Part shown: piece by piece, positions 1 through 64,000 of the stretch | How positions within the stretch are numbered: the stretch's first letter is position 1 | Layout: each line of letters begins with the position of its first letter | Assembly: GCA_017621155.1 (NCBI GenBank) | Contig: JAGATP010000015.1 | Span: 62,001 to 126,000 of the forward strand | From: Clostridia bacterium | Lineage (GTDB): Bacteria > Bacillota > Clostridia > Christensenellales > Borkfalkiaceae | DNA length: 64,000 bases | Direction: 5' to 3' | Notes under the pieces: model-generated | Told to the model about the DNA's origin: nothing | The model's input: the letters and a program-made list of their open reading frames with translations, nothing else | Database searches by the model: none | Made by a program: the position numbers and the translations under genes

Positions 1-403
1 CTTCCGTCACGTCGGAAGGGTGAAGCTCGATGCCCACCCCATCGGTGATCGTAAAGTACTCCCCGATGCGGGAGAGAATTTCCCCGATTCTGTCGAGCGC
101 AAGCGCAGGCGATCCCCCGCCGAAATAGAGGCTTGTGACCTCCTTTTTCTCCGGGAGGGACGCGCCGACCATTTTGATCTCCTCCAACAGAGCGTCGATA
201 TAGCCGTCGCACTTCTCTTTGGAATACAGCTCCTTACAATAAGGGCAAAAGGAACAGATCGAACGGCAAAAGGGAATGTGCACGTAAAGTCCGAAGCGTT
301 CTAACTCGGCAAAGTCGAGCGTTTCGTCCATTTCCGCGGTAAAGGTGAAGGGCTTAAAGGAGCGCGTGAGCCATGCTCTCGCCAAAGAAGTTGCAATGCT
401 CAT
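1..403 (-). CDS. Radical SAM protein, HemN/HemW (coproporphyrinogen dehydrogenase-like) family, partial
   Basis: Reading from ATG at 403 toward base 1, about 134 codons stay open and the 3' part lies outside the window. The stretch YVHIPFCRSICSFC carries the CxxxCxxC iron-sulfur motif of radical SAM enzymes in the HIPFC context typical of HemN/HemW relatives. It is followed by SLYFGGGSPA, matching the GGGTP SAM-binding loop of the family. Family members oxidise coproporphyrinogen III, insert haem or act on other substrates, so the reaction is not fixed here. It starts 8 bp after the preceding radical SAM gene and is probably cotranscribed with it and the PAP2 gene. The ribosome site (AGGTGA) is weak. 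Family call firm, exact function open. Confidence 0.8.
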   Translation of the reverse strand, partial: MSIATSLARAWLTRSFKPFTFTAEMDETLDFAELERFGLYVHIPFCRSICSFCPYCKELYSKEKCDGYIDALLEEIKMVGASLPEKKEVTSLYFGGGSPALALDRIGEILSRIGEYFTITDGVGIELHPSDVTE

Positions 404-411
404 ACGATCAC

Positions 412-1314
412 CTATATGTATTTGAGATACGTCTTTAACATATCAAAGACGATCGAAAGCTTGCCTTGGAACAAAAGGGTGTATTCGGCGACGAAGAAAT
501 AGCCACACTCTTCACAGAGCCCCTCGACCTCGATGCAGCGCCCGCAGGTGCTGATCTTCCCGTCCTCGATGACGAGGCACTGATGGCAGGGCGTGGGAAA
601 TTTATTTTCCACGAGATAGGGAAACGCGCTCTTTAAATTAAAGACGGGAACACCCTCCTTCATCATGCGGCAGATGACGTCGACGCACGCCTGCTTCTCC
701 TCTTTGGAAAGGGCGAGCTGACGGGTATCGGGATAGGGCGTATGGAAGTTGAAGGAAACCGCCCGCACGTTTTTCAGCTCCTTTGCCTTACGGCAGACGT
801 GCTCGATTGCCCCCTTGTTGATCTGATTGATCGCCATGTAGAAGCAGATGTTGTCCTTCGTCGCCCCCTCGACGTTCTTCATAATCGTATCGTAGGTATC
901 CCCGCGAATGAGATTGTGCCGCTCTCTGTCCCCGTCAAGGCTCAACAAGATGAGGTCGGCTTCGGGCAGATTAATGGGAAACGTCCCGTTCGTCACGACG
1001 TTGACGATGAGAAAGCCCATCTCCTTCGCTTCCTTGACGAGATCGCGGAGCGTCTTTTTTTCGCTCTTCCAAAGGAAGGTCTCCCCTCCGCAGAAGAACA
1101 GAATGCGAACGCCCATGGAGTAGAGGGTGTTCATTTCCTCCTTGATTTGGGCGTAAGGGTGCACGATTGCCGTCAGATTATTGACGGAACAGTGCTTGCA
1201 CTTTAAATTGCATTTGTCGGTCAGAATGACGGTGCCTAAGATGGGATCCTTCTTGTGAAAGAGGATGGTCTTGATCCCGAACCCTGCCAGATAGAAAAAG
1301 GATGAGAGGCGCAT
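412..1314 (-). CDS. Radical SAM protein with C-terminal cysteine cluster
   Basis: 300 residues from ATG 1314. A longer reading is possible, but it would only add residues read out of frame from the PAP2 gene. The chosen ATG follows AAGGAGAATCT. TDKCNLKCKHC (about residue 35) is the CxxxCxxC cluster, and FFCGGETFLW the SAM-binding GGE motif. Near the C terminus, CHQC, CGRC and CEEC pairs resemble a SPASM-like auxiliary cluster domain. SPASM enzymes modify peptides or cofactors, but other families carry such cysteines too. The gene overlaps the 3' end of the PAP2 gene by 79 bp, an unusually long overlap, which implies coordinated translation. The substrate is unknown; the neighbourhood with a lipid phosphatase hints at membrane-lipid chemistry, which is only inference. 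Confidence 0.8.
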   Translation of the reverse strand: MRLSSFFYLAGFGIKTILFHKKDPILGTVILTDKCNLKCKHCSVNNLTAIVHPYAQIKEEMNTLYSMGVRILFFCGGETFLWKSEKKTLRDLVKEAKEMGFLIVNVVTNGTFPINLPEADLILLSLDGDRERHNLIRGDTYDTIMKNVEGATKDNICFYMAINQINKGAIEHVCRKAKELKNVRAVSFNFHTPYPDTRQLALSKEEKQACVDVICRMMKEGVPVFNLKSAFPYLVENKFPTPCHQCLVIEDGKISTCGRCIEVEGLCEECGYFFVAEYTLLFQGKLSIVFDMLKTYLKYI

Positions 1315-1847
1315 AGATTCTCCTTTAAACCTTTCGGCTTTGAAATCATGGAATAGAAGAAGGACGCAAACAGCCCTGCAAGCAAACCGCAGAGCAGCCC
1401 TCCCAATACGTCCGTCGGGAAATGAACGTGCAAATAGAGGCGGGAAAAGGCGACGAGCGCGGAAACGCCCATAGCGGCTTTCCACCCCTTTACCCTGCAA
1501 AAGAAGAGGGAAAAGGCGAGCGAAAAGCAAATTGCGGTGTGCCCGGAAGGGAAAGATGCGTCGTGCGGACGCTCTACCAAGAGCGCGACGTCAACGTATT
1601 CATACGGTCTCGTGCGGTTGAAAATGTGCTTCAACGAAAGATTGCACAAAAGAAAGTCAAATAACAGCGCGATTGCCACGATCAAGCCGACTTTCCTCGT
1701 CCTTTGATCCACGAAGAAGAGAGCGGCGAGAAAAATGCAGAACAATCCATGCTCGCCGAGCCGCGTAATCTGTACGAATAAAAAATCATTGACGGGATTC
1801 CGGCAAAACTCCTGAAGCCAACCCAGCAAAAACAGCTCAAATTCCAT
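1236..1847 (-). CDS. PAP2-family membrane phosphatase
   Basis: 203 residues, ATG 1847 behind AGGAGGG. It shows all three signature motifs of the type 2 phosphatidic acid phosphatase superfamily: KHIFNRTRP (KxxxxxxRP), FPSGH, and SRLYLHVHFPTDVLGG (SRxxxxxHxxxD). Several hydrophobic helices surround them. Family members dephosphorylate lipid phosphates such as undecaprenyl pyrophosphate or phosphatidic acid at the membrane. It lies 31 bp downstream of the M18 peptidase and overlaps the radical SAM gene by 79 bp. The last roughly 25 residues (from about LKENLCAS) are those encoded in the overlap and look low-complexity. Whether it is a BcrC-type C55-PP phosphatase cannot be decided from sequence alone. 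Confidence 0.88.
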   Translation of the reverse strand: MEFELFLLGWLQEFCRNPVNDFLFVQITRLGEHGLFCIFLAALFFVDQRTRKVGLIVAIALLFDFLLCNLSLKHIFNRTRPYEYVDVALLVERPHDASFPSGHTAICFSLAFSLFFCRVKGWKAAMGVSALVAFSRLYLHVHFPTDVLGGLLCGLLAGLFASFFYSMISKPKGLKENLCASHPFSIWQGSGSRPSSFTRRIPS

Positions 1848-1862
1848 TCTCTACCCTCCTAT

Positions 1863-1875
1863 TATGTCTGACATA
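1863..1875. promoter_or_regulatory. Palindrome TATGTC-T-GACATA before PAP2
   Basis: A perfect 6+1+6 bp inverted repeat in the 31-bp gap between the M18 stop and the PAP2 ribosome site. Related 9-mers TGTCWGACA occur at 4037-4045 and 4254-4262, and a degenerate version at 5408-5420 before the ZIP gene. It could be an operator. The stem is too short and lacks the T tract for a terminator. Confidence 0.35.
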
Positions 1876-1878
1876 GTA

Positions 1879-3117
1879 CTATTCAACGACGATTTTATCG
1901 CCATCTATGCGGATAGAAGCGGAATAAATTGCCTTTAATCCCTTCAAAAGGTGTTCAAAATCGGAGGAAGCCATCGTCTCGACGGCAGAGTGCATCGCAA
2001 GCTGCGCAATCCCCAGATCGACGGTCGGAACGGAAATCTGACCCTGACTGATCGCGCCGAGCGTCCCGCCCGAGCGAGCGTCCGATCGATTGAAAAAGAG
2101 CTGATACTTGACCCCCGCCCTCTCAAAGATGAGCTTGGCGATGGCGGAAGAGAGTGCGTCCGTGGTGTAAGCCTTGTTCGCGTGGTTCTTGATCACCACT
2201 CCGCCGCCCAGAACGGGGCGATTCGTGGGATCGCATTTTTCGGGATGATTGGGATGAACGGAGTGCGCGTTGTCGAGAGAAACGAAATAGCTCTTTGCGT
2301 AAACCTCTACCGAAATACCCAAGCATCTGCCTATTTTGTTGAGGGTACGCCGCAAAAAGTCAGACCCCGCGCCCTGCAAGGTGCGGCTGCCCACCTCTTC
2401 GTTGTCAAAGAGCGCCGCAACGCAAATTCCGTCCCCTTCCGCTTCCGTTAAGGCGAGAAGAGAGGAAAAGACGCTCGTCAGATTGTCGAGCCTCGGAGCG
2501 GTGAGAAATTCCCCGTGCACGCCGCTTTCATAGGCAGCCTCTGCGGGAACGACGTACAAATCATAAGAAAGTACCTCTTCGCTCGTCAAGCCGGAAAATA
2601 AGTCACACGCCCCCAAAGCCGCAAGCGGCAGCAAATCAACCTGCGGATTGACGGAAAAGCCGTCGTTGACGCCTCGATTCATGTGCACTGCCAAAGAGGG
2701 AATGGTCAAGGTATACGGGCTGACCACGTTTTCCATGCGAATGCCGTTCCCCTCTTTCACGGCAACTCTGCCTGCAACCTTCAAGGGACGATCAAAAAAA
2801 GAATACCAGATTCCGCCGCCGTAAGGCTCGACGTTCCACCGCACAAAAGAGTCCCTCTCCATCGCGGGATTTTCCTTGAGCTTTAAACAGGGAGAATCGG
2901 TGTGAGATGCGACGATTTTGAAATAGTCGGGCGTACCCACGCAAAACGCAATGAGGCTGCTTCCGTTCCGCTCGACAAAATATTTCCCGCCCCGCTCGAG
3001 ATGCCAAGACTCCGTTTCCTTCAACGGGACAAAGCCCGACGACAAAAGGAGAGATTTCGCTCCCTGCACCGCCTGATACGCCGTATAGGAAGCATTCAAG
3101 TAATCTTTCAGTTCCAT
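1879..3117 (-). CDS. M18 family aminopeptidase
   Basis: 412 residues, close to the family norm. It has the dinuclear zinc ligands of M18 (aspartyl aminopeptidase-type) enzymes: SHTDSPCLKLK (HxD), GEFLTAPRLDN with the bridging Asp, and LFDNEEVGS with the catalytic and ligand Glu. Near the C terminus, MHSAVETM supplies the last His. These are cytosolic metallo-aminopeptidases that remove N-terminal, often acidic, residues. The start is set by AAGGAG 10 bp before ATG 3117. The promoter TTGCAA-17-TATAAT lies at 3152-3180. PAP2 follows on the same strand after 31 bp. Confidence 0.93.
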   Translation of the reverse strand: MELKDYLNASYTAYQAVQGAKSLLLSSGFVPLKETESWHLERGGKYFVERNGSSLIAFCVGTPDYFKIVASHTDSPCLKLKENPAMERDSFVRWNVEPYGGGIWYSFFDRPLKVAGRVAVKEGNGIRMENVVSPYTLTIPSLAVHMNRGVNDGFSVNPQVDLLPLAALGACDLFSGLTSEEVLSYDLYVVPAEAAYESGVHGEFLTAPRLDNLTSVFSSLLALTEAEGDGICVAALFDNEEVGSRTLQGAGSDFLRRTLNKIGRCLGISVEVYAKSYFVSLDNAHSVHPNHPEKCDPTNRPVLGGGVVIKNHANKAYTTDALSSAIAKLIFERAGVKYQLFFNRSDARSGGTLGAISQGQISVPTVDLGIAQLAMHSAVETMASSDFEHLLKGLKAIYSASIRIDGDKIVVE

Positions 3118-3151
3118 AAAACAACTCCTTTATTGGATACAATACCTTTTT

Positions 3152-3180
3152 ATTATACAACAAAGGGAGTGCATTTGCAA
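3152..3180 (-). promoter_or_regulatory. Sigma-A promoter of M18 peptidase
   Basis: On the minus strand TTGCAA (3175-3180), 17-bp spacer, TATAAT (3152-3157). It is followed 34 bp later by the start codon with AAGGAG in between. Confidence 0.8.
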
Positions 3181-3236
3181 GGATTTGGAACAATTCAAGT
3201 ATACCATATCCCCGAAAAAAAACAAGGGGAAAGGCT

Positions 3237-3271
3237 GTGCATCTTTGTTCCAAACAGTGCATATTTGTTCC
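3237..3271. repeat. Two 15-bp direct repeats, 20-bp period
   Basis: GTGCATCTTTGTTCC at 3237-3251 and GTGCATATTTGTTCC at 3257-3271 differ at one base and are spaced exactly two helical turns apart. An inverted GGAACAA lies at 3187-3193. They sit between the divergent promoters of the M18 peptidase and the RNA methyltransferase. A dimeric activator or repressor site is possible; no regulator is recognised. Confidence 0.4.
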
Positions 3272-3296
3272 CATACGGAAAAAAACGCCAAAAAAC

Positions 3297-3325
3297 TTGT
3301 CCGAAACGGGAAAGTGTGCTATAAT
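3297..3325 (+). promoter_or_regulatory. Promoter of RNA methyltransferase, leaderless arrangement
   Basis: TTGTCC (3297-3302), 17-bp spacer, perfect TATAAT (3320-3325). Only six bases separate the -10 box from the ATG at 3332, so transcription should begin at or beside the A of the start codon, leaving no room for a ribosome site. Confidence 0.7.
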
Positions 3326-3331
3326 GAAAGC

Positions 3332-4465
3332 ATGAAACTACTCATTCCCTGCGCCTCCGGGCTGGAACAGGTCGTAAAGAGACAACTGACGCATTTGGGG
3401 TATCCCGAAAATCCCGCCCAAAACGGCAGAATCGCCGTCAAGGGAGAATGGGAAGACGTTGCAAAGCTCAACGTCTTTTTGAGGAGCGGAGAGCGCGTCT
3501 TAATCGAGCTTGCATGCTTTCCCGCAACCAACTTCGACGAGCTCTTCGACGGCGTCTATGCGATTCCGTGGGAGGAATATATGACCGCCCATTCCGAGAT
3601 TCGCATCGACGGAAAGAGTTATAAAAGCGCGCTAGGGGCGATCAAGGCGGCGGGCGGCATCGTAAAAAAGGCGATCGTCAAACGGCTTTCCGAAAAATTG
3701 CACCTTCGTTCCCCTCGCCTGGACGAAAGCGGAGAGCGCTTTATCGTGGGCTGTTCAATTTACGAGGACAAGGCGACGATCACCGTCGACACTTCGGGAG
3801 AGGGACTTCACAAACGGGGATACCGAACGCTTGCTTACAGCGCACCCTTAAAGGAAACGACGGCGGCGGCACTACTTGATCTGACATACTATCACCCCGA
3901 CAAGCCCCTCGCCGATCTGTTTTGCGGAAGCGGCACCATCCCCATCGAAGCGGCAATGCGATCGTTGAAGATCGCACCCGGACTGAAGAGAAACTTTGAC
4001 TTCGAACGCTGGAAGTGCGTCAAAAAAGGAATACTATGTCAGACAAAGGAAGAGGCAAACGACCTGATTTTACGCAAAAAGCTGACGATTTTTGGGGGAG
4101 ATCTCTCCAAAGAAGCCATTTCCATCGCAAAATACCATGCCAAACGGGCAGGCGTCGAACAGGCGATTTCCTTTCGAGTTGCCGATGTCAAAGACTTTCA
4201 AAGCAGTTTTTCCTACGGGATTCTCCTTTCCAACCCGCCGTATGGCGAACGTCTGTCAGACATAGAAGAGGCAAAAGGGCTGATGAAAGCGTTTGGAACA
4301 GTTTATTCCTCCCTCGACAATTGGAGCGCATACTTTATTTCAGGACTTCCCGAAGCCGAGAGATACTTCGGAAAAAGAGCGGACAAAAAGAAGAAGTTAT
4401 GGAACGCAAACATCGAATGCGCCTTCTATTCTTTCCTCGGCGCTCCGCCCAAACACAACCAATGA
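3332..4465 (+). CDS. THUMP-domain RNA N2-guanine methyltransferase, RlmL/TrmG-like
   Basis: 377 residues from ATG 3332. The frame is open further upstream, but the -10 box at 3320-3325 makes earlier starts impossible. The N-terminal part resembles the THUMP-type RNA-binding region (residues about 1-150), and the C-terminal part is a Rossmann methyltransferase with LADLFCGSGTIPIEAA (SAM loop) and the catalytic LLSNPPYGERL (NPPY motif for amino methylation). This matches the UPF0020 family, such as the N-terminal half of E. coli RlmL that makes m2G in 23S rRNA. The gene is monocistronic, converging on the ZIP gene across a strong shared terminator. The exact RNA target is inferred from family. 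Confidence 0.9.
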   Translation: MKLLIPCASGLEQVVKRQLTHLGYPENPAQNGRIAVKGEWEDVAKLNVFLRSGERVLIELACFPATNFDELFDGVYAIPWEEYMTAHSEIRIDGKSYKSALGAIKAAGGIVKKAIVKRLSEKLHLRSPRLDESGERFIVGCSIYEDKATITVDTSGEGLHKRGYRTLAYSAPLKETTAAALLDLTYYHPDKPLADLFCGSGTIPIEAAMRSLKIAPGLKRNFDFERWKCVKKGILCQTKEEANDLILRKKLTIFGGDLSKEAISIAKYHAKRAGVEQAISFRVADVKDFQSSFSYGILLSNPPYGERLSDIEEAKGLMKAFGTVYSSLDNWSAYFISGLPEAERYFGKRADKKKKLWNANIECAFYSFLGAPPKHNQ

Positions 4466-4488
4466 AAACCTACGTCACGCATAATAGC

Positions 4489-4520
4489 AAAAATGCCGAC
4501 CGGTACCGGTCGGCATTTTT
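4489..4520. terminator. Bidirectional intrinsic terminator
   Basis: A perfect 32-bp palindrome: A5, then ATGCCGACCGG mirrored about a central TA, then T5. It serves the methyltransferase on plus and the ZIP gene on minus. Confidence 0.92.
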
Positions 4521-4547
4521 CTATGCTCAAAGAGTTTTTCCACCCTT

Positions 4548-5306
4548 TTAAGACAAAAGTACGTCAAGAATCATCATCAAGGCAAACCCGAAAATAACGC
4601 CGAGCGTGGGAAGCCCCTTCCCCTTTTCAAAGGATGTGGGGATAAGCTCGGAACAGACGACGGCAATCATCGCGCCCGCCGCGCAGGAAAGAACCCACGG
4701 AAGAAGAGCAGACGAAAAGGACACGAAAACGGCGCCGAGCACGCAGGCTGCAATCTCCACCGCACCGCTCAACTGCGCGATGAAAAAGGAGTATCCGGAC
4801 GATTTCCCGGCTGCCTTCAAGGGCATGGCAACGCAAAGCCCCTCGGGAAAATTCTGAATGCCGATCCCAAGCGCCAAAGAAAATCCCGCGATAAAGGAAG
4901 CATATCCTCCCGAAGCGCCGAGCGCCACGCCGATTGCCATGCCTTCCGGAATGTTGTGTAAGGTCACAGACCCCACCAATAGCATGGAAGACGTCTCTCG
5001 CCCCCGAAAAAGACGACCAAGAAAGAGGTCGACAAGGGGAATCATGCCGCCGCCGATCAAAAAGCCCAAAAAGACGACCACCCCGATGGGGATGGGCGCT
5101 TCATAAGACAACGCGGGCAAAAGGAGAGAAAAAAAACTAGCCGCGATCATGATTCCGGCGGAAACAGCGGTCAGAAATGTCATCAATTTTTCCGAAAACC
5201 GCTTGGAAAAAAACACGAAAAAACCGCCCAACGCGGTCATAAACCAGGTAAAAAGGGATAAAATGAGTGCCTGAACAGGCACAGGAAGCGTGTAAAGCCA
5301 TTGCAT
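4548..5306 (-). CDS. ZIP-family divalent metal transporter (ZupT/GufA-like)
   Basis: 252 residues from ATG 5306, placed 8 bp after GGAGG (a TTG further upstream would lie on the ribosome site). It is a polytopic membrane protein with about eight hydrophobic segments. Helix 4 carries HNIPEGMAIGVALG and helix 5 NFPEGLCVAMPL, the HNxPEG-type metal-binding signatures of ZIP importers. The family takes up zinc, iron or manganese into the cytoplasm; specificity cannot be read. It is monocistronic with a long 5' region. An imperfect TGTCWGACA-like element upstream could be a metal-dependent operator. Confidence 0.9.
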   Translation of the reverse strand: MQWLYTLPVPVQALILSLFTWFMTALGGFFVFFSKRFSEKLMTFLTAVSAGIMIAASFFSLLLPALSYEAPIPIGVVVFLGFLIGGGMIPLVDLFLGRLFRGRETSSMLLVGSVTLHNIPEGMAIGVALGASGGYASFIAGFSLALGIGIQNFPEGLCVAMPLKAAGKSSGYSFFIAQLSGAVEIAACVLGAVFVSFSSALLPWVLSCAAGAMIAVVCSELIPTSFEKGKGLPTLGVIFGFALMMILDVLLS

Positions 5307-5702
5307 CTTTCGTTCCTCCAACGTATCTCGCTAACATCCTATGTCAAAGATAAGAAAAAGGTGATTTCTGTCAAAATCTCTTTTTTTATGTCATGTTTTA
5401 TTATTACAATGTCTGGCATAGTTTATAAATACACTGAATATACAACTTATACAATCTGTATATTTTATTGTATATGTTTGTATATTTCACCCACTCCCCT
5501 CTTTCTCCACCAAAACAAAGCTTTTTTCTTCCCCTGATCTCCTCTTTTTCCCTTCCCCTCTCTTCTTTTCCGCCTTTCCCAAATTTTGTGCGTTTTGATA
5601 CGAATCAGGATTTTCTTGCTCCCTCTCGCTTCTTTCCTTTCCCTTTGCTTCGCTATTCCTTATTCTACTTTGTTTTTGCGTTTTTATTAACAATATTCGT
5701 GT
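5307..5702. other. Intergenic region upstream of ZIP gene, with polypyrimidine tract
   Basis: There is no convincing gene here. Two TTGACA hexamers face the ZIP gene on the minus strand (5342-5347 and 5369-5374), but neither has a good -10. An AT-rich stretch runs 5380-5490, with a degenerate palindrome AATGTCTGGCATA at 5408-5420. From about 5485 to 5660 the plus strand is strongly pyrimidine-rich (repeated C/T runs), quite unlike flanking DNA. Short open frames here have no family features. Confidence 0.5.
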
Positions 5703-5735
5703 CAAAAAAAGCGCCCGAATACTTTTCGGGACGCT
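5703..5735 (-). terminator. Terminator of galK-galM-S51 operon
   Basis: On the minus strand, AGCG-T-CCCGAA pairs with TTCGGG-CGCT and is followed by seven T, 41 bp after the peptidase S51 stop codon. Confidence 0.85.
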
Positions 5736-5775
5736 AAAAAGGCTATTTTGTCTCACAATTTGCCTGGGCAAACTG

Positions 5776-6483
5776 TTATAAGTTATGAATTTCTTCGATT
5801 GTTCCGTTTTGAATGCGATAGCCGATTCCGTGAAGCACTTCTTTCCCTTCCCTCCGCAAGAGGAAGCTTCCGTCGGGAATCGCAATCATAGGATGCACAA
5901 AGCTGTCGGGATAGGCAATGTCTTCAAAGACGCGCTTGCCGTCGACGACGTCGTCTTTGCACGCCTGATAGTGCGGCAGCACATTAATCTCCGTCAAGCC
6001 AAGCCCTTCGATCCAACGCCGATAGAGCGGAGAAGTTTCCCCTTCCAGCTCGGGCTGCGCATAGACGAGCGAAGCGCAGTTCATGCTTCCCGCACTGACG
6101 CCCATGACGATACCGTCAAAGCCCTTTAGCCTTTCCTTTAAGCACAGCGCATGAAAGAAGGCGTTCTCCGTAGGGACGTGTCCTCCGCTCAAAAAGACGA
6201 AGTCGTACTCATCAATCCGTTCGACGATTTCCGGATTTCTCCCGTCGCACAAATGCACACAGGAGACCTTTAACCCCGTTTCGATCAGAACCCGTTCCAA
6301 GTCCGCCCGATACCAATCGTTAAGCTCGTAGGCATCGGGCGAGGAAGCAAACTGAAGACACTTTCCCTCCTTCCAATCCTTTTTCAATTCTTCCACAAGA
6401 CCGTTGGCAGGGTTAAGCCCCCGATAAGAGGGCGCTTCTCCCCGATACGTTCCGACGTGGCTCGACGTCAGATAGAGCTTCAT
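5776..6483 (-). CDS. Peptidase S51 family (dipeptidase E-like)
   Basis: 235 residues from ATG 6483, which overlaps the galM stop as ATGA, so translation is coupled. Longer upstream reading lies in galM and is not credible. Signatures are FLSGGHVPTEN, then the nucleophile elbow GVSAGSMNCA with the catalytic Ser, and LPHYQ. This is the class I glutamine-amidotransferase-like fold of aspartyl dipeptidases; cyanophycinase is a relative. Members hydrolyse Asp-X dipeptides or related substrates in the cytosol. It is the last gene of the gal operon and followed by a terminator. Its link to galactose metabolism is not obvious. Confidence 0.85.
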   Translation of the reverse strand: MKLYLTSSHVGTYRGEAPSYRGLNPANGLVEELKKDWKEGKCLQFASSPDAYELNDWYRADLERVLIETGLKVSCVHLCDGRNPEIVERIDEYDFVFLSGGHVPTENAFFHALCLKERLKGFDGIVMGVSAGSMNCASLVYAQPELEGETSPLYRRWIEGLGLTEINVLPHYQACKDDVVDGKRVFEDIAYPDSFVHPMIAIPDGSFLLRREGKEVLHGIGYRIQNGTIEEIHNL

Positions 6484-7517
6484 TGTTTCACTCCGAATCG
6501 ATAACTCGTCCTGTACCGATACTCCTCTCCCGCCCGATAGAGGGAAGAAGAGAGCTTCGCATAGGCAGGGACGTTCAGATTGTTCGTGATCGCCTGTGCC
6601 TCCAACGCATAGGCACAGTTCGGCGCATAATAGCCGCCCTTGCCCTTCTGATCGACATAGTTTGCGCTGTAAAGCTGCAACGCAGGCAGATCGGTAAAGC
6701 ATTCCATGCAAATTCCCGTCCGCTCGGAATACGCTTCAGCGCATTTTTCAAACCGCTTGCCGTTCCTGAGCAAGAAACAATGATCGTACCCTTTTCCGTG
6801 CTTTAAGTCGATATCGTCCGCAAAGAGATCTTTCCCCATGCGCTTTGCCTCGTTAAAATCAAAAGGCGTCCCCTTCACCTTCCTGAACTCCCCCGTCGGA
6901 AGGAGATTTTCGTCCGAGGGGAGGATTTCATCCGACCTGATTTGAAGAAAGTTATCCGTCCCGCTTTCTCTTCCTGCGCCGTTGAGGTTGAAGTAGCCGT
7001 GCCAAGTCATCGCGATCGCCGTCGCTTTGTCCGAAACAGCGTGATAGTCGACGGAAAATTCTCCGTTGAAAAAGGTATATCTTACCTCGACCTGCAAATT
7101 CCCGGGATACCCCTCCTCCCCGTCCTTCGAAAGATAGGAAAGCTTCACTCCGTTTTCGATCTCTTCGCCCTGCCAAACGACCTTATCAAACCCGCGAAAG
7201 CCCCCGTGCAGGGAATGAAAGGGCTCGTTGCGGGAAACCCGATATTCCGTTCCATCGATGGAAAACTTCGCGCCTCCGAGGCGATTTCCCACTCGTCCGA
7301 TGAGCGCACCGAAAAAGGCGTCCCCTTCCTCGTACTCTCTCAGGGTATCGTAGCCCAAAAGCACGTCGACGGGATTCCCTTCCCGATCGGGCACGACGAG
7401 GCTCTGTACCGCCCCGCCGTAAGTTAAAATCACCGCGCTTCTCTCTCCGTCTTTGACTGTGAAAGCATACACGACTTCACCGCTCTTTGTCTTTCCGAAT
7501 ACTCTTTTTTCTACCAT
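6480..7517 (-). CDS. galM: Aldose 1-epimerase (galactose mutarotase)
   Basis: 345 residues, ATG 7517 after AGGAGA. It matches the GalM family from end to end: GRVGNRLGGAKFSI, the active-site FHSLHGGFRGFDKVVW, the general-acid region TWHGYFNLNG (HxYFNL), DIDLKHGKGYDHCFLL, and a C-terminal ALEAQ with the catalytic Glu. It interconverts the alpha and beta anomers of galactose (and glucose) so that GalK receives alpha-galactose. It is 7 bp downstream of galK and overlaps the S51 peptidase gene by 4 bp. Confidence 0.94.
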   Translation of the reverse strand: MVEKRVFGKTKSGEVVYAFTVKDGERSAVILTYGGAVQSLVVPDREGNPVDVLLGYDTLREYEEGDAFFGALIGRVGNRLGGAKFSIDGTEYRVSRNEPFHSLHGGFRGFDKVVWQGEEIENGVKLSYLSKDGEEGYPGNLQVEVRYTFFNGEFSVDYHAVSDKATAIAMTWHGYFNLNGAGRESGTDNFLQIRSDEILPSDENLLPTGEFRKVKGTPFDFNEAKRMGKDLFADDIDLKHGKGYDHCFLLRNGKRFEKCAEAYSERTGICMECFTDLPALQLYSANYVDQKGKGGYYAPNCAYALEAQAITNNLNVPAYAKLSSSLYRAGEEYRYRTSYRFGVKQ

Positions 7518-7524
7518 ACTTCTC

Positions 7525-8733
7525 CTATTTGACGCGACACGCGCCGAGGGAACGCAGCCTTGCCAAAAAGACGTTCTTGTCCCCGAATACTTTTTTCATT
7601 TCGCTTAGATACTTTGCCGTCTCCTCTTCCTTCAACACGGCGAGAATCGTTCCCGCAAACCCTCCGCCGTGGAGGCGCACCGCGCCGTCCTTGACGATGC
7701 GTTCGGAGAGCGCAAGCGCCAGCAAGATGGGCTGCACCGTGCTTCCCGGGACGAAGGCGTTTTGCAGATAGGCAACCGAACTCCTTCCCGAACGGGAAAC
7801 CTGTTCCAAAAAGCAAGAGACATTCCCCTCTTTTAGCGCTTTGGCGGCAAGATCCACCCGCCTGTTTTCGTCAAAATAGTGTAGCGCACGCAGGACGGCG
7901 CGCTCGCCGAACTTCTCCCTGAGCCTGTTTACGCGATCGAGGAAGAGGAAATAAGGCACTTCGCGCAGCGTTTTCTTGGAAAAGAAGCGCGCAACTTCGC
8001 TCATTTCCTCCTTGATCGAGGCGTAATATTCGGTGAGTCCCGAATGCGAGCCGCCCGTATTGACGAGAACGAGAGCATACCCTTTGGGAAGGGCAAGCCG
8101 TTCCACCACGGGGCTTTCGGGATGCTTAAAGTCAATGCGATTCAAGCCCCCGTAGGAAACACCGCAAGGATCCAGAAGCCCGCAGGGCTTGCCGAAGTAT
8201 TCATTCTCGGCAAATTGGGCGACGACCGCCTTTTCCGTCTTCGAAAGCCTTCCGCCAAGGTACAAGTCGTTGCAGATTTCCGCAACCAGCACTTCAAACG
8301 CCGCCGAAGAGGAGACGCCCGCCCCGCGAAAGACGGTGCTGTCGGTATAGGCGGAAAATCCTCCGACCTCATACCCCTTTGCCCGAAGTGCGGCGACGAT
8401 GCCCTTCGCGATCGAAGCGCTCCGCCCTTTCTCTCCGTCCTTGGGCGTCGTATCCTTCACGGAAAAGCGAATGGGCGAAAACCCCGCAGAGCAGATCTCC
8501 ACCACTCCATCGTCGCGCTTTGCGACGCCCGCGACGATGTCGCAGGAGAGCGCCGAAACAATGACCTCCCCCGCCTGATGATCGGTGTGATTTCCGAGGA
8601 TTTCCGCCCGTCCCGGCGAAGAGTAGAATGCCGTGGAAGGGCCCGCCGCTCTGCATTTCTCCTCGAGCGAAGCATACCGCCTTTCGATTTCCCGTTTGTT
8701 GCAAAAATTGCCGTAAAGTGCCGTAAAATTCAT
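7525..8733 (-). CDS. galK: Galactokinase
   Basis: 402 residues, with the three GHMP-kinase signatures. GRAEILGNHTDHQAG is the galactokinase motif binding galactose, GAGVSSSAAFEVLVA the phosphate-binding loop, and LHGGGFAGTILAVL the C-terminal loop. The enzyme phosphorylates alpha-D-galactose to galactose-1-phosphate with ATP. It is the first gene of the operon galK-galM-S51; neither galT nor galE is in the window. The promoter at 8740-8768 leaves only 6 bases before the ATG and there is no Shine-Dalgarno sequence, so the message is probably leaderless. Confidence 0.95.
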   Translation of the reverse strand: MNFTALYGNFCNKREIERRYASLEEKCRAAGPSTAFYSSPGRAEILGNHTDHQAGEVIVSALSCDIVAGVAKRDDGVVEICSAGFSPIRFSVKDTTPKDGEKGRSASIAKGIVAALRAKGYEVGGFSAYTDSTVFRGAGVSSSAAFEVLVAEICNDLYLGGRLSKTEKAVVAQFAENEYFGKPCGLLDPCGVSYGGLNRIDFKHPESPVVERLALPKGYALVLVNTGGSHSGLTEYYASIKEEMSEVARFFSKKTLREVPYFLFLDRVNRLREKFGERAVLRALHYFDENRRVDLAAKALKEGNVSCFLEQVSRSGRSSVAYLQNAFVPGSTVQPILLALALSERIVKDGAVRLHGGGFAGTILAVLKEEETAKYLSEMKKVFGDKNVFLARLRSLGACRVK

Positions 8734-8739
8734 AGCTGT

Positions 8740-8768
8740 ATTTTATCACAACCATGCTCGTTTGTAAA
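8740..8768 (-). promoter_or_regulatory. galK promoter, leaderless arrangement
   Basis: Minus strand TTTACA (8763-8768), 17-bp spacer, TAAAAT (8740-8745), six bases, then ATG at 8733. Confidence 0.65.
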
Positions 8769-8800
8769 TAAGTGAGGGCGAATTTTGCCAAAATAATTTT

Positions 8801-9484
8801 ATGAAACACAGTCGAACGCTACTCACAGCCTTTCTACTCGCCCTCGCCCTCTTTTTTGCGCTCTCCTCGGGCAAAATCTACGAAAAAACCGTATTCTCCT
8901 TTGCCGAAACCAAGACGGTCTATCTCACCTTCGACGACGGGCCGAGCGACCGCGTGACGCCGCTCGTTCTCGACGTCCTGAAAAAGGAAAAAGTCCCCGC
9001 GACCTTCTTTTTGGTGGGAGCGCAGATGGAAGAGCGGGAGGACTTGGTCAAGCGCATTTATGCGGAAGGGCACGCCATCGGCATTCATACTTACACCCAC
9101 GAATACCGGAAAATCTACGCTTCTGCGGAATCACTCCTAACCGACATTGAAAGAACAAGGCGCAAAATCGAGTCTCTGACGGGAATTTCTCCCACCATCT
9201 ACCGCTTTCCCGGCGGCTCGTTTTCCGTCCGCGAGGAGCTGAAGAAAGCGGTCAAAAAGGCGGGCTATACTTACATCGACTGGAACTGCTGCTGCAGAGA
9301 CGAGGAACTCGCTCGCCCCACCGCAAAGGAGCTGTATGAGGCGACCGTCAAAACCGCCGAGGGAAAGAATCAGGTCGTCCTTTTGTGCCACGATTCGACC
9401 ACCCACCGCGCCACCGCAGAGGCTCTCCCCTCGATCATTTCCTATTTCCGGGATCGCGGTTTCGTGTTTGCAAAGCTGTCTTAA
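8801..9484 (+). CDS. Polysaccharide deacetylase (NodB/PdaA-like), exported
   Basis: 227 residues. An N-terminal hydrophobic helix (about residues 5-25) is a signal peptide or anchor. The NodB domain follows: YLTFDDGPSDRVTP (motif 1, catalytic Asp and metal Asp), HTYTH (motif 2 metal ligands), YRFPGGSF (motif 3) and LLCHDS (motif 5 His). The family removes N-acetyl groups from cell-wall or other amino sugars in a metal-dependent way outside the cell. No Shine-Dalgarno is seen before the ATG. CAAAAT lies 6 bases upstream, in the same geometry as the leaderless genes, but without a good -35. It is divergent from galK. Confidence 0.92.
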   Translation: MKHSRTLLTAFLLALALFFALSSGKIYEKTVFSFAETKTVYLTFDDGPSDRVTPLVLDVLKKEKVPATFFLVGAQMEEREDLVKRIYAEGHAIGIHTYTHEYRKIYASAESLLTDIERTRRKIESLTGISPTIYRFPGGSFSVREELKKAVKKAGYTYIDWNCCCRDEELARPTAKELYEATVKTAEGKNQVVLLCHDSTTHRATAEALPSIISYFRDRGFVFAKLS

Positions 9485-9612
9485 GGCGCAAATCAATTCG
9501 ATTTTTTTATCGCATGAATCATATTTTTTGATTCTCGCACCTTCTTGATCAAAATATCCGTCGATTTCTAAAAAAAATCGATCAAATTCTGAAAAAATTT
9601 TTCGGTTGGGTA

Positions 9613-9641
9613 TTGCACTTTTCTTCGTTTTCCGTTATAAT
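9613..9641 (+). promoter_or_regulatory. Promoter of EF-G-like gene
   Basis: TTGCAC (9613-9618), 17-bp spacer, TATAAT (9636-9641), followed by a leader of about 40 bases with GAGG before ATG 9689. Confidence 0.8.
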
Positions 9642-9688
9642 ACATTCAGGTGGTTTTCACCGAGTATGATAACGAGGAATCTTATATT

Positions 9689-11731
9689 ATGAGCATTTCA
9701 GCAACAGACATTCGCAACATCGCAGTCATCGGGCATAGTGGCAAGGGCAAGACAACTCTGTGCGAAGCCATTTTATTCAATGGCGGAAGCATCGACCGTA
9801 TGGGCAAAACGGAGACGGGAAACACCGTATCCGACTTTGACGAACAGGAGATTGCCAAGAAGAGTTCCATCTCTCTCTCCATCATGCACACGTTCTGGAA
9901 GGAGACCAAGCTCAACCTCTTGGACGTCCCCGGATTTTACGATTATGAAGGAGAGCTCAACGAAGCGCTCCGCGCGTGCGGCGCGGCGCTCGTCGTCATG
10001 GGCGCGGAGGGCGACGTCTCCGTCGGAGCGGAAAAGGCAATCTCCCTCTGCCTGAAAATGAAAAAGCCCCTCGTCATCTTCTTAAACGGCATGGACAAGG
10101 AAAACGCGGATTACCGTGGGACGGTCAACGCCCTGAAGGAAAAATATCACGGCAAGATCGCACCTATCCAGATCCCCATCATGGACGGCAACAAGATGAC
10201 CGGTATCATCAACGCCCTCACGGAAAAAGCGTACCGCTTCAGCACCTCCGGCCCGATCGAAATCGAAATTCCCAAGGATCAGGAAGCCGAAGTCGAAGAA
10301 ATGCAGTACTCCCTGATGGAGACGGCAGCCGAAAACGACGACGTTCTTCTCGAAAAGTACTTTGAGGAAGCCCACCTGACCAGAGAAGAGACGATCCACG
10401 GCATTCGAAAGGGCATTTTTGCCATCAACACCATCCCCGTCATGGCGGGAAGCGCACTGCAAAACAGAGGCGTCATCAACCTCATGAACGAGATCGTCAA
10501 ATACATGCCGCAGGCGGCGGAGCGCAGAGAGCTGCCCGCCCTCGACCTGACGGAAAACACCGTCGTCGGAATCGCCTGCAAGGAAAGCAAGCCCTTTGCG
10601 GCGCAAGTCTTTAAAACGGCGATCGACCCTTACGTCGGAAAGCTCAATTACCTGCGCGTCAACCGCGGCGTTCTCCGCCCCGGAATGACCGTCTTAAACC
10701 CCAACTCCGGCGTGGAGGAACACATCAACGCCGTGTACGTCGTCAACGGCAAAAAGCAGGAATCCGTTCCCGAGCTTTGCGCGGGCGACATCGGCGCAGT
10801 CTCCAAACTCACCGCGACCAATACGGGCGACACCCTCTGCGACAAGTCCGCACCCGTCCAATTCGACCCCATCCTCTTCCCCAAGCCCTCCATCTATATG
10901 GCGGTCTATGCGCAAAAGAGAGGCACGGAGGACAAAATCTTTGCGGGGCTTTCCAAGCTCGCCGAGGAAGACAAGAGCTTTACCGTCTCCAAAGACCCCG
11001 ACACGGGCGAAACGCTCATCGGCGGACAGGGCGAGACGCAGCTTGACGTTTTGTGCAAGAAGTTAAAGCGCAAGTTCGACGTGGACGCAGACCTCAGAAC
11101 GCCCCTCATCGCCTACAAGGAGACCATTCGCGCCACAGCCCTTGCCGAAGGCAAACACAAAAAGCAGTCGGGCGGACACGGACAGTACGGTCATTGCAAA
11201 ATGCGCTTCGAGCCGAGCGAACAGGATTTCGAATTTGCGGAAGAAATCGTCGGCGGAACCGTGCCCAAACAATACATTCCCGCAGTCGAAAAGGGCATCA
11301 TCGAATGCCTTCCCCACGGCGTGCTCGCGGGATACCCCGTCATCAACCTGAAAGCGGTTTTGTACGACGGAAGCTACCATGACGTCGATTCCTCGGAAGC
11401 AGCCTTTAAAGCGGCGGCGGAACTCGCCTTTAAGGACGGCTTAAAAAAGGCAAGTCCCGTCCTTTTGGAGCCCATCATGAAGATGAAGATCGCCGTACCC
11501 GATCAATACCTCGGGGACGTTTTGGGAGATCTCAACAAGCACAGGGGTAGAATTTTGAGCATGGATACCCTCGACGAAATGCAGGTCATCACCGCGGAAG
11601 CCCCCAAAGCGGAAATCCAGACTTACGCCACCACCCTTCGCGCCATCACGCAGGGAAGGGGCAAGTTCACCGAGACCTTCGTTCGCTACGAACAAGTGCC
11701 CGACGCCATTCTCTCCACCATCGTAAAATAA
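9689..11731 (+). CDS. EF-G-like translational GTPase paralogue
   Basis: 680 residues from ATG 9689, preceded by CGAGGA. A GTG at 9650 in frame is less likely because it lacks a spaced ribosome site. The G domain comes first: P-loop GHSGKGKTTL (about residue 15), LLDVPGFYDYEGE in place of the usual DTPGH, and LNGMDKEN in place of NKxD. Domains II to V follow, including GHGQYGHCKMRF and a C-terminal EF-G fold. The Phe replacing the catalytic His of EF-G and the altered NKxD motif mark it as one of the EF-G-like paralogues rather than housekeeping FusA. Its job on the ribosome is not known from sequence. It is monocistronic between promoter and terminator. Confidence 0.88.
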   Translation: MSISATDIRNIAVIGHSGKGKTTLCEAILFNGGSIDRMGKTETGNTVSDFDEQEIAKKSSISLSIMHTFWKETKLNLLDVPGFYDYEGELNEALRACGAALVVMGAEGDVSVGAEKAISLCLKMKKPLVIFLNGMDKENADYRGTVNALKEKYHGKIAPIQIPIMDGNKMTGIINALTEKAYRFSTSGPIEIEIPKDQEAEVEEMQYSLMETAAENDDVLLEKYFEEAHLTREETIHGIRKGIFAINTIPVMAGSALQNRGVINLMNEIVKYMPQAAERRELPALDLTENTVVGIACKESKPFAAQVFKTAIDPYVGKLNYLRVNRGVLRPGMTVLNPNSGVEEHINAVYVVNGKKQESVPELCAGDIGAVSKLTATNTGDTLCDKSAPVQFDPILFPKPSIYMAVYAQKRGTEDKIFAGLSKLAEEDKSFTVSKDPDTGETLIGGQGETQLDVLCKKLKRKFDVDADLRTPLIAYKETIRATALAEGKHKKQSGGHGQYGHCKMRFEPSEQDFEFAEEIVGGTVPKQYIPAVEKGIIECLPHGVLAGYPVINLKAVLYDGSYHDVDSSEAAFKAAAELAFKDGLKKASPVLLEPIMKMKIAVPDQYLGDVLGDLNKHRGRILSMDTLDEMQVITAEAPKAEIQTYATTLRAITQGRGKFTETFVRYEQVPDAILSTIVK

Positions 11732-11747
11732 GAAGAGCGCTATCAGC

Positions 11748-11769
11748 ATCGGCGTTTGAAAACGCCGAT
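11748..11769. other. Hairpin upstream of terminator
   Basis: ATCGGCGTTT and AACGCCGAT form a stable stem with a 3-base loop, 17 bp after the EF-G-like stop. There is no T run. It may stabilise the 3' end ahead of the true terminator. Confidence 0.5.
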
Positions 11770-11777
11770 CAGAACGC

Positions 11778-11812
11778 AAAAAACAGGGAGATGCCACTTC
11801 TCCCTGTTTTTT
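11778..11812. terminator. Bidirectional intrinsic terminator
   Basis: AAAAAACAGGGAG pairs with CTCCCTGTTTTTT around a short loop, between the convergent EF-G-like and SAM methyltransferase genes. Confidence 0.9.
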
Positions 11813-11833
11813 CATGCAAATAAAAATTAAAAT

Positions 11834-12451
11834 TCAGCGCACCAAAGACAACACCCCGGCGCAATGTGAAATCCGCTCGAATTGCATGGTCGGAAATGCC
11901 CTTTGTAGTTCGTCGTACACGAAATAGATTTCTTCGTCATCCCATTCTTCGCCGGCATTTTTGCGACATTCTTCCAAATCCCGCCTGTTTGCAAACGCAA
12001 CGTCTCCGGTCAGGATTGCGCCGCCCTCGTTTAACCGACCGATCAAATCCCGAAGAAAATCTATCTTTTCCTCATCACTCAGATGATGCAGCGAGTACGT
12101 TGCGACGATAAAATCATAGGAGCGGTGCAAAAGCGGCTCTGCCAAGCCCAAAGAGAAATCTCCCTGAAACAAATGGGCGGAAGGCATTTTGGCCCCTGCG
12201 ATTGCAATCATCCTGTCCGAAAAATCCTGTCCCCATACTTCGCAGCCGTTTTCATACAGCTTTTTCGCGAGCGTTCCCGTCCCGAAACCGAGATCGAGCA
12301 CTTTTGCATTTTCTTTCGATCTTACGATTTGATAAATTCTCCCCAACACGCCTTTATATCCCGCAAAAGGATACGTTTGGTCTTCGTCGGAAAGCCCTAC
12401 CTCTTCATCGTAACCGTCTGCCCACAAATCGAATCCCTTTTGATCCAACAT
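11834..12451 (-). CDS. Class I SAM-dependent methyltransferase
   Basis: 205 residues, ATG 12451 after AAAGGAG. The Rossmann SAM-binding loop is KVLDLGFGTGTLAKKL (motif I). Next come VWGQDFSDRMIAIAG with the ribose-binding acidic residue and DFIVATYSLHHLSDEEK (post motif). It resembles small-molecule methyltransferases of the Methyltransf_11/25 type with an N-terminal FDLWADGYDEEV helix. The substrate cannot be predicted. It is a single gene converging on the EF-G-like gene. Confidence 0.85.
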   Translation of the reverse strand: MLDQKGFDLWADGYDEEVGLSDEDQTYPFAGYKGVLGRIYQIVRSKENAKVLDLGFGTGTLAKKLYENGCEVWGQDFSDRMIAIAGAKMPSAHLFQGDFSLGLAEPLLHRSYDFIVATYSLHHLSDEEKIDFLRDLIGRLNEGGAILTGDVAFANRRDLEECRKNAGEEWDDEEIYFVYDELQRAFPTMQFERISHCAGVLSLVR

Positions 12452-12472
12452 AAGCGTTACTCCTTTGCATTT

Positions 12473-12509
12473 AAAAAGCGAGAAAAATAATATAATTTTC
12501 CTCGCTTTT
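12473..12509 (-). terminator. Terminator of zinc-ribbon gene
   Basis: AAAAGCGAG pairs with CTCGCTTTT across a long AT-rich loop and runs into five T on the minus strand, about 40 bp past the zinc-ribbon gene stop. It also lies just upstream of the methyltransferase start. Confidence 0.65.
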
Positions 12510-12546
12510 CTCTTTTAAAATCCACTATCCTTTCTTTGCAAGCGCC

Positions 12547-13086
12547 TTAAGAAAGAAGATTGAATTTTCCGATCAAAGGCAATCTCTTTGCCTTGCCCGT
12601 GACGGCGTTGCAGATGCCCAAAACCACGAGAACGATGGTGAAAATACCCAAAGCCGCAGAGACGAGTCCTCCGATGATAACGCCCACGACGGGAATGAAC
12701 ATGAGAATTGCCGAGCTGACGCCGCAAACCACGCCGACAATGAGGTCGAAGATGAAGAGCACGAGTCCCTGATTGGCATGGAATCTCGCATACTTGGAGT
12801 CTTTCGCCCCAAGCAGAGGAATAAGGAACAAAATTCCCAGATAAGCGAACAGGGAAATGACCTTGTTGTTCTCGATGTCCTTGGGATCGAAATCATTGGT
12901 CTTGTCTTCCGTGTCGGTAAACTGTTGGAAGGTCTCCTTCGCCTTATCCTCAAAGCTCTTGTTCTCCGTCTTCTCCTCAGTCTGAGGCTCTTCGATGGTC
13001 ACTTCCACCTCTTCGACCGGCTCCCCGCAGGAAGGGCAGACTTTCGTGCCCTCTTCGAGGGGCAGACCGCACTTTTTGCAATACAT
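12547..13086 (-). CDS. Zinc-ribbon DUF4870-like membrane protein
   Basis: 179 residues, ATG 13086 after GGAGG. The N terminus MYCKKCGLPLEEGTKVCPSC is a zinc ribbon with two CxxC pairs. An acidic low-complexity linker (residues about 27-65) is followed by three hydrophobic helices (FAYLGILFLIPLL, LVLFIFDLIVGVVC, IVLVVLGICNAVTG). The motif YARFHANQGLVLFI is characteristic of the DUF4870 membrane family. Function unknown. It lies 18 bp downstream of pyrE on the same strand and may be read through from the pyr operon. Confidence 0.8.
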   Translation of the reverse strand: MYCKKCGLPLEEGTKVCPSCGEPVEEVEVTIEEPQTEEKTENKSFEDKAKETFQQFTDTEDKTNDFDPKDIENNKVISLFAYLGILFLIPLLGAKDSKYARFHANQGLVLFIFDLIVGVVCGVSSAILMFIPVVGVIIGGLVSAALGIFTIVLVVLGICNAVTGKAKRLPLIGKFNLLS

Positions 13087-13104
13087 ATTTTTACCTCCGT
13101 ATAA

Positions 13105-13764
13105 TTATATATTTACTCCGTAAGTCTCGCGATATGCCTTCATTGCGGGAAGATACTCCTTCCCTCCGATGACGCCGCGCTCGATTGCGGAGATAATATC
13201 GTTCATATTGACGATGGAATACACCTTGACGCCGAACTCTTTGTCGACTTCCTGAACGGCGGAGAGATCGGACGCAAGCCCCCGCTCCATTCTGTCCACG
13301 GAAATGACCATACCGACGATTTGCACCTTGGAGCTCGCCTCAATCTTGGGCAGCATTTCGCGCAGCGCCTTGCCGCTCGTCATGACATCCTCGATGAGAA
13401 TCACCCGCTCGCCGTCCTCCAGGCTCTTCCCGACGAAGAGCCCGCCCTCGCCGTGATCCTTCACTTCCTTGCGATCGAAGCAGTAGTTGAGCTCTTTATG
13501 GTAATCGTTGAAAAGGGCAATGCTCGCAGCGACGGCAAGGGGAATCCCCTTATAGGCAGGGCCGATGAGGGTATCTGCCGAAAGCCCGTGCTCCTCAATG
13601 CAAGCCGCGTAGTATTTCCCGAGGCGCGCAAGCTGTGCCCCCGTCTTATAGTTGCCCGTGTTGATGAAGTAGGGCGCTTGCCTACCGCTCTTTAAGGTAA
13701 AAGAGCCGAATTTGAGCACGCCGCACTCCACCATGAATTTGATAAATTCCTCTTTGTAAGTCAT
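13105..13764 (-). CDS. pyrE: Orotate phosphoribosyltransferase
   Basis: 219 residues. It contains the PRPP-binding loop ERVILIEDVMTSGKALREM with the acidic pair, and GPAYKGIPLAVAASIAL for the pyrophosphate/flexible loop region. FDRKEVKDHGEGG is the mobile catalytic loop with Lys and His. It converts orotate and PRPP to OMP. It is the last biosynthetic gene of the pyr operon, 9 bp after pyrD. Confidence 0.95.
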   Translation of the reverse strand: MTYKEEFIKFMVECGVLKFGSFTLKSGRQAPYFINTGNYKTGAQLARLGKYYAACIEEHGLSADTLIGPAYKGIPLAVAASIALFNDYHKELNYCFDRKEVKDHGEGGLFVGKSLEDGERVILIEDVMTSGKALREMLPKIEASSKVQIVGMVISVDRMERGLASDLSAVQEVDKEFGVKVYSIVNMNDIISAIERGVIGGKEYLPAMKAYRETYGVNI

Positions 13765-13773
13765 ATCGTCCTC

Positions 13774-14685
13774 CTAGTTCATCCGAACCGTTCCGACAAG
13801 CTCGGTAATGCTCTTGATCTTGTGCCGATCGCACCAGGCGTTCATTCCCGCTATGATGTTCGGCATGGCATACACGTTTGTAAAATTCGCCGTACCGACC
13901 TGCACCGCGAACGCGCCCGCCATCATAAACTCGATGGCGTCCTCCGCCGTCGCAATGCCGCCCATGCCGATGACGGGAATTTTCACCGCCTTCGCCACTT
14001 CGTAGACCATTCGAACGGCAATCGGCTTGATGCCCTCGCCCGAAACGCCGCCCGTATTGTTGGCAATGACGGGACGCCGCCTTTCGATGTCGATGACCAT
14101 ACCCGTAAAGGTATTGACGAGAGAGACGCAATCCGCCCCCGCCGATTCCGCCGCGCACGCATTTATGGCAATGCTCTCGACGTTGGGAGAGAGCTTGACG
14201 ATGAGAGGCGTCTTTCCGAGTGCGGATTTTGCCGTCCTCGTCACCTCCGCGATCGTCTCCGGGCGAATGCCGAACGCCATGCCGCCGCTGCGCACGTTGG
14301 GACAGGAGATGTTCAATTCGACAAAATCGACCAACCCGTCCAGCTTTTCGCAGATATCGTGATAGTCCTCCACCGTCTTGCCCGCCACGTTGGCGATGAC
14401 GACCGTGCCCTTGGATTTCAGCCAAGGCAAGTCTTTTTCGATGAAGTGATCGACGCCGGGGTTTTGCAGCCCCACGGCGTTTAAGATAACGCTCCTTCCC
14501 TCCGCAATGCGGGGCGTGGGATTTCCAAGCCTCTTTTCGAGAGTGAGTCCTTTGGAGGAAATTCCCCCGAGTTGACCCACGTCGTAAAACTCGTCAAGCT
14601 CTCTGCCGAATCCCACCGTTCCGGAAGCCCCGATGACGGGATTTTGGAAGGAAACGCCGCAAATTGTCGTCCTCAAATCAGCCAT
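13774..14685 (-). CDS. pyrD: Dihydroorotate dehydrogenase B, catalytic subunit
   Basis: 303 residues from ATG 14685, which shares one base with the pyrK stop (TAATG); longer frames upstream are antisense to nothing useful and lie inside pyrK. The class 1B hallmarks are NPVIGASGTVGFG, the FMN-binding SSKGLT, the active-site ELNISCPNVRSGG with catalytic Cys, and NNTGGVSGEGIKPIA plus GMGGIATAEDA for the FMN phosphate. It oxidises dihydroorotate to orotate and passes electrons to NAD+ through PyrK. Confidence 0.96.
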   Translation of the reverse strand: MADLRTTICGVSFQNPVIGASGTVGFGRELDEFYDVGQLGGISSKGLTLEKRLGNPTPRIAEGRSVILNAVGLQNPGVDHFIEKDLPWLKSKGTVVIANVAGKTVEDYHDICEKLDGLVDFVELNISCPNVRSGGMAFGIRPETIAEVTRTAKSALGKTPLIVKLSPNVESIAINACAAESAGADCVSLVNTFTGMVIDIERRRPVIANNTGGVSGEGIKPIAVRMVYEVAKAVKIPVIGMGGIATAEDAIEFMMAGAFAVQVGTANFTNVYAMPNIIAGMNAWCDRHKIKSITELVGTVRMN

Positions 14686-15449
14686 TACAAGTTCACCTCC
14701 CCGATGGAAAAGACAGGGCCGTCCTTGCACACCCTGGCATGTTCGCCGTTCGTGAGATTGCACACGCAGACGAGGCAAGCGCCGATTCCGCACCCCATTC
14801 TCTCTTCGAGGGAAACAAAGCATGGCGTTTTTACGCCCCTTTCCTTCACCGCCTGCTGCAACGCTTTCAGCATGACGGGAGGGCCGCAGGCAAAAATCAC
14901 GTCGAACGCGCCCTCTTCGTAATCTTCCAGGAAGAGCTGCACGGCGTTCTTCTTTTCGCCGACGCTTCCGTCGTCCGTCCCGAGGACGACGCGGGAGCGC
15001 TCTGCAAATTCGTTCAAAAAGCAAATCGCATTTTGGTTGCGGAAGCCGAGATAGGAGGTAAACGCCCTGCCCTGATACCCCTCCGCAACGGATAAGAGGG
15101 GGAACACCCCCACTCCGCCGCCGATGAGGGCGACTTTTTTCTCTTCGGGCTTTAAATAGAAGCCGTTGCCGAGCGGAAGCAGAGCGGAAAGGACGTCTCC
15201 CCGTTTCCGAAGGCACAACGCCCTCGTCCCCACTCCTTTGACCTGATAACAGACGGTGACGGAAGAATCCGTCTTTCTGCACACGCCCAAGGGACGTTTG
15301 AGGAGAAGGTTTTGCTCCCCCGTCGAGAGGTTGACGAACTGTCCGGGTCTCACTTCCTTCGCAAGATCAGAGGGAACGGAAAAGGTCAACGCATAGATGT
15401 TTTCCGCAATTTCTTTATTTTCGAGAATTTCAACCTTTATTTCGCGCAT
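14685..15449 (-). CDS. pyrK: Dihydroorotate dehydrogenase B, electron-transfer subunit
   Basis: 254 residues. An FAD-binding ferredoxin-reductase-like fold contains RPLGVCR for the flavin and VALIGGGVGVFPLL for NAD. The C-terminal cysteines of MGCGIGACLVCVCN plus a distal ARVCKDGP provide the four ligands of the [2Fe-2S] cluster. It joins PyrD in a heterotetramer and reduces NAD+. It overlaps pyrF by 13 bp upstream and pyrD by one base downstream. Confidence 0.95.
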   Translation of the reverse strand: MREIKVEILENKEIAENIYALTFSVPSDLAKEVRPGQFVNLSTGEQNLLLKRPLGVCRKTDSSVTVCYQVKGVGTRALCLRKRGDVLSALLPLGNGFYLKPEEKKVALIGGGVGVFPLLSVAEGYQGRAFTSYLGFRNQNAICFLNEFAERSRVVLGTDDGSVGEKKNAVQLFLEDYEEGAFDVIFACGPPVMLKALQQAVKERGVKTPCFVSLEERMGCGIGACLVCVCNLTNGEHARVCKDGPVFSIGEVNL

Positions 15450-16348
15450 TGCATGACTCCGATGGTAGAAGAGAGATCTTTCTGCATCTCGACGACGGCA
15501 GCCCTTGCCGCCTCCGCATACGTTCCGCCCTTCTTGCGATAGGCGCAGAGGATTCCTCTGGAGTTGTTGACGATGCCGCCGATTCCGTTCTCGTCAAAGC
15601 AGTTCTTGAGCATGGCGGCATTTGCGCCCTGCGCGCCGTAACCGGGAATCAAGAAGAAGGTGTGTCTGAGCTCTCCCCTCAGTCGCTTCGCCTCTTCGGG
15701 TTTGGTCGCGCCGACGACTGCGCCGACGGCGGAGTAGCCGTATTTTCCGATCGTGCTCTCGCCCCACTTTTCAACCATTTCGCCCATGAGCTCGTAAATC
15801 GTCCTGCCGTCCTCGAGCTTTAAATTCTGAATTTCATCTCCCGAAGGGTTGGAAGTCTTGACGAGGACGAAAATGCCCTTGTTTCCCTTTTCGCACTCTG
15901 CCGTAAAGGGAAGAATCCCGTCCGAGCCGAGATAGCCGTTGACGGTGAGCATATCGGCGGGAAACGCCTCGATCGCCTTGTCGCCGATAGAAGTCTCGCC
16001 AAGATACGCCTTTGCATAGCAGGAAGCGGTCGAGCCGATGTCGTTGCGCTTGCAGTCGGCAATGACGAACAGCCCCTTCTCCTTGGCGTAAGCGCACGTC
16101 TCGCGAAACGCCTTGAGCCCCTCTTCTCCGTACATTTCGTAATAGGCGATCTGCACCTTCACCGCAGGGACGAGATCGCACACGGCGTCCACGATTCCCT
16201 TGTTGAAGGCGAGAATTGCCTCTGCCGCCCCCTCGAAGGAACAGACGCCTTCCTTCATCTCGTCGGGAAGGTAGTCAAAGGAAGTATCCAGCCCCACGCA
16301 GGTGGGGTTTTGCTTTGCCACGATTGCTTCAATGAGTTGATCGATCAT
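15437..16348 (-). CDS. pyrF: Orotidine 5'-phosphate decarboxylase, type 2
   Basis: 303 residues, the longer type 2 (mycobacterial/clostridial) form. The N-terminal CVGLDTSFDYLP and the catalytic IADCKRNDIGSTASCY (DxKxxD) are present. FFLIPGYGAQGA forms the phosphate-gripping region. It decarboxylates OMP to UMP. Overlaps: 4 bp with pyrC, 13 bp with pyrK. Confidence 0.95.
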   Translation of the reverse strand: MIDQLIEAIVAKQNPTCVGLDTSFDYLPDEMKEGVCSFEGAAEAILAFNKGIVDAVCDLVPAVKVQIAYYEMYGEEGLKAFRETCAYAKEKGLFVIADCKRNDIGSTASCYAKAYLGETSIGDKAIEAFPADMLTVNGYLGSDGILPFTAECEKGNKGIFVLVKTSNPSGDEIQNLKLEDGRTIYELMGEMVEKWGESTIGKYGYSAVGAVVGATKPEEAKRLRGELRHTFFLIPGYGAQGANAAMLKNCFDENGIGGIVNNSRGILCAYRKKGGTYAEAARAAVVEMQKDLSSTIGVMQCAK

Positions 16349-17607
16349 AGAGATTCCTCGCAGTATTTGATTTCACCGTCTACAAACGTATATTTGACGA
16401 CGCCCTTTAAGGTATAGCCGTTAAAGGGGGTGTTCTTGCCCTTGGAAACGAATTTGGAAGAATCGACCACGTAGCTCTCGCTAAGGTCTGCAATGCAGAG
16501 GTCGGCAACCTCTCCCACCGCGATCTGACCGCCTTCGAGCTTTAAGAGCTTGGCGGGACGATAGCTCATCTTGTCCGCAATTTCGGGAAGGGTCATCAGA
16601 CCCGTTTCGTAAAGGTAGGTAATGGCGAAGGAAAAGCTCGTCTCGATACCCGAAATGCCGAACGCCGCCATGTTGTATTCGACGTTTTTGTCGTTCTGAT
16701 GATGGGGCGCGTGATCGGTGACGATGCAGTCGATGGTGCCGTCCTGAAGCCCCCGGATGATCTCCTGCCTGTCCCGCTCCTCGCGAATGGGCGGATTGAC
16801 CTTAGTGTTGGAGTCGAAGGAGGAAATGATTTCGTCCGTCGCTGCGAAGTAGTGCGGGCAAGTCTCGGCAGTCACCTTGACGCCGTTTTGCTTGGCGGCG
16901 CGAATGAGCTGCACCCCGCTGTACGTCGAAACGTGGCAGATGTGGACGGGCAGATCGAGACTCTGCGCAAGGCAGATTTCCCTTGCAATCATGATGTCCT
17001 CCGCCGCACGGGGAATGCCCTTGAGCCCCGTGAGCGTGGAATAGTACCCTTCGTGAACAACTCCGCCGTCCACAAGGTCTTTGTCCTCGCAGTGGCAAAG
17101 GCAGATGAGATCGAAGTTGGAGGCGTACTCCATCGCAAAGCGCATGATCTTGGAGGAGACGACGGATTTTCCGTCGTCCGAAAGGGCGACGACGCCCTGC
17201 TCCTTCATCTTGCCGATCTCGGAGAGCTGTTCGCCCATTTCCCCTTTGGTGATCGCCCCGATGGGGTGAATTTTGGCAAGCCCGACGTCTTGTCCCCTGT
17301 GCTTGATAAAATAGGCGACGGCGGCGTTGTCGCAGACGGGAGAGGTGTTGGGCATACAGCAAACCTGCGTGACGCCCCCCTTGACGGCGGCTCTCGAGCC
17401 GCTCTCGATGTCCTCTTTGTATTCGAAGCCCGGCTCTCTTAAGTGGACGTGCATATCGATGATGCCCGGGAAAACGGTAAGTCCCGTCAAGTCAAGCCCT
17501 TCGCCTTCGATCTGCTCGGCAATCTCGACGATCTTTTTGCCCTCGATGCGAAGGTCAGCCCTTCTCACTCCGTCCCGAAAGACGACGTTTGCGTTCTTTA
17601 AGATCAT
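16345..17607 (-). CDS. pyrC: Dihydroorotase, class I
   Basis: 420 residues of an amidohydrolase fold. DMHVHLREPG supplies the HxH metal ligands and the substrate Arg. VTQVCCMPNTSPVCD is the class signature, and DLICLCHCEDKDL, PVHICHVST and CIVTDHAPHH supply further His ligands and the catalytic Asp. It closes carbamoyl-aspartate to dihydroorotate. It starts one base after the pyrB stop codon. Confidence 0.95.
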   Translation of the reverse strand: MILKNANVVFRDGVRRADLRIEGKKIVEIAEQIEGEGLDLTGLTVFPGIIDMHVHLREPGFEYKEDIESGSRAAVKGGVTQVCCMPNTSPVCDNAAVAYFIKHRGQDVGLAKIHPIGAITKGEMGEQLSEIGKMKEQGVVALSDDGKSVVSSKIMRFAMEYASNFDLICLCHCEDKDLVDGGVVHEGYYSTLTGLKGIPRAAEDIMIAREICLAQSLDLPVHICHVSTYSGVQLIRAAKQNGVKVTAETCPHYFAATDEIISSFDSNTKVNPPIREERDRQEIIRGLQDGTIDCIVTDHAPHHQNDKNVEYNMAAFGISGIETSFSFAITYLYETGLMTLPEIADKMSYRPAKLLKLEGGQIAVGEVADLCIADLSESYVVDSSKFVSKGKNTPFNGYTLKGVVKYTFVDGEIKYCEESL

Positions 17608-17608
17608 G

Positions 17609-18532
17609 TTAAGCCTCCCTGTTTTGCGTTAAGAGGAACAGAACCGCCATGCGGACGGCAATGCCGTTTAAGACCTGTTCCTCGATTTTGCTGTTTGGTG
17701 CGTCGATGAGCGTGCTCGTCAGCTCGACCCCGCGATTGACGGGGCCGGGGTGCATGACGATGGCATGCGGCGAAGCGTAGCGCATGAGCTCCCGATTCAC
17801 CCCGAAAAATTCGCTGTATTCGGAAAGGGAAGGGAACTGCCCGCCCTGCTGACGCTCCAGCTGAATGCGAAGTCCCATGACGACGTCTGCGCCGTCGATG
17901 GCTTCTTCGCGCGACTTTGCAATCTTTGCGCCCATCTTGTCCATATCCTTGGGAATCAGGGTTTGCGGGGCGTACATTCTCACTTCCGCGCCGAGCTTGG
18001 TGAGTCCGAAGAGGTTGGACTTTGCCACGCGGGAGTGCTTGATATCGCCCAGGATGGCGACCTTAAGGCCCTTGAACGAGCCGAATTTTTCCTGCATGGT
18101 GTAAAAATCCAGAAGCGCCTGCGTCGGGTGTTCGTTCATGCCGTCCCCGCCGTTGACGACGGAAGCCCGCACGTTCCTGGCAAGAAGCCTCGGCGCGCCG
18201 CCCATGGGGTGGCGGATGACGATGACGTCGTTTTTCATCGCGTCGAGCGTCTTTCCCGTGTCGATGAGGGTCTCCCCCTTTTGCACGGAGGAGGAAGACG
18301 CCGCAATGTTGACCGTGCCCGCTCCCAAATACTTGGCGGCAAGCTCGAAGCTCACCCGCGTTCTCGTGCTGTTTTCGTAAAAAAGAGTCGTCACCGTCTT
18401 GCCCTGCATGTGGGGCAATTTCTTGATGTTCTGAAGAAGGAGCTTTTTCATGTTGACCGCAGTCGATAAAATTTCCGAAATCTCCTCCGCAGACGTGTCG
18501 TAAAGTCCGAGCAAATCCTTCCTTTTCAACAT
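17609..18532 (-). CDS. pyrB: Aspartate carbamoyltransferase catalytic chain
   Basis: 307 residues. ENSTRTRVSFELAAKYLG is the carbamoyl-phosphate-binding signature, VIVIRHPMGG the 80s-type loop region, and MHPGPVNRG the aspartate-binding loop. It performs the committed step of pyrimidine synthesis. No regulatory PyrI partner is present, as usual in Gram-positives. It is 4 bp after pyrR. Confidence 0.96.
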   Translation of the reverse strand: MLKRKDLLGLYDTSAEEISEILSTAVNMKKLLLQNIKKLPHMQGKTVTTLFYENSTRTRVSFELAAKYLGAGTVNIAASSSSVQKGETLIDTGKTLDAMKNDVIVIRHPMGGAPRLLARNVRASVVNGGDGMNEHPTQALLDFYTMQEKFGSFKGLKVAILGDIKHSRVAKSNLFGLTKLGAEVRMYAPQTLIPKDMDKMGAKIAKSREEAIDGADVVMGLRIQLERQQGGQFPSLSEYSEFFGVNRELMRYASPHAIVMHPGPVNRGVELTSTLIDAPNSKIEEQVLNGIAVRMAVLFLLTQNREA

Positions 18533-18536
18533 ATTG

Positions 18537-19061
18537 TCACCTTTTTTCTATGGTAATGGAGTCCTCCCGATCGAGCTCTTCAAAGCGCACGACCAGATAT
18601 TCGCTGTGAGAGGTCGGCACATTTTTTCCGACGAAGTCCGCGCGTACGGGGACTTCCCTGCCTCCCCTGTCAATGAGTTCCAAAAGGCGAATGCACGAAG
18701 GTCTGCCGAGCGCGAAGATCGCCTCGATGGCAGCTCGCACGCTTCTGCCCGTGTGAAGAATGTCGTCGCAAAGGACGACGGTCTTGCCCTCGACGGAAAA
18801 GCCGAGTTCGTTCTTTTCGGCAGAGGGGACGAAGTATTCGCTGACGAGATCGTCCCGATAAAGCGCGTTGGAAATGCCCGCGACGGGAAGCTCGATGCCC
18901 CGCTCTTTGAAAATCGCCGCAAGACGCCTTGCCACGACTTCGCCGCCGCGCTTGATTCCGACAAGGCACAAATTTTCGCACCCCTCGTTTTTCTCTTCGA
19001 TTTCGTGGGAAAGGCGCACGAGCGTCCTTCCGATCGCCGCTTTATCCAAGATCACCGCCAT
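18537..19061 (-). CDS. pyrR: PyrR bifunctional regulator / uracil phosphoribosyltransferase
   Basis: 174 residues from ATG 19061, chosen because GGGAG lies 10 bp before it and the N terminus AVILDKAAIGRTLVRLSHEI matches the family. An upstream in-frame start would lie inside the leader hairpin. The PRPP loop VVLCDDILHTGRSVRAAIEA and VGIKRGGEVVA are clear. PyrR binds pyr mRNA when UMP is abundant and promotes attenuation; many members also have UPRTase activity. It leads the operon pyrR-B-C-F-K-D-E. Confidence 0.95.
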   Translation of the reverse strand: MAVILDKAAIGRTLVRLSHEIEEKNEGCENLCLVGIKRGGEVVARRLAAIFKERGIELPVAGISNALYRDDLVSEYFVPSAEKNELGFSVEGKTVVLCDDILHTGRSVRAAIEAIFALGRPSCIRLLELIDRGGREVPVRADFVGKNVPTSHSEYLVVRFEELDREDSITIEKR

Positions 19062-19093
19062 AAAAAAATCTCCCATCAACGCTACGGGAGAGA
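19062..19093 (-). promoter_or_regulatory. Attenuator-like hairpin covering the pyrR ribosome site
   Basis: On the mRNA strand TCTCCC pairs with GGGAGA across an 11-base loop and is followed directly by seven T and the pyrR ATG. The right arm is the Shine-Dalgarno sequence itself. The hairpin could therefore end transcription, or block translation, depending on an upstream alternative structure. I could not identify a classical PyrR-binding loop. Confidence 0.6.
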
Positions 19094-19162
19094 ACAAAAC
19101 GCCTTTATAGAACAGTTTGTCGGCATCCCGTACCGCTTTTCAAGACTGCTGTTTTCTAGAGC

Positions 19163-19219
19163 GTGTTCACACGATCCGAAATCTGCCGAAAGATGCGCGT
19201 TGAGCGTTCGTGTGGACAC
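19163..19219 (-). promoter_or_regulatory. Long stem in pyr leader RNA
   Basis: GTGTCCACACGA and TCGTGTGAACAC pair over 12 positions with one mismatch, just after the promoter. It lies about 70 bases ahead of the attenuator-like hairpin and is probably part of the regulatory leader. Confidence 0.5.
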
Positions 19220-19225
19220 ATTTTA

Positions 19226-19254
19226 ATTATACCATCTTTTTTTTCGCTTGTAAA
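19226..19254 (-). promoter_or_regulatory. pyr operon promoter
   Basis: Minus strand TTTACA (19249-19254), 17-bp spacer, TATAAT (19226-19231). The pyrR start is about 165 bp downstream, leaving a long structured leader. Confidence 0.85.
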
Positions 19255-19304
19255 GCGTTTGAAAAAAACAAAGACGCCGTTTTTCAAAAAATCGGGCAAA
19301 TATG

Positions 19305-19330
19305 CAAAAAAGGCGCTGAAAAGCGCCTTT
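19305..19330 (-). terminator. Terminator of metallophosphoesterase gene
   Basis: AAAGGCGCT / AGCGCCTTT stem with a four-base loop, followed by a T6 run on the minus strand, 7 bp after the stop. Confidence 0.88.
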
Positions 19331-19336
19331 CGTCGT

Positions 19337-20050
19337 TTATTTGTTTTTGTCCGAAAAATTCAGCTCAGTGAGGGTAAACGCCCGCTTGTCGCAGGAGACG
19401 AGATGGTAAAAAATGCCGTTCTTTTCGGAGAAGAGGGGAAACGCCTGCGCGCCATGAATGTGCCCGAATACGACGGAATGCACGCCGTGCGCCTCGAACA
19501 GCCTCGTAAAAAGGGTGTCCTCCCGCTTGATGGTGAAGGGCGGATAGTGCATGAGGACGACGAGCTGATCGTCCGCCCCTCTCTCCCCTTCGGCAAGCTC
19601 GATGGCGAGGCGAAATCGCTCCGCTTCCCGTTTGTAAATCTTTTCGTCCGCCTCGGTGTAGTCGCCGCTTCCGGGACAGCTCCACCCGCGCGAGCCGACA
19701 AAAAGCACGTTTCCAAAGCGAACACAGTCGTTTTGCAGGAAGAAAAAGTTCTCGTCGGTGCGAAGAGAGCGAAGCTTGGTAATGCCGCTCCACCAATAGT
19801 CGTGATTGCCGCGAATGAGCACCTTCTTCCCGGGGAGCGGGGCGAGGCGGGAGACGTCGTAAAGCCCGTCCTCAAGGGACATCGCCCAACTGTGGTCGCC
19901 CGCAAGGAGCACCACATCGTCCTTTTCCACCTTCTCCCGCCAATCCCTTTGAATGCGTTCGAAGTGTCCCGTCCAATTGTTTCCGAAGATGTTCATCGGC
20001 TTGGGATTTCTGCCCGATAAATGCAAATCCCCAATGGCGAAAAATTTCAT
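19337..20050 (-). CDS. Calcineurin-like metallophosphoesterase
   Basis: 237 residues from ATG 20050. The dimetal motifs run in order: FAIGDLHLSG (GDxH), VVLLAGDHSW (GD), LIRGNHDYWW (GNHD), VLMHYPPF (H) and VFGHIHGA (GHxH). The family hydrolyses phosphate esters in the cytosol, and the substrate is unknown. It is monocistronic. The -10 box ends 7 bases before the ATG and no ribosome site exists, so a leaderless transcript is expected. Confidence 0.9.
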   Translation of the reverse strand: MKFFAIGDLHLSGRNPKPMNIFGNNWTGHFERIQRDWREKVEKDDVVLLAGDHSWAMSLEDGLYDVSRLAPLPGKKVLIRGNHDYWWSGITKLRSLRTDENFFFLQNDCVRFGNVLFVGSRGWSCPGSGDYTEADEKIYKREAERFRLAIELAEGERGADDQLVVLMHYPPFTIKREDTLFTRLFEAHGVHSVVFGHIHGAQAFPLFSEKNGIFYHLVSCDKRAFTLTELNFSDKNK

Positions 20051-20057
20051 ATGTCTA

Positions 20058-20086
20058 AGTATACCACTTTTTTTTCCGGCTGTCAA
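20058..20086 (-). promoter_or_regulatory. Metallophosphoesterase promoter, leaderless arrangement
   Basis: Minus strand consensus TTGACA (20081-20086), 17-bp spacer, TATACT (20058-20063), seven bases, then ATG at 20050. Confidence 0.75.
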
Positions 20087-20144
20087 CTTTCTTTTTGAAG
20101 CGCGGCGGGCAAACCTTCAAGCCCTTCAAAATCAAAGTCCCTTT

Positions 20145-21758
20145 TCATTGGAAATGAAGGGTTGCGCCCGTCAGGAAAGCATTTCCTTCTCCGATTTGAA
20201 CCTTCTCCCATTGGCTTTGATTTCCCCGATAAAAGACGTCCGTCAGCCGTTCGCATCCGTCAAACGCGAAATCCCCGACGCTGACGATGCCGGCGGGAAT
20301 GACGATATTCGTCAAATTGCCGCATTCGTAAAACGCATACCTTCCGATTTTGGTTGCTCCGTCTCCGATGACGACGTCGGTAAGGGAAGTACAGCCCCAA
20401 AAGGACGATTCTCCGACGCCGATGACGCCGTCCGGAATGACGATGCTCGTCAAGCTGCGACATTCGGAGAACGCTCCGCCGCCGAGTTCCGTCACGCTAT
20501 CCGGGAGGAGCACGTCTCTGAGCTTCCCGCACCCGGAAAACGCCGATCTTCCCAACCGCGTCAAGCTGTTTCCGAGCGTCACCCGCTCGAGCCCTTTGCA
20601 TTGTGCGAATGCGAAATCGTCGAGAATTTTCACTTTGTCCGGAAGCGCTACGCTCGTCAATCCTTCACAGCCGTAAAATGCGGAATAGCCAATCTCCGTC
20701 ACGCCTTTGGGAAGATCGATTGCCTCTAAGCTGCGACATTTGTAAAAGGCGTTCGCCTCGATGCCTGTCAATCCGCTCGGCAGTTTGAGCGCTTTCAGCG
20801 CGCCGCAATTCCAAAACGCACACGCGCCCATTCTCGTGACGCCATCCGGAATCCTCACGCTTGTCAAATTACGGCAATCCCGAAAGGCGGATTGTCCGAT
20901 TTCCGTCACGCTTTCGGGCAAAACGATTTCGGTTAGCTTGTCGCACTCGTAAAAGGCAAAGTCGGCGATCGTCTTCGTCCCCTCCTTTACGACGCACGTT
21001 CCGCTAAGCTCCCGCTTTGCGTCCAACAGATAGCTCGTCTTTTGATCCGAAGCCGTCAGATAGAGCACATTGTTTTCCCAATTGTCTTGCCGATTGGAAT
21101 ATCCCGTGAGGGCAAATGCGTTCTCGCCGATGACGGTCAAAGCATTTCCGACCGACACGCTCGTCAAGTTCTCACAATTTGAAAAAGCGCCCGCTCCGAT
21201 TTTCGTCACACCGTCGGAAACGATCAGACTCGTCAAATTCTTACAATCGGAAAAGACGCCGTCCTCTAATTCGGAGATTCCCCTTAATAGCACAATTTCT
21301 TGCAAGCGCTCGCAGCCTTGAAAGGCATGTTTCCCGACGCGCGTGACCGGCTTGCCCCGATGAGACGAGGGCAAAACGACCTTTTCGGGAAGTACGCTTC
21401 GATAGGCGGAAAGGCAATACGTTCCGTCTTCCGACAGCGTGAAGTCGTAGAACTCGTCCCCTAAAGCATAGCCCTCCTTTTGAAGCCAATCCGCATACGA
21501 CGTACCGCAAACGGAGCAGGATTCTTCTTGCCACAAGTGTTCGCCCGTGGCAGGCACGATCTTCTCCCTTTCACCCCCTTTGCGCTCTCCGCACACTGAA
21601 CACACATAGTCCGTATAGCCCTCCAATGCGCAAGTGGGCGCATGAACGGATGCTTCCCACACATGCTTACACTTCCGATCGCACCCGACAAACGCCGCCA
21701 TTGCCGTAAGTACGGCAAATCCAAAACACGCGATGAAAATTCTTTTTGACCCCTTCAC
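20145..21758 (-). CDS. BspA-like leucine-rich repeat lipoprotein with Cys-rich N terminus
   Basis: 537 residues from GTG 21758, set by AAGGAGG upstream. A hydrophobic segment ending in FVGC looks like a lipoprotein signal. Then come two or more Cys-rich units (PTCALEGYTDYVCSVCG, CSVCGTSY) that resemble the sorting or adhesion repeats of gut Clostridia. From about residue 120, tandem LRR_5 (BspA/TpLRR) repeats of about 23 residues follow, with motifs such as IGESAFxxCxxLTSVxIP. Such surface proteins bind host or microbial partners, but the ligand is unknown. A paralogue lies at 48451-51546. Own promoter at 21784-21812. Confidence 0.85.
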   Translation of the reverse strand: MKGSKRIFIACFGFAVLTAMAAFVGCDRKCKHVWEASVHAPTCALEGYTDYVCSVCGERKGGEREKIVPATGEHLWQEESCSVCGTSYADWLQKEGYALGDEFYDFTLSEDGTYCLSAYRSVLPEKVVLPSSHRGKPVTRVGKHAFQGCERLQEIVLLRGISELEDGVFSDCKNLTSLIVSDGVTKIGAGAFSNCENLTSVSVGNALTVIGENAFALTGYSNRQDNWENNVLYLTASDQKTSYLLDAKRELSGTCVVKEGTKTIADFAFYECDKLTEIVLPESVTEIGQSAFRDCRNLTSVRIPDGVTRMGACAFWNCGALKALKLPSGLTGIEANAFYKCRSLEAIDLPKGVTEIGYSAFYGCEGLTSVALPDKVKILDDFAFAQCKGLERVTLGNSLTRLGRSAFSGCGKLRDVLLPDSVTELGGGAFSECRSLTSIVIPDGVIGVGESSFWGCTSLTDVVIGDGATKIGRYAFYECGNLTNIVIPAGIVSVGDFAFDGCERLTDVFYRGNQSQWEKVQIGEGNAFLTGATLHFQ

Positions 21759-21783
21759 TGTTACCCTCACCTCCTTTTTCTTC

Positions 21784-21812
21784 AGTATACCATAGTTTTC
21801 CCGCCCCGTCAA
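21784..21812 (-). promoter_or_regulatory. Promoter of LRR lipoprotein gene
   Basis: Minus strand TTGACG (21807-21812), 17-bp spacer, TATACT (21784-21789). AAGGAGG lies shortly after. Confidence 0.8.
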
Positions 21813-21841
21813 TCCCCTATTTTGCGCTCTAAGCGCAATAA

Positions 21842-21863
21842 GCGCCCCGAAAGATCGGGGCGC
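21842..21863 (-). terminator. Probable terminator of the Cys-rich unknown
   Basis: GCGCCCCGA / TCGGGGCGC stem with a four-base loop, 19 bp after the gene's stop. Only a weak T stretch follows, so termination may be partial. Confidence 0.5.
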
Positions 21864-21881
21864 ACGCAATTTTCGATGAAG

Positions 21882-22538
21882 TTACTGTTTGGAGCAGACC
21901 TTTCCCTGCGGGTAAAGGGGCAGCTCGAAGAAGCCCGCACAGACCTCCCGCGAGTATTCCTGAGCGGGGGGAATGGCGCAATAGCCGTAAGAGGGGACTA
22001 AAAGCTCCACCATCATGGTGATCTTCAAAATCACCGTCATGCAAGCGCGCACGGTAAACGTGCCGTTTGCGGGATTGTAGCTCCCCTCGGGGGAAACGCA
22101 GCTGACCACCGCCTTGACCTCGTAGGGCATGATGGAGGGCGAGGGCACGAAGAGTAGGACGTCTTGACTTACGACGATAGAAGAAGTTCCCCTTCCCTCC
22201 ACGCCGTTCGAATCCACGTACACCACTTCGAGGGGAATGGTCACGTTTGCCTGTACTCTCGACGCGCCGCACTTATCGGGAACGCGATCGACGACGAGAG
22301 AGGAGACGATTCCCTCGGCGGAGGTCGACCTTGCGCTGACAAAGGTCAGGGGAAGGGCAGGAGAGGGAGGCGTCGGATTCTCCAGAGAAATCACGTAATT
22401 TTCAAGTTGAATCTGGCGGATGCAGGCGTCGAAGACCTTATCCACCTGAATGCAAACCTTCTCGCACAGTCCGTTTAACGGATTGCCCGAGATGGTTCCG
22501 GGACATTTATCCGATTGGAAGTTGGAAAAAAAAGACAT
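21882..22538 (-). CDS. Cys-rich protein of unknown function
   Basis: 218 residues, ATG 22538 behind CGGAGG. It has no signal peptide. CPGTISGNPLNGLCEKVCIQ and VFDACIRQIQ give a cysteine-dense N terminus. The rest is beta-rich with scattered Cys (DKCGASR, VVSCVSP, VRACMTV, YGYCAIPP, REVCAGF, GKVCSKQ), about twelve in all. A partly repeated architecture of two beta domains seems likely. I recall similar unnamed proteins in Clostridia but no function. It is 66 bp downstream of the LysM gene. The sequence CATAGACTA at 22578-22586 (minus) fits a mother-cell sporulation -10 (CATANNNTA). A spore-layer protein is a reasonable guess, no more. Confidence 0.6.
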   Translation of the reverse strand: MSFFSNFQSDKCPGTISGNPLNGLCEKVCIQVDKVFDACIRQIQLENYVISLENPTPPSPALPLTFVSARSTSAEGIVSSLVVDRVPDKCGASRVQANVTIPLEVVYVDSNGVEGRGTSSIVVSQDVLLFVPSPSIMPYEVKAVVSCVSPEGSYNPANGTFTVRACMTVILKITMMVELLVPSYGYCAIPPAQEYSREVCAGFFELPLYPQGKVCSKQ

Positions 22539-22577
22539 ATGTAGTATCCTCCGTAATTTGAGAAAAACTCTCTACCC

Positions 22578-22586
22578 TAGTCTATG
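22578..22586 (-). promoter_or_regulatory. Possible sporulation sigma -10 box
   Basis: CATAGACTA fits CATANNNTA, known for SigE/SigK promoters. It lies about 40 bp before the Cys-rich gene, and I see no clear -35. Confidence 0.3.
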
Positions 22587-22604
22587 TTTCCCCTTTGCAA
22601 ATTG

Positions 22605-22835
22605 CTACCCCTCAACGTACAGGGTCGGATAAATCTTTTCGCCTCGTTCTCCCGCCTCGGCGCGGTGGAATTTGCCCGTAGGAAGGGTGAGAATGCACCC
22701 CTCGGACAGGCGCTCGATGCGATTTTCCCGAATGATCGCGTAGGGCGATACGCCAAACGCTTCGGCGATTTCCCAAAGCGTCTGTCCACGCTTGACCGTA
22801 TACACCTTCTTTTGCGAAAAAGTCAGTTCGTGCAT
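22605..22835 (-). CDS. Small LysM-domain protein
   Basis: 76 residues. Nearly the whole protein is one LysM domain (residues about 10-55): VYTVKRGQTLWEIAEAFG, then SPYAIIRENRI and a closing ILTLPTG. LysM binds N-acetylglucosamine polymers such as peptidoglycan. There is no signal peptide, as for several spore-coat or mother-cell LysM proteins. It starts 38 bp from, and divergent to, the SpoVB-like gene, in a symmetric promoter region. There is no clear ribosome site. Confidence 0.85.
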   Translation of the reverse strand: MHELTFSQKKVYTVKRGQTLWEIAEAFGVSPYAIIRENRIERLSEGCILTLPTGKFHRAEAGERGEKIYPTLYVEG

Positions 22836-22870
22836 GGTCTAACTTATGTTCTCTTCTCATAATTTAGACC
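22836..22870. promoter_or_regulatory. Symmetric divergent promoter/operator of LysM and SpoVB-like genes
   Basis: GGTCTAACTTATG (22836-22848) and its inverted copy (22858-22870) match at 12 of 13 positions around a 9-bp centre. Each arm holds a CATANNNTA sequence pointing outward: CATAATTTA on plus and CATAAGTTA on minus. Start codons lie 4 bp (minus) and 7 bp (plus) from those boxes. It fills the whole gap between the two genes. Confidence 0.6.
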
Positions 22871-22873
22871 GAT

Positions 22874-24382
22874 ATGAACTTCTATTCCACCGCCTTTTTT
22901 GCCACCCTCCTATCCGTCTTACAGCGCTGTCTCGGCTTTTTATACCGCATCGTCCTCTCCCGCACCATCGGCTCTGAAGGCATGGGGCTGTACCAGATCG
23001 CCGTCAGCGTCTTTATGGTCATTCTGACCGCCTGCTCTTCGGGCATTCCCATCACCGTCTCCCGCCTCATCACAAAATACCGCACGGAGAACGCGCCACA
23101 AAAGGAACGCTCGGTCGTCAGCGCGGGGCTCACCATCGCCCTCTCCTTAACGCTACCCACCGTCCTCGTTCTCTTCCTTCTCCGCACCCCTTTTTCCGCC
23201 ATCTTTGCAGACCCGCGGTGCGAAACCGTCTTTCTGCTCCTCCTTCCTTCCCTCTCCTTTTCGGCGGCGCACACCGTGCTGCGCGGCTTCTTTTGGGGAA
23301 ACAAGGAGTTTTTTCCCTATTCCATCACCGAGCTCGTAGAGGAAATCGTGATGATCGTGTCGGGAACCCTTCTCATCTTTCACCTGACCGACCCCTTGGA
23401 AGGCGCAAAGAGAGCGGCCGTCGCCGTCACCCTCTCCAACCTCGCCTCGTTCACCGTCGCCTTTCTCTGGTTTTTCAAAAAGGGCGGGAGCTTCTCCTCC
23501 CCCAAGGGACAACTAAAGCCCCTCCTCGTCACCTCCGTCCCCATCACCGCCATGCGTTCGGGCGCCTCTTTGGCGGACAGCCTTGTCGCCATTCTCTTTC
23601 CCGTCGCCCTCGCGAACGCGGGACTTTCCTCCGCCGACGCCCTTTCCGCCTACGGCACGGTGACGGGCATGGCTTATCCCGTGCTCGCCGCACCCTCCTC
23701 TCTCATCGGCTCGTTCGCGCTCGTGCTCGTGCCCGAGCTTGCCGAAAACTTCTACAAAAAGGACAAGAAAAAGCTGAAGGAAAATGTGGAAGAATCCGTC
23801 CTTTTGACCTCTCTCATTTCCTGTCTGTTCATTCCCTCCCTCTTTCTCTTCGGCACGGAAGCGGGGCTCTTCCTCTTTTCCAACCGCCTTGCAGGACAAA
23901 TCATCTCTTTCTCGGCCTTCTTCCTCCTTCCCCTCAGCCTGAACATGATTTCGTCGGGACTTTTAAACTCCATGCAGGGGGAACGGCTCACCTTCCTCTC
24001 CTTTTGCGTCGGCACGGCGTTCTTTTTGGGCTGTACCCTCCTTCTCCCCCCGCTTTGCGGCGTGTATTCCATCTGCATCGGGTTCGGCGCGGAGGCGATT
24101 GCCGCTTCGCTTTTGCAGCTTTTATTCATCAAAAAGAGGGCGGGCTGCAAAATCAAGCTGGCAAAAGCCGTCTTTTTGCCCCTCCTTCTCTGTCTCCCCG
24201 CCCTTTTCCTTGGTATTCTGCTCAAAAAACTGCTCTTCCTGTTCCTGGGAGAAATCCCCGCCACCATCGTCGGCTGCATTCTTTTGACGCTGTTTACCCT
24301 GATTTTGTACGCTCTTTTCCGACTTTTGCCCAAGGGAATCCTTCCCCTTCCCAAAAAGAAAGCTGCCTTGCAAAAAAATTAG
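22874..24382 (+). CDS. spoVB: SpoVB/MurJ-type polysaccharide flippase
   Basis: 502 residues, about 14 hydrophobic helices throughout. The start FYSTAFFATLLSVLQRCLGFLYR and the segment RTIGSEGMGLYQIA are typical of the SpoVB branch of the MOP flippase superfamily. SpoVB is required for spore cortex synthesis and moves lipid-linked precursors across the membrane. The assignment to SpoVB rather than another MOP flippase is probable, not certain. It has no ribosome site. The -10-like CATAATTTA ends 7 bases before the ATG. Confidence 0.8.
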   Translation: MNFYSTAFFATLLSVLQRCLGFLYRIVLSRTIGSEGMGLYQIAVSVFMVILTACSSGIPITVSRLITKYRTENAPQKERSVVSAGLTIALSLTLPTVLVLFLLRTPFSAIFADPRCETVFLLLLPSLSFSAAHTVLRGFFWGNKEFFPYSITELVEEIVMIVSGTLLIFHLTDPLEGAKRAAVAVTLSNLASFTVAFLWFFKKGGSFSSPKGQLKPLLVTSVPITAMRSGASLADSLVAILFPVALANAGLSSADALSAYGTVTGMAYPVLAAPSSLIGSFALVLVPELAENFYKKDKKKLKENVEESVLLTSLISCLFIPSLFLFGTEAGLFLFSNRLAGQIISFSAFFLLPLSLNMISSGLLNSMQGERLTFLSFCVGTAFFLGCTLLLPPLCGVYSICIGFGAEAIAASLLQLLFIKKRAGCKIKLAKAVFLPLLLCLPALFLGILLKKLLFLFLGEIPATIVGCILLTLFTLILYALFRLLPKGILPLPKKKAALQKN

Positions 24383-24392
24383 CCCGAATCTG

Positions 24393-24422
24393 TTGACAAA
24401 ACAGCTCTCCAAGGGGTACAAT
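24393..24422 (+). promoter_or_regulatory. pgi promoter
   Basis: TTGACA (24393-24398), 18-bp spacer, TACAAT (24417-24422). AAGGAGG follows before ATG 24458. Confidence 0.8.
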
Positions 24423-24457
24423 AAAGATGAACTTTATGAAAGAACAAGGAGGCATTT

Positions 24458-25891
24458 ATGGCATATAAGAGCAAAGACTGGAGGGATTCCATGCGAATCA
24501 CCCTCGATTACAACAATGTTACGGATAAAATTCTCGGCGAAAAGGGATTCACCAAAAAACAATTCAAGGAAATGAAGGGAAAGGCGGAGCAAGCTTTCGA
24601 CTTCGTCAAGGAGAACAGGGGCAAAGACGAGCTGTTCATGGGCTGGACGGAGCTTCCCTACAACCAGAAGGAAATCGTCGCCGACATCCTTGCCACCGCG
24701 AGAGAGGTCAGATCCAAGTTCGAGAGCTTCGTCGTGCTCGGCATCGGCGGTTCCGCACTCGGCCCCATCGCCATTTTCCAGGCGCTCTGCCACCTGCACT
24801 ACAACGAGCTTCCCAAGAAGATCAGAAAAGGCCCTAAATTCTACGTGGAAGACAACGTCGACCCCGTGAGAATGAAGGAGCTTCTCGACGTCATCGACCC
24901 CGCAAAAACCTGCTTTAACGTCATTTCCAAGTCCGGCGCGACGTCCGAGACGATGACCCAATACCTCATCATCTCAGACGAGCTCAAAAAAGCCGGCGTG
25001 AACATCAAAGACCACATGATCTTCACGACGGACGCGAAAAAGGGCAACCTCAACAAGATCTCCGCGGAACTCGGCGGCATCAAGAGCTACGTCCTTCCCG
25101 ACGGCGTAGGCGGAAGGTTCTCCGAGCTTTCCCCCGTCGGTCTGCTTCCCGCAGCCGTACTCGGCATTGACGTCAACGGCCTGCTCGCCGGAGCGGCTTA
25201 TATGGACAAAATCTGCTCCAAGCGCAGCATGGATGAAAACCCCGCTCTGATGAGCGCAGTCATTCAATACATGGCTATGCAGAGCGGCAAGAACATCGGC
25301 GTCATGATGCCCTATTCGGACAATCTGAAGTACATCTCCGATTGGTACGCTCAGCTTTGGGCGGAATCCCTCGGCAAGAACAAGACCTTAACGGGAGAGG
25401 ATTGCAACGTCGGTCAGACCCCCGTCAAGGCGCTCGGCGTCACCGATCAGCATTCTCAGGTTCAGCTGTACACCGAAGGGCCCTTCGATAAGATCGTTAC
25501 CTTCCTCTCCGTGGCAAATTACACCCACAAGACGCCCATCGCCAAGGGCTGCGAGAACATTCCCGACGTCGGCTTCCTCGGCGGACACACGATGGAAGAG
25601 CTCATTCAGGCGGAGAACAAGGCGACTGCGATCGCCCTTTCCAAGGCGGGACGGCTCAACTACACGATCACCGTGCCCGAAGTCAACGCCTTCACGATCG
25701 GCGAGCTTTTGTTCCTCTTCGAGCTTCAGACCGCCTATGCGGGCGCGATGTTCAACATCAACACCTTCAATCAGCCCGGCGTAGAAGCGGGAAAGAAGGC
25801 GACCTTCGCCCTGCTCGGCAAAGCGGGCTATGAAGCCATGAAGGTCGAACTCGACGAGGCCTTTACCCCCGACGACAAGTACATCGTCTAA
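24458..25891 (+). CDS. pgi: Glucose-6-phosphate isomerase
   Basis: 477 residues with strong AAGGAGG. The sugar-isomerase fold shows VVLGIGGSALGPIA and SKSGATSETM for the phosphate, GVGGRFSELSPVGLLPAA (SIS signature), QLWAESLGKN, and a late VNAFTIGELLFLFE plus NQPGVEAGKK with the catalytic Lys region. It interconverts glucose-6-P and fructose-6-P in glycolysis. It is a single gene closed by a strong terminator. Confidence 0.96.
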   Translation: MAYKSKDWRDSMRITLDYNNVTDKILGEKGFTKKQFKEMKGKAEQAFDFVKENRGKDELFMGWTELPYNQKEIVADILATAREVRSKFESFVVLGIGGSALGPIAIFQALCHLHYNELPKKIRKGPKFYVEDNVDPVRMKELLDVIDPAKTCFNVISKSGATSETMTQYLIISDELKKAGVNIKDHMIFTTDAKKGNLNKISAELGGIKSYVLPDGVGGRFSELSPVGLLPAAVLGIDVNGLLAGAAYMDKICSKRSMDENPALMSAVIQYMAMQSGKNIGVMMPYSDNLKYISDWYAQLWAESLGKNKTLTGEDCNVGQTPVKALGVTDQHSQVQLYTEGPFDKIVTFLSVANYTHKTPIAKGCENIPDVGFLGGHTMEELIQAENKATAIALSKAGRLNYTITVPEVNAFTIGELLFLFELQTAYAGAMFNINTFNQPGVEAGKKATFALLGKAGYEAMKVELDEAFTPDDKYIV

Positions 25892-25908
25892 TTTCAAGAA
25901 AAAGCGCA

Positions 25909-25948
25909 AGACAGTCGTTTTCTGCTTTGAAAACGACTGTCTTTTTTT
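25909..25948 (+). terminator. pgi terminator
   Basis: AGACAGTCGTTTTC pairs perfectly with its complement around a 6-base loop, then T7. It may also act on the convergent TetR gene. Confidence 0.92.
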
Positions 25949-25952
25949 CGGC

Positions 25953-26561
25953 TCAGAAGCGATTGTCTTGCCGAAACTTCTTGAGTTTATAGAGAATATA
26001 ATCGGAAGTCGTCTCTTCCGAGACGAGCTTTCTTAAGGAAGGCGGTGCATTTTCGAGAAACAGCTTGGCAAGAGCCCCCGCGGAGCGCTTGCGCTCTTCC
26101 GAAAAACAGGAAAAGAGAGTCGTCACGACGCCGCTGAGATAGAAGCGCAGCGCCCCCTCCTGCTCCTCGGAGAACGACCCGTACAGCGAATACTCCGCAT
26201 GTGCCCGCGCAAAGGCGGCGCCGTACTCAAAGAACAGCCGATAGAGCCAGGCATAATCTCTCGAAACAAGGATTGCCTTATACAGCGGCGCGTGTTTTAA
26301 AAGCGCCGTTAAGACTGCTATCGTCCCCTGCTCGCCCCGAAAAAACGTCTCTTCGCGAAAGGAAGTGACATCCCCTAAAAACACGCACTCGACAAGGGCG
26401 TATTTGTCCGAAAAAAAACGATAGAAATACTGGCGGGAAAACCCGCACGCAGACGACAAATCCTTTACCGTGATCGAATCGAAATCGCGTCCCTTCAAAA
26501 GGGAAAGCATTGCCGTCAGCGACTTTTGGAAGGCGGTTGTCCTCGACTCTTCAAAGCTCAT
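25953..26561 (-). CDS. TetR/AcrR-family transcriptional regulator
   Basis: 202 residues from ATG 26561 behind GGAGGAGAAAG. The helix-turn-helix is SITVKDLSSACGFSRQYFYRFFSDKYAL (residues about 28-55 in the usual TetR position), and a helical ligand domain follows. It is divergent from the hydrogenase operon, and a palindrome TTGACA/TGTCAA lies between them, so it may control the hydrogenase or itself. Ligand unknown. Confidence 0.82.
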   Translation of the reverse strand: MSFEESRTTAFQKSLTAMLSLLKGRDFDSITVKDLSSACGFSRQYFYRFFSDKYALVECVFLGDVTSFREETFFRGEQGTIAVLTALLKHAPLYKAILVSRDYAWLYRLFFEYGAAFARAHAEYSLYGSFSEEQEGALRFYLSGVVTTLFSCFSEERKRSAGALAKLFLENAPPSLRKLVSEETTSDYILYKLKKFRQDNRF

Positions 26562-26608
26562 TTCTTTCTCCTCCTCTTTGGCAATTTTTTTACAAAAAAC
26601 GACAATTG

Positions 26609-26662
26609 GTTGACACTTTCTAAAAACTGTCAACCTCATTCTATCATAAAATATGATATAAT
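26609..26662. promoter_or_regulatory. Divergent regulatory region, TetR and hydrogenase operon
   Basis: GTTGACA (26609-26615) and TGTCAAC (26628-26634) form an inverted repeat with a 12-bp centre, a plausible TetR operator. A second palindrome ATCATA-AAA-TATGAT (26643-26657) abuts a perfect TATAAT at 26657-26662 for hymA. That promoter has no good -35 at 17 bp. Confidence 0.55.
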
Positions 26663-26696
26663 GCAAGAGTATGGCATAAAAAAACGGAGGTCAGCG

Positions 26697-27200
26697 ATGA
26701 ACACAAACAATCAAAACAGCTTCAAGGGAACGCCCAAACAAGAGCGCGAATTGAAAAAGGTGATTGAGAATCACAAGACGCAGCCGGGTGGCCTGATGCC
26801 CGTTTTACAGGAAGCGCAGGCAATTTACGGCTACTTGCCCATCGAGGTTCAGAGAATGGTAGCGGAAGGCATGAACGTACCGTTAAGCGAAGTGTACGGC
26901 GTCGCCACGTTCTACTCGCAGTTTTCTTTGACGCCCAAGGGCGAACACCGCATCAGCGTGTGTCTCGGCACGGCGTGCTACGTAAAGGGTGCGGACAAGA
27001 TCCTTGCCGCCATTGAAGAAAAACTCGGCATCAAGAGCGGCGAATGCACGCCCGACGGGATGTTCTCCATCGAATCCTGTCGGTGTCTCGGCGCCTGCGG
27101 CTTGGCGCCCGTCATGACGGTGGACGGCGAAGTCTACGGAAAATGCACGCCCGAAAGCGCGGTTCGCATCATTGAATCTTATCGGAATAAGGAGGACTGA
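26697..27200 (+). CDS. hymA: Hydrogenase HymA, NuoE-like [2Fe-2S] subunit
   Basis: 167 residues from ATG 26697 with CGGAGG. An N-terminal helical part is followed by a thioredoxin-like [2Fe-2S] fold with SVCLGTACYVKG (two Cys) and ESCRCLGACGLAP (two Cys). It is the HydC/NuoE-type subunit that passes electrons between NuoF-like HymB and the catalytic subunit. First gene of hymA-hymB-hydA. Confidence 0.92.
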   Translation: MNTNNQNSFKGTPKQERELKKVIENHKTQPGGLMPVLQEAQAIYGYLPIEVQRMVAEGMNVPLSEVYGVATFYSQFSLTPKGEHRISVCLGTACYVKGADKILAAIEEKLGIKSGECTPDGMFSIESCRCLGACGLAPVMTVDGEVYGKCTPESAVRIIESYRNKED

Positions 27201-27203
27201 GCC

Positions 27204-29099
27204 GTGGAAATGACCTTAGAAAAATTGAACGAAATTCAAAACAAAAAGCGCGAATTGGTGATGGTGCGGAAGCTGATCGCCGAAAAGGGCGAAGAGCTTT
27301 CGACGCACACCCAATACAGAAAGCAGATTTTGGTCTGCGGCGGTACGGGCTGCACCTCTTCCGGAAGCAAAAAGGTCGTCGAGACACTGGAAGCGGAGCT
27401 CAAAGAAAAGCAGATTACGGACGTACTCATCGTCAAAACGGGCTGCTTCGGACTCTGTGCGCTCGGCCCCGTCGTCATCGTCTATCCCGAAGGCGCATTT
27501 TACAGCCAGACCACTCCCGAAGGTGCAAAGCGCATCGTCGACGAGCACATCATCAACGGCAAGGTCTGCAAAGACCTCCTCTATCCCGAAACGGTGCATG
27601 AGGACGGAGAAATCCTGCCCCTGAGCGAGACGCGCTTCTACAAAAAGCAGATGCGCATCGCGCTGAAAAACTGCGGCGTCATCGATCCCGAAAACATCGA
27701 GGAATACATCGCTCTGGACGGCTACAAGGCACTCTATAAGGTGCTGACCTCTATGAGTCAGGACGACGTCATCTCCACGCTGCTCGCTTCGGGTCTGCGC
27801 GGCAGAGGCGGCGCAGGCTTCCCCACCGGCAAAAAGTGGGCGTTCTGCAAGGCGTCGAAGGGCGACGTCAAATACGTATGCTGCAATGCGGACGAGGGCG
27901 ACCCCGGCGCATTCATGGATCGTTCTATTCTCGAAGGCGATCCCCATGCCGTTCTGGAAGCCATGGCAATCGCGGGCTACACCATCGGTGCGCATCAGGG
28001 CTTCATCTACGTGCGTGCGGAATACCCCATCGCGGTGGAACGCCTTCGCATCGCCATCAGACAGGCACGCGAATACGGCTTGCTCGGCAAAAACATCTTC
28101 GGAACGGGCTTTGATTTCGACATTGAGATCCGCTTGGGCGCGGGCGCATTCGTCTGCGGAGAAGAGACGGCGCTGATGACTTCCATCGAAGGAAAGCGCG
28201 GCGAGCCCAGACCTCGTCCCCCCTTCCCTGCCGTGAAGGGACTCTTCGAAAAGCCCACCGTCCTCAACAACGTAGAAACCTACGCCAACGTTGCGCAGAT
28301 CATTTTAAAGGGTGCGGAGTGGTACTCCTCCATCGGCACGGCGACCTCCAAGGGAACGAAGGTATTCGCCCTCGGCGGTAAAATCACCAACGTCGGGCTC
28401 GTCGAAGTTCCCATGGGAACGACCCTTCGCGAGATCATCGAAGAGATCGGCGGAGGCATTCCGAACGGCAAAAAGTTCAAAGCCGCACAGACGGGAGGCC
28501 CTTCGGGCGGATGTATCCCCGCTTGCCACATCGACACCCCCATCGATTACGAGAACTTAGCGCAAATCGGCTCGATGATGGGATCGGGCGGACTCATCGT
28601 CATGGATGAGGACACCTGCATGGTCGACATCGCGAAGTTCTATCTCGAATTTACCTGCGACGAATCGTGCGGAAAGTGCTCCCCCTGCCGCATCGGCACG
28701 CGGAGGCTCTTGCAGCTGCTCGAAAAGATCACTTCGGGGAAGGGCGAAATGGAAGACCTCGAAAAAATCGAAGAGCTCTCCTCTCACATGCGCGTTTCCT
28801 GCCTTTGCGCGCTCGGACAAACCGCGTCCAACCCCGTGGTATCCACCCTTCACTACTTCCGCGAGGAATACCTTGCGCACATCGTAGACAAGACCTGTCC
28901 CGCAAAGAAGTGCAAGGACTTGCTGCGCTACACCATCGATCCCGCAAAGTGCAAGGGCTGTACCCTCTGCGCGCGCAATTGCCCCGTCAAGGCAATCAGC
29001 GGAACGGTGAAACAGCCACACGTCATCGACCACGACAAGTGCATTAAGTGCGGTTTGTGTCAGACCAATTGTAAATTCGGTGCAATCGTGAAAGAGTAA
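27204..29099 (+). CDS. hymB: Hydrogenase HymB, NuoF-like flavin subunit
   Basis: 631 residues from GTG 27204, chosen over ATG 27210 because GGAGG is 8 bp before it. The domains in order are a thioredoxin-like [2Fe-2S] (VCGGTGCTSSGS, TGCFGLCALG, residues about 35-120), the NuoF core with SGLRGRGGAGFPTG (FMN/NADH loop, about 195), and ESCGKCSPCRIGT with a [4Fe-4S] cluster (about 485). A C-terminal 2x[4Fe-4S] ferredoxin (CKGCTLCARNCP, CIKCGLCQTNC) follows. It oxidises or reduces NAD(H). The extra N- and C-terminal clusters are typical of bifurcating HydB. Confidence 0.94.
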   Translation: MEMTLEKLNEIQNKKRELVMVRKLIAEKGEELSTHTQYRKQILVCGGTGCTSSGSKKVVETLEAELKEKQITDVLIVKTGCFGLCALGPVVIVYPEGAFYSQTTPEGAKRIVDEHIINGKVCKDLLYPETVHEDGEILPLSETRFYKKQMRIALKNCGVIDPENIEEYIALDGYKALYKVLTSMSQDDVISTLLASGLRGRGGAGFPTGKKWAFCKASKGDVKYVCCNADEGDPGAFMDRSILEGDPHAVLEAMAIAGYTIGAHQGFIYVRAEYPIAVERLRIAIRQAREYGLLGKNIFGTGFDFDIEIRLGAGAFVCGEETALMTSIEGKRGEPRPRPPFPAVKGLFEKPTVLNNVETYANVAQIILKGAEWYSSIGTATSKGTKVFALGGKITNVGLVEVPMGTTLREIIEEIGGGIPNGKKFKAAQTGGPSGGCIPACHIDTPIDYENLAQIGSMMGSGGLIVMDEDTCMVDIAKFYLEFTCDESCGKCSPCRIGTRRLLQLLEKITSGKGEMEDLEKIEELSSHMRVSCLCALGQTASNPVVSTLHYFREEYLAHIVDKTCPAKKCKDLLRYTIDPAKCKGCTLCARNCPVKAISGTVKQPHVIDHDKCIKCGLCQTNCKFGAIVKE

Positions 29100-29111
29100 G
29101 GAGGAAGAGAC

Positions 29112-30851
29112 ATGAAAAAACAAATTCACTTAAAGATTAACGGAATTCCCGTCACCGTTCCCGAGGGAACGACCATCCTGCAAGCGGCAAAACAGGCAAA
29201 CATCGAAATTCCTTCTCTCTGCTATTTGAAAGACGTCAACTGCATCGGCGCGTGCCGCATCTGCGTCGTCCAGATCGTGGGAAGAAAGGGCTTGGTTGCC
29301 TCCTGCGTCTACCCCGTCGAGGAGGGCATGGAAGTACTCACCAACACCCCCGCCGTCCGCGCTTCGAGAAAGACGACCATCGAGCTGATTTTGTCCACCC
29401 ACCACAAAAAGTGTCTTTCCTGCGTGCGCGGCAACAACTGCGAACTGCAAAAGCTCTCCTACGACTACGGCATCGACGAGGATCGCTTCAAGGGAGAAGA
29501 GCCCATCTACAAGATCGACGATTCCACCCCCTACGTCGTGCGGGACAACAACAAGTGCATCCAGTGCTTGCGCTGCGTTTCGACCTGCAACAAGATTCAG
29601 ACGGTCGGCGCGATCGGTCAGATCAGGCGCGGCTTTGACGTTCACGTCGGAAGCCCCTTCGATCTGGGCTTAAGCACCACCTCCTGCGTCGGATGCGGAC
29701 AGTGCATCGTGTCCTGCCCCGTCGGCGCGATCTATGAAAGGAGCAACATCGACGACGTTTGGGACGCCATTTCCAATCCCAATAAGAAGGTCGTCTTCTT
29801 TACCGCACCTTCCATCGCAGCGACGCTCGGCGAATGCTTCGGAATGCCCGTCGGAACGAACGTCGAGGGCAAAATGGTGACTGCCATCCGTATGCTCGGA
29901 GACGTCAGCGTCTTCAACATGAACGTGACGGCAGACCTTACGATCATGGAAGAGGCGCACGAGCTCATCGAGCGCATTCAGACCAAAAAACCTCTGCCTA
30001 TGTTCACCTCCTGCTGCCCCGGCTGGATTAAATTCTGCGAGCACAATTATCCCGAGCTCTTGCCTCACCTTTCCACCTGCAAGTCCCCTCAGCAGATGTT
30101 CGGCGCGGTGTTGAAGAGCTATTACTGCCAGAAGAACAACATCGATCCCAAGGATCTGTATGTCATCAGCGTCATCCCCTGCACGGCAAAGAAATTCGAA
30201 GTCACGCGCGAAGAGCTGTCCAATCACGGCATTCCCGACGTGGACGTCGCAATTACCACCCGAGAGCTTTCCCGCATGATCAAGGGCGCGGGCATCGCCT
30301 TCAAGGATTTGCCGGACAGCGACTTTGATCAGCCCTTCGGCGTCGCAACGGGCGCGGCGGCAATCTTCGGCGCAACGGGCGGCGTTATGGAAGCGGCGCT
30401 CCGCACGGCGGCAAATCTGTTGGACGGCACAAACGAGAAAGTCGATTTCATGGACGTGCGCGGCGTAACCGGCATCAAGGAAGCGACCTACCGCATCGGC
30501 GGAACGGCAGTAGACGTCGCCGTCGCCAGCGGATTGGGCAATGCGAGAAAGGTCATCGATATGATTCGCTCGGGCGAGAAGAACTATCTCTTCGTCGAGA
30601 TCATGGCTTGCCCCGGCGGATGCGTCAACGGCGGCGGTCAGCCGGTACAGAGCGACAGCGTGCGCAACTACAGCGAATTGAAGGCAAAGCGCGCGGCGGT
30701 CTTGTATCGTGCGGACAGAGAAGGAGAGCTCCGCGCTTCCCACGAAAGCCCCGTCATGCACTTGCTCTATGACGAGTACTTCGAGCATCCCGGCAAGGCA
30801 AAGGCGCATGCACTTCTGCACACGACCTACACTCCCAGAGATAAAAACTAA
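29112..30851 (+). CDS. hydA: [FeFe]-hydrogenase catalytic subunit, group A3-like
   Basis: 579 residues with AAGGAGG. It begins with an N-terminal [2Fe-2S] domain (residues 1-80) and a His-ligated [4Fe-4S] site (STHHKKCLSCVRGNNC). Two [4Fe-4S] clusters follow (CIQCLRCVSTC, CVGCGQCIVSCP), then the H-cluster domain. P1 TSCCPGW (about 298) and P3 EIMACPGGCVNGGGQP (about 495) are perfect. P2 reads IPCTAKKFE instead of MPCxxKxxE. Together with HymA and HymB this makes an NAD/ferredoxin (probably electron-bifurcating or confurcating) hydrogenase. Maturases HydE/F/G are not in the window. Confidence 0.94.
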   Translation: MKKQIHLKINGIPVTVPEGTTILQAAKQANIEIPSLCYLKDVNCIGACRICVVQIVGRKGLVASCVYPVEEGMEVLTNTPAVRASRKTTIELILSTHHKKCLSCVRGNNCELQKLSYDYGIDEDRFKGEEPIYKIDDSTPYVVRDNNKCIQCLRCVSTCNKIQTVGAIGQIRRGFDVHVGSPFDLGLSTTSCVGCGQCIVSCPVGAIYERSNIDDVWDAISNPNKKVVFFTAPSIAATLGECFGMPVGTNVEGKMVTAIRMLGDVSVFNMNVTADLTIMEEAHELIERIQTKKPLPMFTSCCPGWIKFCEHNYPELLPHLSTCKSPQQMFGAVLKSYYCQKNNIDPKDLYVISVIPCTAKKFEVTREELSNHGIPDVDVAITTRELSRMIKGAGIAFKDLPDSDFDQPFGVATGAAAIFGATGGVMEAALRTAANLLDGTNEKVDFMDVRGVTGIKEATYRIGGTAVDVAVASGLGNARKVIDMIRSGEKNYLFVEIMACPGGCVNGGGQPVQSDSVRNYSELKAKRAAVLYRADREGELRASHESPVMHLLYDEYFEHPGKAKAHALLHTTYTPRDKN

Positions 30852-30870
30852 AATTAGCCTTCAAAGCATA

Positions 30871-30901
30871 AAAAAATCGCAGGTCTCCCTGCGATTTTTT
30901 T
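30871..30901. terminator. Bidirectional terminator between hydA and copZ
   Basis: AAAAAATCGCAGG and CCTGCGATTTTTT form a near-perfect stem with a 4-base loop, between convergent operons. Confidence 0.92.
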
Positions 30902-30919
30902 CTTGGTTTGCGTTTTGGT

Positions 30920-31174
30920 TTACTTTTGGAAGAGTCCGAAGAGGCCTTTCTTCTCGACTTCCTTGACGGTCACTTCGCCGACGGTATACCCCTCGGCGGC
31001 AATGGCGGTCTTTACTCGCTCAACGTCGAGATTCTCCGCCACGACCGTGGTCGTATTCTTCGCATGAGAGGACTCCACCTTCTTCACGTCTGCCGCTTTG
31101 CGGACGGCGTCGTTCACGTGCGCCTCGCACATACCGCACCGCATTCCTTCTACCGAAAACACGTACTCTTTCAT
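30920..31174 (-). CDS. copZ: Copper chaperone-like HMA protein
   Basis: 84 residues from ATG 31174, overlapping the copA stop as ATGA. The heavy-metal-associated fold is KEYVFSVEGMRCGMCEAHVN with the GMxCxxC metal site. The C-terminal tail is basic. It probably carries Cu(I) to CopA. Last gene of csoR-copA-copZ. Confidence 0.88.
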   Translation of the reverse strand: MKEYVFSVEGMRCGMCEAHVNDAVRKAADVKKVESSHAKNTTTVVAENLDVERVKTAIAAEGYTVGEVTVKEVEKKGLFGLFQK

Positions 31175-33717
31175 AACTTTGCCTGATAACCTTCCTTTTG
31201 AATGCATTCTATGACCTTTTCGACGTCTGCGCCGTCGGGCGCGACGATCGTCACAGTCTTTTTTTTGAGGGAGACTTCCGCCTCCTTGACCCCTTCCACG
31301 GACAGAGCGGCGTCATGCACGCGCTTGACGCAATGTTCGCACATCATGCCCTTGACCTTGAGGACGATGGGTTTTCCCTTTTCCTCCGCATTCCCCGCCT
31401 GCGCCTTTTTCACCTTGAAGAAATTGATGGTAAGCGCATTTAAAACGACGGAAACGGAGGAAATGCTCATGGCGGCAGAGCCGATCATCGGGTTGATGCT
31501 GATGCCGAACGGGTAAAAGAGGAGTCCCGTTGCGATGACCACGCACACGGCGTTGTAGAAAAACGCCCAAAATAGCCCGCCCTTGATCGTATTTAGTACC
31601 CGCTTGCTCAAGGAAATGACGTTGAGAACGTCCATCAAGTCCTTCCTCAAAAGGACGATGTCTCCCGAATCGATCGCCACGTCGCTCCCCCCGCCCATGG
31701 CGATGCCGAGATCGGCGCTCATGAGTGCGGGTGCGTCGTTGACGCCGTCGCCCACCATGGCGACGAGGTGCTTGCCGTCCGTCTTCAAGGAATTGACGAC
31801 GCGCTGTTTGTCTGCGGGGAAGACGTCGGAGATGACTTCGTCCACGCCGATTTCCCTCGCAATCGCCTCTGCGGTCTGCCGATTATCCCCCGTGAGCATG
31901 ACGACCTTAATCCCCTTCTTCCGAAGCGCGGCGACGGCGGCAGCCGAAGTTTCCTTCACGCTGTCCTTAATGGCGACGATGCCGACGATTTGCCTTTCCT
32001 TGACGACGATAAGCGGCGTCTTTCCTTCGCGGGCGAGCGATTCGACCTTCGCTTTCGAGGCAGAATCGTCGATTCCCCTGTCCTCGGCAACCTTATAATT
32101 TCCGATCGCGTAGCGGACGCCGTCTACGACTCCCTCTAAACCTCTGCCGTCTACCGCGGTAAATTCCTCCACCTCGACCAAAGAAGCGTTCTGCGCCTTG
32201 GCATATTCGACGATGGCAAGGGCGAGCGGGTGTTCGGATTTGTTTTCAAAGGAGTAAAGGACGGGCAGGATGTCCTCGTCCGAAAGGGAAATCAGATCGG
32301 TAACTTTGGGCTTTCCCTCGGTGATCGTGCCCGTCTTGTCGAGGACGACCGTCGAAATGGAGTGCGCCTTTTCGAGAATTTCGGCGTTTTTGATGAGCAG
32401 CCCGTTCTCCGCACCCTTTCCCGTGCCGACCATAATCGCTACGGGCGTCGCAAGCCCGAGCGCGCAGGGACAGGCGATGACGACGACGGAAATCGCAAAG
32501 CGGAACGCAAGCTCGAAGGAAGCGGACAAATCGAGATTCCTCGCGTAAATTCCGACGAGAAAATTGACGATGAGCGTAACGATCGCAATCGCAAAGACGA
32601 CGGGGACGAACACGCCCGAAATTTTATCCGCGAGGCGAGAGATGGGCGCTTTGGAGTTGCTCGCCTCCCCGACCAATCGGATGATGCCCGCAATGGAAGT
32701 ATCTTCCCCGACCTTGGTTGCGCGCATCTTGAAGTAGCCCGCCGTGACCGTCGTCGAGGAAAAGACGGATTCCCCCTCCTGCTTTAAGACGGGAATGGAT
32801 TCCCCCGTGATGTTGGACTGATCGAGGGAAGCGCTTCCCTCGCAGACGACGCCGTCTACCGGGACGGAAGCCCCTTTCTTGACGACGAGAATGTCCCCCA
32901 CCTTGACCTCTTCGACGGGAACTTCGCGCTCCGCGCCGTTTTCAAAGAGAATCGCCTTTTTGGGCGCAAGATCCATGAGCCGCGCAACGGCGTCCGTCGT
33001 CCGCTTCTTGGACAGCCCCTCAAGGTACTTGCCGAGGGAGACGAGGGTTAAAATCATGCCCGCCGACTCGAAGTAAATGCTGTCGTGATAGGTCATGATC
33101 AGCCCGTGGTAGTAGTCGTACTTGGACGCGTCCGCCATGCCGCCTGCAATTTGGGCAAGCATCGCCTGCGCATAGCTGATGACGAACAGGGCGAAAATGC
33201 CGTACACGATCGCCGCAGCCGCGCCGACCGCGATGAGGGAATCCATATTGGGACTTCTCCTCACGAGCTTGGTAAATCCGGAGCGAAAGTACCGCTTGTA
33301 AATCAAGAGAATGGGGAGAAGCAGGAGAAACTGAACGAGCGCAAACCCCATGGGGTTGGAATGATGGTCGAGCCATGCCGGAGCGGGCCAATTCCACATC
33401 ATATTGCCCATAGAAAAATACATGATCGCAAGGAGCAAAACGCCGCTGACGATGAGATCTCTCAGCGCGTGATCTTTTTCCTCTTTCGGCACGGAAGTCT
33501 TCTTTTCTTCGGCGACGAATGCGCCGTAGCCCGCCCGCTTGACCGCCTCTTCGATGAGAGTGACGGAGCAGACGGTCTCGTCAAATTCGACGTCCATGGT
33601 GTTCTGCAACAAATTGACGTTGACCTTTTTCGTCCCGCTTACGCCCTCGACCGCCTTTTGCACATGCGCCTGACAAGCGGCGCAGGACATCCCTTCTACC
33701 TGAAAATGCTGTTTCAT
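31171..33717 (-). CDS. copA: Copper-exporting P1B-type ATPase
   Basis: 848 residues. An N-terminal HMA domain has GMSCAACQAHV (residues about 1-70) and eight membrane helices follow. CPCALGLATPVAIMVG in helix 6 is the Cu(I) site, about residue 414. DKTGTITEG is the phosphorylated Asp loop (about 458), HPLALAIVEYA the nucleotide site, and GDGVNDAPALMSADLGIAMG the hinge. A second HMA with GMMCEHC forms the last 70 residues, an unusual extra at the C terminus. It exports Cu(I) at the expense of ATP. It lies under CsoR control by context. Confidence 0.95.
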   Translation of the reverse strand: MKQHFQVEGMSCAACQAHVQKAVEGVSGTKKVNVNLLQNTMDVEFDETVCSVTLIEEAVKRAGYGAFVAEEKKTSVPKEEKDHALRDLIVSGVLLLAIMYFSMGNMMWNWPAPAWLDHHSNPMGFALVQFLLLLPILLIYKRYFRSGFTKLVRRSPNMDSLIAVGAAAAIVYGIFALFVISYAQAMLAQIAGGMADASKYDYYHGLIMTYHDSIYFESAGMILTLVSLGKYLEGLSKKRTTDAVARLMDLAPKKAILFENGAEREVPVEEVKVGDILVVKKGASVPVDGVVCEGSASLDQSNITGESIPVLKQEGESVFSSTTVTAGYFKMRATKVGEDTSIAGIIRLVGEASNSKAPISRLADKISGVFVPVVFAIAIVTLIVNFLVGIYARNLDLSASFELAFRFAISVVVIACPCALGLATPVAIMVGTGKGAENGLLIKNAEILEKAHSISTVVLDKTGTITEGKPKVTDLISLSDEDILPVLYSFENKSEHPLALAIVEYAKAQNASLVEVEEFTAVDGRGLEGVVDGVRYAIGNYKVAEDRGIDDSASKAKVESLAREGKTPLIVVKERQIVGIVAIKDSVKETSAAAVAALRKKGIKVVMLTGDNRQTAEAIAREIGVDEVISDVFPADKQRVVNSLKTDGKHLVAMVGDGVNDAPALMSADLGIAMGGGSDVAIDSGDIVLLRKDLMDVLNVISLSKRVLNTIKGGLFWAFFYNAVCVVIATGLLFYPFGISINPMIGSAAMSISSVSVVLNALTINFFKVKKAQAGNAEEKGKPIVLKVKGMMCEHCVKRVHDAALSVEGVKEAEVSLKKKTVTIVAPDGADVEKVIECIQKEGYQAKL

Positions 33718-33725
33718 AATTCCTC

Positions 33726-34034
33726 TTATTGAAATCGCTTGAACAGATCGACGATTTCTCCAACGATCTGCGTATTTCCGTTTTGAATGTTCTCGACAAG
33801 ACAGGTGTTCATGTGATTTTCCAAAATGACGTTGGCAAGGCTCTTGATGGACTTGTCAATCGCGGAAAGTTGAATGAGAATATCGTCGCAATACCTGTCT
33901 TCCTCGATCATGCGGGCAATCCCGTTCATCTGCCCCGCAATCTTTCTCGTCCTCGTGAGAAGCATCTTCTTCTCCTCATCGCTTCGCAGCTTCTTTTTTG
34001 GGGAACAATGGCTGCAATTCTTCTCTTCTTCCAC
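33726..34034 (-). CDS. csoR: CsoR-family copper-sensing repressor
   Basis: 102 residues from GTG 34034 with AGGAGG 7 bp before. It is an all-helical DUF156 protein. The Cu(I) ligands fit Cys in RYCDDIL, then His and Cys in ENHMNTC. An N-terminal Cys/His-rich stretch (NCSHCSPKK) is present. It represses its operon when copper is low. Its operator lies between promoter and gene at 34052-34068. Confidence 0.92.
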   Translation of the reverse strand: MEEEKNCSHCSPKKKLRSDEEKKMLLTRTRKIAGQMNGIARMIEEDRYCDDILIQLSAIDKSIKSLANVILENHMNTCLVENIQNGNTQIVGEIVDLFKRFQ

Positions 34035-34051
34035 AGAATCTCCTCCTATCT

Positions 34052-34107
34052 ATACCCCCTAGGGGTATCTTTTCTTCATTATACGCCCGCGTTGTCCGAT
34101 TTGTCAA
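34052..34107 (-). promoter_or_regulatory. csoR-copA-copZ promoter and CsoR operator
   Basis: Minus strand TTGACA (34102-34107), 18-bp spacer, TATAAT (34078-34083). Just downstream, ATACCCC-CTA-GGGGTAT (34052-34068) is the GC-core palindrome recognised by CsoR. The remainder of the gap to 34342 shows no gene. Confidence 0.88.
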
Positions 34108-34342
34108 GCGTTCGAATGCGCTTATTTCGCTTATTTTCAATTTTTAAAAAGTATGGGCGGATTCTTCCCGTTCTCAGCGCGCCACCGCGCAAAAAAGGAA
34201 GGAAAAAACTTCCGGACGCCGATTTTTCGCAAAGCCGTATAAAGAAAGGGAAAAACGGCTATCATCGATATGGAGACTGCCTTTCCGTTTTTTACATACA
34301 ATGGAATGGAAGCCCCAAAGAAAAAGGAAAACGAGGTAGCTT

Positions 34343-34693
34343 ATGAACGTCAAACGCGGAGAACTCTATTATGCCGATTTAAGCCCCGTCGTGGGGAGCG
34401 AGCAGGGCGGGGTGCGCCCCGTGCTTATCGTGCAGAACGACATCGGCAACAAGTATTCCCCGACCATCATTGCGGCTGCCGTCACGAGCAAAATGACGAA
34501 AGCCAAGCTCCCGACCCACATCGAATTGCCCTCGGCATTCGGGCTTGCCAAAAATTCCGTCGTTTTGCTCGAACAGATCCGCACCATCGACAAAAGGCGA
34601 TTAAAGGAGCGCATCGGGGAGTTGCCCGATTCGACCATGCACAAGGTCAACCGTGCCATTTTAATCAGCCTCGGTTTCGTGGGAAACAATTAG
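34343..34693 (+). CDS. mazF: MazF/EndoA-type endoribonuclease toxin
   Basis: 116 residues, ATG 34343 after GAGG. It closely resembles Bacillus EndoA (NdoA) from end to end: [60 protein letters not shown]. It cleaves mRNA at short motifs. The antitoxin normally precedes it, but the 300 bp upstream contain no antitoxin-like frame. Regulation must therefore use a distant antitoxin or none. It is followed by a terminator shared with the convergent module. Confidence 0.92.
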
Positions 34694-34710
34694 AGCGTCT
34701 TGCCACAATC

Positions 34711-34737
34711 AAAAAGCGCCCCTCAAAGGGGCGCTTT
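34711..34737. terminator. Bidirectional terminator, end of module copy 1
   Basis: AAAAGCGCCCCT / AGGGGCGCTTT with a 3-base loop. It serves mazF on plus and the small membrane gene on minus. A near copy closes the second module at 40499-40527. Confidence 0.88.
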
Positions 34738-34751
34738 CTGCGAAAAGAAGC

Positions 34752-35141
34752 TTATTCTTTTTCCTGTTTCATGCAAGAGCCGACGATGCCTGCGACAATC
34801 GACAGCAAGAAGAAGACGACTGCGACGATAAAGATGGCGTCCAAGCCCTTGACTCCCGTATCGACGAGAATATCCATGCGGTAGTTCACTTCGAGGACGA
34901 GGAAATGATAGAGCGCGAACTGATAGCAAACGTACGAAACTGCCGTGACGAACGTGTTATTCAGGAACGCTCCGACAAAGAAGACGGCGATTCCGACGAG
35001 GAGTCCGACGACGACGAGCGGCGTGAAATACATGCTGTCCATTGCGAGGTAGATAATCAGGGTGATCAGGGCGAGGACGACGCTTGCCAATCCGACGTAA
35101 AAGCCCTTATCCTTTTTTTGCAACATTTCTTTGATATTCAT
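34752..35141 (-). CDS. Small four-helix membrane protein, GH3 partner, copy 1
   Basis: 129 residues from ATG 35141 after GGAGG. Four hydrophobic helices are clear: FYVGLASVVLALITLIIYLA, VVVGLLVGIAVFFVGA, FALYHFLVLEV (partly polar) and a last one before SCMKQEKE. A conserved internal motif is YRMDILVDTG. The paralogue at 40539-40943 ends in the same SCMKQEKE. No known family is recognised. It follows the GH3 gene by 12 bp in both modules, which suggests complex formation. Confidence 0.75.
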   Translation of the reverse strand: MNIKEMLQKKDKGFYVGLASVVLALITLIIYLAMDSMYFTPLVVVGLLVGIAVFFVGAFLNNTFVTAVSYVCYQFALYHFLVLEVNYRMDILVDTGVKGLDAIFIVAVVFFLLSIVAGIVGSCMKQEKE

Positions 35142-35153
35142 ACTCAAACCTCC

Positions 35154-38100
35154 TTAAATGGATTCCTTCTTTTTGAAGGAGGAAACTGCCAAGAGCGCCG
35201 CGCTGCCGAGGGCAAGCACACCGAAGAGGACGTCGATGGCATAGACTGCAATCTGCCATGCGGGCGTAATCTCAACAACTCTGTCTGCGGAAGAAATTCC
35301 GTTTACGGCAGTCGTGTTGACGTAGACGTAGAGGAATCTGTGGCAGGATTCACGCACATTCGCAAGGAGCTTGGAATCGTTCTGCGCCCAATCGACGATC
35401 TTGGAAACAAGCCAATCGCCCGAGGAGAGCCAGGTATCGTTGCCCGCTTCCACACCGATGGAAACGTCCATCCAGTTGCGGTTCGCCATGACGGCATCCG
35501 TCAGCGTGACGCCGACAAATCCCCATTCATTGCGAAGGACGTTGGTCAAAAGTCCCTTATGCGCACCTGCCCAACGGCAACCGATTCGGTTGAAGGAAGT
35601 CATGGCGGCATTCGCGCCTCCCTCTTCAACGGCGTACTGGAAGCCCTTGAGGTAAATTTCGCGGAAGGCTTGCTCTCTGTTAAAGGTTGCAACTGCCTGA
35701 CGATAGGTTTCCTGATCGTTCATGGCAAAATGTTTGATGTAGACGCAGAGTCCCTTTTCCCTTGCACCCGATACTTCGGCGGCTGCCATCTTGCCGGACA
35801 GGAAGCCGTCCTCGGAGTAGTATTCGAAGTTTCTGCCCGAATAGGGAGTTCTGTGAATGTTCATGGCAGGGCCGTACCAACCGGTGATTCTCGCGCCGTC
35901 CACGCGGAGGGCGTCTTCACCCATGGAAAGTCCCACGTTGTGCAAAATTTCGACGTTGAATGTTGCAGCCATGACAGGCTCGGAGGTATAAGCGATCGTG
36001 GAAGATCCCGCATACTGTCCCTTAATGCCCTGCGGCCCGTCTGCCTGAACGGTTGCGGGCAAGCTGATCGAATTGATTGCCTGCGTGCCATAGCCCGAAT
36101 GTCCGACGATTTCAGCCATCTCTTCCAAGGTCAGCTGATTGAGAAGGGGTTCCCAAAGCTCGTCGTCAAAATCTCTTCCGCGCATCATGACGATGTTGTA
36201 AGAAGTCTCTTTCGAGCCGTATACGATGTCGGAAGTAGAAGTGTCCGCCGTGTAGTTGAACTGAAGATCCTGAATCATCTCCGGCGTCGCCTTCAACGTA
36301 TCGTAAGAGGTGGGATACGTTCCCTGCCAATCCTGTCTCGAAAGGTAGGTGACGAGCTTGCCGTAGTAGTTCAGATCGGCTTCTTCGAACTGATTGGTGA
36401 TCTTATAGCCGACGTTCGCATCCGAATAAGCATACGCCGTGGCATCCGTCTCCCGAACAACCGTGCTGTAAGCGTTATCCGCATTTCCCTCGGCGTCCAT
36501 TCCGTCCGCCTTCGTCTTACCCTTTGCCGCCAGAATGTTGTTGAGGGCGTCGTGCGAGGAATCGCCGATGGCAAGATAATACGTTCCGTCTTCGAGAATG
36601 TACGTCTTGTTGACGACTTCGTCATAGACGGCAAGCTCTTTTCTGTCCACGGTCACTTGGATCGTCTCGCTCTTGCCCGCTGCAATCTCGTTCGTCTTGC
36701 CGAAGCCGACGAGCTGAACTGCCGCCTTCTCGATCTTGTTCTGTCTGTCAAATTCGGTATAAGGCTGTTGTCCGTAGACCTGAACGACGTCCTTTCCTGC
36801 GACAGAGCCCGTATTTTTGACGGTGACGGTCAGCGTAAAGGTATCGTCCTGTCTGTTGTACTCGACCTTATCGAGCTTTTGCTCGAAGTCGGTGTAGGAA
36901 AGACCATAGCCGAAGGCATAGTTGACTTCGTCGGTATAATTCCAGCCATTGCCCTGCGAGCAGTAGACGCCCGCGCTTCCGTTCGCGTTGCCCTGTCCGA
37001 GCACGCTGTCCTCATACCTCGTCTCATAGTACTTATAGCCGACGTAAATGCTCTCCTGCTCCACGAGATAGTGAATGGCATAGCGGACTTTAGTCTTGTC
37101 TCCGGGCGTTCCGTCGATTTCCACACCGTCGATCGTTCCCGTGACGGGATCGGCATTTGCCCAATCGTAACCGCCGAAGTTCTGCATGGCGGGAGAAGAA
37201 AGGGAGCTTGCGGAATAGGTATCTACGAATTTACCCGAAGGGTTGATGTCGCCGCAGAGAATTTTGGCGACGGAGTTCATGCCGTACTGACCGGGGCCGC
37301 CGATCCAAAGGCAAGCGTCGATCTTGTACTCGGAATCGTTCAGCCAATCGAGCGCCATCGCATTGGAAGAGTTGATGAGCACGACGATTTTGCTAAAATC
37401 CTGCGAAGCGACGTATTTGAGAAGTTCCTTTTCCTGCTCCTGCAATTCGAAATAGTGCACGCCGTCCGTAAACTCGTTGAAGGCAAGGTCTGCGCCCTCT
37501 CCGCCGCTTCTGCCGATGGTGACGATGGCGACGTCCTTATAGCCTTCGTAGGAGACGCCCGAATTCGCGACCTCGTTCGCGGGGATTTCCGCGATTCTCG
37601 TCGCATTGCCGACGTCCTTAAACTCCGTCCACATTCCCGCGGTAGAGCGGTTTAATTTTGCCTCTTTGAGTGCGGCGACCTTTCCCGAATACCAATCGAG
37701 CATTTGCTCGTTGACCTTGAAGCCCGCCTCCTTGAGCGCCTTTGCCATGGTTGCGGCGTTCGCCGTATCCACCTGACCGGAACCCGTACCGCCGTAAATG
37801 ATGTCGGCAGACGATCTGCCGAAGCACGTGACGGATGCTCCCTTTGTAAGGGGAAGCGCCTTGTCCTTGTTCTCCACGAGGACAGAGCCCTCGCCCTGAA
37901 TCTGCTCGCAGAGCGCCTTCTGCCATGCGGTGAGCTTGTCGCCGTCGAGCGTGCCGTCCGCCTTCAAAAAGTCGCTCTTGAAGTACTCTGTGTCCTCATC
38001 GACGTTTTCGTCGTGAATGACTTTGCTGGACGAAATATTGAGCTCTTTGTTGATCATGCTCGCATACGAGTTGGCAAAGTACGTTCCCGTCAGCGCAAGC

Positions 38101-38159
38101 GTCAACAGAAACGAAAAGACGCCCGTCATGATTGCCCACGGTTTTTTGTTGAGTGCCAT
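35154..38159 (-). CDS. Membrane-anchored, circularly permuted GH3 glycosidase, copy 1
   Basis: 1001 residues, GGAGG before ATG 38159. An N-terminal membrane helix (about 9-30) is followed by the GH3 C-terminal domain (GEGSVLVENKDKALPL, about 80) and a fibronectin-III-like part (YGFGLSYTDFEQ, about 410-500). The catalytic (beta/alpha)8 domain comes last (about 665-930), and a C-terminal helix (976-998) ends the protein. This order is the reverse of ordinary GH3 enzymes and is known for some ruminal beta-glucosidases. VQADGPQG, IKHFAMNDQETYR and LTDAVM with the likely nucleophile Asp888 are present. It probably hydrolyses beta-glucosides or similar outside the membrane. It belongs to a duplicated sensing module. 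Confidence 0.88.
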   Translation of the reverse strand: MALNKKPWAIMTGVFSFLLTLALTGTYFANSYASMINKELNISSSKVIHDENVDEDTEYFKSDFLKADGTLDGDKLTAWQKALCEQIQGEGSVLVENKDKALPLTKGASVTCFGRSSADIIYGGTGSGQVDTANAATMAKALKEAGFKVNEQMLDWYSGKVAALKEAKLNRSTAGMWTEFKDVGNATRIAEIPANEVANSGVSYEGYKDVAIVTIGRSGGEGADLAFNEFTDGVHYFELQEQEKELLKYVASQDFSKIVVLINSSNAMALDWLNDSEYKIDACLWIGGPGQYGMNSVAKILCGDINPSGKFVDTYSASSLSSPAMQNFGGYDWANADPVTGTIDGVEIDGTPGDKTKVRYAIHYLVEQESIYVGYKYYETRYEDSVLGQGNANGSAGVYCSQGNGWNYTDEVNYAFGYGLSYTDFEQKLDKVEYNRQDDTFTLTVTVKNTGSVAGKDVVQVYGQQPYTEFDRQNKIEKAAVQLVGFGKTNEIAAGKSETIQVTVDRKELAVYDEVVNKTYILEDGTYYLAIGDSSHDALNNILAAKGKTKADGMDAEGNADNAYSTVVRETDATAYAYSDANVGYKITNQFEEADLNYYGKLVTYLSRQDWQGTYPTSYDTLKATPEMIQDLQFNYTADTSTSDIVYGSKETSYNIVMMRGRDFDDELWEPLLNQLTLEEMAEIVGHSGYGTQAINSISLPATVQADGPQGIKGQYAGSSTIAYTSEPVMAATFNVEILHNVGLSMGEDALRVDGARITGWYGPAMNIHRTPYSGRNFEYYSEDGFLSGKMAAAEVSGAREKGLCVYIKHFAMNDQETYRQAVATFNREQAFREIYLKGFQYAVEEGGANAAMTSFNRIGCRWAGAHKGLLTNVLRNEWGFVGVTLTDAVMANRNWMDVSIGVEAGNDTWLSSGDWLVSKIVDWAQNDSKLLANVRESCHRFLYVYVNTTAVNGISSADRVVEITPAWQIAVYAIDVLFGVLALGSAALLAVSSFKKKESI

Positions 38160-38293
38160 GTTTTACCTCCATTTTCGGGGATACTTCCCCCTTAATCCGA
38201 GAAAGAGTATAGCACGTTTTGCCGTTTTTTGTGTTTTTTTTGTGAAACCGGTCAAAATATTTGAGAATCTTGTAAGTTTCCTGCGATAAGGAA

Positions 38294-38321
38294 GGGGCGC
38301 ATACCAAACGATATGCGCCCC
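38294..38321 (-). terminator. Hairpin after kinase gene, copy 1
   Basis: GGGGCGCATA / TATGCGCCCC forms a 10-bp stem with an 8-base loop, 40 bp past the kinase stop. The following TTCCTT is a poor T tract, so it may be a weak terminator or leader element of the GH3 gene. Confidence 0.5.
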
Positions 38322-38362
38322 GATCAGGTTAAAAACGATAGAGAATGCAGTTCAAGCGTCCC

Positions 38363-39634
38363 TCAAAGCGGAATGAGAATGCTGAGGGTATAGCGCTCGT
38401 CCGCGGTGTCGATCACCATGCTTCCGTGGTATTTTTCGGCAATGTAACGAATGCTCTTGCTGCCGAAACCGTGATACTTCGAATCTCCCTTTGTAACGGG
38501 CAAGCCGTCTACGATTTCGGGCGGACAAGCGCAGTAATTTTCGACGATAATCTGGCAAAATTCCTGCTTTTTGCCGATGTGCAGGCTGACGATCCGCTTG
38601 TCCTCGCTCTCTTTGAGCGCACTCTGAATGGCGTTGTCGAGGGCATTGCCGATCAACGAATAAAGATCTGCCGAATCCATCTTTTCGATGGCCTCCGGAT
38701 CGACGAGATAGCTGAGCCGCACGCCGTTCGCCTCGCAGAGAATGAGCTTTTGGGACAGCACGACGTCTACGGCGCTGTTGCCCGTGCGGGCGATGCTGTC
38801 GTAAACCTTAATCGAATCCTCCATTTCCCGAAAGAAGGAATCGTGCTTTTTGTCGTCCTCCCCTTCCCGATATTCCCGAATGTGATACCTTAAGTCGTGG
38901 CACTTCATGTTGACGAGATCAATCGTCTCCTTCATGCGGTCGAAATTGTTTTTCTCCGCCTCGAGGAGCTGCTCGATGATGCGGTTTTGCTCGCTGATCT
39001 TGCTCTGCTGAATGGCGCCGAACTGCACCACCAGAATGAGAATGCAGCTGATTCCCGTGAACAGATAAGAGAGCGCCTTGTCGTCCATCCACCCGAAAGA
39101 TTCTATGGCGTTGCGGGAATAGACGATGAACACGGTGACGACTGCAAGAACCAGGCAAATCGTGTTCTTCAACAGAATTTCGCCGTTCTTTTCAAAACGA
39201 CGGGCAAAGCAGAAGTAACAGACGAGGTAAATAAGGGCAAAGACGATTGCCGTAACCGCATAATACAAAAAACTTCCCCTCTCCAAGTTCAAAGCTATGG
39301 CGCAAAGCCATCCCGCATTGTAAGCGAGGTTTTGCACGGCGTAAGCGCCGATGGCGATGAAAAGGCTGCCCTTGGCGGAAATTTTCAGGCAGAACAGGAG
39401 CAAGAGATAGGATTCCGCAAAGATACAGAGAACCCGTATGAATTTATGCCCCATCGTCGGGTGAAACCAGCAGATGACGAGATACAGCGCAATGCCAAAG
39501 CACATGCGAAGCGCCGCATGACTCCTCTTTTTCTGTCCGATGACGAAGAGAAGCTCGGCAAGCAAGAGCTGCACGCTGAAAAACATGTGAATAGGGAAGT
39601 TGTGGTAGAGAAAAGCCGCAAATGCCTCCAACAT
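38363..39634 (-). CDS. AgrC-like GHKL sensor histidine kinase, copy 1
   Basis: 423 residues from ATG 39634, which overlaps the regulator stop (TGATG) behind GGGAGGG. About six membrane helices cover residues 1-210. VNMKCHDLRYHIREY is the phosphoacceptor region with His about 245. The GHKL ATPase has LIGNALDNAIQSA (N box) and GFGSKSIRYIAEKY (G box). The family (LytS/AgrC type) phosphorylates LytTR regulators. No AgrB/AgrD peptide genes are nearby, so the signal is unknown. Confidence 0.88.
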   Translation of the reverse strand: MLEAFAAFLYHNFPIHMFFSVQLLLAELLFVIGQKKRSHAALRMCFGIALYLVICWFHPTMGHKFIRVLCIFAESYLLLLFCLKISAKGSLFIAIGAYAVQNLAYNAGWLCAIALNLERGSFLYYAVTAIVFALIYLVCYFCFARRFEKNGEILLKNTICLVLAVVTVFIVYSRNAIESFGWMDDKALSYLFTGISCILILVVQFGAIQQSKISEQNRIIEQLLEAEKNNFDRMKETIDLVNMKCHDLRYHIREYREGEDDKKHDSFFREMEDSIKVYDSIARTGNSAVDVVLSQKLILCEANGVRLSYLVDPEAIEKMDSADLYSLIGNALDNAIQSALKESEDKRIVSLHIGKKQEFCQIIVENYCACPPEIVDGLPVTKGDSKYHGFGSKSIRYIAEKYHGSMVIDTADERYTLSILIPL

Positions 39635-40329
39635 CAGACAATCCCTCCCAAGTGGCGATTTAAACTGTCGAGGAATTCCTTCTTTTTGGAACGGCTGATG
39701 GGCAGTCTCTCCTTTCCCACGACGCAGTCGTTTTCGACAATCGCGACGACGTGGCTCAAGTTGACGATGTAAGAATTGTTGCAGCGACAAAAGCCTTTTC
39801 CGACCTTCTCTTCCGTCGCCTTCAGCGTTGCGTGCACCTTATAGCACCCCGTCGCCGTATGGTAGACGACGTATTGGTTGCTCCCCTCGATGTACAGCAC
39901 GTCTTCCTCCGAGAGAACGCACATTTTACCGTCGGAGACGACGGCAAACGTGCGCATCTCCCGCATTCTGCCGATTGCCTTGTCGAGCTTCAGCTTCAAG
40001 TCAAAGTAAGAGACGGGCTTGACCATAAAATCGAGCGCGTCGACCTCGTAGCCCAAAATCGCATACTGCGCCATGTTGGTGATAAAGATGATCGCGGCAT
40101 AAGAGTCCACCTTGCGGATTTTGCGCGCTGTTTCGATGCCGTCGATTCCCGGCATATCGATGTCGAGCAAAATAATATCCGCAGCTCTCTTGTAATCGCC
40201 GATGTATTCGAGTCCCGAAGTAAAGAGCTCGGCGTCGAGTTTTTTTCCCCGCTCCTGCGCATAGCGGTCTACATAGCTTTTCAGCAGCGCAAGCTGTTTT
40301 TTATCATCGTCTACGATGGCAATTTTCAT
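39634..40329 (-). CDS. LytTR response regulator, copy 1
   Basis: 231 residues. The receiver domain (1-120) has VDDD, phosphoacceptor DIILLDIDMPG, and FITN and KPVSYF with the conserved Lys. The C-terminal LytTR DNA-binding domain (130-231) has YIEGSNQYVVYHT and FCRCNNSYIVNLSHV. It should activate target genes, most simply its own module's GH3 operon. The promoter TTGACA-17-TATAAT lies in the conserved block just upstream. Confidence 0.92.
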   Translation of the reverse strand: MKIAIVDDDKKQLALLKSYVDRYAQERGKKLDAELFTSGLEYIGDYKRAADIILLDIDMPGIDGIETARKIRKVDSYAAIIFITNMAQYAILGYEVDALDFMVKPVSYFDLKLKLDKAIGRMREMRTFAVVSDGKMCVLSEEDVLYIEGSNQYVVYHTATGCYKVHATLKATEEKVGKGFCRCNNSYIVNLSHVVAIVENDCVVGKERLPISRSKKKEFLDSLNRHLGGIV

Positions 40330-40487
40330 TGCACTTCCTCCCTTTCGTCACCATTATAGACAAAACATACGCGTCTGTCAAGGGCAAAAAAGAATTTTAT
40401 TCCCCAAAAAACGGGATTTTCTCCAAAAAAATCGCCCAACCCGGCGATTTTTCGGTATTTCTTCCCGCTATCTGCACGAAAAAAGGC
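40330..40487. repeat. Conserved regulatory block A, upstream of regulator copy 1
   Basis: It matches 46112-46269 with only about eight differences in 158 bp and no gaps; about 85 bp (40371-40455) are identical. On the minus strand it holds the terminator for upstream genes, then TTGACA-17-TATAAT and the ribosome site of the regulator gene. Confidence 0.85.
40425..40453 (-). terminator. Terminator in conserved block A
   Basis: AATCGCC / GGCGATT with a 6-base loop, then T6 on the minus strand, upstream of the regulator promoter. Confidence 0.75.
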
Positions 40488-40498
40488 GATTAAATTAG

Positions 40499-40527
40499 AA
40501 AACGCCCCTTTTGAGGGGCGCTTTCCG
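40499..40527 (-). terminator. Terminator, end of module copy 2
   Basis: GCGCCCCT / AGGGGCGTTTTC stem after the small membrane gene, with the same core as the terminator at 34711. Confidence 0.8.
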
Positions 40528-40538
40528 ATGAAAGGAGC

Positions 40539-40943
40539 TTATTCCTTTTCCTGCTTCATACAGGAGGCAACAAGAGTAACGATGATACAAGCAAGGAACA
40601 AAATGGTCGCGACATAGAAGAGGGCATCGAGAGAGAAGAAACCTTGCCCGGGATCAACCAAAACATCCATCCTCTGCTCTACTTCCAGCACCATGAAGTG
40701 ATAGAAAGCAAACATATAGGAAGCGTAAGAAAGCACGTAAAGGAAATTCAAATTGAACAGCCCAGCTACGGCAAATGCGACGATTCCCAGGATTAACCCT
40801 AAAACAACCAAGCCCGAAAAGAACTTACTGTTCATCGAAATGTAAATGAACATTGTAACGAGAGCGAGCAGCGCACCCGCTGCGCCGACATAAAAGCCGG
40901 AGCGCTTATTTTGTAAAACGTCTTTGAAGTTTTTCGTATTCAT
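40539..40943 (-). CDS. Small four-helix membrane protein, GH3 partner, copy 2
   Basis: 134 residues, paralogue of 34752-35141. It shares the layout and motifs: FYVGAAGALLALVTMFIYIS, FAFYHFMVLEVEQRMDVLVD, and SCMKQEKE at the end. It starts 9 bp after GH3 copy 2. Function unknown, probably in complex with the GH3 protein or the kinase. Confidence 0.75.
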   Translation of the reverse strand: MNTKNFKDVLQNKRSGFYVGAAGALLALVTMFIYISMNSKFFSGLVVLGLILGIVAFAVAGLFNLNFLYVLSYASYMFAFYHFMVLEVEQRMDVLVDPGQGFFSLDALFYVATILFLACIIVTLVASCMKQEKE

Positions 40944-40952
40944 TCTTTTCCC

Positions 40953-43900
40953 TCACTTTGCACTTTTTTCCTTTTTATTTTGTAAGGTCGAAACCACGAA
41001 GAGCACTGCTCCCACAACCGCCAATACGCCGAATACTGCGTCGAACACCCAAACGGTAATCTGCCATGCAGGCGTGATGATTATGATCTTATCGGTAGAG
41101 CCAATGCCGTTCATTACCGAGCTATTGGCAAAAGCGTAAAGATAATGATGACACGATTCGCGCATATTTGCAAGAAGCTTGTTGTCGTTCTGCACCCAAT
41201 CTTTCATCATGGGAACGAAGAAATCGCTGTAAGAGAGCCACATATCGTTGCCCGCTTCCAAACCGATACGCACGTCCATCCAATATCTTTTGCTCATGAC
41301 GGCGTCTGTCAGGACGGCACCGTTAAAGCCCCATTCTTCGCGGAGCACGTTGGTAAGCAAGCCCTTGTGCGCCCCTGCCCAACGGAAACCGATACGGTTG
41401 TACGATGACATGATACCGCTCGTTCCGCCTTCTTCGACGGCATATCTGAACGGTTTCAGATAGATTTCGCGGATCGCCTGTTCACATGCGAAAGTCGCAC
41501 AGGACTGACGGTATGTTTCGAAGTCATTGAGGGCGAAGTGCTTGACAAAGCAGACAAGTCCCATGCTCTCAGCACCTGCGATTTCCGGTGCAGCCATTTT
41601 ACCGGAGAGGAATCCGTCTTCCGAAAAATACTCATAGTTTCTTCCGACATAAGGGGTACGGTGGATATTCACAGCCGGCGCATACCAACCGCTGACGCAT
41701 TTTCCGTCGATACGTAATGCGTCTTCGCCCATTGAAAGACCGATGTCATGCATAATCTCTACGTTGAACGTGGAGGCCATAACGACTTCGGCAGTGTACG
41801 CGATGGCAGACACCTTCGTAGAGTTGCCTACACTTCCCTTAATTCCCTGAGGGCCGTCCTTGTGGCTGGATTCAGGCAGTCCGACGCTGTCTGCCGCGTA
41901 ACCCTTGAAGCCGTCGTTGGCAACCATATTGGCCATCTCTTCAACCGTAAGCTGATCGAGAAGATCTTCCCACAGCGGGTTTTCGTATTCGAGCCCCCTC
42001 ATCATAGCTACCGTGTACTTTTTTTCTGCACCGGTCGTAACTTTTGCGACGGTGTTATCAGCTTTATAGTTGAATTGTAAGTCGTTAATCATCTGCGTCG
42101 TTGCGGTCATGCCGGTATGCGTGGTGGGATAAGTACCCTGCCAATCATTTCTCGACAAATACGTAACCTTTTCGCCGTAATTGTTAAGATCGGCTTTATC
42201 GAACTGGTTCGTGACCTTTACGCCCTTGTTTGCATCGGAATAAGCATACGAAGTAGTATCCGTCGTAGCGACGTCGAAGCGATACGTCTTTTCCGCATCC
42301 CCGTTCTTATCCATGCCGTTGCTCGTGGTGTAGCCCTTTGCGGCGAGAATATTGTTGAGTGCATCGTGCGCATCCGAACCGATTGCCAAATAATACGTAC
42401 CATTTTCGAAGATATACGTCTTGTTGACGTAAGCATCGTATGTTGCAAGCTCTTTGCGGTCTACGGTAACTTTCACCGTTTCCTTTTCGTTGGGTTTCAA
42501 AATCTTCGTCTTGCCAAAACCGACGAGCTGTACGGCTGCTTTTTCAATGTGATTTTGACGGTCGAAATCGGTATATTCGCTCTGACCGTAAACCTGCACG
42601 ACTTCCTTGCCTGCGACCTTACCCGTATTTTCCACTTCCACGCTGAGCGTATACGCATCCTTGTCGGGATCGTACTCCGTTTTTAACAATTTCTGCGTAA
42701 ACGTAGTATACGACAATCCGTAACCGAAGGCGTAATTGACTTCGTCTGTGTAGTTCCACTTGTTGTCTTTCGACATATAGACGCCTGCGTTGCCGTTTGC
42801 GTTGCCTCTGCCGAGCACAGCGTCCTCGTACCTCGTTTCATAGTACTTGTAGCCGACGTAGATACCCTCTTTTTCATCCATATAGTAAACGGAGTAACGT
42901 ACTGTCGTGGAGTCGCCGGGGTTGCCGTCGATCTCTACGCCGCCTACAAAACCCGTCGTTCTGTCGGCATTTGCATACGCATATGCGCCGAAGTTCTTCA
43001 TTGCGGGAGCCGAAAGCGTACTGGACGAATAGGTATCGACAAATCTTCCGGAAGGGTTGAATTCGCCGCAGAGAATTTTTGCCACGCCGTTCAGACCGTA
43101 CTGTCCGGGGCCGCCGATCCAGAGGCACGCGTCGATCTTGTATTCGGGATCGTTGATCCAATCGAGCGCCATCGCGTTGGAAGAGTTAATGAGAACGACG
43201 ATTTTACCGAAGCCGAGACCTGCAACGTATTTTAAAAGCTCTCTCTCTTCATCCTGTATTTCGTAATATCCTTCGCCATCCAAAAACTTTCCTTCGGGCA
43301 GGTCGTTACCTTCGCCGCCGCTTCTGCCGATCGTAACGACCGCCAAATCTTTATAGCCGTCATACGAAACGTCCCATCCTTCTACAACGGATGCCGGAAT
43401 TTCGGCAAGGCGCGTCGCATTGCCTACCTCCTCATACTGAATGAAGAATCCCGGCGTCTTACGGTCTAATTCAGCATCTTTCAGCTTTTGAATTTCGGCG
43501 TTATACTTGTCCATTATCGCTGTATTGACTTTAAACTCCGCTACGTTCGTCAAAGCGGAAGCCAAAGTCGCGGCATTCGCCGTGTCGACTTGTCCCGAAC
43601 CCGTGCCGCCGTAAATCGTATCAACGGAAGAGCGGCCGAACGTAGTAACGCCGATCCCCTTATTTACGGGAAGCGCGCCGTTGTTCTTGACAAGTACGCT
43701 GCCTTCTCCCTGAATCTGTTCGCACAGCTCTTTCTGCCACTTCGATAACTTGTCCTGATCGTCGAAACGACTTTTGTAATACTGTGTATCTTCATTTGAG
43801 TTTTCATCTTTGATTACTTTACTCGGATTAATGTTCAACGCATCGTTGATTGCGCTTGAATATTGATTACCGAAGTAAGTACCGATCATAAGAATGCAAA

Positions 43901-43961
43901 ACAAAAACGAAAATATTCCGGTCAAGATTGACCAAAGCCTTGTTTTTCGAATAATCTTCAT
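40953..43961 (-). CDS. Membrane-anchored, circularly permuted GH3 glycosidase, copy 2
   Basis: 1002 residues, GGAGG before ATG 43961. It has the same architecture as copy 1: N-terminal helix, GH3 C-domain (GEGSVLVKNNGALPVNKG), FnIII-like part (YGFGLSYTTFTQK), TIM-barrel last, and C-terminal helix. HKDGPQG, VKHFALNDFETYR and LTDAVM keep the active-site residues. Copies are similar but far from identical, so they may act on different sugars. Its promoter has TATAAT but no fitting -35, as expected for an activator-dependent gene. Confidence 0.88.
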   Translation of the reverse strand: MKIIRKTRLWSILTGIFSFLFCILMIGTYFGNQYSSAINDALNINPSKVIKDENSNEDTQYYKSRFDDQDKLSKWQKELCEQIQGEGSVLVKNNGALPVNKGIGVTTFGRSSVDTIYGGTGSGQVDTANAATLASALTNVAEFKVNTAIMDKYNAEIQKLKDAELDRKTPGFFIQYEEVGNATRLAEIPASVVEGWDVSYDGYKDLAVVTIGRSGGEGNDLPEGKFLDGEGYYEIQDEERELLKYVAGLGFGKIVVLINSSNAMALDWINDPEYKIDACLWIGGPGQYGLNGVAKILCGEFNPSGRFVDTYSSSTLSAPAMKNFGAYAYANADRTTGFVGGVEIDGNPGDSTTVRYSVYYMDEKEGIYVGYKYYETRYEDAVLGRGNANGNAGVYMSKDNKWNYTDEVNYAFGYGLSYTTFTQKLLKTEYDPDKDAYTLSVEVENTGKVAGKEVVQVYGQSEYTDFDRQNHIEKAAVQLVGFGKTKILKPNEKETVKVTVDRKELATYDAYVNKTYIFENGTYYLAIGSDAHDALNNILAAKGYTTSNGMDKNGDAEKTYRFDVATTDTTSYAYSDANKGVKVTNQFDKADLNNYGEKVTYLSRNDWQGTYPTTHTGMTATTQMINDLQFNYKADNTVAKVTTGAEKKYTVAMMRGLEYENPLWEDLLDQLTVEEMANMVANDGFKGYAADSVGLPESSHKDGPQGIKGSVGNSTKVSAIAYTAEVVMASTFNVEIMHDIGLSMGEDALRIDGKCVSGWYAPAVNIHRTPYVGRNYEYFSEDGFLSGKMAAPEIAGAESMGLVCFVKHFALNDFETYRQSCATFACEQAIREIYLKPFRYAVEEGGTSGIMSSYNRIGFRWAGAHKGLLTNVLREEWGFNGAVLTDAVMSKRYWMDVRIGLEAGNDMWLSYSDFFVPMMKDWVQNDNKLLANMRESCHHYLYAFANSSVMNGIGSTDKIIIITPAWQITVWVFDAVFGVLAVVGAVLFVVSTLQNKKEKSAK

Positions 43962-44083
43962 TATTCAACCTCCATTATAATTCCACGAAAACGGTTTCCC
44001 CGTTTCGCTCGCTCATTATAACATAAGTCTGCTTTTTGCGTTTATCTTTCGAGAGATTCGTCGGTTTTCCCGAGAATTTCGTC

Positions 44084-44110
44084 AAAAAAAGGGACGGCAT
44101 TTGCCGTCCC
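44084..44110 (-). terminator. Terminator after kinase copy 2
   Basis: GGGACGGCA / TGCCGTCCC stem with minimal loop, then T7 on the minus strand, 17 bp after the kinase stop. The GH3 gene therefore has its own promoter. Confidence 0.9.
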
Positions 44111-44126
44111 CTAGGAACCTTTTACA

Positions 44127-45419
44127 CTACTCTACCGCCATGGGCAACAGAATACTCAGCGTAAACATATGATCTTTGTAATCGATGATCAAATTTCCGT
44201 TGTATTTCTCTACGATATAGCGTATCGAACGCATACCGAAGCCATGTACGTTCTTATCTTTGGAAGAAAGGGGCAAGCCGTCCTTCATTGCGGGCTTTTC
44301 GGCACAGTAATTCGTGATCAGAATCTGCCCCATTTGACCGTGACTTCTGACGGATACGCTGATGATTCGCTTATCCTTTTCCTCATGCTCTACACTCTGT
44401 ATCGCGTTGTCAAGCGCGTTGCCGAACAGCGAACTGATGTCGGAAGGGTTCATGTCCTTGATAACCGAAGGGTCGATGATACAGGAAACGATGATCTCGT
44501 TCGCATTACAGTAAATGAGTTTTTCCGATAACAAGCCGTTCAAAGCGCTGTTGCCCGTATCGGGCGTATTGTCGTACAAATCGATGGAATTTGCAATCTC
44601 TTTGAAGAACTCGGCGTTGTCCGCCGTGCTTGTCTTGCGGTATTCGTCCAAATGATAACGCAAATCATGAAACTTCATGTTGATGATGTCGATCGTATCC
44701 TGACGAATATTATGTCGATTCTCTTCTGCGGCAAGTAACTGTTCGATTGTGCGCTTTTCGTTATACGTTCTGCTTTGGCGCAACAAACTGAATTGGATGA
44801 GCAGCACGAGCGTTATACATAACGTGGAAAAGATGAGCAGTAGCTCATAATCGGTCAAAATACCTAAGCTACGCAACAACGATCGGCTACACGTAACGAA
44901 AAAGGTTATAATTGCAAGCAACAGAGAAGTCGAATTGTTGATATAAATTTCGTTATTTTTATTAAAACGGCGTATGATCAGGAAATAACTCACCGTATAC
45001 ACGAGAACAAAGACGGCAAAACCGACGAGCATATAGGCGATAAGATCGTTCTCCTGATCGAGACCGATGATAGAAACAGCCAAATATCCGACGTTGTATG
45101 CAAAATGTTGAATCGCATAGGAAACAAGTGCAATGAACAAGCCGCATTTAGGCGAGGTGTCCAAGACGAAGTAGAGAAACAACACGGATACACCGAATTG
45201 AAAGATCACGCGAAAGAGGATAAACCAGCCGTTGGAAAAAAACGGCAAAGTCCAACAGAGGAGAGCGTAGAAGAATAATCCGAAAATCAGCCGCAAAAGA
45301 GGGTGACTGCGTTTGGGTTGACCGATGACAAACAACATTTCCACAATCATAAGCTCGGTGGAAAAAGACATATGCACCCGCCATATCACATTCATGAAAT
45401 AATTGATTCCTTCGGGCAT
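44127..45419 (-). CDS. AgrC-like GHKL sensor histidine kinase, copy 2
   Basis: 430 residues from ATG 45419 behind GGGAGG. About six membrane helices come first, then MKFHDLRYHLDEY with the phosphoacceptor His, LFGNALDNAIQSV (N box) and GFGMRSIRYIVEKYN (G box). It is two bases downstream of the regulator gene. Paralogue of 38363-39634. Confidence 0.88.
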   Translation of the reverse strand: MPEGINYFMNVIWRVHMSFSTELMIVEMLFVIGQPKRSHPLLRLIFGLFFYALLCWTLPFFSNGWFILFRVIFQFGVSVLFLYFVLDTSPKCGLFIALVSYAIQHFAYNVGYLAVSIIGLDQENDLIAYMLVGFAVFVLVYTVSYFLIIRRFNKNNEIYINNSTSLLLAIITFFVTCSRSLLRSLGILTDYELLLIFSTLCITLVLLIQFSLLRQSRTYNEKRTIEQLLAAEENRHNIRQDTIDIINMKFHDLRYHLDEYRKTSTADNAEFFKEIANSIDLYDNTPDTGNSALNGLLSEKLIYCNANEIIVSCIIDPSVIKDMNPSDISSLFGNALDNAIQSVEHEEKDKRIISVSVRSHGQMGQILITNYCAEKPAMKDGLPLSSKDKNVHGFGMRSIRYIVEKYNGNLIIDYKDHMFTLSILLPMAVE

Positions 45420-45421
45420 TT

Positions 45422-46111
45422 TCAGAGTCCTCCCAAATACCGGTTTATGTCTTCCATGAATAGCTTTTTGCGTCCCCGCGATATGGGCAATCGCTCGCCG
45501 CACACGACGGCGTCCGTCCCATTGATACAGGTCAAATAGCGCATATTGACGATAAAGGAGTTGTTGCAGCGGGAAAACTCCTTCCCCAAAGTGCTCTCCA
45601 CCGCCTTCAGGGTCTTGTATACCTTGTAGTTTCCACGGAAAGTATGGTAAATGACGTGCTGATTGCTCCCCTCGATGTAAAAGATGTCCCGCTCGTCCAA
45701 CAGGTAAGTAGTCCCGTCCGAGATGACGGAACAGATTTTCTTACGGGGAATGCTCCGAAACGCCTTCTCGAATTTAACCGAGAGATTGAAATAGGACACG
45801 GGCTTGACCATAAAATCGAGCGCATCCACCTCGTAGCCGCAAATGGCATACTGCGCCATGCGCGTGATGAAGATGATCACCGCTTCTGTGTCCGTCCGTC
45901 GAATCTTCCGCGCCGCGTCCATGCCGTTTAAATCGGGCATCTCAATGTCCAGCAAAATGATATCATAATGCGTGTAGTCACTGACAAAATCGATCGAGGA
46001 AGAAAACAGAGCGCATTCCGCTACCTGTCCTATTTCCCGCAAATAGCGCAAAACGTATTCGTTCAGCTGTTCTCGTTGTTTCTTCTCATCGTCCACAATG
46101 GCAATTTTCAT
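45422..46111 (-). CDS. LytTR response regulator, copy 2
   Basis: 229 residues. The receiver has DIILLDIEMPDLNG with the phosphoacceptor Asp, FITRMAQYAICGYEVDALD and KPVSYF, and the LytTR domain has YIEGSNQHVIYHT and FSRCNNSFIVNMRYL. It is paralogous to copy 1, with conserved MAQYAI...GYEVDALDFMVKPVSYF. It is transcribed from the conserved block B. Confidence 0.92.
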   Translation of the reverse strand: MKIAIVDDEKKQREQLNEYVLRYLREIGQVAECALFSSSIDFVSDYTHYDIILLDIEMPDLNGMDAARKIRRTDTEAVIIFITRMAQYAICGYEVDALDFMVKPVSYFNLSVKFEKAFRSIPRKKICSVISDGTTYLLDERDIFYIEGSNQHVIYHTFRGNYKVYKTLKAVESTLGKEFSRCNNSFIVNMRYLTCINGTDAVVCGERLPISRGRKKLFMEDINRYLGGL

Positions 46112-46269
46112 CGAATTTCCTCCCTTTTGTCACCATTATAGACAAAACGTGCGCGTCTGTCAAGGGCAAAAAAGAATTTTATTCCCCAAAAAACGGGATT
46201 TTCTCCAAAAAAATCGCCCAACCCGGCGATTTTTCGGCATTTCTTCCCGCTATCTACACGAAAAAAGGC
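46112..46269. repeat. Conserved regulatory block B, upstream of regulator copy 2
   Basis: Partner of 40330-40487 (see there). On the minus strand it carries the terminator of the ABC operon at 46207-46235, then the promoter TTGACA-17-TATAAT and GGGAGG of the regulator gene. Confidence 0.85.
46207..46235 (-). terminator. Terminator in conserved block B
   Basis: AATCGCC / GGCGATT stem and T tract; it ends the ABC transporter operon. Confidence 0.75.
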
Positions 46270-46312
46270 AGCACGGAAATTTCCATGCCGCCTCTTCGAG
46301 CCTCAAAAGGGC

Positions 46313-47149
46313 TTATTCCAGATTGAGTTTTTTGATGAGCAAATGCTTGTTGAGGAAGTATCCTCCGATCAGCAAGCCAATGATGGCGACGAGATAGAGC
46401 CACTCGAACACGATCGTCAAGAGAGCGGGATTTCCCGATAACATGAGAATCGTTTGGAAAACGGACATGACGATGCCGGAAACGAAAGACCATCCGTAAA
46501 AGAGAACGATCATGACGAGGATTCGATTCTTCTTGACGAGAATGGAAGCAATGGTGATGATGGTAAACCAAAGCATCAACGAGAGAGGCTCTGCCAAAAG
46601 CATGATCAAGACGCCGCAGACGATGAAGGAAGTCCATTGCCAAGGCTCAAAGATAGAGAGGATTCCCAAAGACTCAAACTCGGCAATTATCTCTTGGAAA
46701 AGCTGTCCCCAATCGGGCCAAGGGATATTTCCAACCGCGGTCAGCGTGAGGATAACGCCTATGAAGTCGATGATGACGACTACCCCGAAAAAGATCGACC
46801 AGATCCAAGCGTTTAAGAACTTAGCGAGAAAGATGTCCGACTGCGTGACGGGCAAGGTAAAGGTGAGATACCCCTCCGCCGTCACCGTGCTGTCGTAATA
46901 CCGCTTGAGCAGGAGAACCAACGCGACCACAGAGATTGCGACGAGCGCAAGAATGGAGACCATCAAAACGATAGAACCCATGATTGACATAACGATCATC
47001 AACTGATCGGGAATCTGCATGACGAGGGGAAGGAAGAGAAGCACGATGGAAACGTCGAGGAGTACGCCCAAAAGGATTGCCGCGATTAAGAGTGGTACAC
47101 CGAATTTGGAAACGCTTTTGAACTCGTATTTGAAAAATTTACTGAACAT
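46313..47149 (-). CDS. ABC transporter permease
   Basis: 278 residues, GGAGG before ATG 47149. Six hydrophobic helices are separated by short loops, and the segment YYDSTVTAEGYLTFTLPVTQSDIFLAKFLNA is typical of ABC-2-type exporters (YtrC/D or bacteriocin-type). It works with the ATPase encoded just upstream (11-bp overlap). The substrate is unknown. Confidence 0.82.
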   Translation of the reverse strand: MFSKFFKYEFKSVSKFGVPLLIAAILLGVLLDVSIVLLFLPLVMQIPDQLMIVMSIMGSIVLMVSILALVAISVVALVLLLKRYYDSTVTAEGYLTFTLPVTQSDIFLAKFLNAWIWSIFFGVVVIIDFIGVILTLTAVGNIPWPDWGQLFQEIIAEFESLGILSIFEPWQWTSFIVCGVLIMLLAEPLSLMLWFTIITIASILVKKNRILVMIVLFYGWSFVSGIVMSVFQTILMLSGNPALLTIVFEWLYLVAIIGLLIGGYFLNKHLLIKKLNLE

Positions 47150-47858
47150 TTCTAACCTCCTTCGGCGTATAGCGGAACAAGTCTCTGAAGTGTTGATCGA
47201 GAGAAATTCCCTTTTCCTCGCGGATGGTATCCGTCCTGCCCTGTTCTATGACGTGGCCGTTGCAGATGAAAACGTATTCATCGAGCACCGTTTCAACGTC
47301 GTAAATGAGGTGTGTGGAGATGAGCACAGTGGACGTGGGAGAGTAATTCTGCAAAATGGTATCTAAGATGTAATCCCGCGCCGCAGGATCGACGCCCGCG
47401 ATGGGTTCGTCTAAGAGATAGAGCTTTGCCCGACGCGCCATGACCATGACGAGCTGCACCTTCTCCTGCGTGCCCTTCGAGAGGGTCTTGATCTTTTTCT
47501 CAAAGGGAATCTGCAAGGAGCGCAGCATATCCTCTGCTCGCCTCCGATCGAAGTCGGCATAAAATTCCGAAAACAGATCGAGACAGTCCGAAACCTTCGA
47601 AGCAGGGTTGAAATAAGTGCGTTCGGGAAGATAAGAAACGATTGCCTTCGTCTCCGTTCCGATGTCCTTGCCGTCCACGGCAATGCGACCGCCGTCCGCC
47701 TGCAAAAGTCCCGCCGCCAATTTAATCAGCGTCGTCTTGCCGCTGCCGTTGGGGCCCAACAATCCCACGATTTTCCCTTCGGGAATTTGCAGGTCGATAT
47801 TGTCGAGTGCGACGAGACTGCCGTACCGTTTGGTCAAATGTTCACAAGATACTATCAT
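47139..47858 (-). CDS. ABC transporter ATP-binding protein
   Basis: 239 residues from ATG 47858 behind CAGGAGG; the longer frame would run inside the regulator gene. Walker A GLLGPNGSGKTTLIK, signature LSKGTQEKVQLVM (variant of LSGGQ) and Walker B LYLLDEPIAGVDP are present. It powers the permease. The arrangement GntR-ATPase-permease is like the ytr family of antibiotic-response exporters. Confidence 0.92.
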   Translation of the reverse strand: MIVSCEHLTKRYGSLVALDNIDLQIPEGKIVGLLGPNGSGKTTLIKLAAGLLQADGGRIAVDGKDIGTETKAIVSYLPERTYFNPASKVSDCLDLFSEFYADFDRRRAEDMLRSLQIPFEKKIKTLSKGTQEKVQLVMVMARRAKLYLLDEPIAGVDPAARDYILDTILQNYSPTSTVLISTHLIYDVETVLDEYVFICNGHVIEQGRTDTIREEKGISLDQHFRDLFRYTPKEVRNVQ

Positions 47859-48213
47859 GTTCCACCTCCTGAAGAATGGATTCGATTTCCGTTCTGTCAA
47901 TGCCGAGCCGCTTGAGAGCCCCATAAACGTCCCTTAAAATTGACTTTGCCTTTTTCCTTCGTAATTGTTCCAACCGATCGGAATCTGCCGTGACAAACCG
48001 TCCCGCCGTCCGCTTGCTCTCTGTCACTCCCATTTTATCGAGTTCGGAGAACGCCCGCTGCACGGTGTTGGGGTTGACGGCAAGTTCCATTGCCAGATCT
48101 CTGACGGTGGGCAATTCTCCGCCCGCAGGGTAAGTTCCGCCCAAAATGCGCTCTTCCACGAGATCGACAATCTGCCGATAGATGGGGATTCCCGTCTTAA
48201 ATTTCCAGCCCAT
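47842..48213 (-). CDS. GntR (YtrA-type) regulator
   Basis: 123 residues from ATG 48213 with AGGAGG. A short winged-helix protein of the YtrA subgroup: PIYRQIVDLVEERILGGTY, LPTVRDLAMELAVNPNTVQRAF. Without a large ligand domain, it represses the downstream ABC genes until a cell-envelope signal occurs. A 10+14+10 operator is present upstream (48316-48349). Confidence 0.9.
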   Translation of the reverse strand: MGWKFKTGIPIYRQIVDLVEERILGGTYPAGGELPTVRDLAMELAVNPNTVQRAFSELDKMGVTESKRTAGRFVTADSDRLEQLRRKKAKSILRDVYGALKRLGIDRTEIESILQEVEHDSIL

Positions 48214-48315
48214 ACAACCTCCTTTTTTGAGTTTTGAGCGTACCGCATACAGGACGAGACGCTGTTTGCGCGGGGAGCGGAAGCCTTTCGATCTCCCTGC
48301 CCGGCGTCTTTGTCT

Positions 48316-48375
48316 TATTGTATTATTGTACTGCTCATCTAATACAATAATACCATACTTTCTCTCCCCTGTCAA
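48316..48375 (-). promoter_or_regulatory. Promoter and operator of GntR-ABC operon
   Basis: Minus strand TTGACA (48370-48375), 17-bp spacer, TATTAT (48347-48352). A perfect inverted repeat TATTGTATTA / TAATACAATA (48316-48325, 48340-48349) overlaps the -10 and transcription start, a good site for self-repression by the GntR protein. Confidence 0.75.
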
Positions 48376-48407
48376 GGGTTTTTGAAAAATTTTTTTGATT
48401 TATCGCA

Positions 48408-48438
48408 GCAAAAAAGGCGGGAAATTCCGCCTTTTTGC
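48408..48438 (-). terminator. Terminator of LRR lipoprotein gene 2
   Basis: GCAAAAAGGCGG pairs with CCGCCTTTTTTGC around a 6-base loop. Confidence 0.88.
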
Positions 48439-48450
48439 TTCGATAAACCG

Positions 48451-51400
48451 TCATACCGCGTTGAAGTGAATGGTCGCACGGCTGAGCGGTTCGTTTTCCG
48501 TCCCGATGGCAATCGCATTCCACTGTTCTTCGCTCCCTTTAAAGTACACGTCCTTCAAGGCAGTGCAATCGTCAAACGCAGCGTGGTCGATGCTCGTCAC
48601 GTTCGCGCCGATGGTCACGCTCGTCAAAGAATAACAACGGCAAAACATAATATCCTCTATTTTCGTCAGAGAATCCGGCAAAACCACCGAAACCAACCCG
48701 GATTCCTGAAAAGCATACCGATCGAGCGTTATCAATCCGTTCGGAAGCTCAATGCTCGTCAAGCGAGCGCACCCGCGAAATGCCAGAAGTCCAATCCTCG
48801 TAACGGTGCTCGGAATGGTGACAGAGGATAAATTTTCGCATAGTTCAAACATGCGATCCGCGATATTCCGAAACCCTTCCTTCAGAACGACGGTGGATAG
48901 GCGATTGTTCCATTCGAAAATCCTTTCTTCTAGTGTCTCGACGCCGCCACCGATGACGGCGCTTTGCAAATTGGGACAATCCTTAAAAGCGCCATGGCCT
49001 ATGAATTTCACCTGATCCCCGATGACGACGTCCGTCAAGTCCGCACATCTCTGAAAGGAAAGACCGCCGATTTTCGTCACGCTTCCGTCCAAGGTAAGCT
49101 TCCCTTCAATCTTCCTTCCGCCGATCACCAACGTTCCATACCCATTCAGGAATAAATTATTCTCAATATGATCCATGGCGCACCAATCCGCAAGGCTTCC
49201 CCGATAATCGATATACTCGAAATGATCACTCAGGAACGCGTCCGCCTCAATTCGGACAGACGGATTTTCCAAAACGACCTTTCTCACCGTATTACATAAG
49301 GCAAACGCCTCGGTTCCGATGAACGCCACGCTTTTCGGAAAGATCAATTCCGTCAAGGCTTTGCATTCCCGAAATGCGCCCTTTCCAATGCTCGTCACGC
49401 CGTCGGGAATCGCAACCTGTTGCAATTTCTCGCAGCCTCTGAACGTCTCGTATTCGATGCTCTTTATCCCGCTCGGAAGCTTCACGCTTGTCAGTTCGGA
49501 ACAGTAGTGAAACGCCTGCTGCTCGATGTTGATCACGCTGTCGGGTATGTTGACGCTCTTCAAATTGGAACAATTGGCAAAAGCGTTGTATCCGATGCTC
49601 GTCACGGTTTCGGGGAGAGAAACACCCGTCAAGCCCGAGCAAAAACTAAAAGCATAGCCCGCAATTTTCATGACGCCGTAGGGAACGACAAGCTCCCCTT
49701 CCAGCCTCTTGCCGTTAAAGATCAAACCGCTCCCTCCGCTTTGATAGATAATCAGCTTTGCATCGAGGCGATCGATTTCACACCATGCGGCGAGATCGCC
49801 GCGGAAGTCGATGGTTTCCAGCTTCGTGCCGAGGAAAGCGTCCGTTCCGATCTCCCGCACCTTTTTCCCGAGAACGACGCTCTTTAAGGAACAGTACTCA
49901 AACGCCGATTCTCCGATCTTGACGATGTTGTCCCCGATCACGACGCTCTTTACATTTCTCATCGGAAACGCAAAGCCGCCGATGCTCGTCACGGGCAAGC
50001 CGCAGTACGTCGCGGGAATCACGACGTTTGTATCCGATCCCTCATAGCGTTCCACCCTATAAGCCGTCCCGTCTTGGCTGAGTTCAAAGACAAGTCCCTC
50101 CGTATAGGCGAGCTTGGGGGTCTTCCGCGATTCGACCGCTCCGCAACGGGAACAAGTTCTCCTCTCTTCTCCCTCCGATTGCGAGGTCGCCTCTATCGCA
50201 ACTTCCCATGCGCCGTAACTGTGACCGAGCGCGTCGATATAATCGCTGAAATAGTAGTAGCCGCAGTGCTTGCAGACGTGCTTGGTGCTGCCCACGAAGT
50301 CGCAGACGGGCGGATAGACCTCAAGCTTATAGTCGTGCTCCTTCTTCGGGATTGCCTCGGTATACGTCTCTCCGCAATCGAGACAGGTGTAAAGCTTCGT
50401 TCCCTCCTCGCTGCAAGTCGAATCCTTGACGAGCTTCCCGCCGTCCCACGTATGAGGAAGGGGCGCGAGCGCCTCCGTATACCTCGACTTGCACCTTGTG
50501 CACTCGTAAACCTCTTTCCCCGGCGTAATGCCGTACGGTTCCACCCGCTCGACAAGAACGTAATCGTGACCGAGCGCATCGACGTAGCTGTCGAAGTAAT
50601 AATAGCCGCAATGCTTACAAACGTGCTTGGTGCTACCCACGAAGTCGCAGACGGGCGGATAGACCTCCGCCTTAAATTCGTGCGCTAAGGGCAAAATTTC
50701 CGTATAGACGAGCGAGCAATGCGTACAGGAGTAGACAATTCTTCCCTTCTCCGTACAGGTAGAGGGAACCGTCTCCGAGACGAATTGATGTTCCCCTTCG
50801 GGCAGGATAACGTCTTTCTTCGAACCGCCGCAGCGTTCGCACCGATAGAGGTCGTAGCCGATCGCCGTCTCCGTGAGATCGACGTGCTCGACGAGGACGT
50901 AGTCGTGCCCCAACTCGTCCACGTAGTCGCTGAAATAGTAATAGCCGCAGAGCTTACAGGTGTGCTTGGTACTGCCTCCGAAGTCGCAGACGGGCGGATA
51001 GACCGCAGACTCAAATTCGTGCGCGGGAGAAAGCACCTCCCGCTCGGAATGCCCGCAGACGGTACAGGTATGCTCCGCAAGTCCTCCCGTCGTACAGTTC
51101 GGGACGAGAAGGACTTTCGTCTCGAAGGTGTGCGGGACGAGCGGAATCTCCTCGGTGTAAGATTGTTCGCACCGAGAACAGGTATAGGTAATCACGCCCG
51201 CCTCCGTGCAGGTTGCGGGAAGGACGCTCTCTCCATAGTCGTGCCCGAGCGCCTCCATCTCGTTTTCGATGACGGTGTCTCCGCAGACGGAGCAGACCTT
51301 TTGGGTGTATCCCCCTTCTTCGCAGGAAGGAAGGATGACCGTCTCCGCATAGGAATGCCCCTTTGCGGGAATTTCCTCGGTATATTGCTCTTCACAGCCG

Positions 51401-51546
51401 TCGCAGACGTAGACGAGCTCCCCTTTTTCCGTACAGGTAGCTTCTTTGCCGACAGAAGAAGTATAGCTATGTTCGTGGCTGCAAGCCGCAAGGCTTACCA
51501 ACAGCCCCAACGAACAAAACAGTGCCCAAAAAATTTTTCTTCTCAT
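48451..51546 (-). CDS. Large BspA-like LRR lipoprotein with Cys-rich repeats
   Basis: 1031 residues, ATG 51546 after AGGAG. A clear lipoprotein signal ends in LVSLAAC. About eight Cys-rich units of 35-45 residues (residues about 25-430) follow, with patterns such as ATCTEKGELVYVC-x2-C-x3-YTEEIP and TKHVCKHCGYYYFxxYVDALGHDY. LRR_5 repeats then run to the end (about 460-1020), with AFxxCxxLxSVxIPxxV. The Cys units look like small zinc-ribbon-like modules, each with two CxxC. Three units are near-identical at DNA level. It is a surface adhesin or binding protein; no partner is known. Own promoter at 51567-51595. Confidence 0.86.
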   Translation of the reverse strand: MRRKIFWALFCSLGLLVSLAACSHEHSYTSSVGKEATCTEKGELVYVCDGCEEQYTEEIPAKGHSYAETVILPSCEEGGYTQKVCSVCGDTVIENEMEALGHDYGESVLPATCTEAGVITYTCSRCEQSYTEEIPLVPHTFETKVLLVPNCTTGGLAEHTCTVCGHSEREVLSPAHEFESAVYPPVCDFGGSTKHTCKLCGYYYFSDYVDELGHDYVLVEHVDLTETAIGYDLYRCERCGGSKKDVILPEGEHQFVSETVPSTCTEKGRIVYSCTHCSLVYTEILPLAHEFKAEVYPPVCDFVGSTKHVCKHCGYYYFDSYVDALGHDYVLVERVEPYGITPGKEVYECTRCKSRYTEALAPLPHTWDGGKLVKDSTCSEEGTKLYTCLDCGETYTEAIPKKEHDYKLEVYPPVCDFVGSTKHVCKHCGYYYFSDYIDALGHSYGAWEVAIEATSQSEGEERRTCSRCGAVESRKTPKLAYTEGLVFELSQDGTAYRVERYEGSDTNVVIPATYCGLPVTSIGGFAFPMRNVKSVVIGDNIVKIGESAFEYCSLKSVVLGKKVREIGTDAFLGTKLETIDFRGDLAAWCEIDRLDAKLIIYQSGGSGLIFNGKRLEGELVVPYGVMKIAGYAFSFCSGLTGVSLPETVTSIGYNAFANCSNLKSVNIPDSVINIEQQAFHYCSELTSVKLPSGIKSIEYETFRGCEKLQQVAIPDGVTSIGKGAFRECKALTELIFPKSVAFIGTEAFALCNTVRKVVLENPSVRIEADAFLSDHFEYIDYRGSLADWCAMDHIENNLFLNGYGTLVIGGRKIEGKLTLDGSVTKIGGLSFQRCADLTDVVIGDQVKFIGHGAFKDCPNLQSAVIGGGVETLEERIFEWNNRLSTVVLKEGFRNIADRMFELCENLSSVTIPSTVTRIGLLAFRGCARLTSIELPNGLITLDRYAFQESGLVSVVLPDSLTKIEDIMFCRCYSLTSVTIGANVTSIDHAAFDDCTALKDVYFKGSEEQWNAIAIGTENEPLSRATIHFNAV

Positions 51547-51566
51547 GCGATTTTCTCCTTTTTTTC

Positions 51567-51595
51567 ATTATATCACAGTTTTCCCTTCCCTGCAA
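51567..51595 (-). promoter_or_regulatory. Promoter of LRR lipoprotein gene 2
   Basis: Minus strand TTGCAG (51590-51595), 17-bp spacer, TATAAT (51567-51572), then AGGAG before the ATG. Confidence 0.8.
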
Positions 51596-51677
51596 TGGGT
51601 TTTTTCAAAAAAAACGGGACGTGCAGGTCATTTTTCGAACGACCGCAAGTCCCGCTGTTTTGATTTTACGAAACGCC

Positions 51678-52379
51678 TTATTTCACCCGTCCGAAGAGGC
51701 GTTCCGCAAGGGCGCAGAGCACGTAATATCCCGCCGTAAAGACGAAGAGAAGCGCATACTTTCCCACGCCGACGATAATTCCGAAATAGAGAATCATCCA
51801 CGCGTAAGAGAGAATCGCCGCGCCGTACTCCGCAGCGGTGAAGAGACACCCCCTGTTTTCGTCCGTCCATTTGCGATACAAGAAAAGGACAAAGGAGGAA
51901 GCGCCGAACATCAATACGGGAAGGGCGAAAAAGAAGCTTCCGACGCCCCGATCGGTATCCCCCCAAGCGTCAATGCAAAAGACGAAGCAGCTCATTGCCA
52001 CTAAGCTCACCAGAACGGAAAACGCCGTGCACAGAATTTTCCCCAGCGTAGCGTCGGAGAAATCCCGCTCCGCAAGCATACACGGATAGCCGGAAAGCAG
52101 GACGGGAGCGATCACGATGAGCGCGCTAAATCCCCCCTCGTGCCGCATAAAGGGCGCAACCAGCGACAGGGGAATCAACAAAAAGGAAGCGTATGCCGCA
52201 TAGGCGAACACGCGCCGCCTTGCGCCGAGCGCGAACATGGCGAAGGTAAAGCAAAACAAGAGGATGGTGATCCCACGCAATGCAATGCTATGACTCAAAA
52301 AAAAGGACAAAAGGACGGAAACGGCACAAAAGAAGAGATAGACTCCCCGCACCGCTCTCTGTTTTACGGTATTCTGCAT
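51678..52379 (-). CDS. Polytopic membrane protein, unknown
   Basis: 233 residues, GAGG before ATG 52379. Seven to eight hydrophobic segments cover nearly the whole chain, with few charged residues. I recognise no family and no catalytic motif. It lies downstream of pnp on the same strand but is separated by a terminator. Confidence 0.65.
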   Translation of the reverse strand: MQNTVKQRAVRGVYLFFCAVSVLLSFFLSHSIALRGITILLFCFTFAMFALGARRRVFAYAAYASFLLIPLSLVAPFMRHEGGFSALIVIAPVLLSGYPCMLAERDFSDATLGKILCTAFSVLVSLVAMSCFVFCIDAWGDTDRGVGSFFFALPVLMFGASSFVLFLYRKWTDENRGCLFTAAEYGAAILSYAWMILYFGIIVGVGKYALLFVFTAGYYVLCALAERLFGRVK

Positions 52380-52394
52380 CAGTTACCTCGCGAA

Positions 52395-52426
52395 GAAAAA
52401 AATCCGTGAATCGAGCGATTCACGGA
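52395..52426 (-). terminator. rpsO-pnp terminator
   Basis: TCCGTGAATC / GATTCACGGA with a 4-base loop and T7, 13 bp after the pnp stop. Confidence 0.92.
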
Positions 52427-52438
52427 CGTTTCTGTCAA

Positions 52439-54541
52439 TTATTCCATCTCGACCTTTTCGAGAAGCTTTAAATCGATTCCCTTTTCGCCGATCTTGATGA
52501 TTTCCACCTTGACCATATCGCCTATGGAGAGAATATCGTCCACTTTTTTGACGAATTTTTCGCCGCCGAGTTTGGATATGTGAATCATGCCGTCCTTTCC
52601 GGGAGCGATTTCCACCCAAGCACCGAGTTCGGAACGAATACGAACGACTGCGCCGATATACTGGTCGCCAACCTCGGGATCGCGCGCGATGGAGGTGACG
52701 ATCTTCTTTGCACGCTCTGCCTTGGCAATGTCGCCGTAGCAGGCGATGCAGACGGTGCCGTCATCCTCGATATCGATTTTCGTGCCCGTCTCCTCGATGA
52801 TCTTATTGATGACCTTACCCTGCTTGCCGACAACGTCGCCGATCTTTTCGGGATCGATGGTGAAGGTGAGAATTTTAGGCGCATAGACGGAAAGCTCTTT
52901 TCTGGGCTCGGGAAGCACTTCGAGCATCTTGGAAAGAATGAACCTTCTTCCCTCGTTCGCCTGCGCGATCGCCTGGCGAAGAATGGATTCGTCGATTCCC
53001 TTGATCTTGATATCCATCTGAATGGCGGTGATTCCCTTTTCGGTACCCGCTACCTTAAAGTCCATATCGCCGAGGAAGTCTTCGAGTCCCTGAATGTCCG
53101 TCATGATGGCAACTTTGCCGCTCTCGACGTCTTTGATGAGCCCCATCGCACAGCCCGCAACGGGAGCTTTGATGGGAACGCCCGCATCCATGAGGGCGAG
53201 GGTAGAACCGCAGACGGAAGCCTGCGAGGTAGAACCGTTGGAGGACATGACCTCGGAGACGAGGCGGAGTGCATAAGGAAACTCCTCGGGGGAAGGAATG
53301 ACGGGAAGGAGCGCGCGCTCTGCAAGAGCGCCGTGTCCGATTTCACGGCGACCGGGAGAACGGATTCCCTTCGCTTCACCGGTGGAATAGCCGGGGAAGT
53401 TGTATTGATGCATATATCTCTTTTCGGTTTCCTCGTCAAGCCCGTCAAGCCTCTGTACTTCGGAGAGCATACCGAGGGTACAGGTGGTGAGAACCTGCGT
53501 CTGACCTCTCGTAAAGACACCCGTTCCGTGAACCCTGGGAAGGACGCCCGTCTCGCACCAGATAGGGCGAACCTCGGTGAGTGTTCTGCCGTCGGGACGA
53601 ATTCCCTTTTCGATGATCTTAGCGCGAACTTTCGCCTTGGTGAGATAGTAAAGGCTGTCCTTCATCTCTCTCGCCTTTCCGGGGAAGGTCTCGGCAAAGT
53701 GCTCCAAAACGTCCGCTTCGACCTCTGCCTGACGCGCTTCTCTCTCCTGACGATCGAAGGTGTCGAGGGCATAGTCGAGCTTTTCGGAGGCGTATTCCTT
53801 GACTGCGGCGTCGATCTCCTCGGGAACGTGATAGAGCTCCATCTCCTTCTTGGGCTTGCCGATGGCGGTACGGATGTCTTCGATGAAGGCGCAGATCTTC
53901 TTGATCTCTTCGTGTCCAAAGAGGATCGCGCCGACCATCTCGTCGTTGGAAATTTCCTTCGAGCCCGCTTCGACCATCATGATGGCGTCCTTCGTGCCCG
54001 CAAGATTTAAGTGCAGAAGGCTCTTTTCCCGCTCTTCGGCGTTGGGGTTGATGACGTACTTTCCGTCAACGAGTCCGACGACCACGGAACCCGTCGGGCC
54101 TGCCCAAGGGATGTCCGAGATGTGGAGCGCAATGGAAGATGCGATCATAGCGAGGGGTTCGGGAGAGACGTCCGGCTCGACGGAAAGCGCCGTAGCCACG
54201 ACGACGACGTCGTTGAAGAGGCCCTTAGGGAAAAGGGGACGAAGGGGACGGTCGATGAGACGGCTGACAAGGATGCCCTTGTCGGAAGCTCTGCCCTCTC
54301 TCTTTTTGAATCCGCCGGGAATTTTGCCAACCGAATACATTTTCTCTTCGTAGTCCACCTGAAGGGGGAAGAAATCCATTCCCTCTCTGGGTGCGGGGGA
54401 CATACATACGTTGACCATGACGGCGGTCTCGCCGCAGCGAACGACGCAAGAGCCGTTGGTCTGTTCGGCATACTTGCCCGTCTCGACGATGAGCTCTCTG
54501 CCACCGATGGTAGTTCTGAATTCTCTGTAATTGTTTGTCAT
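52439..54541 (-). CDS. pnp: Polyribonucleotide nucleotidyltransferase (PNPase)
   Basis: 700 residues from ATG 54541 with AAGGAG; the frame is open upstream but only reads through the intergenic region. Two RNase PH-like domains are joined by an alpha domain, with FFPLQVDYEEKMYSVGKIPGG, GKVAIMTDIQGLEDFLGDMD and KVAGTEKGITAIQMD as catalytic blocks. A KH domain (VIGxGGK-type) and a C-terminal S1 domain (GDQYIGAVVRI) follow. It degrades RNA phosphorolytically and is part of mRNA turnover. It follows rpsO as in many bacteria. Confidence 0.95.
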   Translation of the reverse strand: MTNNYREFRTTIGGRELIVETGKYAEQTNGSCVVRCGETAVMVNVCMSPAPREGMDFFPLQVDYEEKMYSVGKIPGGFKKREGRASDKGILVSRLIDRPLRPLFPKGLFNDVVVVATALSVEPDVSPEPLAMIASSIALHISDIPWAGPTGSVVVGLVDGKYVINPNAEEREKSLLHLNLAGTKDAIMMVEAGSKEISNDEMVGAILFGHEEIKKICAFIEDIRTAIGKPKKEMELYHVPEEIDAAVKEYASEKLDYALDTFDRQEREARQAEVEADVLEHFAETFPGKAREMKDSLYYLTKAKVRAKIIEKGIRPDGRTLTEVRPIWCETGVLPRVHGTGVFTRGQTQVLTTCTLGMLSEVQRLDGLDEETEKRYMHQYNFPGYSTGEAKGIRSPGRREIGHGALAERALLPVIPSPEEFPYALRLVSEVMSSNGSTSQASVCGSTLALMDAGVPIKAPVAGCAMGLIKDVESGKVAIMTDIQGLEDFLGDMDFKVAGTEKGITAIQMDIKIKGIDESILRQAIAQANEGRRFILSKMLEVLPEPRKELSVYAPKILTFTIDPEKIGDVVGKQGKVINKIIEETGTKIDIEDDGTVCIACYGDIAKAERAKKIVTSIARDPEVGDQYIGAVVRIRSELGAWVEIAPGKDGMIHISKLGGEKFVKKVDDILSIGDMVKVEIIKIGEKGIDLKLLEKVEME

Positions 54542-54630
54542 ACTATACTCCTTAGCCTGTTCTTGTGGCCTGCCCCTATGGCAAACCGAATTTATACCAA
54601 TAAAATGGCTCCTCGCCACATTATTTTCAA

Positions 54631-54656
54631 AGAAAAAGGGCGGAAAAATCCACCCT
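54631..54656 (-). terminator. rpsO terminator
   Basis: AGGGTGGA / TCCGCCCT stem with a TTTT loop and a T run, 7 bp after the rpsO stop. It probably attenuates readthrough into pnp. Confidence 0.8.
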
Positions 54657-54662
54657 CTTTGC

Positions 54663-54917
54663 TTACTTTCTGAGTCCGAGTTTTGCGATGATTGCTCTGT
54701 AGCGCTCGATGTCCTTCGCTTTGAGGTATTCAAGCAAGCCTCTTCTGCGTCCGACCATCTTCAGAAGGCCGCGGCGGGAGTGGTTGTCCTGCTTGTGAAC
54801 GGTCAAGTGCTCGTTGAGATGATTGATGCGCTCGGTCAAAAGTGCGATCTGTACTTCGGGAGAACCGGTGTCTCCCTCGTGGGTTGCGTAGGTTGCGATG
54901 ATTTCGTTCTTTTCCAT
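54663..54917 (-). CDS. rpsO: Ribosomal protein S15
   Basis: 84 residues from ATG 54917 behind GGAGG. The chain is the family's length and has the S15 signature: [40 protein letters not shown] and [16 protein letters not shown]. It binds 16S rRNA in the platform of the 30S subunit. Confidence 0.97.
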
Positions 54918-55033
54918 TTGTTTATCCTCCATGGAATGATAAGCTTTGCACCAAGTAAAACGGCGAGTGCCCGTCAAACCTCGTACACGCATGGTTTATT
55001 TTAGCATATTTTTCTCGAAATGTAAAGGGAAAA

Positions 55034-56135
55034 TCAACTGTTTTTTCCCTGTTTTTGCAATATTTTCAAAAGTCCTCCTTCGACGGGTCTTTGGACAAAG
55101 GAATAGATGACGGCGGAGGAAGCGACGATGATCACAGCCATAATCACATGCTGCCAATTCGGCGAGAGCGCCGAAAGGAAGGGCTGCATGCCGATCGATC
55201 TCGGAAATTCGTAAAAAATACCGAGAAACACCCCTTGAAAGAGATAGACGGTAAAGGATATTTCCGAAAATTTGCGAATCCCGCTCCGAAGGAAAGACGC
55301 TCCTTTTTCAGGAGGGGCGGAAGCTCCCATTCCTTAACGACCGGAAAGGAACAGAGGAGAATGACGGTCGCCGTAGCGTAGCCGAAGCACTCGTACCCCT
55401 TCGCATATCCGCCGAAATAGAGCGCGTAGAAAAAGCAAGCCGTCCCGAACAGCAGGGCAAACGCCTTTTGTCTCCCCTCTTTTATCGCAAAATAGACGAC
55501 GATTCCCATCGCAAAATAGAGGAGATGACGGGGAAAGAAATCCCACGCAAAGGCATCGATCCCGTCCATCGTCGGGAAAAACCGATACAAAAATCCCGCA
55601 AAATACTTTTCCTGCAACAGCTTGACCACAAGGCACAGAAGGAAAAACACAACCGAACGCTTCCCGTTTTTGATCCATTTCACGAGCAAGGGCAAAATGA
55701 GATAAAAAACGATAAACACCGTCATCGTCCAAAGATTGCAGGGGCTGTTCCAAAGATAGAAGTCATCGCTCGGGACGAGCATATTCGCGCCCGAAAAAAC
55801 AGCAGAAAGCGCCACCAGACAAAGCCCTCTCTCCCAAAAATCAGAAACCCGATCCCGAAAAACAGAAGGACGCATGCCCAATACGGGAGAAAGATTCGAA
55901 CGAATCACTTTTTATAGTAGTCCCCGACGGAACGCCCCGAATACGTCAAAAAGCCCAGATAACCGCTGATGACGTAAAAGATGGCGACGCCGTTGAGTCC
56001 GTAATCGGAAAAAAAGGAAAACTGCGGTGTAATCCCGATGTTAAAGGATAGGTGAATGAACATCACATACAGCGCGGCTACGCACCGCAGAACGTGCAGT
56101 TCGAATTGTTCCTTGCGTTTTGCCCTTTTTTCCAT
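55034..56135 (-). pseudogene. Broken acyltransferase 3 (OafA-like) gene
   Basis: From ATG 56135 (AAGGAGA upstream) an acyltransferase-3 membrane protein begins with HVLRCVAALYVMFIHLSFN, and stops at a TGA after GDYYKK (55905). Reading past it gives FVRIFLPYWACVLLFF, so CGA may have become TGA. Continuity then needs one base added in a run of T near 55800 (to reach GANMLVPSDDFYLWN), and another in a run of A near 55310 (to reach GASFLRSGIRKFSEISFTVY). The last frame ends at 55034 with SFVQRPVEGGLLKILQ. The three lesions together make it nonfunctional, unless the two homopolymer indels are sequencing errors. Members transfer acyl groups to cell-surface sugars. Confidence 0.85.
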
Positions 56136-56145
56136 TGTCGTCTCC

Positions 56146-57507
56146 TTAGGTCTCTTCAAACAGTTTGTCTTTCTCGGCAATGATCTCATCAATCTTTGCA
56201 AGATAGGTGGGGATATCTTTGGGCGAGGCGTATCGCTCGATTCTGCCGCCGCCACAAAGTTTTTTGGATATGGCGTTTGCACCAACCGCCAGATTGTCCG
56301 TGATCTCTTCCATCACGTCCACATTGTAGACGCAAGCCTTTCCCGGCTTCGTCCAACCGACGTTTTCGCGATTGCCCGCCATCATCTTTTGGCGGTACAG
56401 GTAGTAAGGCGCATAGCCCGCCTCGGAGAGATATGCCCTCGAAAGGGCAATCATGCTATCGATCACGCTACCGTCGAGGCGGTCGGTCTCTTCCTTGAGT
56501 TTTGCGCCCTTTTTCAGGCACAACGTGTGCACGGTGACGTTGTCGGGATTGCAGGCGATCGCGCTCTTGAGCGAATGGGCAAAATCGCCCTCGTCCTCCC
56601 CTTCCAATCCCGCAATCAGGTCGAGGTTGACGGAAAAGGGATAGCCCTTTGCGAGTTCAAAAGCGTCAAAGACGTCCTTTGCCGTGTGCCTTCTGCCGAT
56701 TTTGACGAGCGTTTCGTCCAAAAAGCTCTGCGCGTTGATGCAGATGCGATTGACGCCGTAATCCTTTAAAAGGTCGAGCTTCCCCCGCGTAAAGACGTCC
56801 GGTCTTCCCGCCTCGACGGTGTATTCCCCCGAAAGGGAACAGTCCTTAACTGCCTTTAACAGCCGTTCGAGCCGCTTTTCATCCAACACGAGGGGCGTTC
56901 CTCCGCCGATGTAGACGGACTTGACGTCCTTCAAAAGGTGCTTTGCGCCCGCAAGCTCCTTCTCGAGAACGGTCAGGTAGTCGTCGAGGTATCTTTCGGT
57001 ATAGCGAATGTCCGCCGTAATGAAGGAGCAGTACGCGCACTTCGTGGGGCAAAAGGGAATGCCGATAAAGAGATCGAGTCCCCCTTTGTTCCCCTCGTAA
57101 ATGGCTCTCTGATGGGAGAGAATTTCCGCGATGAGGGCGATGTTGTCCTCCCGCACCCCCATTTGCCGAAAGAGGGGTTCAAACGCCCTCCCCTCTTTGC
57201 GCTCGGCATAGGCGAGCTTCGTGGGGCGAATGCCCGTCAATGCGCCCCAGGGCATTTCTCCGTACAACTTCGCAAGGTGTCGATAGAGCGCGAGCTTAGA
57301 AAAGCGCTTTGCGTACCGTTTGAAGGAAAGCTCGTCTTTGCACACGTGCACATCTTCCGAGGAAAAGCGTTCCCCGTTCACCGAAAAGGAGTTGGAAAAG
57401 ACCCCGTTTTCGTAGCTGAGAGCGTGCTCCACCTCGACCTCCGCCCCGAAGAGGCGAACGACGTCATAAAGTTCGTTTGTCAAAAAAGGATAATTGGATG
57501 CGATCAT
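56146..57507 (-). CDS. hemZ: Oxygen-independent coproporphyrinogen III dehydrogenase HemZ-like
   Basis: 453 residues from ATG 57507, overlapping the MBL gene stop (ATGA). An N-terminal helical domain of about 130 residues is followed by radical SAM core GIPFCPTKCAYCSF (CxxxCxxC, about 165), VYIGGGTPLVL and VEAGRPDVFTRGKL. C-terminal parts KKLCGGGRIERYASPKDIPTYL match HemZ, the Gram-positive HemN relative that decarboxylates coproporphyrinogen III. It is part of recJ-rel-MBL-hemZ. Confidence 0.88.
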   Translation of the reverse strand: MIASNYPFLTNELYDVVRLFGAEVEVEHALSYENGVFSNSFSVNGERFSSEDVHVCKDELSFKRYAKRFSKLALYRHLAKLYGEMPWGALTGIRPTKLAYAERKEGRAFEPLFRQMGVREDNIALIAEILSHQRAIYEGNKGGLDLFIGIPFCPTKCAYCSFITADIRYTERYLDDYLTVLEKELAGAKHLLKDVKSVYIGGGTPLVLDEKRLERLLKAVKDCSLSGEYTVEAGRPDVFTRGKLDLLKDYGVNRICINAQSFLDETLVKIGRRHTAKDVFDAFELAKGYPFSVNLDLIAGLEGEDEGDFAHSLKSAIACNPDNVTVHTLCLKKGAKLKEETDRLDGSVIDSMIALSRAYLSEAGYAPYYLYRQKMMAGNRENVGWTKPGKACVYNVDVMEEITDNLAVGANAISKKLCGGGRIERYASPKDIPTYLAKIDEIIAEKDKLFEET

Positions 57508-58097
57508 ATCTTTCTGTACGGATTTGTCTTCTTCTCCCAAAAGAGGGTGGTCTCGTCGCCGTGTCCGGGATAGACGGGGTAATCCTCCTGCATGGAAAAG
57601 AGTTTTCTGAGGCTTGCATACAGGGAAATGGCGCTTCCCGTGGGAAGATCCGTCCTGCCGACGCTTCCTTCGAACAGCGTGTCCCCCGTAAAGAGCTTGC
57701 CGTCGATGAGAAAGCAGCAGCTCCCCTGCGTATGCCCGGGCGTTGCGATAATTGTTACCTTTTCGCCAAGGAGAAGAATGGTCTCCTCGAGAAAGGTGAA
57801 ATCGATGCTGAAGGGCTCGATCCCGCCGACTTCCTCGGCAAGGGATGCCCTTCCGAGCGCGACGGTGCGCTCGGGGTCGTAGCAGCCGACCTTCGCCCCC
57901 TCCCTTTGCAGGGCGGCGACGCCGCCGATGTGGTCAAAGTGCCCGTGCGTCAACAGGACGTAAGCGGGCTTGATTCCCTTGGCGTGGAGAGTTGCCGTCA
58001 CGTCTCGACCGGGATCGATGACGATTGCGCCCTGTTCGTTCCAAAGGAGATAGGTGTTGGAGGCAAAGCCCCCTGTTCTGATGCTCTGAAAATTCAT
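57504..58097 (-). CDS. Metallo-beta-lactamase-fold hydrolase (glyoxalase II-like)
   Basis: 197 residues. Zinc motifs THGHFDHIGG (HxHxDH), TPGHTQGSCCFLI (H), FTGDTLFEGSVGR (D) and YPGHGDETTL (H) are all present. It fits the small YcbL/glyoxalase II-like group that hydrolyses thioesters such as S-lactoylglutathione; the natural substrate is uncertain. It overlaps rel and hemZ by 4 bp each. Confidence 0.9.
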   Translation of the reverse strand: MNFQSIRTGGFASNTYLLWNEQGAIVIDPGRDVTATLHAKGIKPAYVLLTHGHFDHIGGVAALQREGAKVGCYDPERTVALGRASLAEEVGGIEPFSIDFTFLEETILLLGEKVTIIATPGHTQGSCCFLIDGKLFTGDTLFEGSVGRTDLPTGSAISLYASLRKLFSMQEDYPVYPGHGDETTLFWEKKTNPYRKI

Positions 58098-60220
58098 ACT
58101 CCTGTCATACGGGAGACGTCGTGAATGCGCCTGTCCGCCCTTATTTTACGGATTAAATCCTCGATGTCCCGCTTGTCCGAAAGGCGAACGGTCACTTCGA
58201 CAACGGCGCGCTTCGATCGGTCGATTCTGCCGTTGATCGCCATGATGGAGAGCCGCATTTCGCCGACCACGCCCGATACGATGGTGAGAATGGTCGCCTG
58301 ATCTTCTCCCACGATGCGGAGATTGCAGTTGTACGCGCCCTTATCGACGTCCACCCACCAAGCGCGGCGAATGCGGTTACTATCCTCGTTTTTGAGGTTG
58401 GGACAGTCCTTTCTGTGGACGACCACCCCTCTGCCGCGGGACACGAAGCCGACGATTTCGTCTCCGGGAATGGGAGAACAGCACCCCGCAAACTTGACGA
58501 GCAGTCCGTCCATTCCATCGACGAGCACGCCGCCCGCACTCCTTCCCTTGGAAATATCGTGTACGACGGGCTTAGCAACCGTCACCCGATAGTAGTCGAT
58601 GAGCTTGAAAATGACTTGATTGGTGCTCAGCGCGCCATAGCCGATGGAGGCGAACATCTCCTCCTGCGAGGCGAACGAAAGCCGTTCGGAAAGCTTGGCA
58701 AAGCTCTCCGGCGTGAGAAGATCGGAAAGAGAAAATCCCCTCCGCTTTGCCTCCTGTTCGAGGATGGATTTGCCCGTCCGGATGTTCTCTTCCTTTAAAT
58801 TTTTCTTGAAGAACTGCCTGATCTTGCCCCGCGCGCCGCTCGATTTGACGAACTTGAGCCAATCCCACGAAGGGCCCTTTGCGTTGGGGGATGTGATGAT
58901 TTCCACCACGTCGCCCGTCTGCAAGGTCGAGTTGATGGGGACGATTTTGGAATTGACCTTGGCGCCCACGCACTTGTTGCCCACCTCGGAGTGAATGGCG
59001 TAGGCGAAGTCCACGGGGGTGGCTTCCACGGGCAGGGAGATGACCTTGCCGTGCGGCGTAAAGACGAGCAGTTCGTCCGAAAAGAGCTCCGTCTTCATGG
59101 ATTCCAGAAATTCCTTGGAATCCTTCACGTTGCCCTGCCACTCCATGACTTCCCGAATCCACGAGAGCTTGTTGTCGAGGTTCGTGCTCTCCGTCCTGTT
59201 TTCCTTGTATTTCCAGTGCGCCGCGATGCCGTATTCGGCGGTCTTGTGCATTTCCTCCGTGCGAATCTGAATTTCGAAGGGCTGACCGAAGGGAGTGACG
59301 ACAGTCGTATGGAGGGACTGATACATATTCGGCTTGGGGGTTGCGATGTAATCCTTGATTCTTCCGGGAACGGGCTTCCACTTGTTGTGGATTTTACCGA
59401 GCACCTCGTAGCACCGCTCGATGGTGGGGACGATGACGCGCACCGCCGTTAAATCGTAAATCTGATCGAGGGTCTTGTTCTGTTTGGTCATCTTCTTGTA
59501 GATGGAATAGAAGTGCTTGGGTCGCCCGTACACTTCGCCGGAAATGTCCGCTTCCTTGAGCATTTCGTAAATTTCCGCGACCACGCTCTCGACGAACTTA
59601 TGCCGTTCGGCGATCTTCTGGTGAATGTTCTCGGAGAGAAAGGCGTACATTTCGGGGTCGAGGTATTTTAAACACAAATCCTCGAGTTCCACCTTTACCT
59701 GCGAAATACCTAGCCTTCCCGCAAGCGGCGCGTAAATTTCGAGCGTCTCCTTTGCCATGCGGTGCTGGCGCTCCGCCGAAAGGAAGTTCAGCGAGCGCAT
59801 ATTGTGCAGGCGGTCGGCAAGCTTGATGATAATGACGCGGATATCCTTTGCCATAGCGACGAAGATTTTGCGGAAGTTCTCCGCCTCCTCTTCCTCGTAG
59901 GAGTTGAATTTGATCTGTTCGAGCTTGGTGACGCCCAAAACGAGGGTCAAAACCTCCTCTCCGAACTCCCTTCTGATGTCCGCCTCCGTTGCAGGGGTAT
60001 CCTCGATGACGTCGTGAAGGAGAGCGGCGGCGATAGTCTGCGCATCGAAGCCGAGGTCGACGAGAATGTCGGCGACGGCGCAAGGGTGGATAAAGTACGG
60101 CTCGCCGGAAGCGCGCTTCTGATTTTCGTGCGCCTTTTCCGAATAGCGATAGGCTTTGACGAGCATTTCCCGATCAATTCCCTGATAGCTTTCATAGAGT
60201 TTTTCAAGCAAGTCCTGCAT
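58094..60220 (-). CDS. rel: Bifunctional (p)ppGpp synthetase/hydrolase Rel
   Basis: 708 residues, with HD hydrolase domain ALLHDVIEDTPAT (residues about 45-150), synthetase domain YDLTAVRVIVPT and RIKDYIATPKPNMYQSLHT (about 240-345), and TGS domain LLVFTPHGKVISLPVEATPVDFAYAIHS (about 390-450). Conserved CCSPIPGDEIVGF and a C-terminal ACT domain follow. The HD residues are intact, so both synthesis and hydrolysis of (p)ppGpp are expected. It directs the stringent response. It is 3 bp downstream of recJ and overlaps the MBL gene. Confidence 0.95.
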   Translation of the reverse strand: MQDLLEKLYESYQGIDREMLVKAYRYSEKAHENQKRASGEPYFIHPCAVADILVDLGFDAQTIAAALLHDVIEDTPATEADIRREFGEEVLTLVLGVTKLEQIKFNSYEEEEAENFRKIFVAMAKDIRVIIIKLADRLHNMRSLNFLSAERQHRMAKETLEIYAPLAGRLGISQVKVELEDLCLKYLDPEMYAFLSENIHQKIAERHKFVESVVAEIYEMLKEADISGEVYGRPKHFYSIYKKMTKQNKTLDQIYDLTAVRVIVPTIERCYEVLGKIHNKWKPVPGRIKDYIATPKPNMYQSLHTTVVTPFGQPFEIQIRTEEMHKTAEYGIAAHWKYKENRTESTNLDNKLSWIREVMEWQGNVKDSKEFLESMKTELFSDELLVFTPHGKVISLPVEATPVDFAYAIHSEVGNKCVGAKVNSKIVPINSTLQTGDVVEIITSPNAKGPSWDWLKFVKSSGARGKIRQFFKKNLKEENIRTGKSILEQEAKRRGFSLSDLLTPESFAKLSERLSFASQEEMFASIGYGALSTNQVIFKLIDYYRVTVAKPVVHDISKGRSAGGVLVDGMDGLLVKFAGCCSPIPGDEIVGFVSRGRGVVVHRKDCPNLKNEDSNRIRRAWWVDVDKGAYNCNLRIVGEDQATILTIVSGVVGEMRLSIMAINGRIDRSKRAVVEVTVRLSDKRDIEDLIRKIRADRRIHDVSRMTGV

Positions 60221-60223
60221 ATA

Positions 60224-62533
60224 TCACCTCTGATTGCGCGCATAGCGATAGACGAGTGAATCGTTCAGATCCGCCTTCACGCCCCGATAAACGATTGTTT
60301 TTCCGTCCTGATAGCCGAGAAGTCCCAGCTCCTCGAACACGACGAGCGCAAAGGCAAAGGCGTACATATCGTAGCCAAGCCCGCCGCAAGCCCTTGTCAC
60401 CTCTTCGGTGTCGTTACCGTAGAGATTTGCCGCATTTCTGCGAACGGAGGCAAAAATGCCGAGCAAGTAATCTCTGTCCGTCTGCACGGAGGCAGGAAAG
60501 GTCATTCCCTTGATATCGGGGTTGACGTATACCTTTTTGCCCTTTAAGCAGGAGAGGTTGAAATCGGGAGCAAAGTCCAAAAACAAAACGTTGCGATAGT
60601 CCGAAAGGTCGGCGTCGGCACAGGGAGACAGGATCACCCGATTGACGGGATTTTTTTCGGACGGATAAAAGAGATCCGCACGCTCGATGCCGTAAGCGGC
60701 AAGGGTGTTCCGCGAGGAAGCAATGAGGCAAGTGCCGTAGACGCACTCTCTTTGAAGGGAATCGATCTTTTCCTTCATTTCCTCCGTGGAGAGGTATTCC
60801 GGCTCGACGTTGACCTTTTTCGCCTTCATGCGGGAAAGATTGTTGACGAACACGGAGAAATCGCTCTCCTCCCCCGCGCCGCCGTAGCAGACGACTTCGC
60901 GGACGAAGCCCTTGATGTACTCTCTCCCCCTGAAATTGGAGACGTTGCACTCGAAGACGAGGTACTTTTTGACGTCGCTTTCGAGAATTTTCAGCCATTT
61001 TGCCCCGTTGAAGTACATGAAATCGATGCAATCGTGCTTGATGGCGATGTGGGGGGAAAGGGGCTTGACGGGTCTTGCCGAGGAGGCGCCCGCCTTGACC
61101 GCAAAGAGCGGTCTTCTGTTCCCCACGCCGAAGGGCTCGAAGGAGAGAAGCTCTTTAGCAAACACGGGAGAAAATCTGCCTTCTGGCATTTCCGCGATGG
61201 GAAGCTTGGGGACGAAATCGTCCGCGGTGTAGTGTTCCGAAATGTAGCGATCGAGCGCCTCTTCGAGAAGAGGAAAATTCTCCTCCTTGATGTTGATGCC
61301 CGCCGCCTGCGCGTGCCCGCCAAACTCCTCGATGTAGGCATCGCACGCCTTTAAGGCTTCATAGATATTCACCGCCTCGATGCTCCTTGCAGACCCCTTC
61401 AAAAGGTCGCCGTTTTTGACGAACAACAGGGTGGGGCGGTTGTATTCCTCGGTGAGGCGGGCGGCGACGATTCCGATGAAGCCGCTGCTCCAATTCTCTC
61501 CCGAGAGCATGATGACGTTTTGATAAGCGCCCTTTTCGCGCAGCATCTCCTTTGCCTGCGCATAGAGCTCGTCGCAGCTCTTTTGCCGCTCGACGTTATA
61601 GGCGTTGAGCTTGACGGCAAGGTCGAAAATTTCCGTCTCCGAGTCCGTGAGGAAGAGGCGAAGCGCCGCTTTGGCGTCCCCCATTCTGCCCGCCGCGTTG
61701 ATTCTGGGCGCAATGGTAAAGGCGAGGGACTGCGCCGTTGCTTCTCCGCTCTGTTTTCCGAGCAGCGCCGCAAGGCAGGGACGCGGCGAAGCGTTGATGC
61801 GCTTCAAGCCCTCGAAGACGATGTCGCGATTTTCCCCGAGCAGGGGGACGGAGTCCGCAACCGTGGCGATGGCGGCGAAATCGAGAAGGGAGTATGCCCG
61901 CTCGCCTAAAAGCGCGCACGCGAGCTTGAAGGCAACGCCCGCTCCGCAGAGATTGTCGTAGGGATAGTCGTCCGCAAGCTTGGGATTGATGCAGACGCAG
62001 CCCGGAAGCACTTCGGGGAGGGTGTGATGGTCGGTGACGATCACCTCCGCGCCGCATTCTTGAATGTAGCGCACTTCCTTTTCGTTGCTGATGCCGCAGT
62101 CTACGGTAATGAAGAGGTCGGGAAGAACCTCGTCGAAAATCTGATCGACCGTCTCCGCATTTAACCCGTACCCCTCGCTCCGTTCGGGAACGTAGAGATA
62201 GGGCGTAATGCCGTACATGGTGAAGGCATAATAGAGAATGCTCAGCGCGCAGATGCCGTCGGCGTCGTAGTCGCCGAAGATTGCCACCGTGTATTCTTCC
62301 GCACGGGCGTTTTGAATGAGTTCTACCGCTTCTTTCATTCCCTTCATGAGAAAGGGAGAGAGAAAATTCTCTTTCGAAGGGTGCAAAAAGGCACGCACCT
62401 TTTCGGGCGTGTCGATCCCCCTCGCATAGAGGATTTTTGCGGCGCTCTCCGTGAGAGACACCGCCTTTGCAAGCGCTTTCGCCTCCTCTGATTGTCTTTC
62501 ATCGAGTTCGAACTCGGGAACCAGTTTCTTCAT
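60224..62533 (-). CDS. recJ: Single-stranded-DNA exonuclease RecJ
   Basis: 769 residues. The DHH phosphoesterase domain has IFGDYDADGICALSIL (about 75), DCGISNEKE and VTDHHTLPEVLP, and the DHHA1 domain has GGHAQAAG. A long C-terminal region includes the OB-like part. It degrades 5' ends of single-stranded DNA in repair and recombination. Together with rel it forms a gene pair common in Firmicutes. Confidence 0.95.
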   Translation of the reverse strand: MKKLVPEFELDERQSEEAKALAKAVSLTESAAKILYARGIDTPEKVRAFLHPSKENFLSPFLMKGMKEAVELIQNARAEEYTVAIFGDYDADGICALSILYYAFTMYGITPYLYVPERSEGYGLNAETVDQIFDEVLPDLFITVDCGISNEKEVRYIQECGAEVIVTDHHTLPEVLPGCVCINPKLADDYPYDNLCGAGVAFKLACALLGERAYSLLDFAAIATVADSVPLLGENRDIVFEGLKRINASPRPCLAALLGKQSGEATAQSLAFTIAPRINAAGRMGDAKAALRLFLTDSETEIFDLAVKLNAYNVERQKSCDELYAQAKEMLREKGAYQNVIMLSGENWSSGFIGIVAARLTEEYNRPTLLFVKNGDLLKGSARSIEAVNIYEALKACDAYIEEFGGHAQAAGINIKEENFPLLEEALDRYISEHYTADDFVPKLPIAEMPEGRFSPVFAKELLSFEPFGVGNRRPLFAVKAGASSARPVKPLSPHIAIKHDCIDFMYFNGAKWLKILESDVKKYLVFECNVSNFRGREYIKGFVREVVCYGGAGEESDFSVFVNNLSRMKAKKVNVEPEYLSTEEMKEKIDSLQRECVYGTCLIASSRNTLAAYGIERADLFYPSEKNPVNRVILSPCADADLSDYRNVLFLDFAPDFNLSCLKGKKVYVNPDIKGMTFPASVQTDRDYLLGIFASVRRNAANLYGNDTEEVTRACGGLGYDMYAFAFALVVFEELGLLGYQDGKTIVYRGVKADLNDSLVYRYARNQR

Positions 62534-62550
62534 ATTCTTCCGCTTACTTG

Positions 62551-62582
62551 CAAAAAGAGACAGGAATCGTCCCGTCTCTTTG
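62551..62582 (-). terminator. Terminator of secD-secF
   Basis: AAAGAGACGGGA / TCCTGTCTCTTT stem of 12 pairs with one G-T, then five T on the minus strand. Confidence 0.88.
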
Positions 62583-62596
62583 CATTTTTTTGAAAT

Positions 62597-63490
62597 TTAA
62601 CCTTGATACGTGTAATGTTCTTTTTCCTTGTCCTTCCGATCGACGGGCGCCTTGCAGAGCGCAAGCAGTGCAGGGGTCAGACAGATGCTTGTAAACGCAC
62701 AGACGACGACGGCGAGGACAGTGAGGAGAACGGGCCAGACACCCGACCACACGAAGCCCACGCAGGCGACGAGCGCAAAGGCGAGGGTCAAAAGGCAAGG
62801 CTTTTTCGCCTCTTTCCATACGGCAGCAACCGCCTCTTCGGCAGAAAGCTCTTTCATCTGAGGGAACGCCTTCCCTGCACGGGAGAAGAGAAGGAGCGCA
62901 AGCGTTTGATAAAGACAGAGCGCTGCAATGACGACGACGGAAAGATATTCTCCGACGGGGATGCGCGTGATGAGGGCAAGCGCAAGCACGAGCGCAGCAG
63001 TCGCTACGCTTCCGACGAGGTTGGGAAGCAGCGTATAAACGCGATAGCGAATGGCGACGTACACAGCGCCGAGCACGACGATACAGCCGCCGACGATGAG
63101 TGCGCGCCAGGCGAACGTGTAGCCGTCCTTGGTATCGGAAGCATGGGCGGCGACGTAAAATTCGCCGTCGGGATAGGTGGAGCGAAGGTAGGATTCCAGC
63201 GCGTCCGCCTTTTGAGCAACGCCCTCTCCGCTGACGGTAATTTCACCCGTCGTCGTAGAGGTTGCCTTGGAAATGTCCGCCGAAGGGAATTCGCCCTTCA
63301 GATAGCTGTCGATTTCCTCTTCGACCTTATCGTTGAGCATGACGTATGAGCCGTAGGTCAACGTGATGCTCTCCTCTTTTCCGCTCGCGGTATGAAAGCC
63401 GATCAAGAAGAAAAGTACCGTTCCCGCCACGGCGAGCACCGCAGTCAGGACAAGAGAAACTATGGCAGTAAGCTTTGCATTAGTCTTCAT
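62597..63490 (-). CDS. secF: SecF-like protein-export subunit, divergent
   Basis: 297 residues. The N-terminal helix is followed by a periplasmic-type domain (about 30-130) and five hydrophobic helices. It overlaps the SecD gene by 11 bp, the usual secDF order, which is the main support. The common GxDFxGG and DxxxxxxR signatures of SecF are not visible, so it is a divergent copy. It helps complete Sec translocation using the proton or sodium gradient. Confidence 0.65.
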   Translation of the reverse strand: MKTNAKLTAIVSLVLTAVLAVAGTVLFFLIGFHTASGKEESITLTYGSYVMLNDKVEEEIDSYLKGEFPSADISKATSTTTGEITVSGEGVAQKADALESYLRSTYPDGEFYVAAHASDTKDGYTFAWRALIVGGCIVVLGAVYVAIRYRVYTLLPNLVGSVATAALVLALALITRIPVGEYLSVVVIAALCLYQTLALLLFSRAGKAFPQMKELSAEEAVAAVWKEAKKPCLLTLAFALVACVGFVWSGVWPVLLTVLAVVVCAFTSICLTPALLALCKAPVDRKDKEKEHYTYQG

Positions 63491-64000
63491 CGTCGATTTC
63501 CTCCCTCTTCCAATTGCAGAAGGTGAATTGATTCTTGGCGTGATTCATCATGATATGCCAGAAGAATCTCGTCAAAAGAAGGGTACAAACGCCGCTTAAC
63601 AGGACGCCGACGCCGAACGTGAACGCAAAGAGATGCAGCTCCGTCACGCCGATGAGCGCGCCGAGAAGCGCAAACACCGCGAGCGCGATGTGCAGCTCAA
63701 GCGTAGGATACAGGGATTTTTCATAACCGAGCTTGACAGACGCGGAGATCGTCTTGCCGAGGTCGAATTCCTTCTTGATTCTCGCAAAAATCGCAAGATT
63801 CGTTCCCACCAGAAGCGCCGCGGAGAACAGAACGCCGAGAAGGGACGAAACCGTCACGAACAGAGAAGGAACGCTCGCAAGGAGAATGATCATGAGGAGA
63901 GCGTAGGTCAAAAAGGCGTAAAGGTGCGCCGCGCCGATGCCGCGATAGACGACGATGAAGTAGATCGCCATGGCAAGGGTCAGAACGCCGAGAACGACGA
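63480..64000 (-). CDS. secD: SecD, C-terminal part
   Basis: The frame is open beyond the window; the readable region is the last 173 residues or so. The membrane domain has TNLAIFARIKKEFDLGKTI, a degenerate form of the ANVLIFERIKEEL helix found in SecD. FAFTFGVGVLLSGVCTLLLTRFFWH is the closing helix of the family. It works with SecF encoded next to it. The missing Glu of FERI (here FAR) is odd. Confidence 0.72.
   Translation of the reverse strand, partial: VVLGVLTLAMAIYFIVVYRGIGAAHLYAFLTYALLMIILLASVPSLFVTVSSLLGVLFSAALLVGTNLAIFARIKKEFDLGKTISASVKLGYEKSLYPTLELHIALAVFALLGALIGVTELHLFAFTFGVGVLLSGVCTLLLTRFFWHIMMNHAKNQFTFCNWKREEIDDED

Follow-up and report, generated by a model that had tools for sequence, protein, structure and literature searches.

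The 38-bp region between the divergently transcribed LysM and SpoVB-like genes probably holds two divergent promoters of the mother-cell sporulation type that overlap reciprocally, a reading to which we assign a probability of about 0.77. In each arm of the palindrome that fills this region, a -10 box for one gene would be combined with a -35 region for the other. The reading is drawn from features of the sequence, namely the boxes, their spacing, their conservation within the genus, the lack of a Shine-Dalgarno stretch, the pairing of LysM with SpoVB and the geometry of the promoters in other genera. The element is real and largely of the kind that an earlier note on this DNA had supposed. 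Here, the window means the whole stretch of 64,000 nucleotides that was analysed, and the features discussed below are listed in Table 1.

Results and discussion

Palindrome and outward boxes

A near-perfect 13-bp inverted repeat with 12 matches and an outward box in each arm had been described at this locus. Recomputation from the sequence returned the same repeat, exact in position and quality (12 of 13), and a box was confirmed in each of the two arms. The statement that both genes begin within 4-7 bp holds when the distance is taken from the boxes, the ATG following after 4 nt for LysM and after 7 nt for the SpoVB-like gene, and does not hold when it is taken from the palindrome, since the LysM ATG (22835-22833, minus strand) directly abuts the left arm and the SpoVB-like ATG is separated from the right arm by 3 bp.

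Table 1. Features of the LysM/SpoVB-like intergenic region and the flanking genes (window positions)
Feature	Position	Strand	Remark
LysM gene, 76-aa protein	22605-22835	-	One LysM domain (PF01476, E 3.1e-8)
Left arm GGTCTAACTTATG	22836-22848		LysM -10 box (minus strand) and SpoVB-like -35 region (plus strand)
SpoVB-like -35 triplet in left arm	22839-22841	+	CTA
LysM outward CATANNNTA box	22848-22840	-	CATAAGTTA
Spacer TTCTCTTCT	22849-22857		9 nt; length kept within the genus, sequence in part only
Right arm CATAATTTAGACC	22858-22870		SpoVB-like -10 box (plus strand) and LysM -35 region (minus strand)
SpoVB-like outward CATANNNTA box	22858-22866	+	CATAATTTA
LysM -35 triplet in right arm	22865-22867	-	CTA on the minus strand (TAG as written)
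SpoVB-like flippase gene, 502-aa protein	22874-24382	+	Polysacc_synt, MurJ; TIGR02900 below cut-off

When the 38-bp intergenic DNA was shuffled, an equally good inverted repeat (spacer up to 12) was obtained in 2 of 20,000 shuffles. In the window as a whole, inverted repeats with at least 12 of 13 matches (spacer up to 30) occur at nine distinct places, compared with a mean of 1.4 and a maximum of 5 for the same class in 30 first-order Markov simulations, and the quality of the repeat alone is thus not unusual for this window. The CATA..TTA pattern present in both arms accounts by itself for 7 of the 12 palindrome matches. Elsewhere in the window, overlapping symmetric CATATTTTATG and CATAAAATATG boxes are found at 26637-26663 between a TetR-like and a NuoE-like gene (both names are our own reading) and represent another candidate bidirectional promoter.

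The two genes and their divergent pairing

The match of the flippase to TIGR02900 spans almost the full model and scores 198 bits, short of the equivalog cut-off of 372.3, and the gene is therefore called SpoVB-like in this study. A SpoVB-like match was present in 393 of the 398 genomes searched in the family. Upstream DNA was read at 95 family loci, comprising the best-scoring matches and 40 loci chosen for genus coverage, and a divergent LysM reading frame was identified at 88 of them, distributed over 17 genera. For this set, an N-terminal search located 74 of 96 loci (22 gave no match), 40 short stretches were afterwards positioned from coordinates already known, and one locus (L120) was removed as a duplicate of L093. 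In genus g11, LysM lies further off and is mostly led by a Shine-Dalgarno stretch.

At five of the SpoVB-like loci (L028, L017, L018, L029 and L019, from genera g6, g17, g2 and g13), neither ATG nor GTG nor TTG occurs from the last in-frame stop to the conserved N-terminus. Each has instead an in-frame ATT, ATC or ATA downstream of a sequence similar to a Shine-Dalgarno motif; this sequence is GAGGTGA at four loci and the weaker GGATGTGAT in L019. These five genes apparently use a non-canonical AUH start codon.

Conservation within the genus

Three genomes of the genus were compared, the window's own (G000) and the congeners G001 and G002, and the SpoVB-like proteins of the two congeners share 63% and 60% identity with that of the window. 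The divergent gene pair was found in all three, together with two outward CATANNTTA boxes separated by exactly 9 bp, the arms reading GGTCTAACTTATG-N9-CATAATTTAGACC in the own genome, GGTATAAGTTATG-N9-CATAATTTAGACC in G002 and GGTATAAGTTATG-N9-CATAGTTTAGAAC in G001. In each of the three genomes, TANNNTATG-N9-CATANNNTA is matched perfectly only once, at the LysM/SpoVB-like locus. With one mismatch allowed there were further places, in numbers close to the backwards control in two genomes and above the control in G002.

The dyad itself is preserved less well. Its matches number 12, 11 and 9 of 13 in the three genomes, and no compensating change was found at the varying or mismatched dyad positions, from which it would follow that selection keeps two boxes at a fixed distance and not the palindrome. 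Because the symmetry decays without compensation, the dyad appears to result from the interleaving of two like divergent promoters and not to be itself under selection. Absence of the palindrome from close relatives had been named in the earlier note as an outcome that would speak against its proposal; this did not occur for the boxes, which are present in all three genomes, and only the symmetry was lost. The divergent promoter pair proposed for the LysM and SpoVB-like genes is therefore supported, and the locus is better described by two interleaved promoters than by the one symmetric element of the earlier note.

Type of the promoters

As in promoters of the sigma-E type, the -10 box begins with CATA in both arms in all three genus genomes. 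In G001 and G002, the SpoVB side has an ATA that precedes CATA by exactly 16 bp; the window has CTA, one base off ATA, on both sides, and the LysM side has CTA in all three genomes. The -35 element of sigma-K promoters is an AC about 17 bp before CATA, and such an AC at N17 was absent from both sides of the three genus loci, which have CT or AT there. In the available part of its text, PMC3789822 gives ATA as the -35 element for sigma-E and AC for sigma-K, with a -10 element common to both, and the C. difficile spoIIID promoter as ATA-N16-CATATATA; in the window's own genome, spoIIID has TCATAAA-N14-CATACAATA. Judged by these motifs, the element appears to be of the sigma-E/sigma-K type and, by the position of the -35 region, closer to sigma-E.

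Comparable promoters were found at SpoVB starts of other genera. From g3, g4, g5 and g10, 25 leaderless-looking SpoVB promoters were selected by eye with spacers of 13-15 bp allowed, so that the number 25 is not a rate. They have a -35 element like TCATAAA, a spacer of 14 or 15 bp and a -10 element like CGTACAATA or AATAAAATA, followed by 4-5 nt and then the ATG, and three of the g3 loci have CTA as their -35 core. The boxes of the window fit the matrix from the other genera at spacer 14. Among 12,800 ATGs of the own genome, 0.15% score as high as the LysM promoter and 1.8% as high as the SpoVB-like promoter, which is the weaker match and a moderate one. The sigma-E-type promoters at the SpoVB starts of relatives suggest the promoter type of the boxes in the window, and the assignment of the boxes to the mother-cell sporulation type, already made in the earlier note, gains support from the sigma-E-like SpoVB promoters of four other genera and from the CATA kept in three of three genus genomes. 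The genes spoVB, cwlD and yabPQ are listed as sigma-E cortex genes of B. subtilis in the accessible portion of PMC517825.

The two sides differ in genus g10, in which 22 loci from related, not independent, species were examined. On the LysM side, AC stands 17 bp before CATANNNT[AG] in 15 of the 20 loci with a box, and on the SpoVB side ATA stands at N16 or N17 in all 21 loci with a box. In this genus, LysM and SpoVB look set for different times.

Sigma factors encoded in the genome

A sigE gene over the cut-off was found in 30 of 37 genomes and not in the window's own assembly, where the best match reached 206 bits against a cut-off of 339. Searches of G000 and G002 yielded neither spoIIGA nor a sigE match at ortholog level, and in the congener G001 a cluster of spoIIGA and sigE with sigG is present at C100:8913-11282 (L187). 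The spoIIGA-sigE-sigG cluster may have been lost, or it may lie in a gap of the assembly; the genes next to the cluster in G001, traced in the available DNA, were not syntenic. The own genome encodes two sigma-K-like factors as well as SigF/G-like and SigH-like factors. In the region 4.2 motif of both sigma-K-like factors (SRSY[IV]SR), arginine stands where the sigE of relatives has glutamine. The choice of the -35 element has been linked to glutamine in sigma-E and to arginine in sigma-K (PMC3789822, available part), and the residue noted here is, on our reading, at the same position.

Leaderless starts

No Shine-Dalgarno stretch was flagged before the SpoVB-like start, and none was seen before the LysM start when the upstream DNA was read by eye. 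Both genes thus have the features of leaderless genes, a -10 box within 4 or 7 nt of the ATG and no Shine-Dalgarno stretch. With the usual distance from -10 box to start site, the predicted start site of LysM falls approximately on the A of its ATG and that of the SpoVB-like gene no more than about three bases from its ATG. Both mRNAs should therefore be leaderless or nearly so, and the ribosome would initiate on a 5'-terminal AUG. The suggestion that the plus-strand gene would be leaderless is supported by these features, and it has to be extended to the minus-strand gene.

Two further genes of the own genome have a CATANNNTA box 4 nt before the ATG, the CwlD-like gene (CATACAATA ccgt ATG) and the YabP-like gene (CATAGAGTA tacc ATG). 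In a 458-kb sample, CATANNNTA was found 2-9 nt before the candidate start of 8 of 414 genes, compared with 0-4 in 16 shifted controls, and several of these eight are not known sporulation genes. Genome-wide, CATANNNTA-N3-8-ATG occurs 56 times against 40 in the backwards control, and the claim of a genome-wide leaderless regulon was dropped because this enrichment is only mild. As SpoVB has Shine-Dalgarno starts in many relatives, leaderlessness is not family-wide. Five proteins of the own genome (L135:11469-12110, L149:19089-19790, L150:6192-7094, L043:1516-2133 and L065:1515-1745) start 4-6 nt after a CATANNNTA box and have no convincing family match, that of L149 (0.003) being at chance level; they are candidates for unknown mother-cell sporulation proteins.

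Alternative explanations and proposed mechanism

Alternatively, both genes might be under the control of a dimeric repressor or activator whose operator is the palindrome, the resemblance to CATA being incidental. The 12-of-13 dyad is centred between the LysM and SpoVB-like genes, the arm sequence TTAGACCGAT appears to resemble the SpoIIID consensus, and the genome carries spoIIID; in B. subtilis, SpoIIID acts as a repressor of spoVB (PMC517825, in its accessible portion). We nevertheless consider an operator improbable, because the symmetry falls to 11 and 9 of 13 in the congeners with zero compensating changes among the variable positions, the conserved columns are the promoter boxes, and the half-site CATAANTTAGACC is not enriched, occurring with at most one mismatch 6 times in the own genome and 6 times in the backwards control, which does not point to a regulon. 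Vegetative (sigma-A) or other promoters, with the TA-rich boxes as degenerate -10 elements of genes that are leaderless and not specific to sporulation, would agree with the failure to find sigE in the own assembly and with the general signature of leaderless genes, a -10-like box this near the ATG (PMC3160421, as far as its text is available). This, too, is hardly to be expected, given that CATA is kept in both arms in the three genus genomes with ATA or CTA at N16, that the SpoVB promoters of the family are sigma-E-like, and that the upstream regions of LysM in g11, which have a longer leader, often contain CATACAAT together with a Shine-Dalgarno stretch.

A further possibility is a sub-version of the divergent promoter pair and not exclusive of it: the two sides could be read in sequence by different sigma factors, SpoVB by sigma-E and LysM by sigma-K, so that the element would act as a switch. 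The AC of the LysM side and the ATA of the SpoVB side in g10 argue for such a switch, but in the window's genus CTA or ATA stands at N16 on both sides and AC at N17 in none of the three loci, so that both sides look alike there, and for the window a switch seems rather doubtful.

For the reciprocally overlapping promoters that we prefer, the last TA of each -10 box would at the same time be the TA of the opposite -35 triplet. Since CATANNNTA and the -35 triplet both end in TA, the same two base pairs can serve both promoters, and with this sharing being reciprocal, near-symmetry is forced. The polymerase footprints would overlap, so that the two directions would compete and probably not both fire on one DNA molecule, and the LysM/SpoVB-like pair would be expected to follow the timing of sporulation. 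The simultaneous drive of both genes suggested in the earlier note may not hold, since with overlapping footprints, and with AC at LysM and ATA at SpoVB in g10, the two genes need not fire together. A wider and much more tentative proposal is that this lineage expresses part of its mother-cell sporulation regulon through leaderless mRNAs, and that here two of the promoters concerned have merged into a 29-bp reciprocal unit (22839-22867) with each -10 box supplying part of the opposite -35 region. The merging might have given LysM, sigma-K-like in another genus, the promoter type of SpoVB, and one mutually exclusive element might set both the timing and the ratio of the two genes.

Comparison with known systems

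In the available parts of the literature on leaderless sporulation genes and on overlapping divergent mother-cell promoters, no description of the LysM/SpoVB arrangement was found. Leaderless translation looks rare in spore-forming Firmicutes; the start-site map of C. difficile contains only 15 potentially leaderless genes (PMC7438776, available part). A family of gut-type Clostridia with sigma-E-type boxes at the start codons of cortex genes would offer a natural system in which to ask why a developmental regulon drops the Shine-Dalgarno step.

The LysM/SpoVB-like locus resembles other bacterial leaderless genes in that a -10 box immediately precedes the start codon and a Shine-Dalgarno stretch is lacking. 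The signals reported in a survey of such genes (PMC3160421, in the part available) are TANNNT or Pribnow-like, with the Firmicutes cases in Lactobacillales and Mycoplasma, whereas the locus has CATA-type boxes on sporulation genes. With the sigma-E cortex promoters of B. subtilis and Clostridioides difficile (spoVB, cwlD, yabPQ) and with spoIIID, it has in common the CATA-type -10 element and the gene classes; the -35 ATA about 16 bp upstream is found in the congeners, and the window's own -35 is CTA. It differs from the sigma-E cortex promoters in that the box lies 4-7 nt from the ATG, no Shine-Dalgarno stretch is present and two promoters are interleaved.

The bidirectional promoters of E. 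coli (PMC12825309, available part) likewise consist of pseudo-symmetric DNA on which RNA polymerase binds in two mutually excluding orientations. There, a single -10 element is shared by the two directions, whereas at the LysM/SpoVB-like locus 9 bp separate two -10 boxes, and the bases in common would be the TA of a -10 box and the TA of the opposite -35, read by a sigma factor of the sporulation type. The locus thus illustrates that the interleaving of two promoters can produce a palindrome with no dimeric protein involved, which calls for caution in the reading of such motifs.

Follow-up and report, generated by a model that had tools for sequence, protein, structure and literature searches.

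Why should the noncoding DNA in front of two regulator genes be nearly identical when the proteins encoded behind it are not? The window, the whole 64,000-nucleotide stretch of Clostridia bacterium DNA that was analyzed, contains two four-gene modules, and the block in question is the intergenic leader of their LytTR response-regulator genes. A sequence-only reading of this DNA had put forward gene conversion, a recent second event, or strong constraint such as a shared operator that would let both regulators cross-talk.

Two diverged modules in a genome rich in such modules

The two modules lie head to tail, each in the order receiver-LytTR regulator (RR), GHKL kinase (HK), glycoside hydrolase family 3 enzyme (GH3) and small hydrophobic protein (Table 1). 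Receiver, LytTR and GHKL ATPase domains are all present in the regulator and kinase pair. Since the permease and the mazF-like gene that flank the array adjoin in both genus relatives, with a short gap only, either the array was inserted in this genome or the relatives have lost it. Third-position GC is lower in module 1 (0.56-0.67) than in module 2 (0.66-0.71), a gap compatible with separate histories. The 3' ends of the small-protein genes with their terminators (40488-40560 and 34694-34770) resemble each other more than the gene interiors do. Adjoining the array, at 48451-51546, is a gene for a large protein with many repeats containing C-x-x-C and leucine-rich (BspA-like) repeats, identified from its translation only.

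Table 1. Position, strand and properties of the features discussed, numbered from the first letter of the window.
Feature	Position	Strand	Remarks
RR1, receiver + LytTR response regulator	45422..46111	-	PF00072, PF04397
HK1, GHKL-type sensor kinase	44127..45503	-	PF14501; listed ORF, true start probably inside
GH3-1, glycoside hydrolase family 3, hydrophobic N terminus	40953..43961	-	PF01915 before PF00933 (swapped domain order), PF14310
Small hydrophobic protein 1	40539..40943	-	no Pfam match; G104 orthologue
RR2, receiver + LytTR response regulator	39634..40329	-	Pfam domains
HK2, GHKL-type sensor kinase	38363..39790	-	listed ORF, true start probably inside
GH3-2, glycoside hydrolase family 3	35154..38159	-	
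Small hydrophobic protein 2	34752..35147	-	
Two-module array, mazF-like gene to permease	34694..46312	.	not at that site in either genus relative
Block copy 1, RR1 leader	46112..46269	-	continuous with permease terminator upstream; 150/158 vs copy 2
Block copy 2, RR2 leader	40330..40487	-	starts with orphan terminator tail, ~40477-40487
Sigma-70 promoter of RR1-HK1, TTGACA-17-TATAAT	46135..46163	-	12/12 consensus
Sigma-70 promoter of RR2-HK2, TTGACA-17-TATAAT	40353..40381	-	12/12 consensus
Hairpin AAAAATCGCC-GGGTTG-GGCGATTTTT + T run, upstream of promoter	40427..40452 (copy 1: 46209-46234)	-	fold z -3.8
Permease operon terminator	46262..46297	-	-29 kcal/mol, z -5.5, 16-bp stem
Predicted LytTR operator of GH3-1, ATTCTCGGG-12-TCTCTCGAA	44048..44077	-	extended -10 at 44015-44020, no good -35
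Predicted LytTR operator of GH3-2, ATTCTCAAA-12-TTTCACAAA	38239..38268	-	-10 at 38206-38211, no good -35

The coding regions are far apart. Identity between copies at the nucleotide and amino acid levels is 63% and 56% for the regulators, 53% and 44% for the kinases, 66% and 65% for the GH3 enzymes, and 58% and 52% for the small proteins. Third bases at shared fourfold-degenerate residues match in 39% of cases for GH3, 47% for HK, 53% for RR (n = 34) and 5 of 20 for the small protein, where about 27-37% would be expected by chance; these sites of the adjacent coding DNA are close to saturation. The description of the adjacent proteins as clearly diverged is thus borne out (44-65% amino acid identity), and so is the claim that noncoding DNA is here more conserved than coding DNA: the coding DNA is not equally similar, at 53-66% nucleotide identity compared with 95% for the block.

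The pair belongs to a large set. The 2.05-Mb genome (regulator loci such as L145-L174) encodes 48 LytTR domains and at least 31 GH3 domains, and most of the former are in regulator-kinase-GH3 modules; a kinase adjoins nearly all of the regulators that were fetched, and a GH3 gene is near most of them. The two genus relatives have 3 and 0 LytTR domains. Most of 60 relatives have 0 or 1 LytTR and 0 to 3 GH3 domains, with exceptions such as G006 (9 and 18) and G029 (10 and 18). Our literature search, incomplete in coverage, returned no description of regulator-kinase-GH3 modules. Dedicated two-component systems located beside glycoside hydrolase genes resemble them in that regulator and sensor adjoin the enzyme that they probably control, but the modules here combine LytTR, GHKL and a GH3 of swapped domain order, and a 2-Mb genome has dozens of them.

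Anatomy and distribution of the leader block

The two copies of the block align without gaps and are identical at 150 of 158 positions, with a longest identical run of 86 bp, in agreement with the gapless match of about 95% and about 85 identical bp seen in the sequence-only reading. If the block were as similar as the RR coding DNA (63%), at least 150 matches in 158 would have a probability of 5e-21. Downstream, the high identity covers the first 14 nt of the RR gene (ATGAAAATTGCCAT), beyond which it drops to the coding level; its upstream limit is GCCTTTTTTCG. The eight differences comprise seven transitions and one transversion. None falls within the -35, the -10, the Shine-Dalgarno sequence or the hairpin, and six are in the spacer and the leader 3' of the -10.

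Read on the minus strand, each block consists of a terminator tail, the hairpin with its T run, an A/T-rich stretch, TTGACA-17-TATAAT, a Shine-Dalgarno sequence and the ATG; several promoters in this analysis were located by consensus alone. The terminator scan assigns the block hairpin to the plus strand, and it is probably a backup terminator. At its 5' edge, block copy 1 consists of the 3' arm and T tail of the permease terminator. In copy 2 the corresponding tail is unpaired and follows a complete terminator that belongs to the small-protein gene. Both Rfam matches to RNAI (RF00106), at 29.4 and 28.7 bits, are under the curated threshold of 47 and were rejected.

When the block was looked for elsewhere, as the sequence-only reading had advised, only these two copies were found in the 2.05-Mb genome, a third match of 31 nt being a terminator-like hairpin. 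Searches of the 397 other family genomes and of phage and plasmid records did not find the block, nor did a search of viral contigs with its 33-nt core. A dispersed repeat or mobile element was rejected on these grounds. Weak matches in relatives (L003, L022 and L186-L189) proved to be hairpins or A/T-rich stretches, not copies of the block. Among the approximately 48 module leaders, this pair alone is nearly identical over its whole length. A separate 70-bp stretch is 86% identical between the regulator leaders L145 (upstream of 3450) and L174 (upstream of 4162), and occurs twice in L174.

A related module and the GH3 promoters

Genome G104, from another genus of the family, contains one complete four-gene module. 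In module trees built from few sequences, its regulator and kinase group with copy 1 with support of 1.00, and its GH3 does so with support of only 0.81; copy 2 falls outside in each case. RR1 is 64% identical in amino acid sequence to the G104 regulator and 56% identical to RR2. Because the G104 regulator, kinase and GH3 all join copy 1, either the coding split between copies 1 and 2 predates that between copy 1 and G104, or one of the modules came in from another source. The leaders conflict with this grouping: the G104 regulator leader has in common with the block only the perfect promoter, CTTTTTTGCC and the Shine-Dalgarno sequence, so that the coding regions join copy 1 to G104 whereas the leaders join copy 1 to copy 2. 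Inherited constraint would predict the reverse, and since the G104 leader retains the core promoter only, despite the coding grouping, the 95% identity of the block is probably not due to it. No second genome with both modules was found among the 398 family genomes.

The operators described for LytTR regulators are direct repeats of 9 bp separated by 12 bp, located 4-11 bp upstream of the -35 (PMC6193735). With 16 GH3 promoters aligned on the -10, self-identity at a lag of 21 peaks at 0.60 at position -62, compared with 0.38 for the next lag; with the window pair and G104 removed it is 0.56, the next lags being about 0.4. Most of these promoters have no good -35. The G104 operator contains the half-site ATTCTCACA twice, and a search of the window with it returned the GH3-2 site as the best pair. 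The GH3-1 site (p = 0.10) is not significant alone in this search and rests on its own repeat and position. The idea that the two window operators are the sole good matches to the G104 half-site was rejected, as other good matches exist. Other module GH3 promoters (e.g. L160 upstream of 5940 and L158 upstream of 6614) also have direct repeats spaced by 21 bp, whose distance from the -10 is fixed and whose half-sites differ from module to module, a possible regulator-operator code.

A matrix built for the clade scores at best 2.9 in the block, compared with 22.5 and 17.7 at the window GH3 promoters, although these two sites contributed to the matrix and their ranking is therefore not independent. 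By this matrix, no GH3-type 9-12-9 direct repeat was found in the 158-bp block. The block does have an A-rich repeat at lag 22 (8/11 match), which is weak and of a strength plausible by chance, but may be a LytTR site. Since some other regulator leaders of the genome have a weaker lag-21 signal, autoregulation may occur in other modules. Here the LytTR operators probably lie outside the block, as the spaced 9-bp repeats (12-bp spacer) that precede the GH3 genes. In spacing and place the GH3 sites match the direct-repeat operators of AgrA and of Streptococcus mutans HdrR and BrsR (PMC6193735, PMC4227749). The half-site differs (ATTCTCAxA here, ACCxCTTAx in the AgrA and S. mutans systems). In contrast to those systems, in this subclade the site precedes the GH3 target and not clearly the regulator operon, and the partner is a GHKL kinase instead of an LRS membrane inhibitor.

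From these sequence features we infer an active block promoter and regulators that bind DNA. Both regulator-kinase pairs would stand behind the same strong, probably constitutive promoter, from which regulator and kinase would be made steadily; the phosphorylated LytTR regulator would then activate its GH3 gene via the 21-bp-spaced direct repeats upstream of the -35-less GH3 promoter. The DNA-contact residues of AgrA, R198, N201 and S202 (PMC4227749), correspond to the R, N and S of a conserved FxRCNNS motif in RR1, RR2 and the G104 regulator. As these residues are kept in all three, cross-talk between RR1 and RR2 at the GH3 operators is possible.

Origin of the shared leader

The best explanation is that the RR1 and RR2 coding regions diverged long ago and now lie behind the same ordinary leader. 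We consider it probable that, of the leaders of two old and diverged regulator copies, one has recently been copied onto the other, so that the same promoter now serves both while the LytTR regulators act at the GH3 genes. We infer a recent copy within this genome because of the block identity, the mismatch with the G104 leader, the absence of the block elsewhere and the 7:1 ratio of transitions to transversions, which itself suggests a recent event. The copied tract would cover approximately 172 bp, starting in the permease terminator tail and ending at codon 5 of the regulator. Either ectopic gene conversion or a small duplication followed by partial loss would have produced it in this lineage. 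Of the two leaders, copy 1 is the more probable donor: the tail forms a paired terminator arm there but is left as an unpaired orphan in copy 2, which suits this direction, although the breakpoint of a tandem duplication would have the same appearance. Two points speak against copying: both edges of the tract coincide with functional borders (the start codon on the right, the terminator on the left), which suits selection, and six of the eight differences fall in the spacer and the leader past the -10. The tract is similar to known cases of intragenomic gene conversion or concerted evolution in bacteria in being short, near-identical, sharp-edged and located in diverged tandem paralogues. It differs in that those cases concern a coding or rRNA segment, whereas this one is a regulatory leader. 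Our literature search found no paper on bacterial promoter conversion. Of the origins offered by the sequence-only reading, conversion or a second event gains from the conflict between the coding trees and the leader, whereas a shared operator loses, there being no GH3-type site in the block (best score 2.9) and no block before the co-orthologous G104 regulator.

A lineage-specific constraint, under which the whole block is a dense regulatory or RNA element coupling both systems through an operator for LytTR or another factor, would fit the sparing of the -35, -10, Shine-Dalgarno sequence and hairpin by the eight differences. It would also fit the weak 22-bp-spaced A-rich repeat (AGAAAATCC-13-ATAAAATTC), which sits 10 bp before the -35, in a place reported for other LytTR operons (PMC6193735), and the lag-21 signal in other leaders. 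We nevertheless think it unlikely: the block is not kept in G104, it scores far below the GH3 sites (themselves part of the matrix), its Rfam matches are under threshold, and the identity extends into an orphan terminator tail that has no obvious role. An assembly artefact is scarcely credible. The draft genome is in 59 contigs, but the copies differ at eight sites and have different flanks, and the longest exact repeat, 86 bp, is short enough for ordinary assembly.

The absence of the array in the genus relatives and the difference in GC between the modules are why we retain one further rival, namely that the whole module with its leader was recently duplicated in tandem and one coding interior was then replaced by that of a divergent module, leaving the old ends. 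The greater likeness of the small-protein 3' tails and terminators relative to the gene interior is in keeping with this, but the tails are identical at only 30 of 43 positions (one ungapped count), far from 95%, and their likeness may reflect constraint on terminator and protein. Replacement would moreover require recombination between coding regions that are 53-66% identical, and we judge it improbable. That regulator-kinase-GH3 modules generally swap coding interiors between conserved ends is more doubtful still; if true, it would amount to a cassette system in which new sensor and enzyme sets are placed behind a working promoter, diversifying carbohydrate sensing.

With recent copying of the leader as the preferred reading, the block clearly illustrates how paralogues can have conserved noncoding DNA that is most likely due to recent copying instead of a shared operator; where conservation is equated with function, this difference is often overlooked. 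The 48 LytTR domains of this genome, together with a readable operator signature, make the specificity of regulators for their operators testable across many paralogues in one organism.
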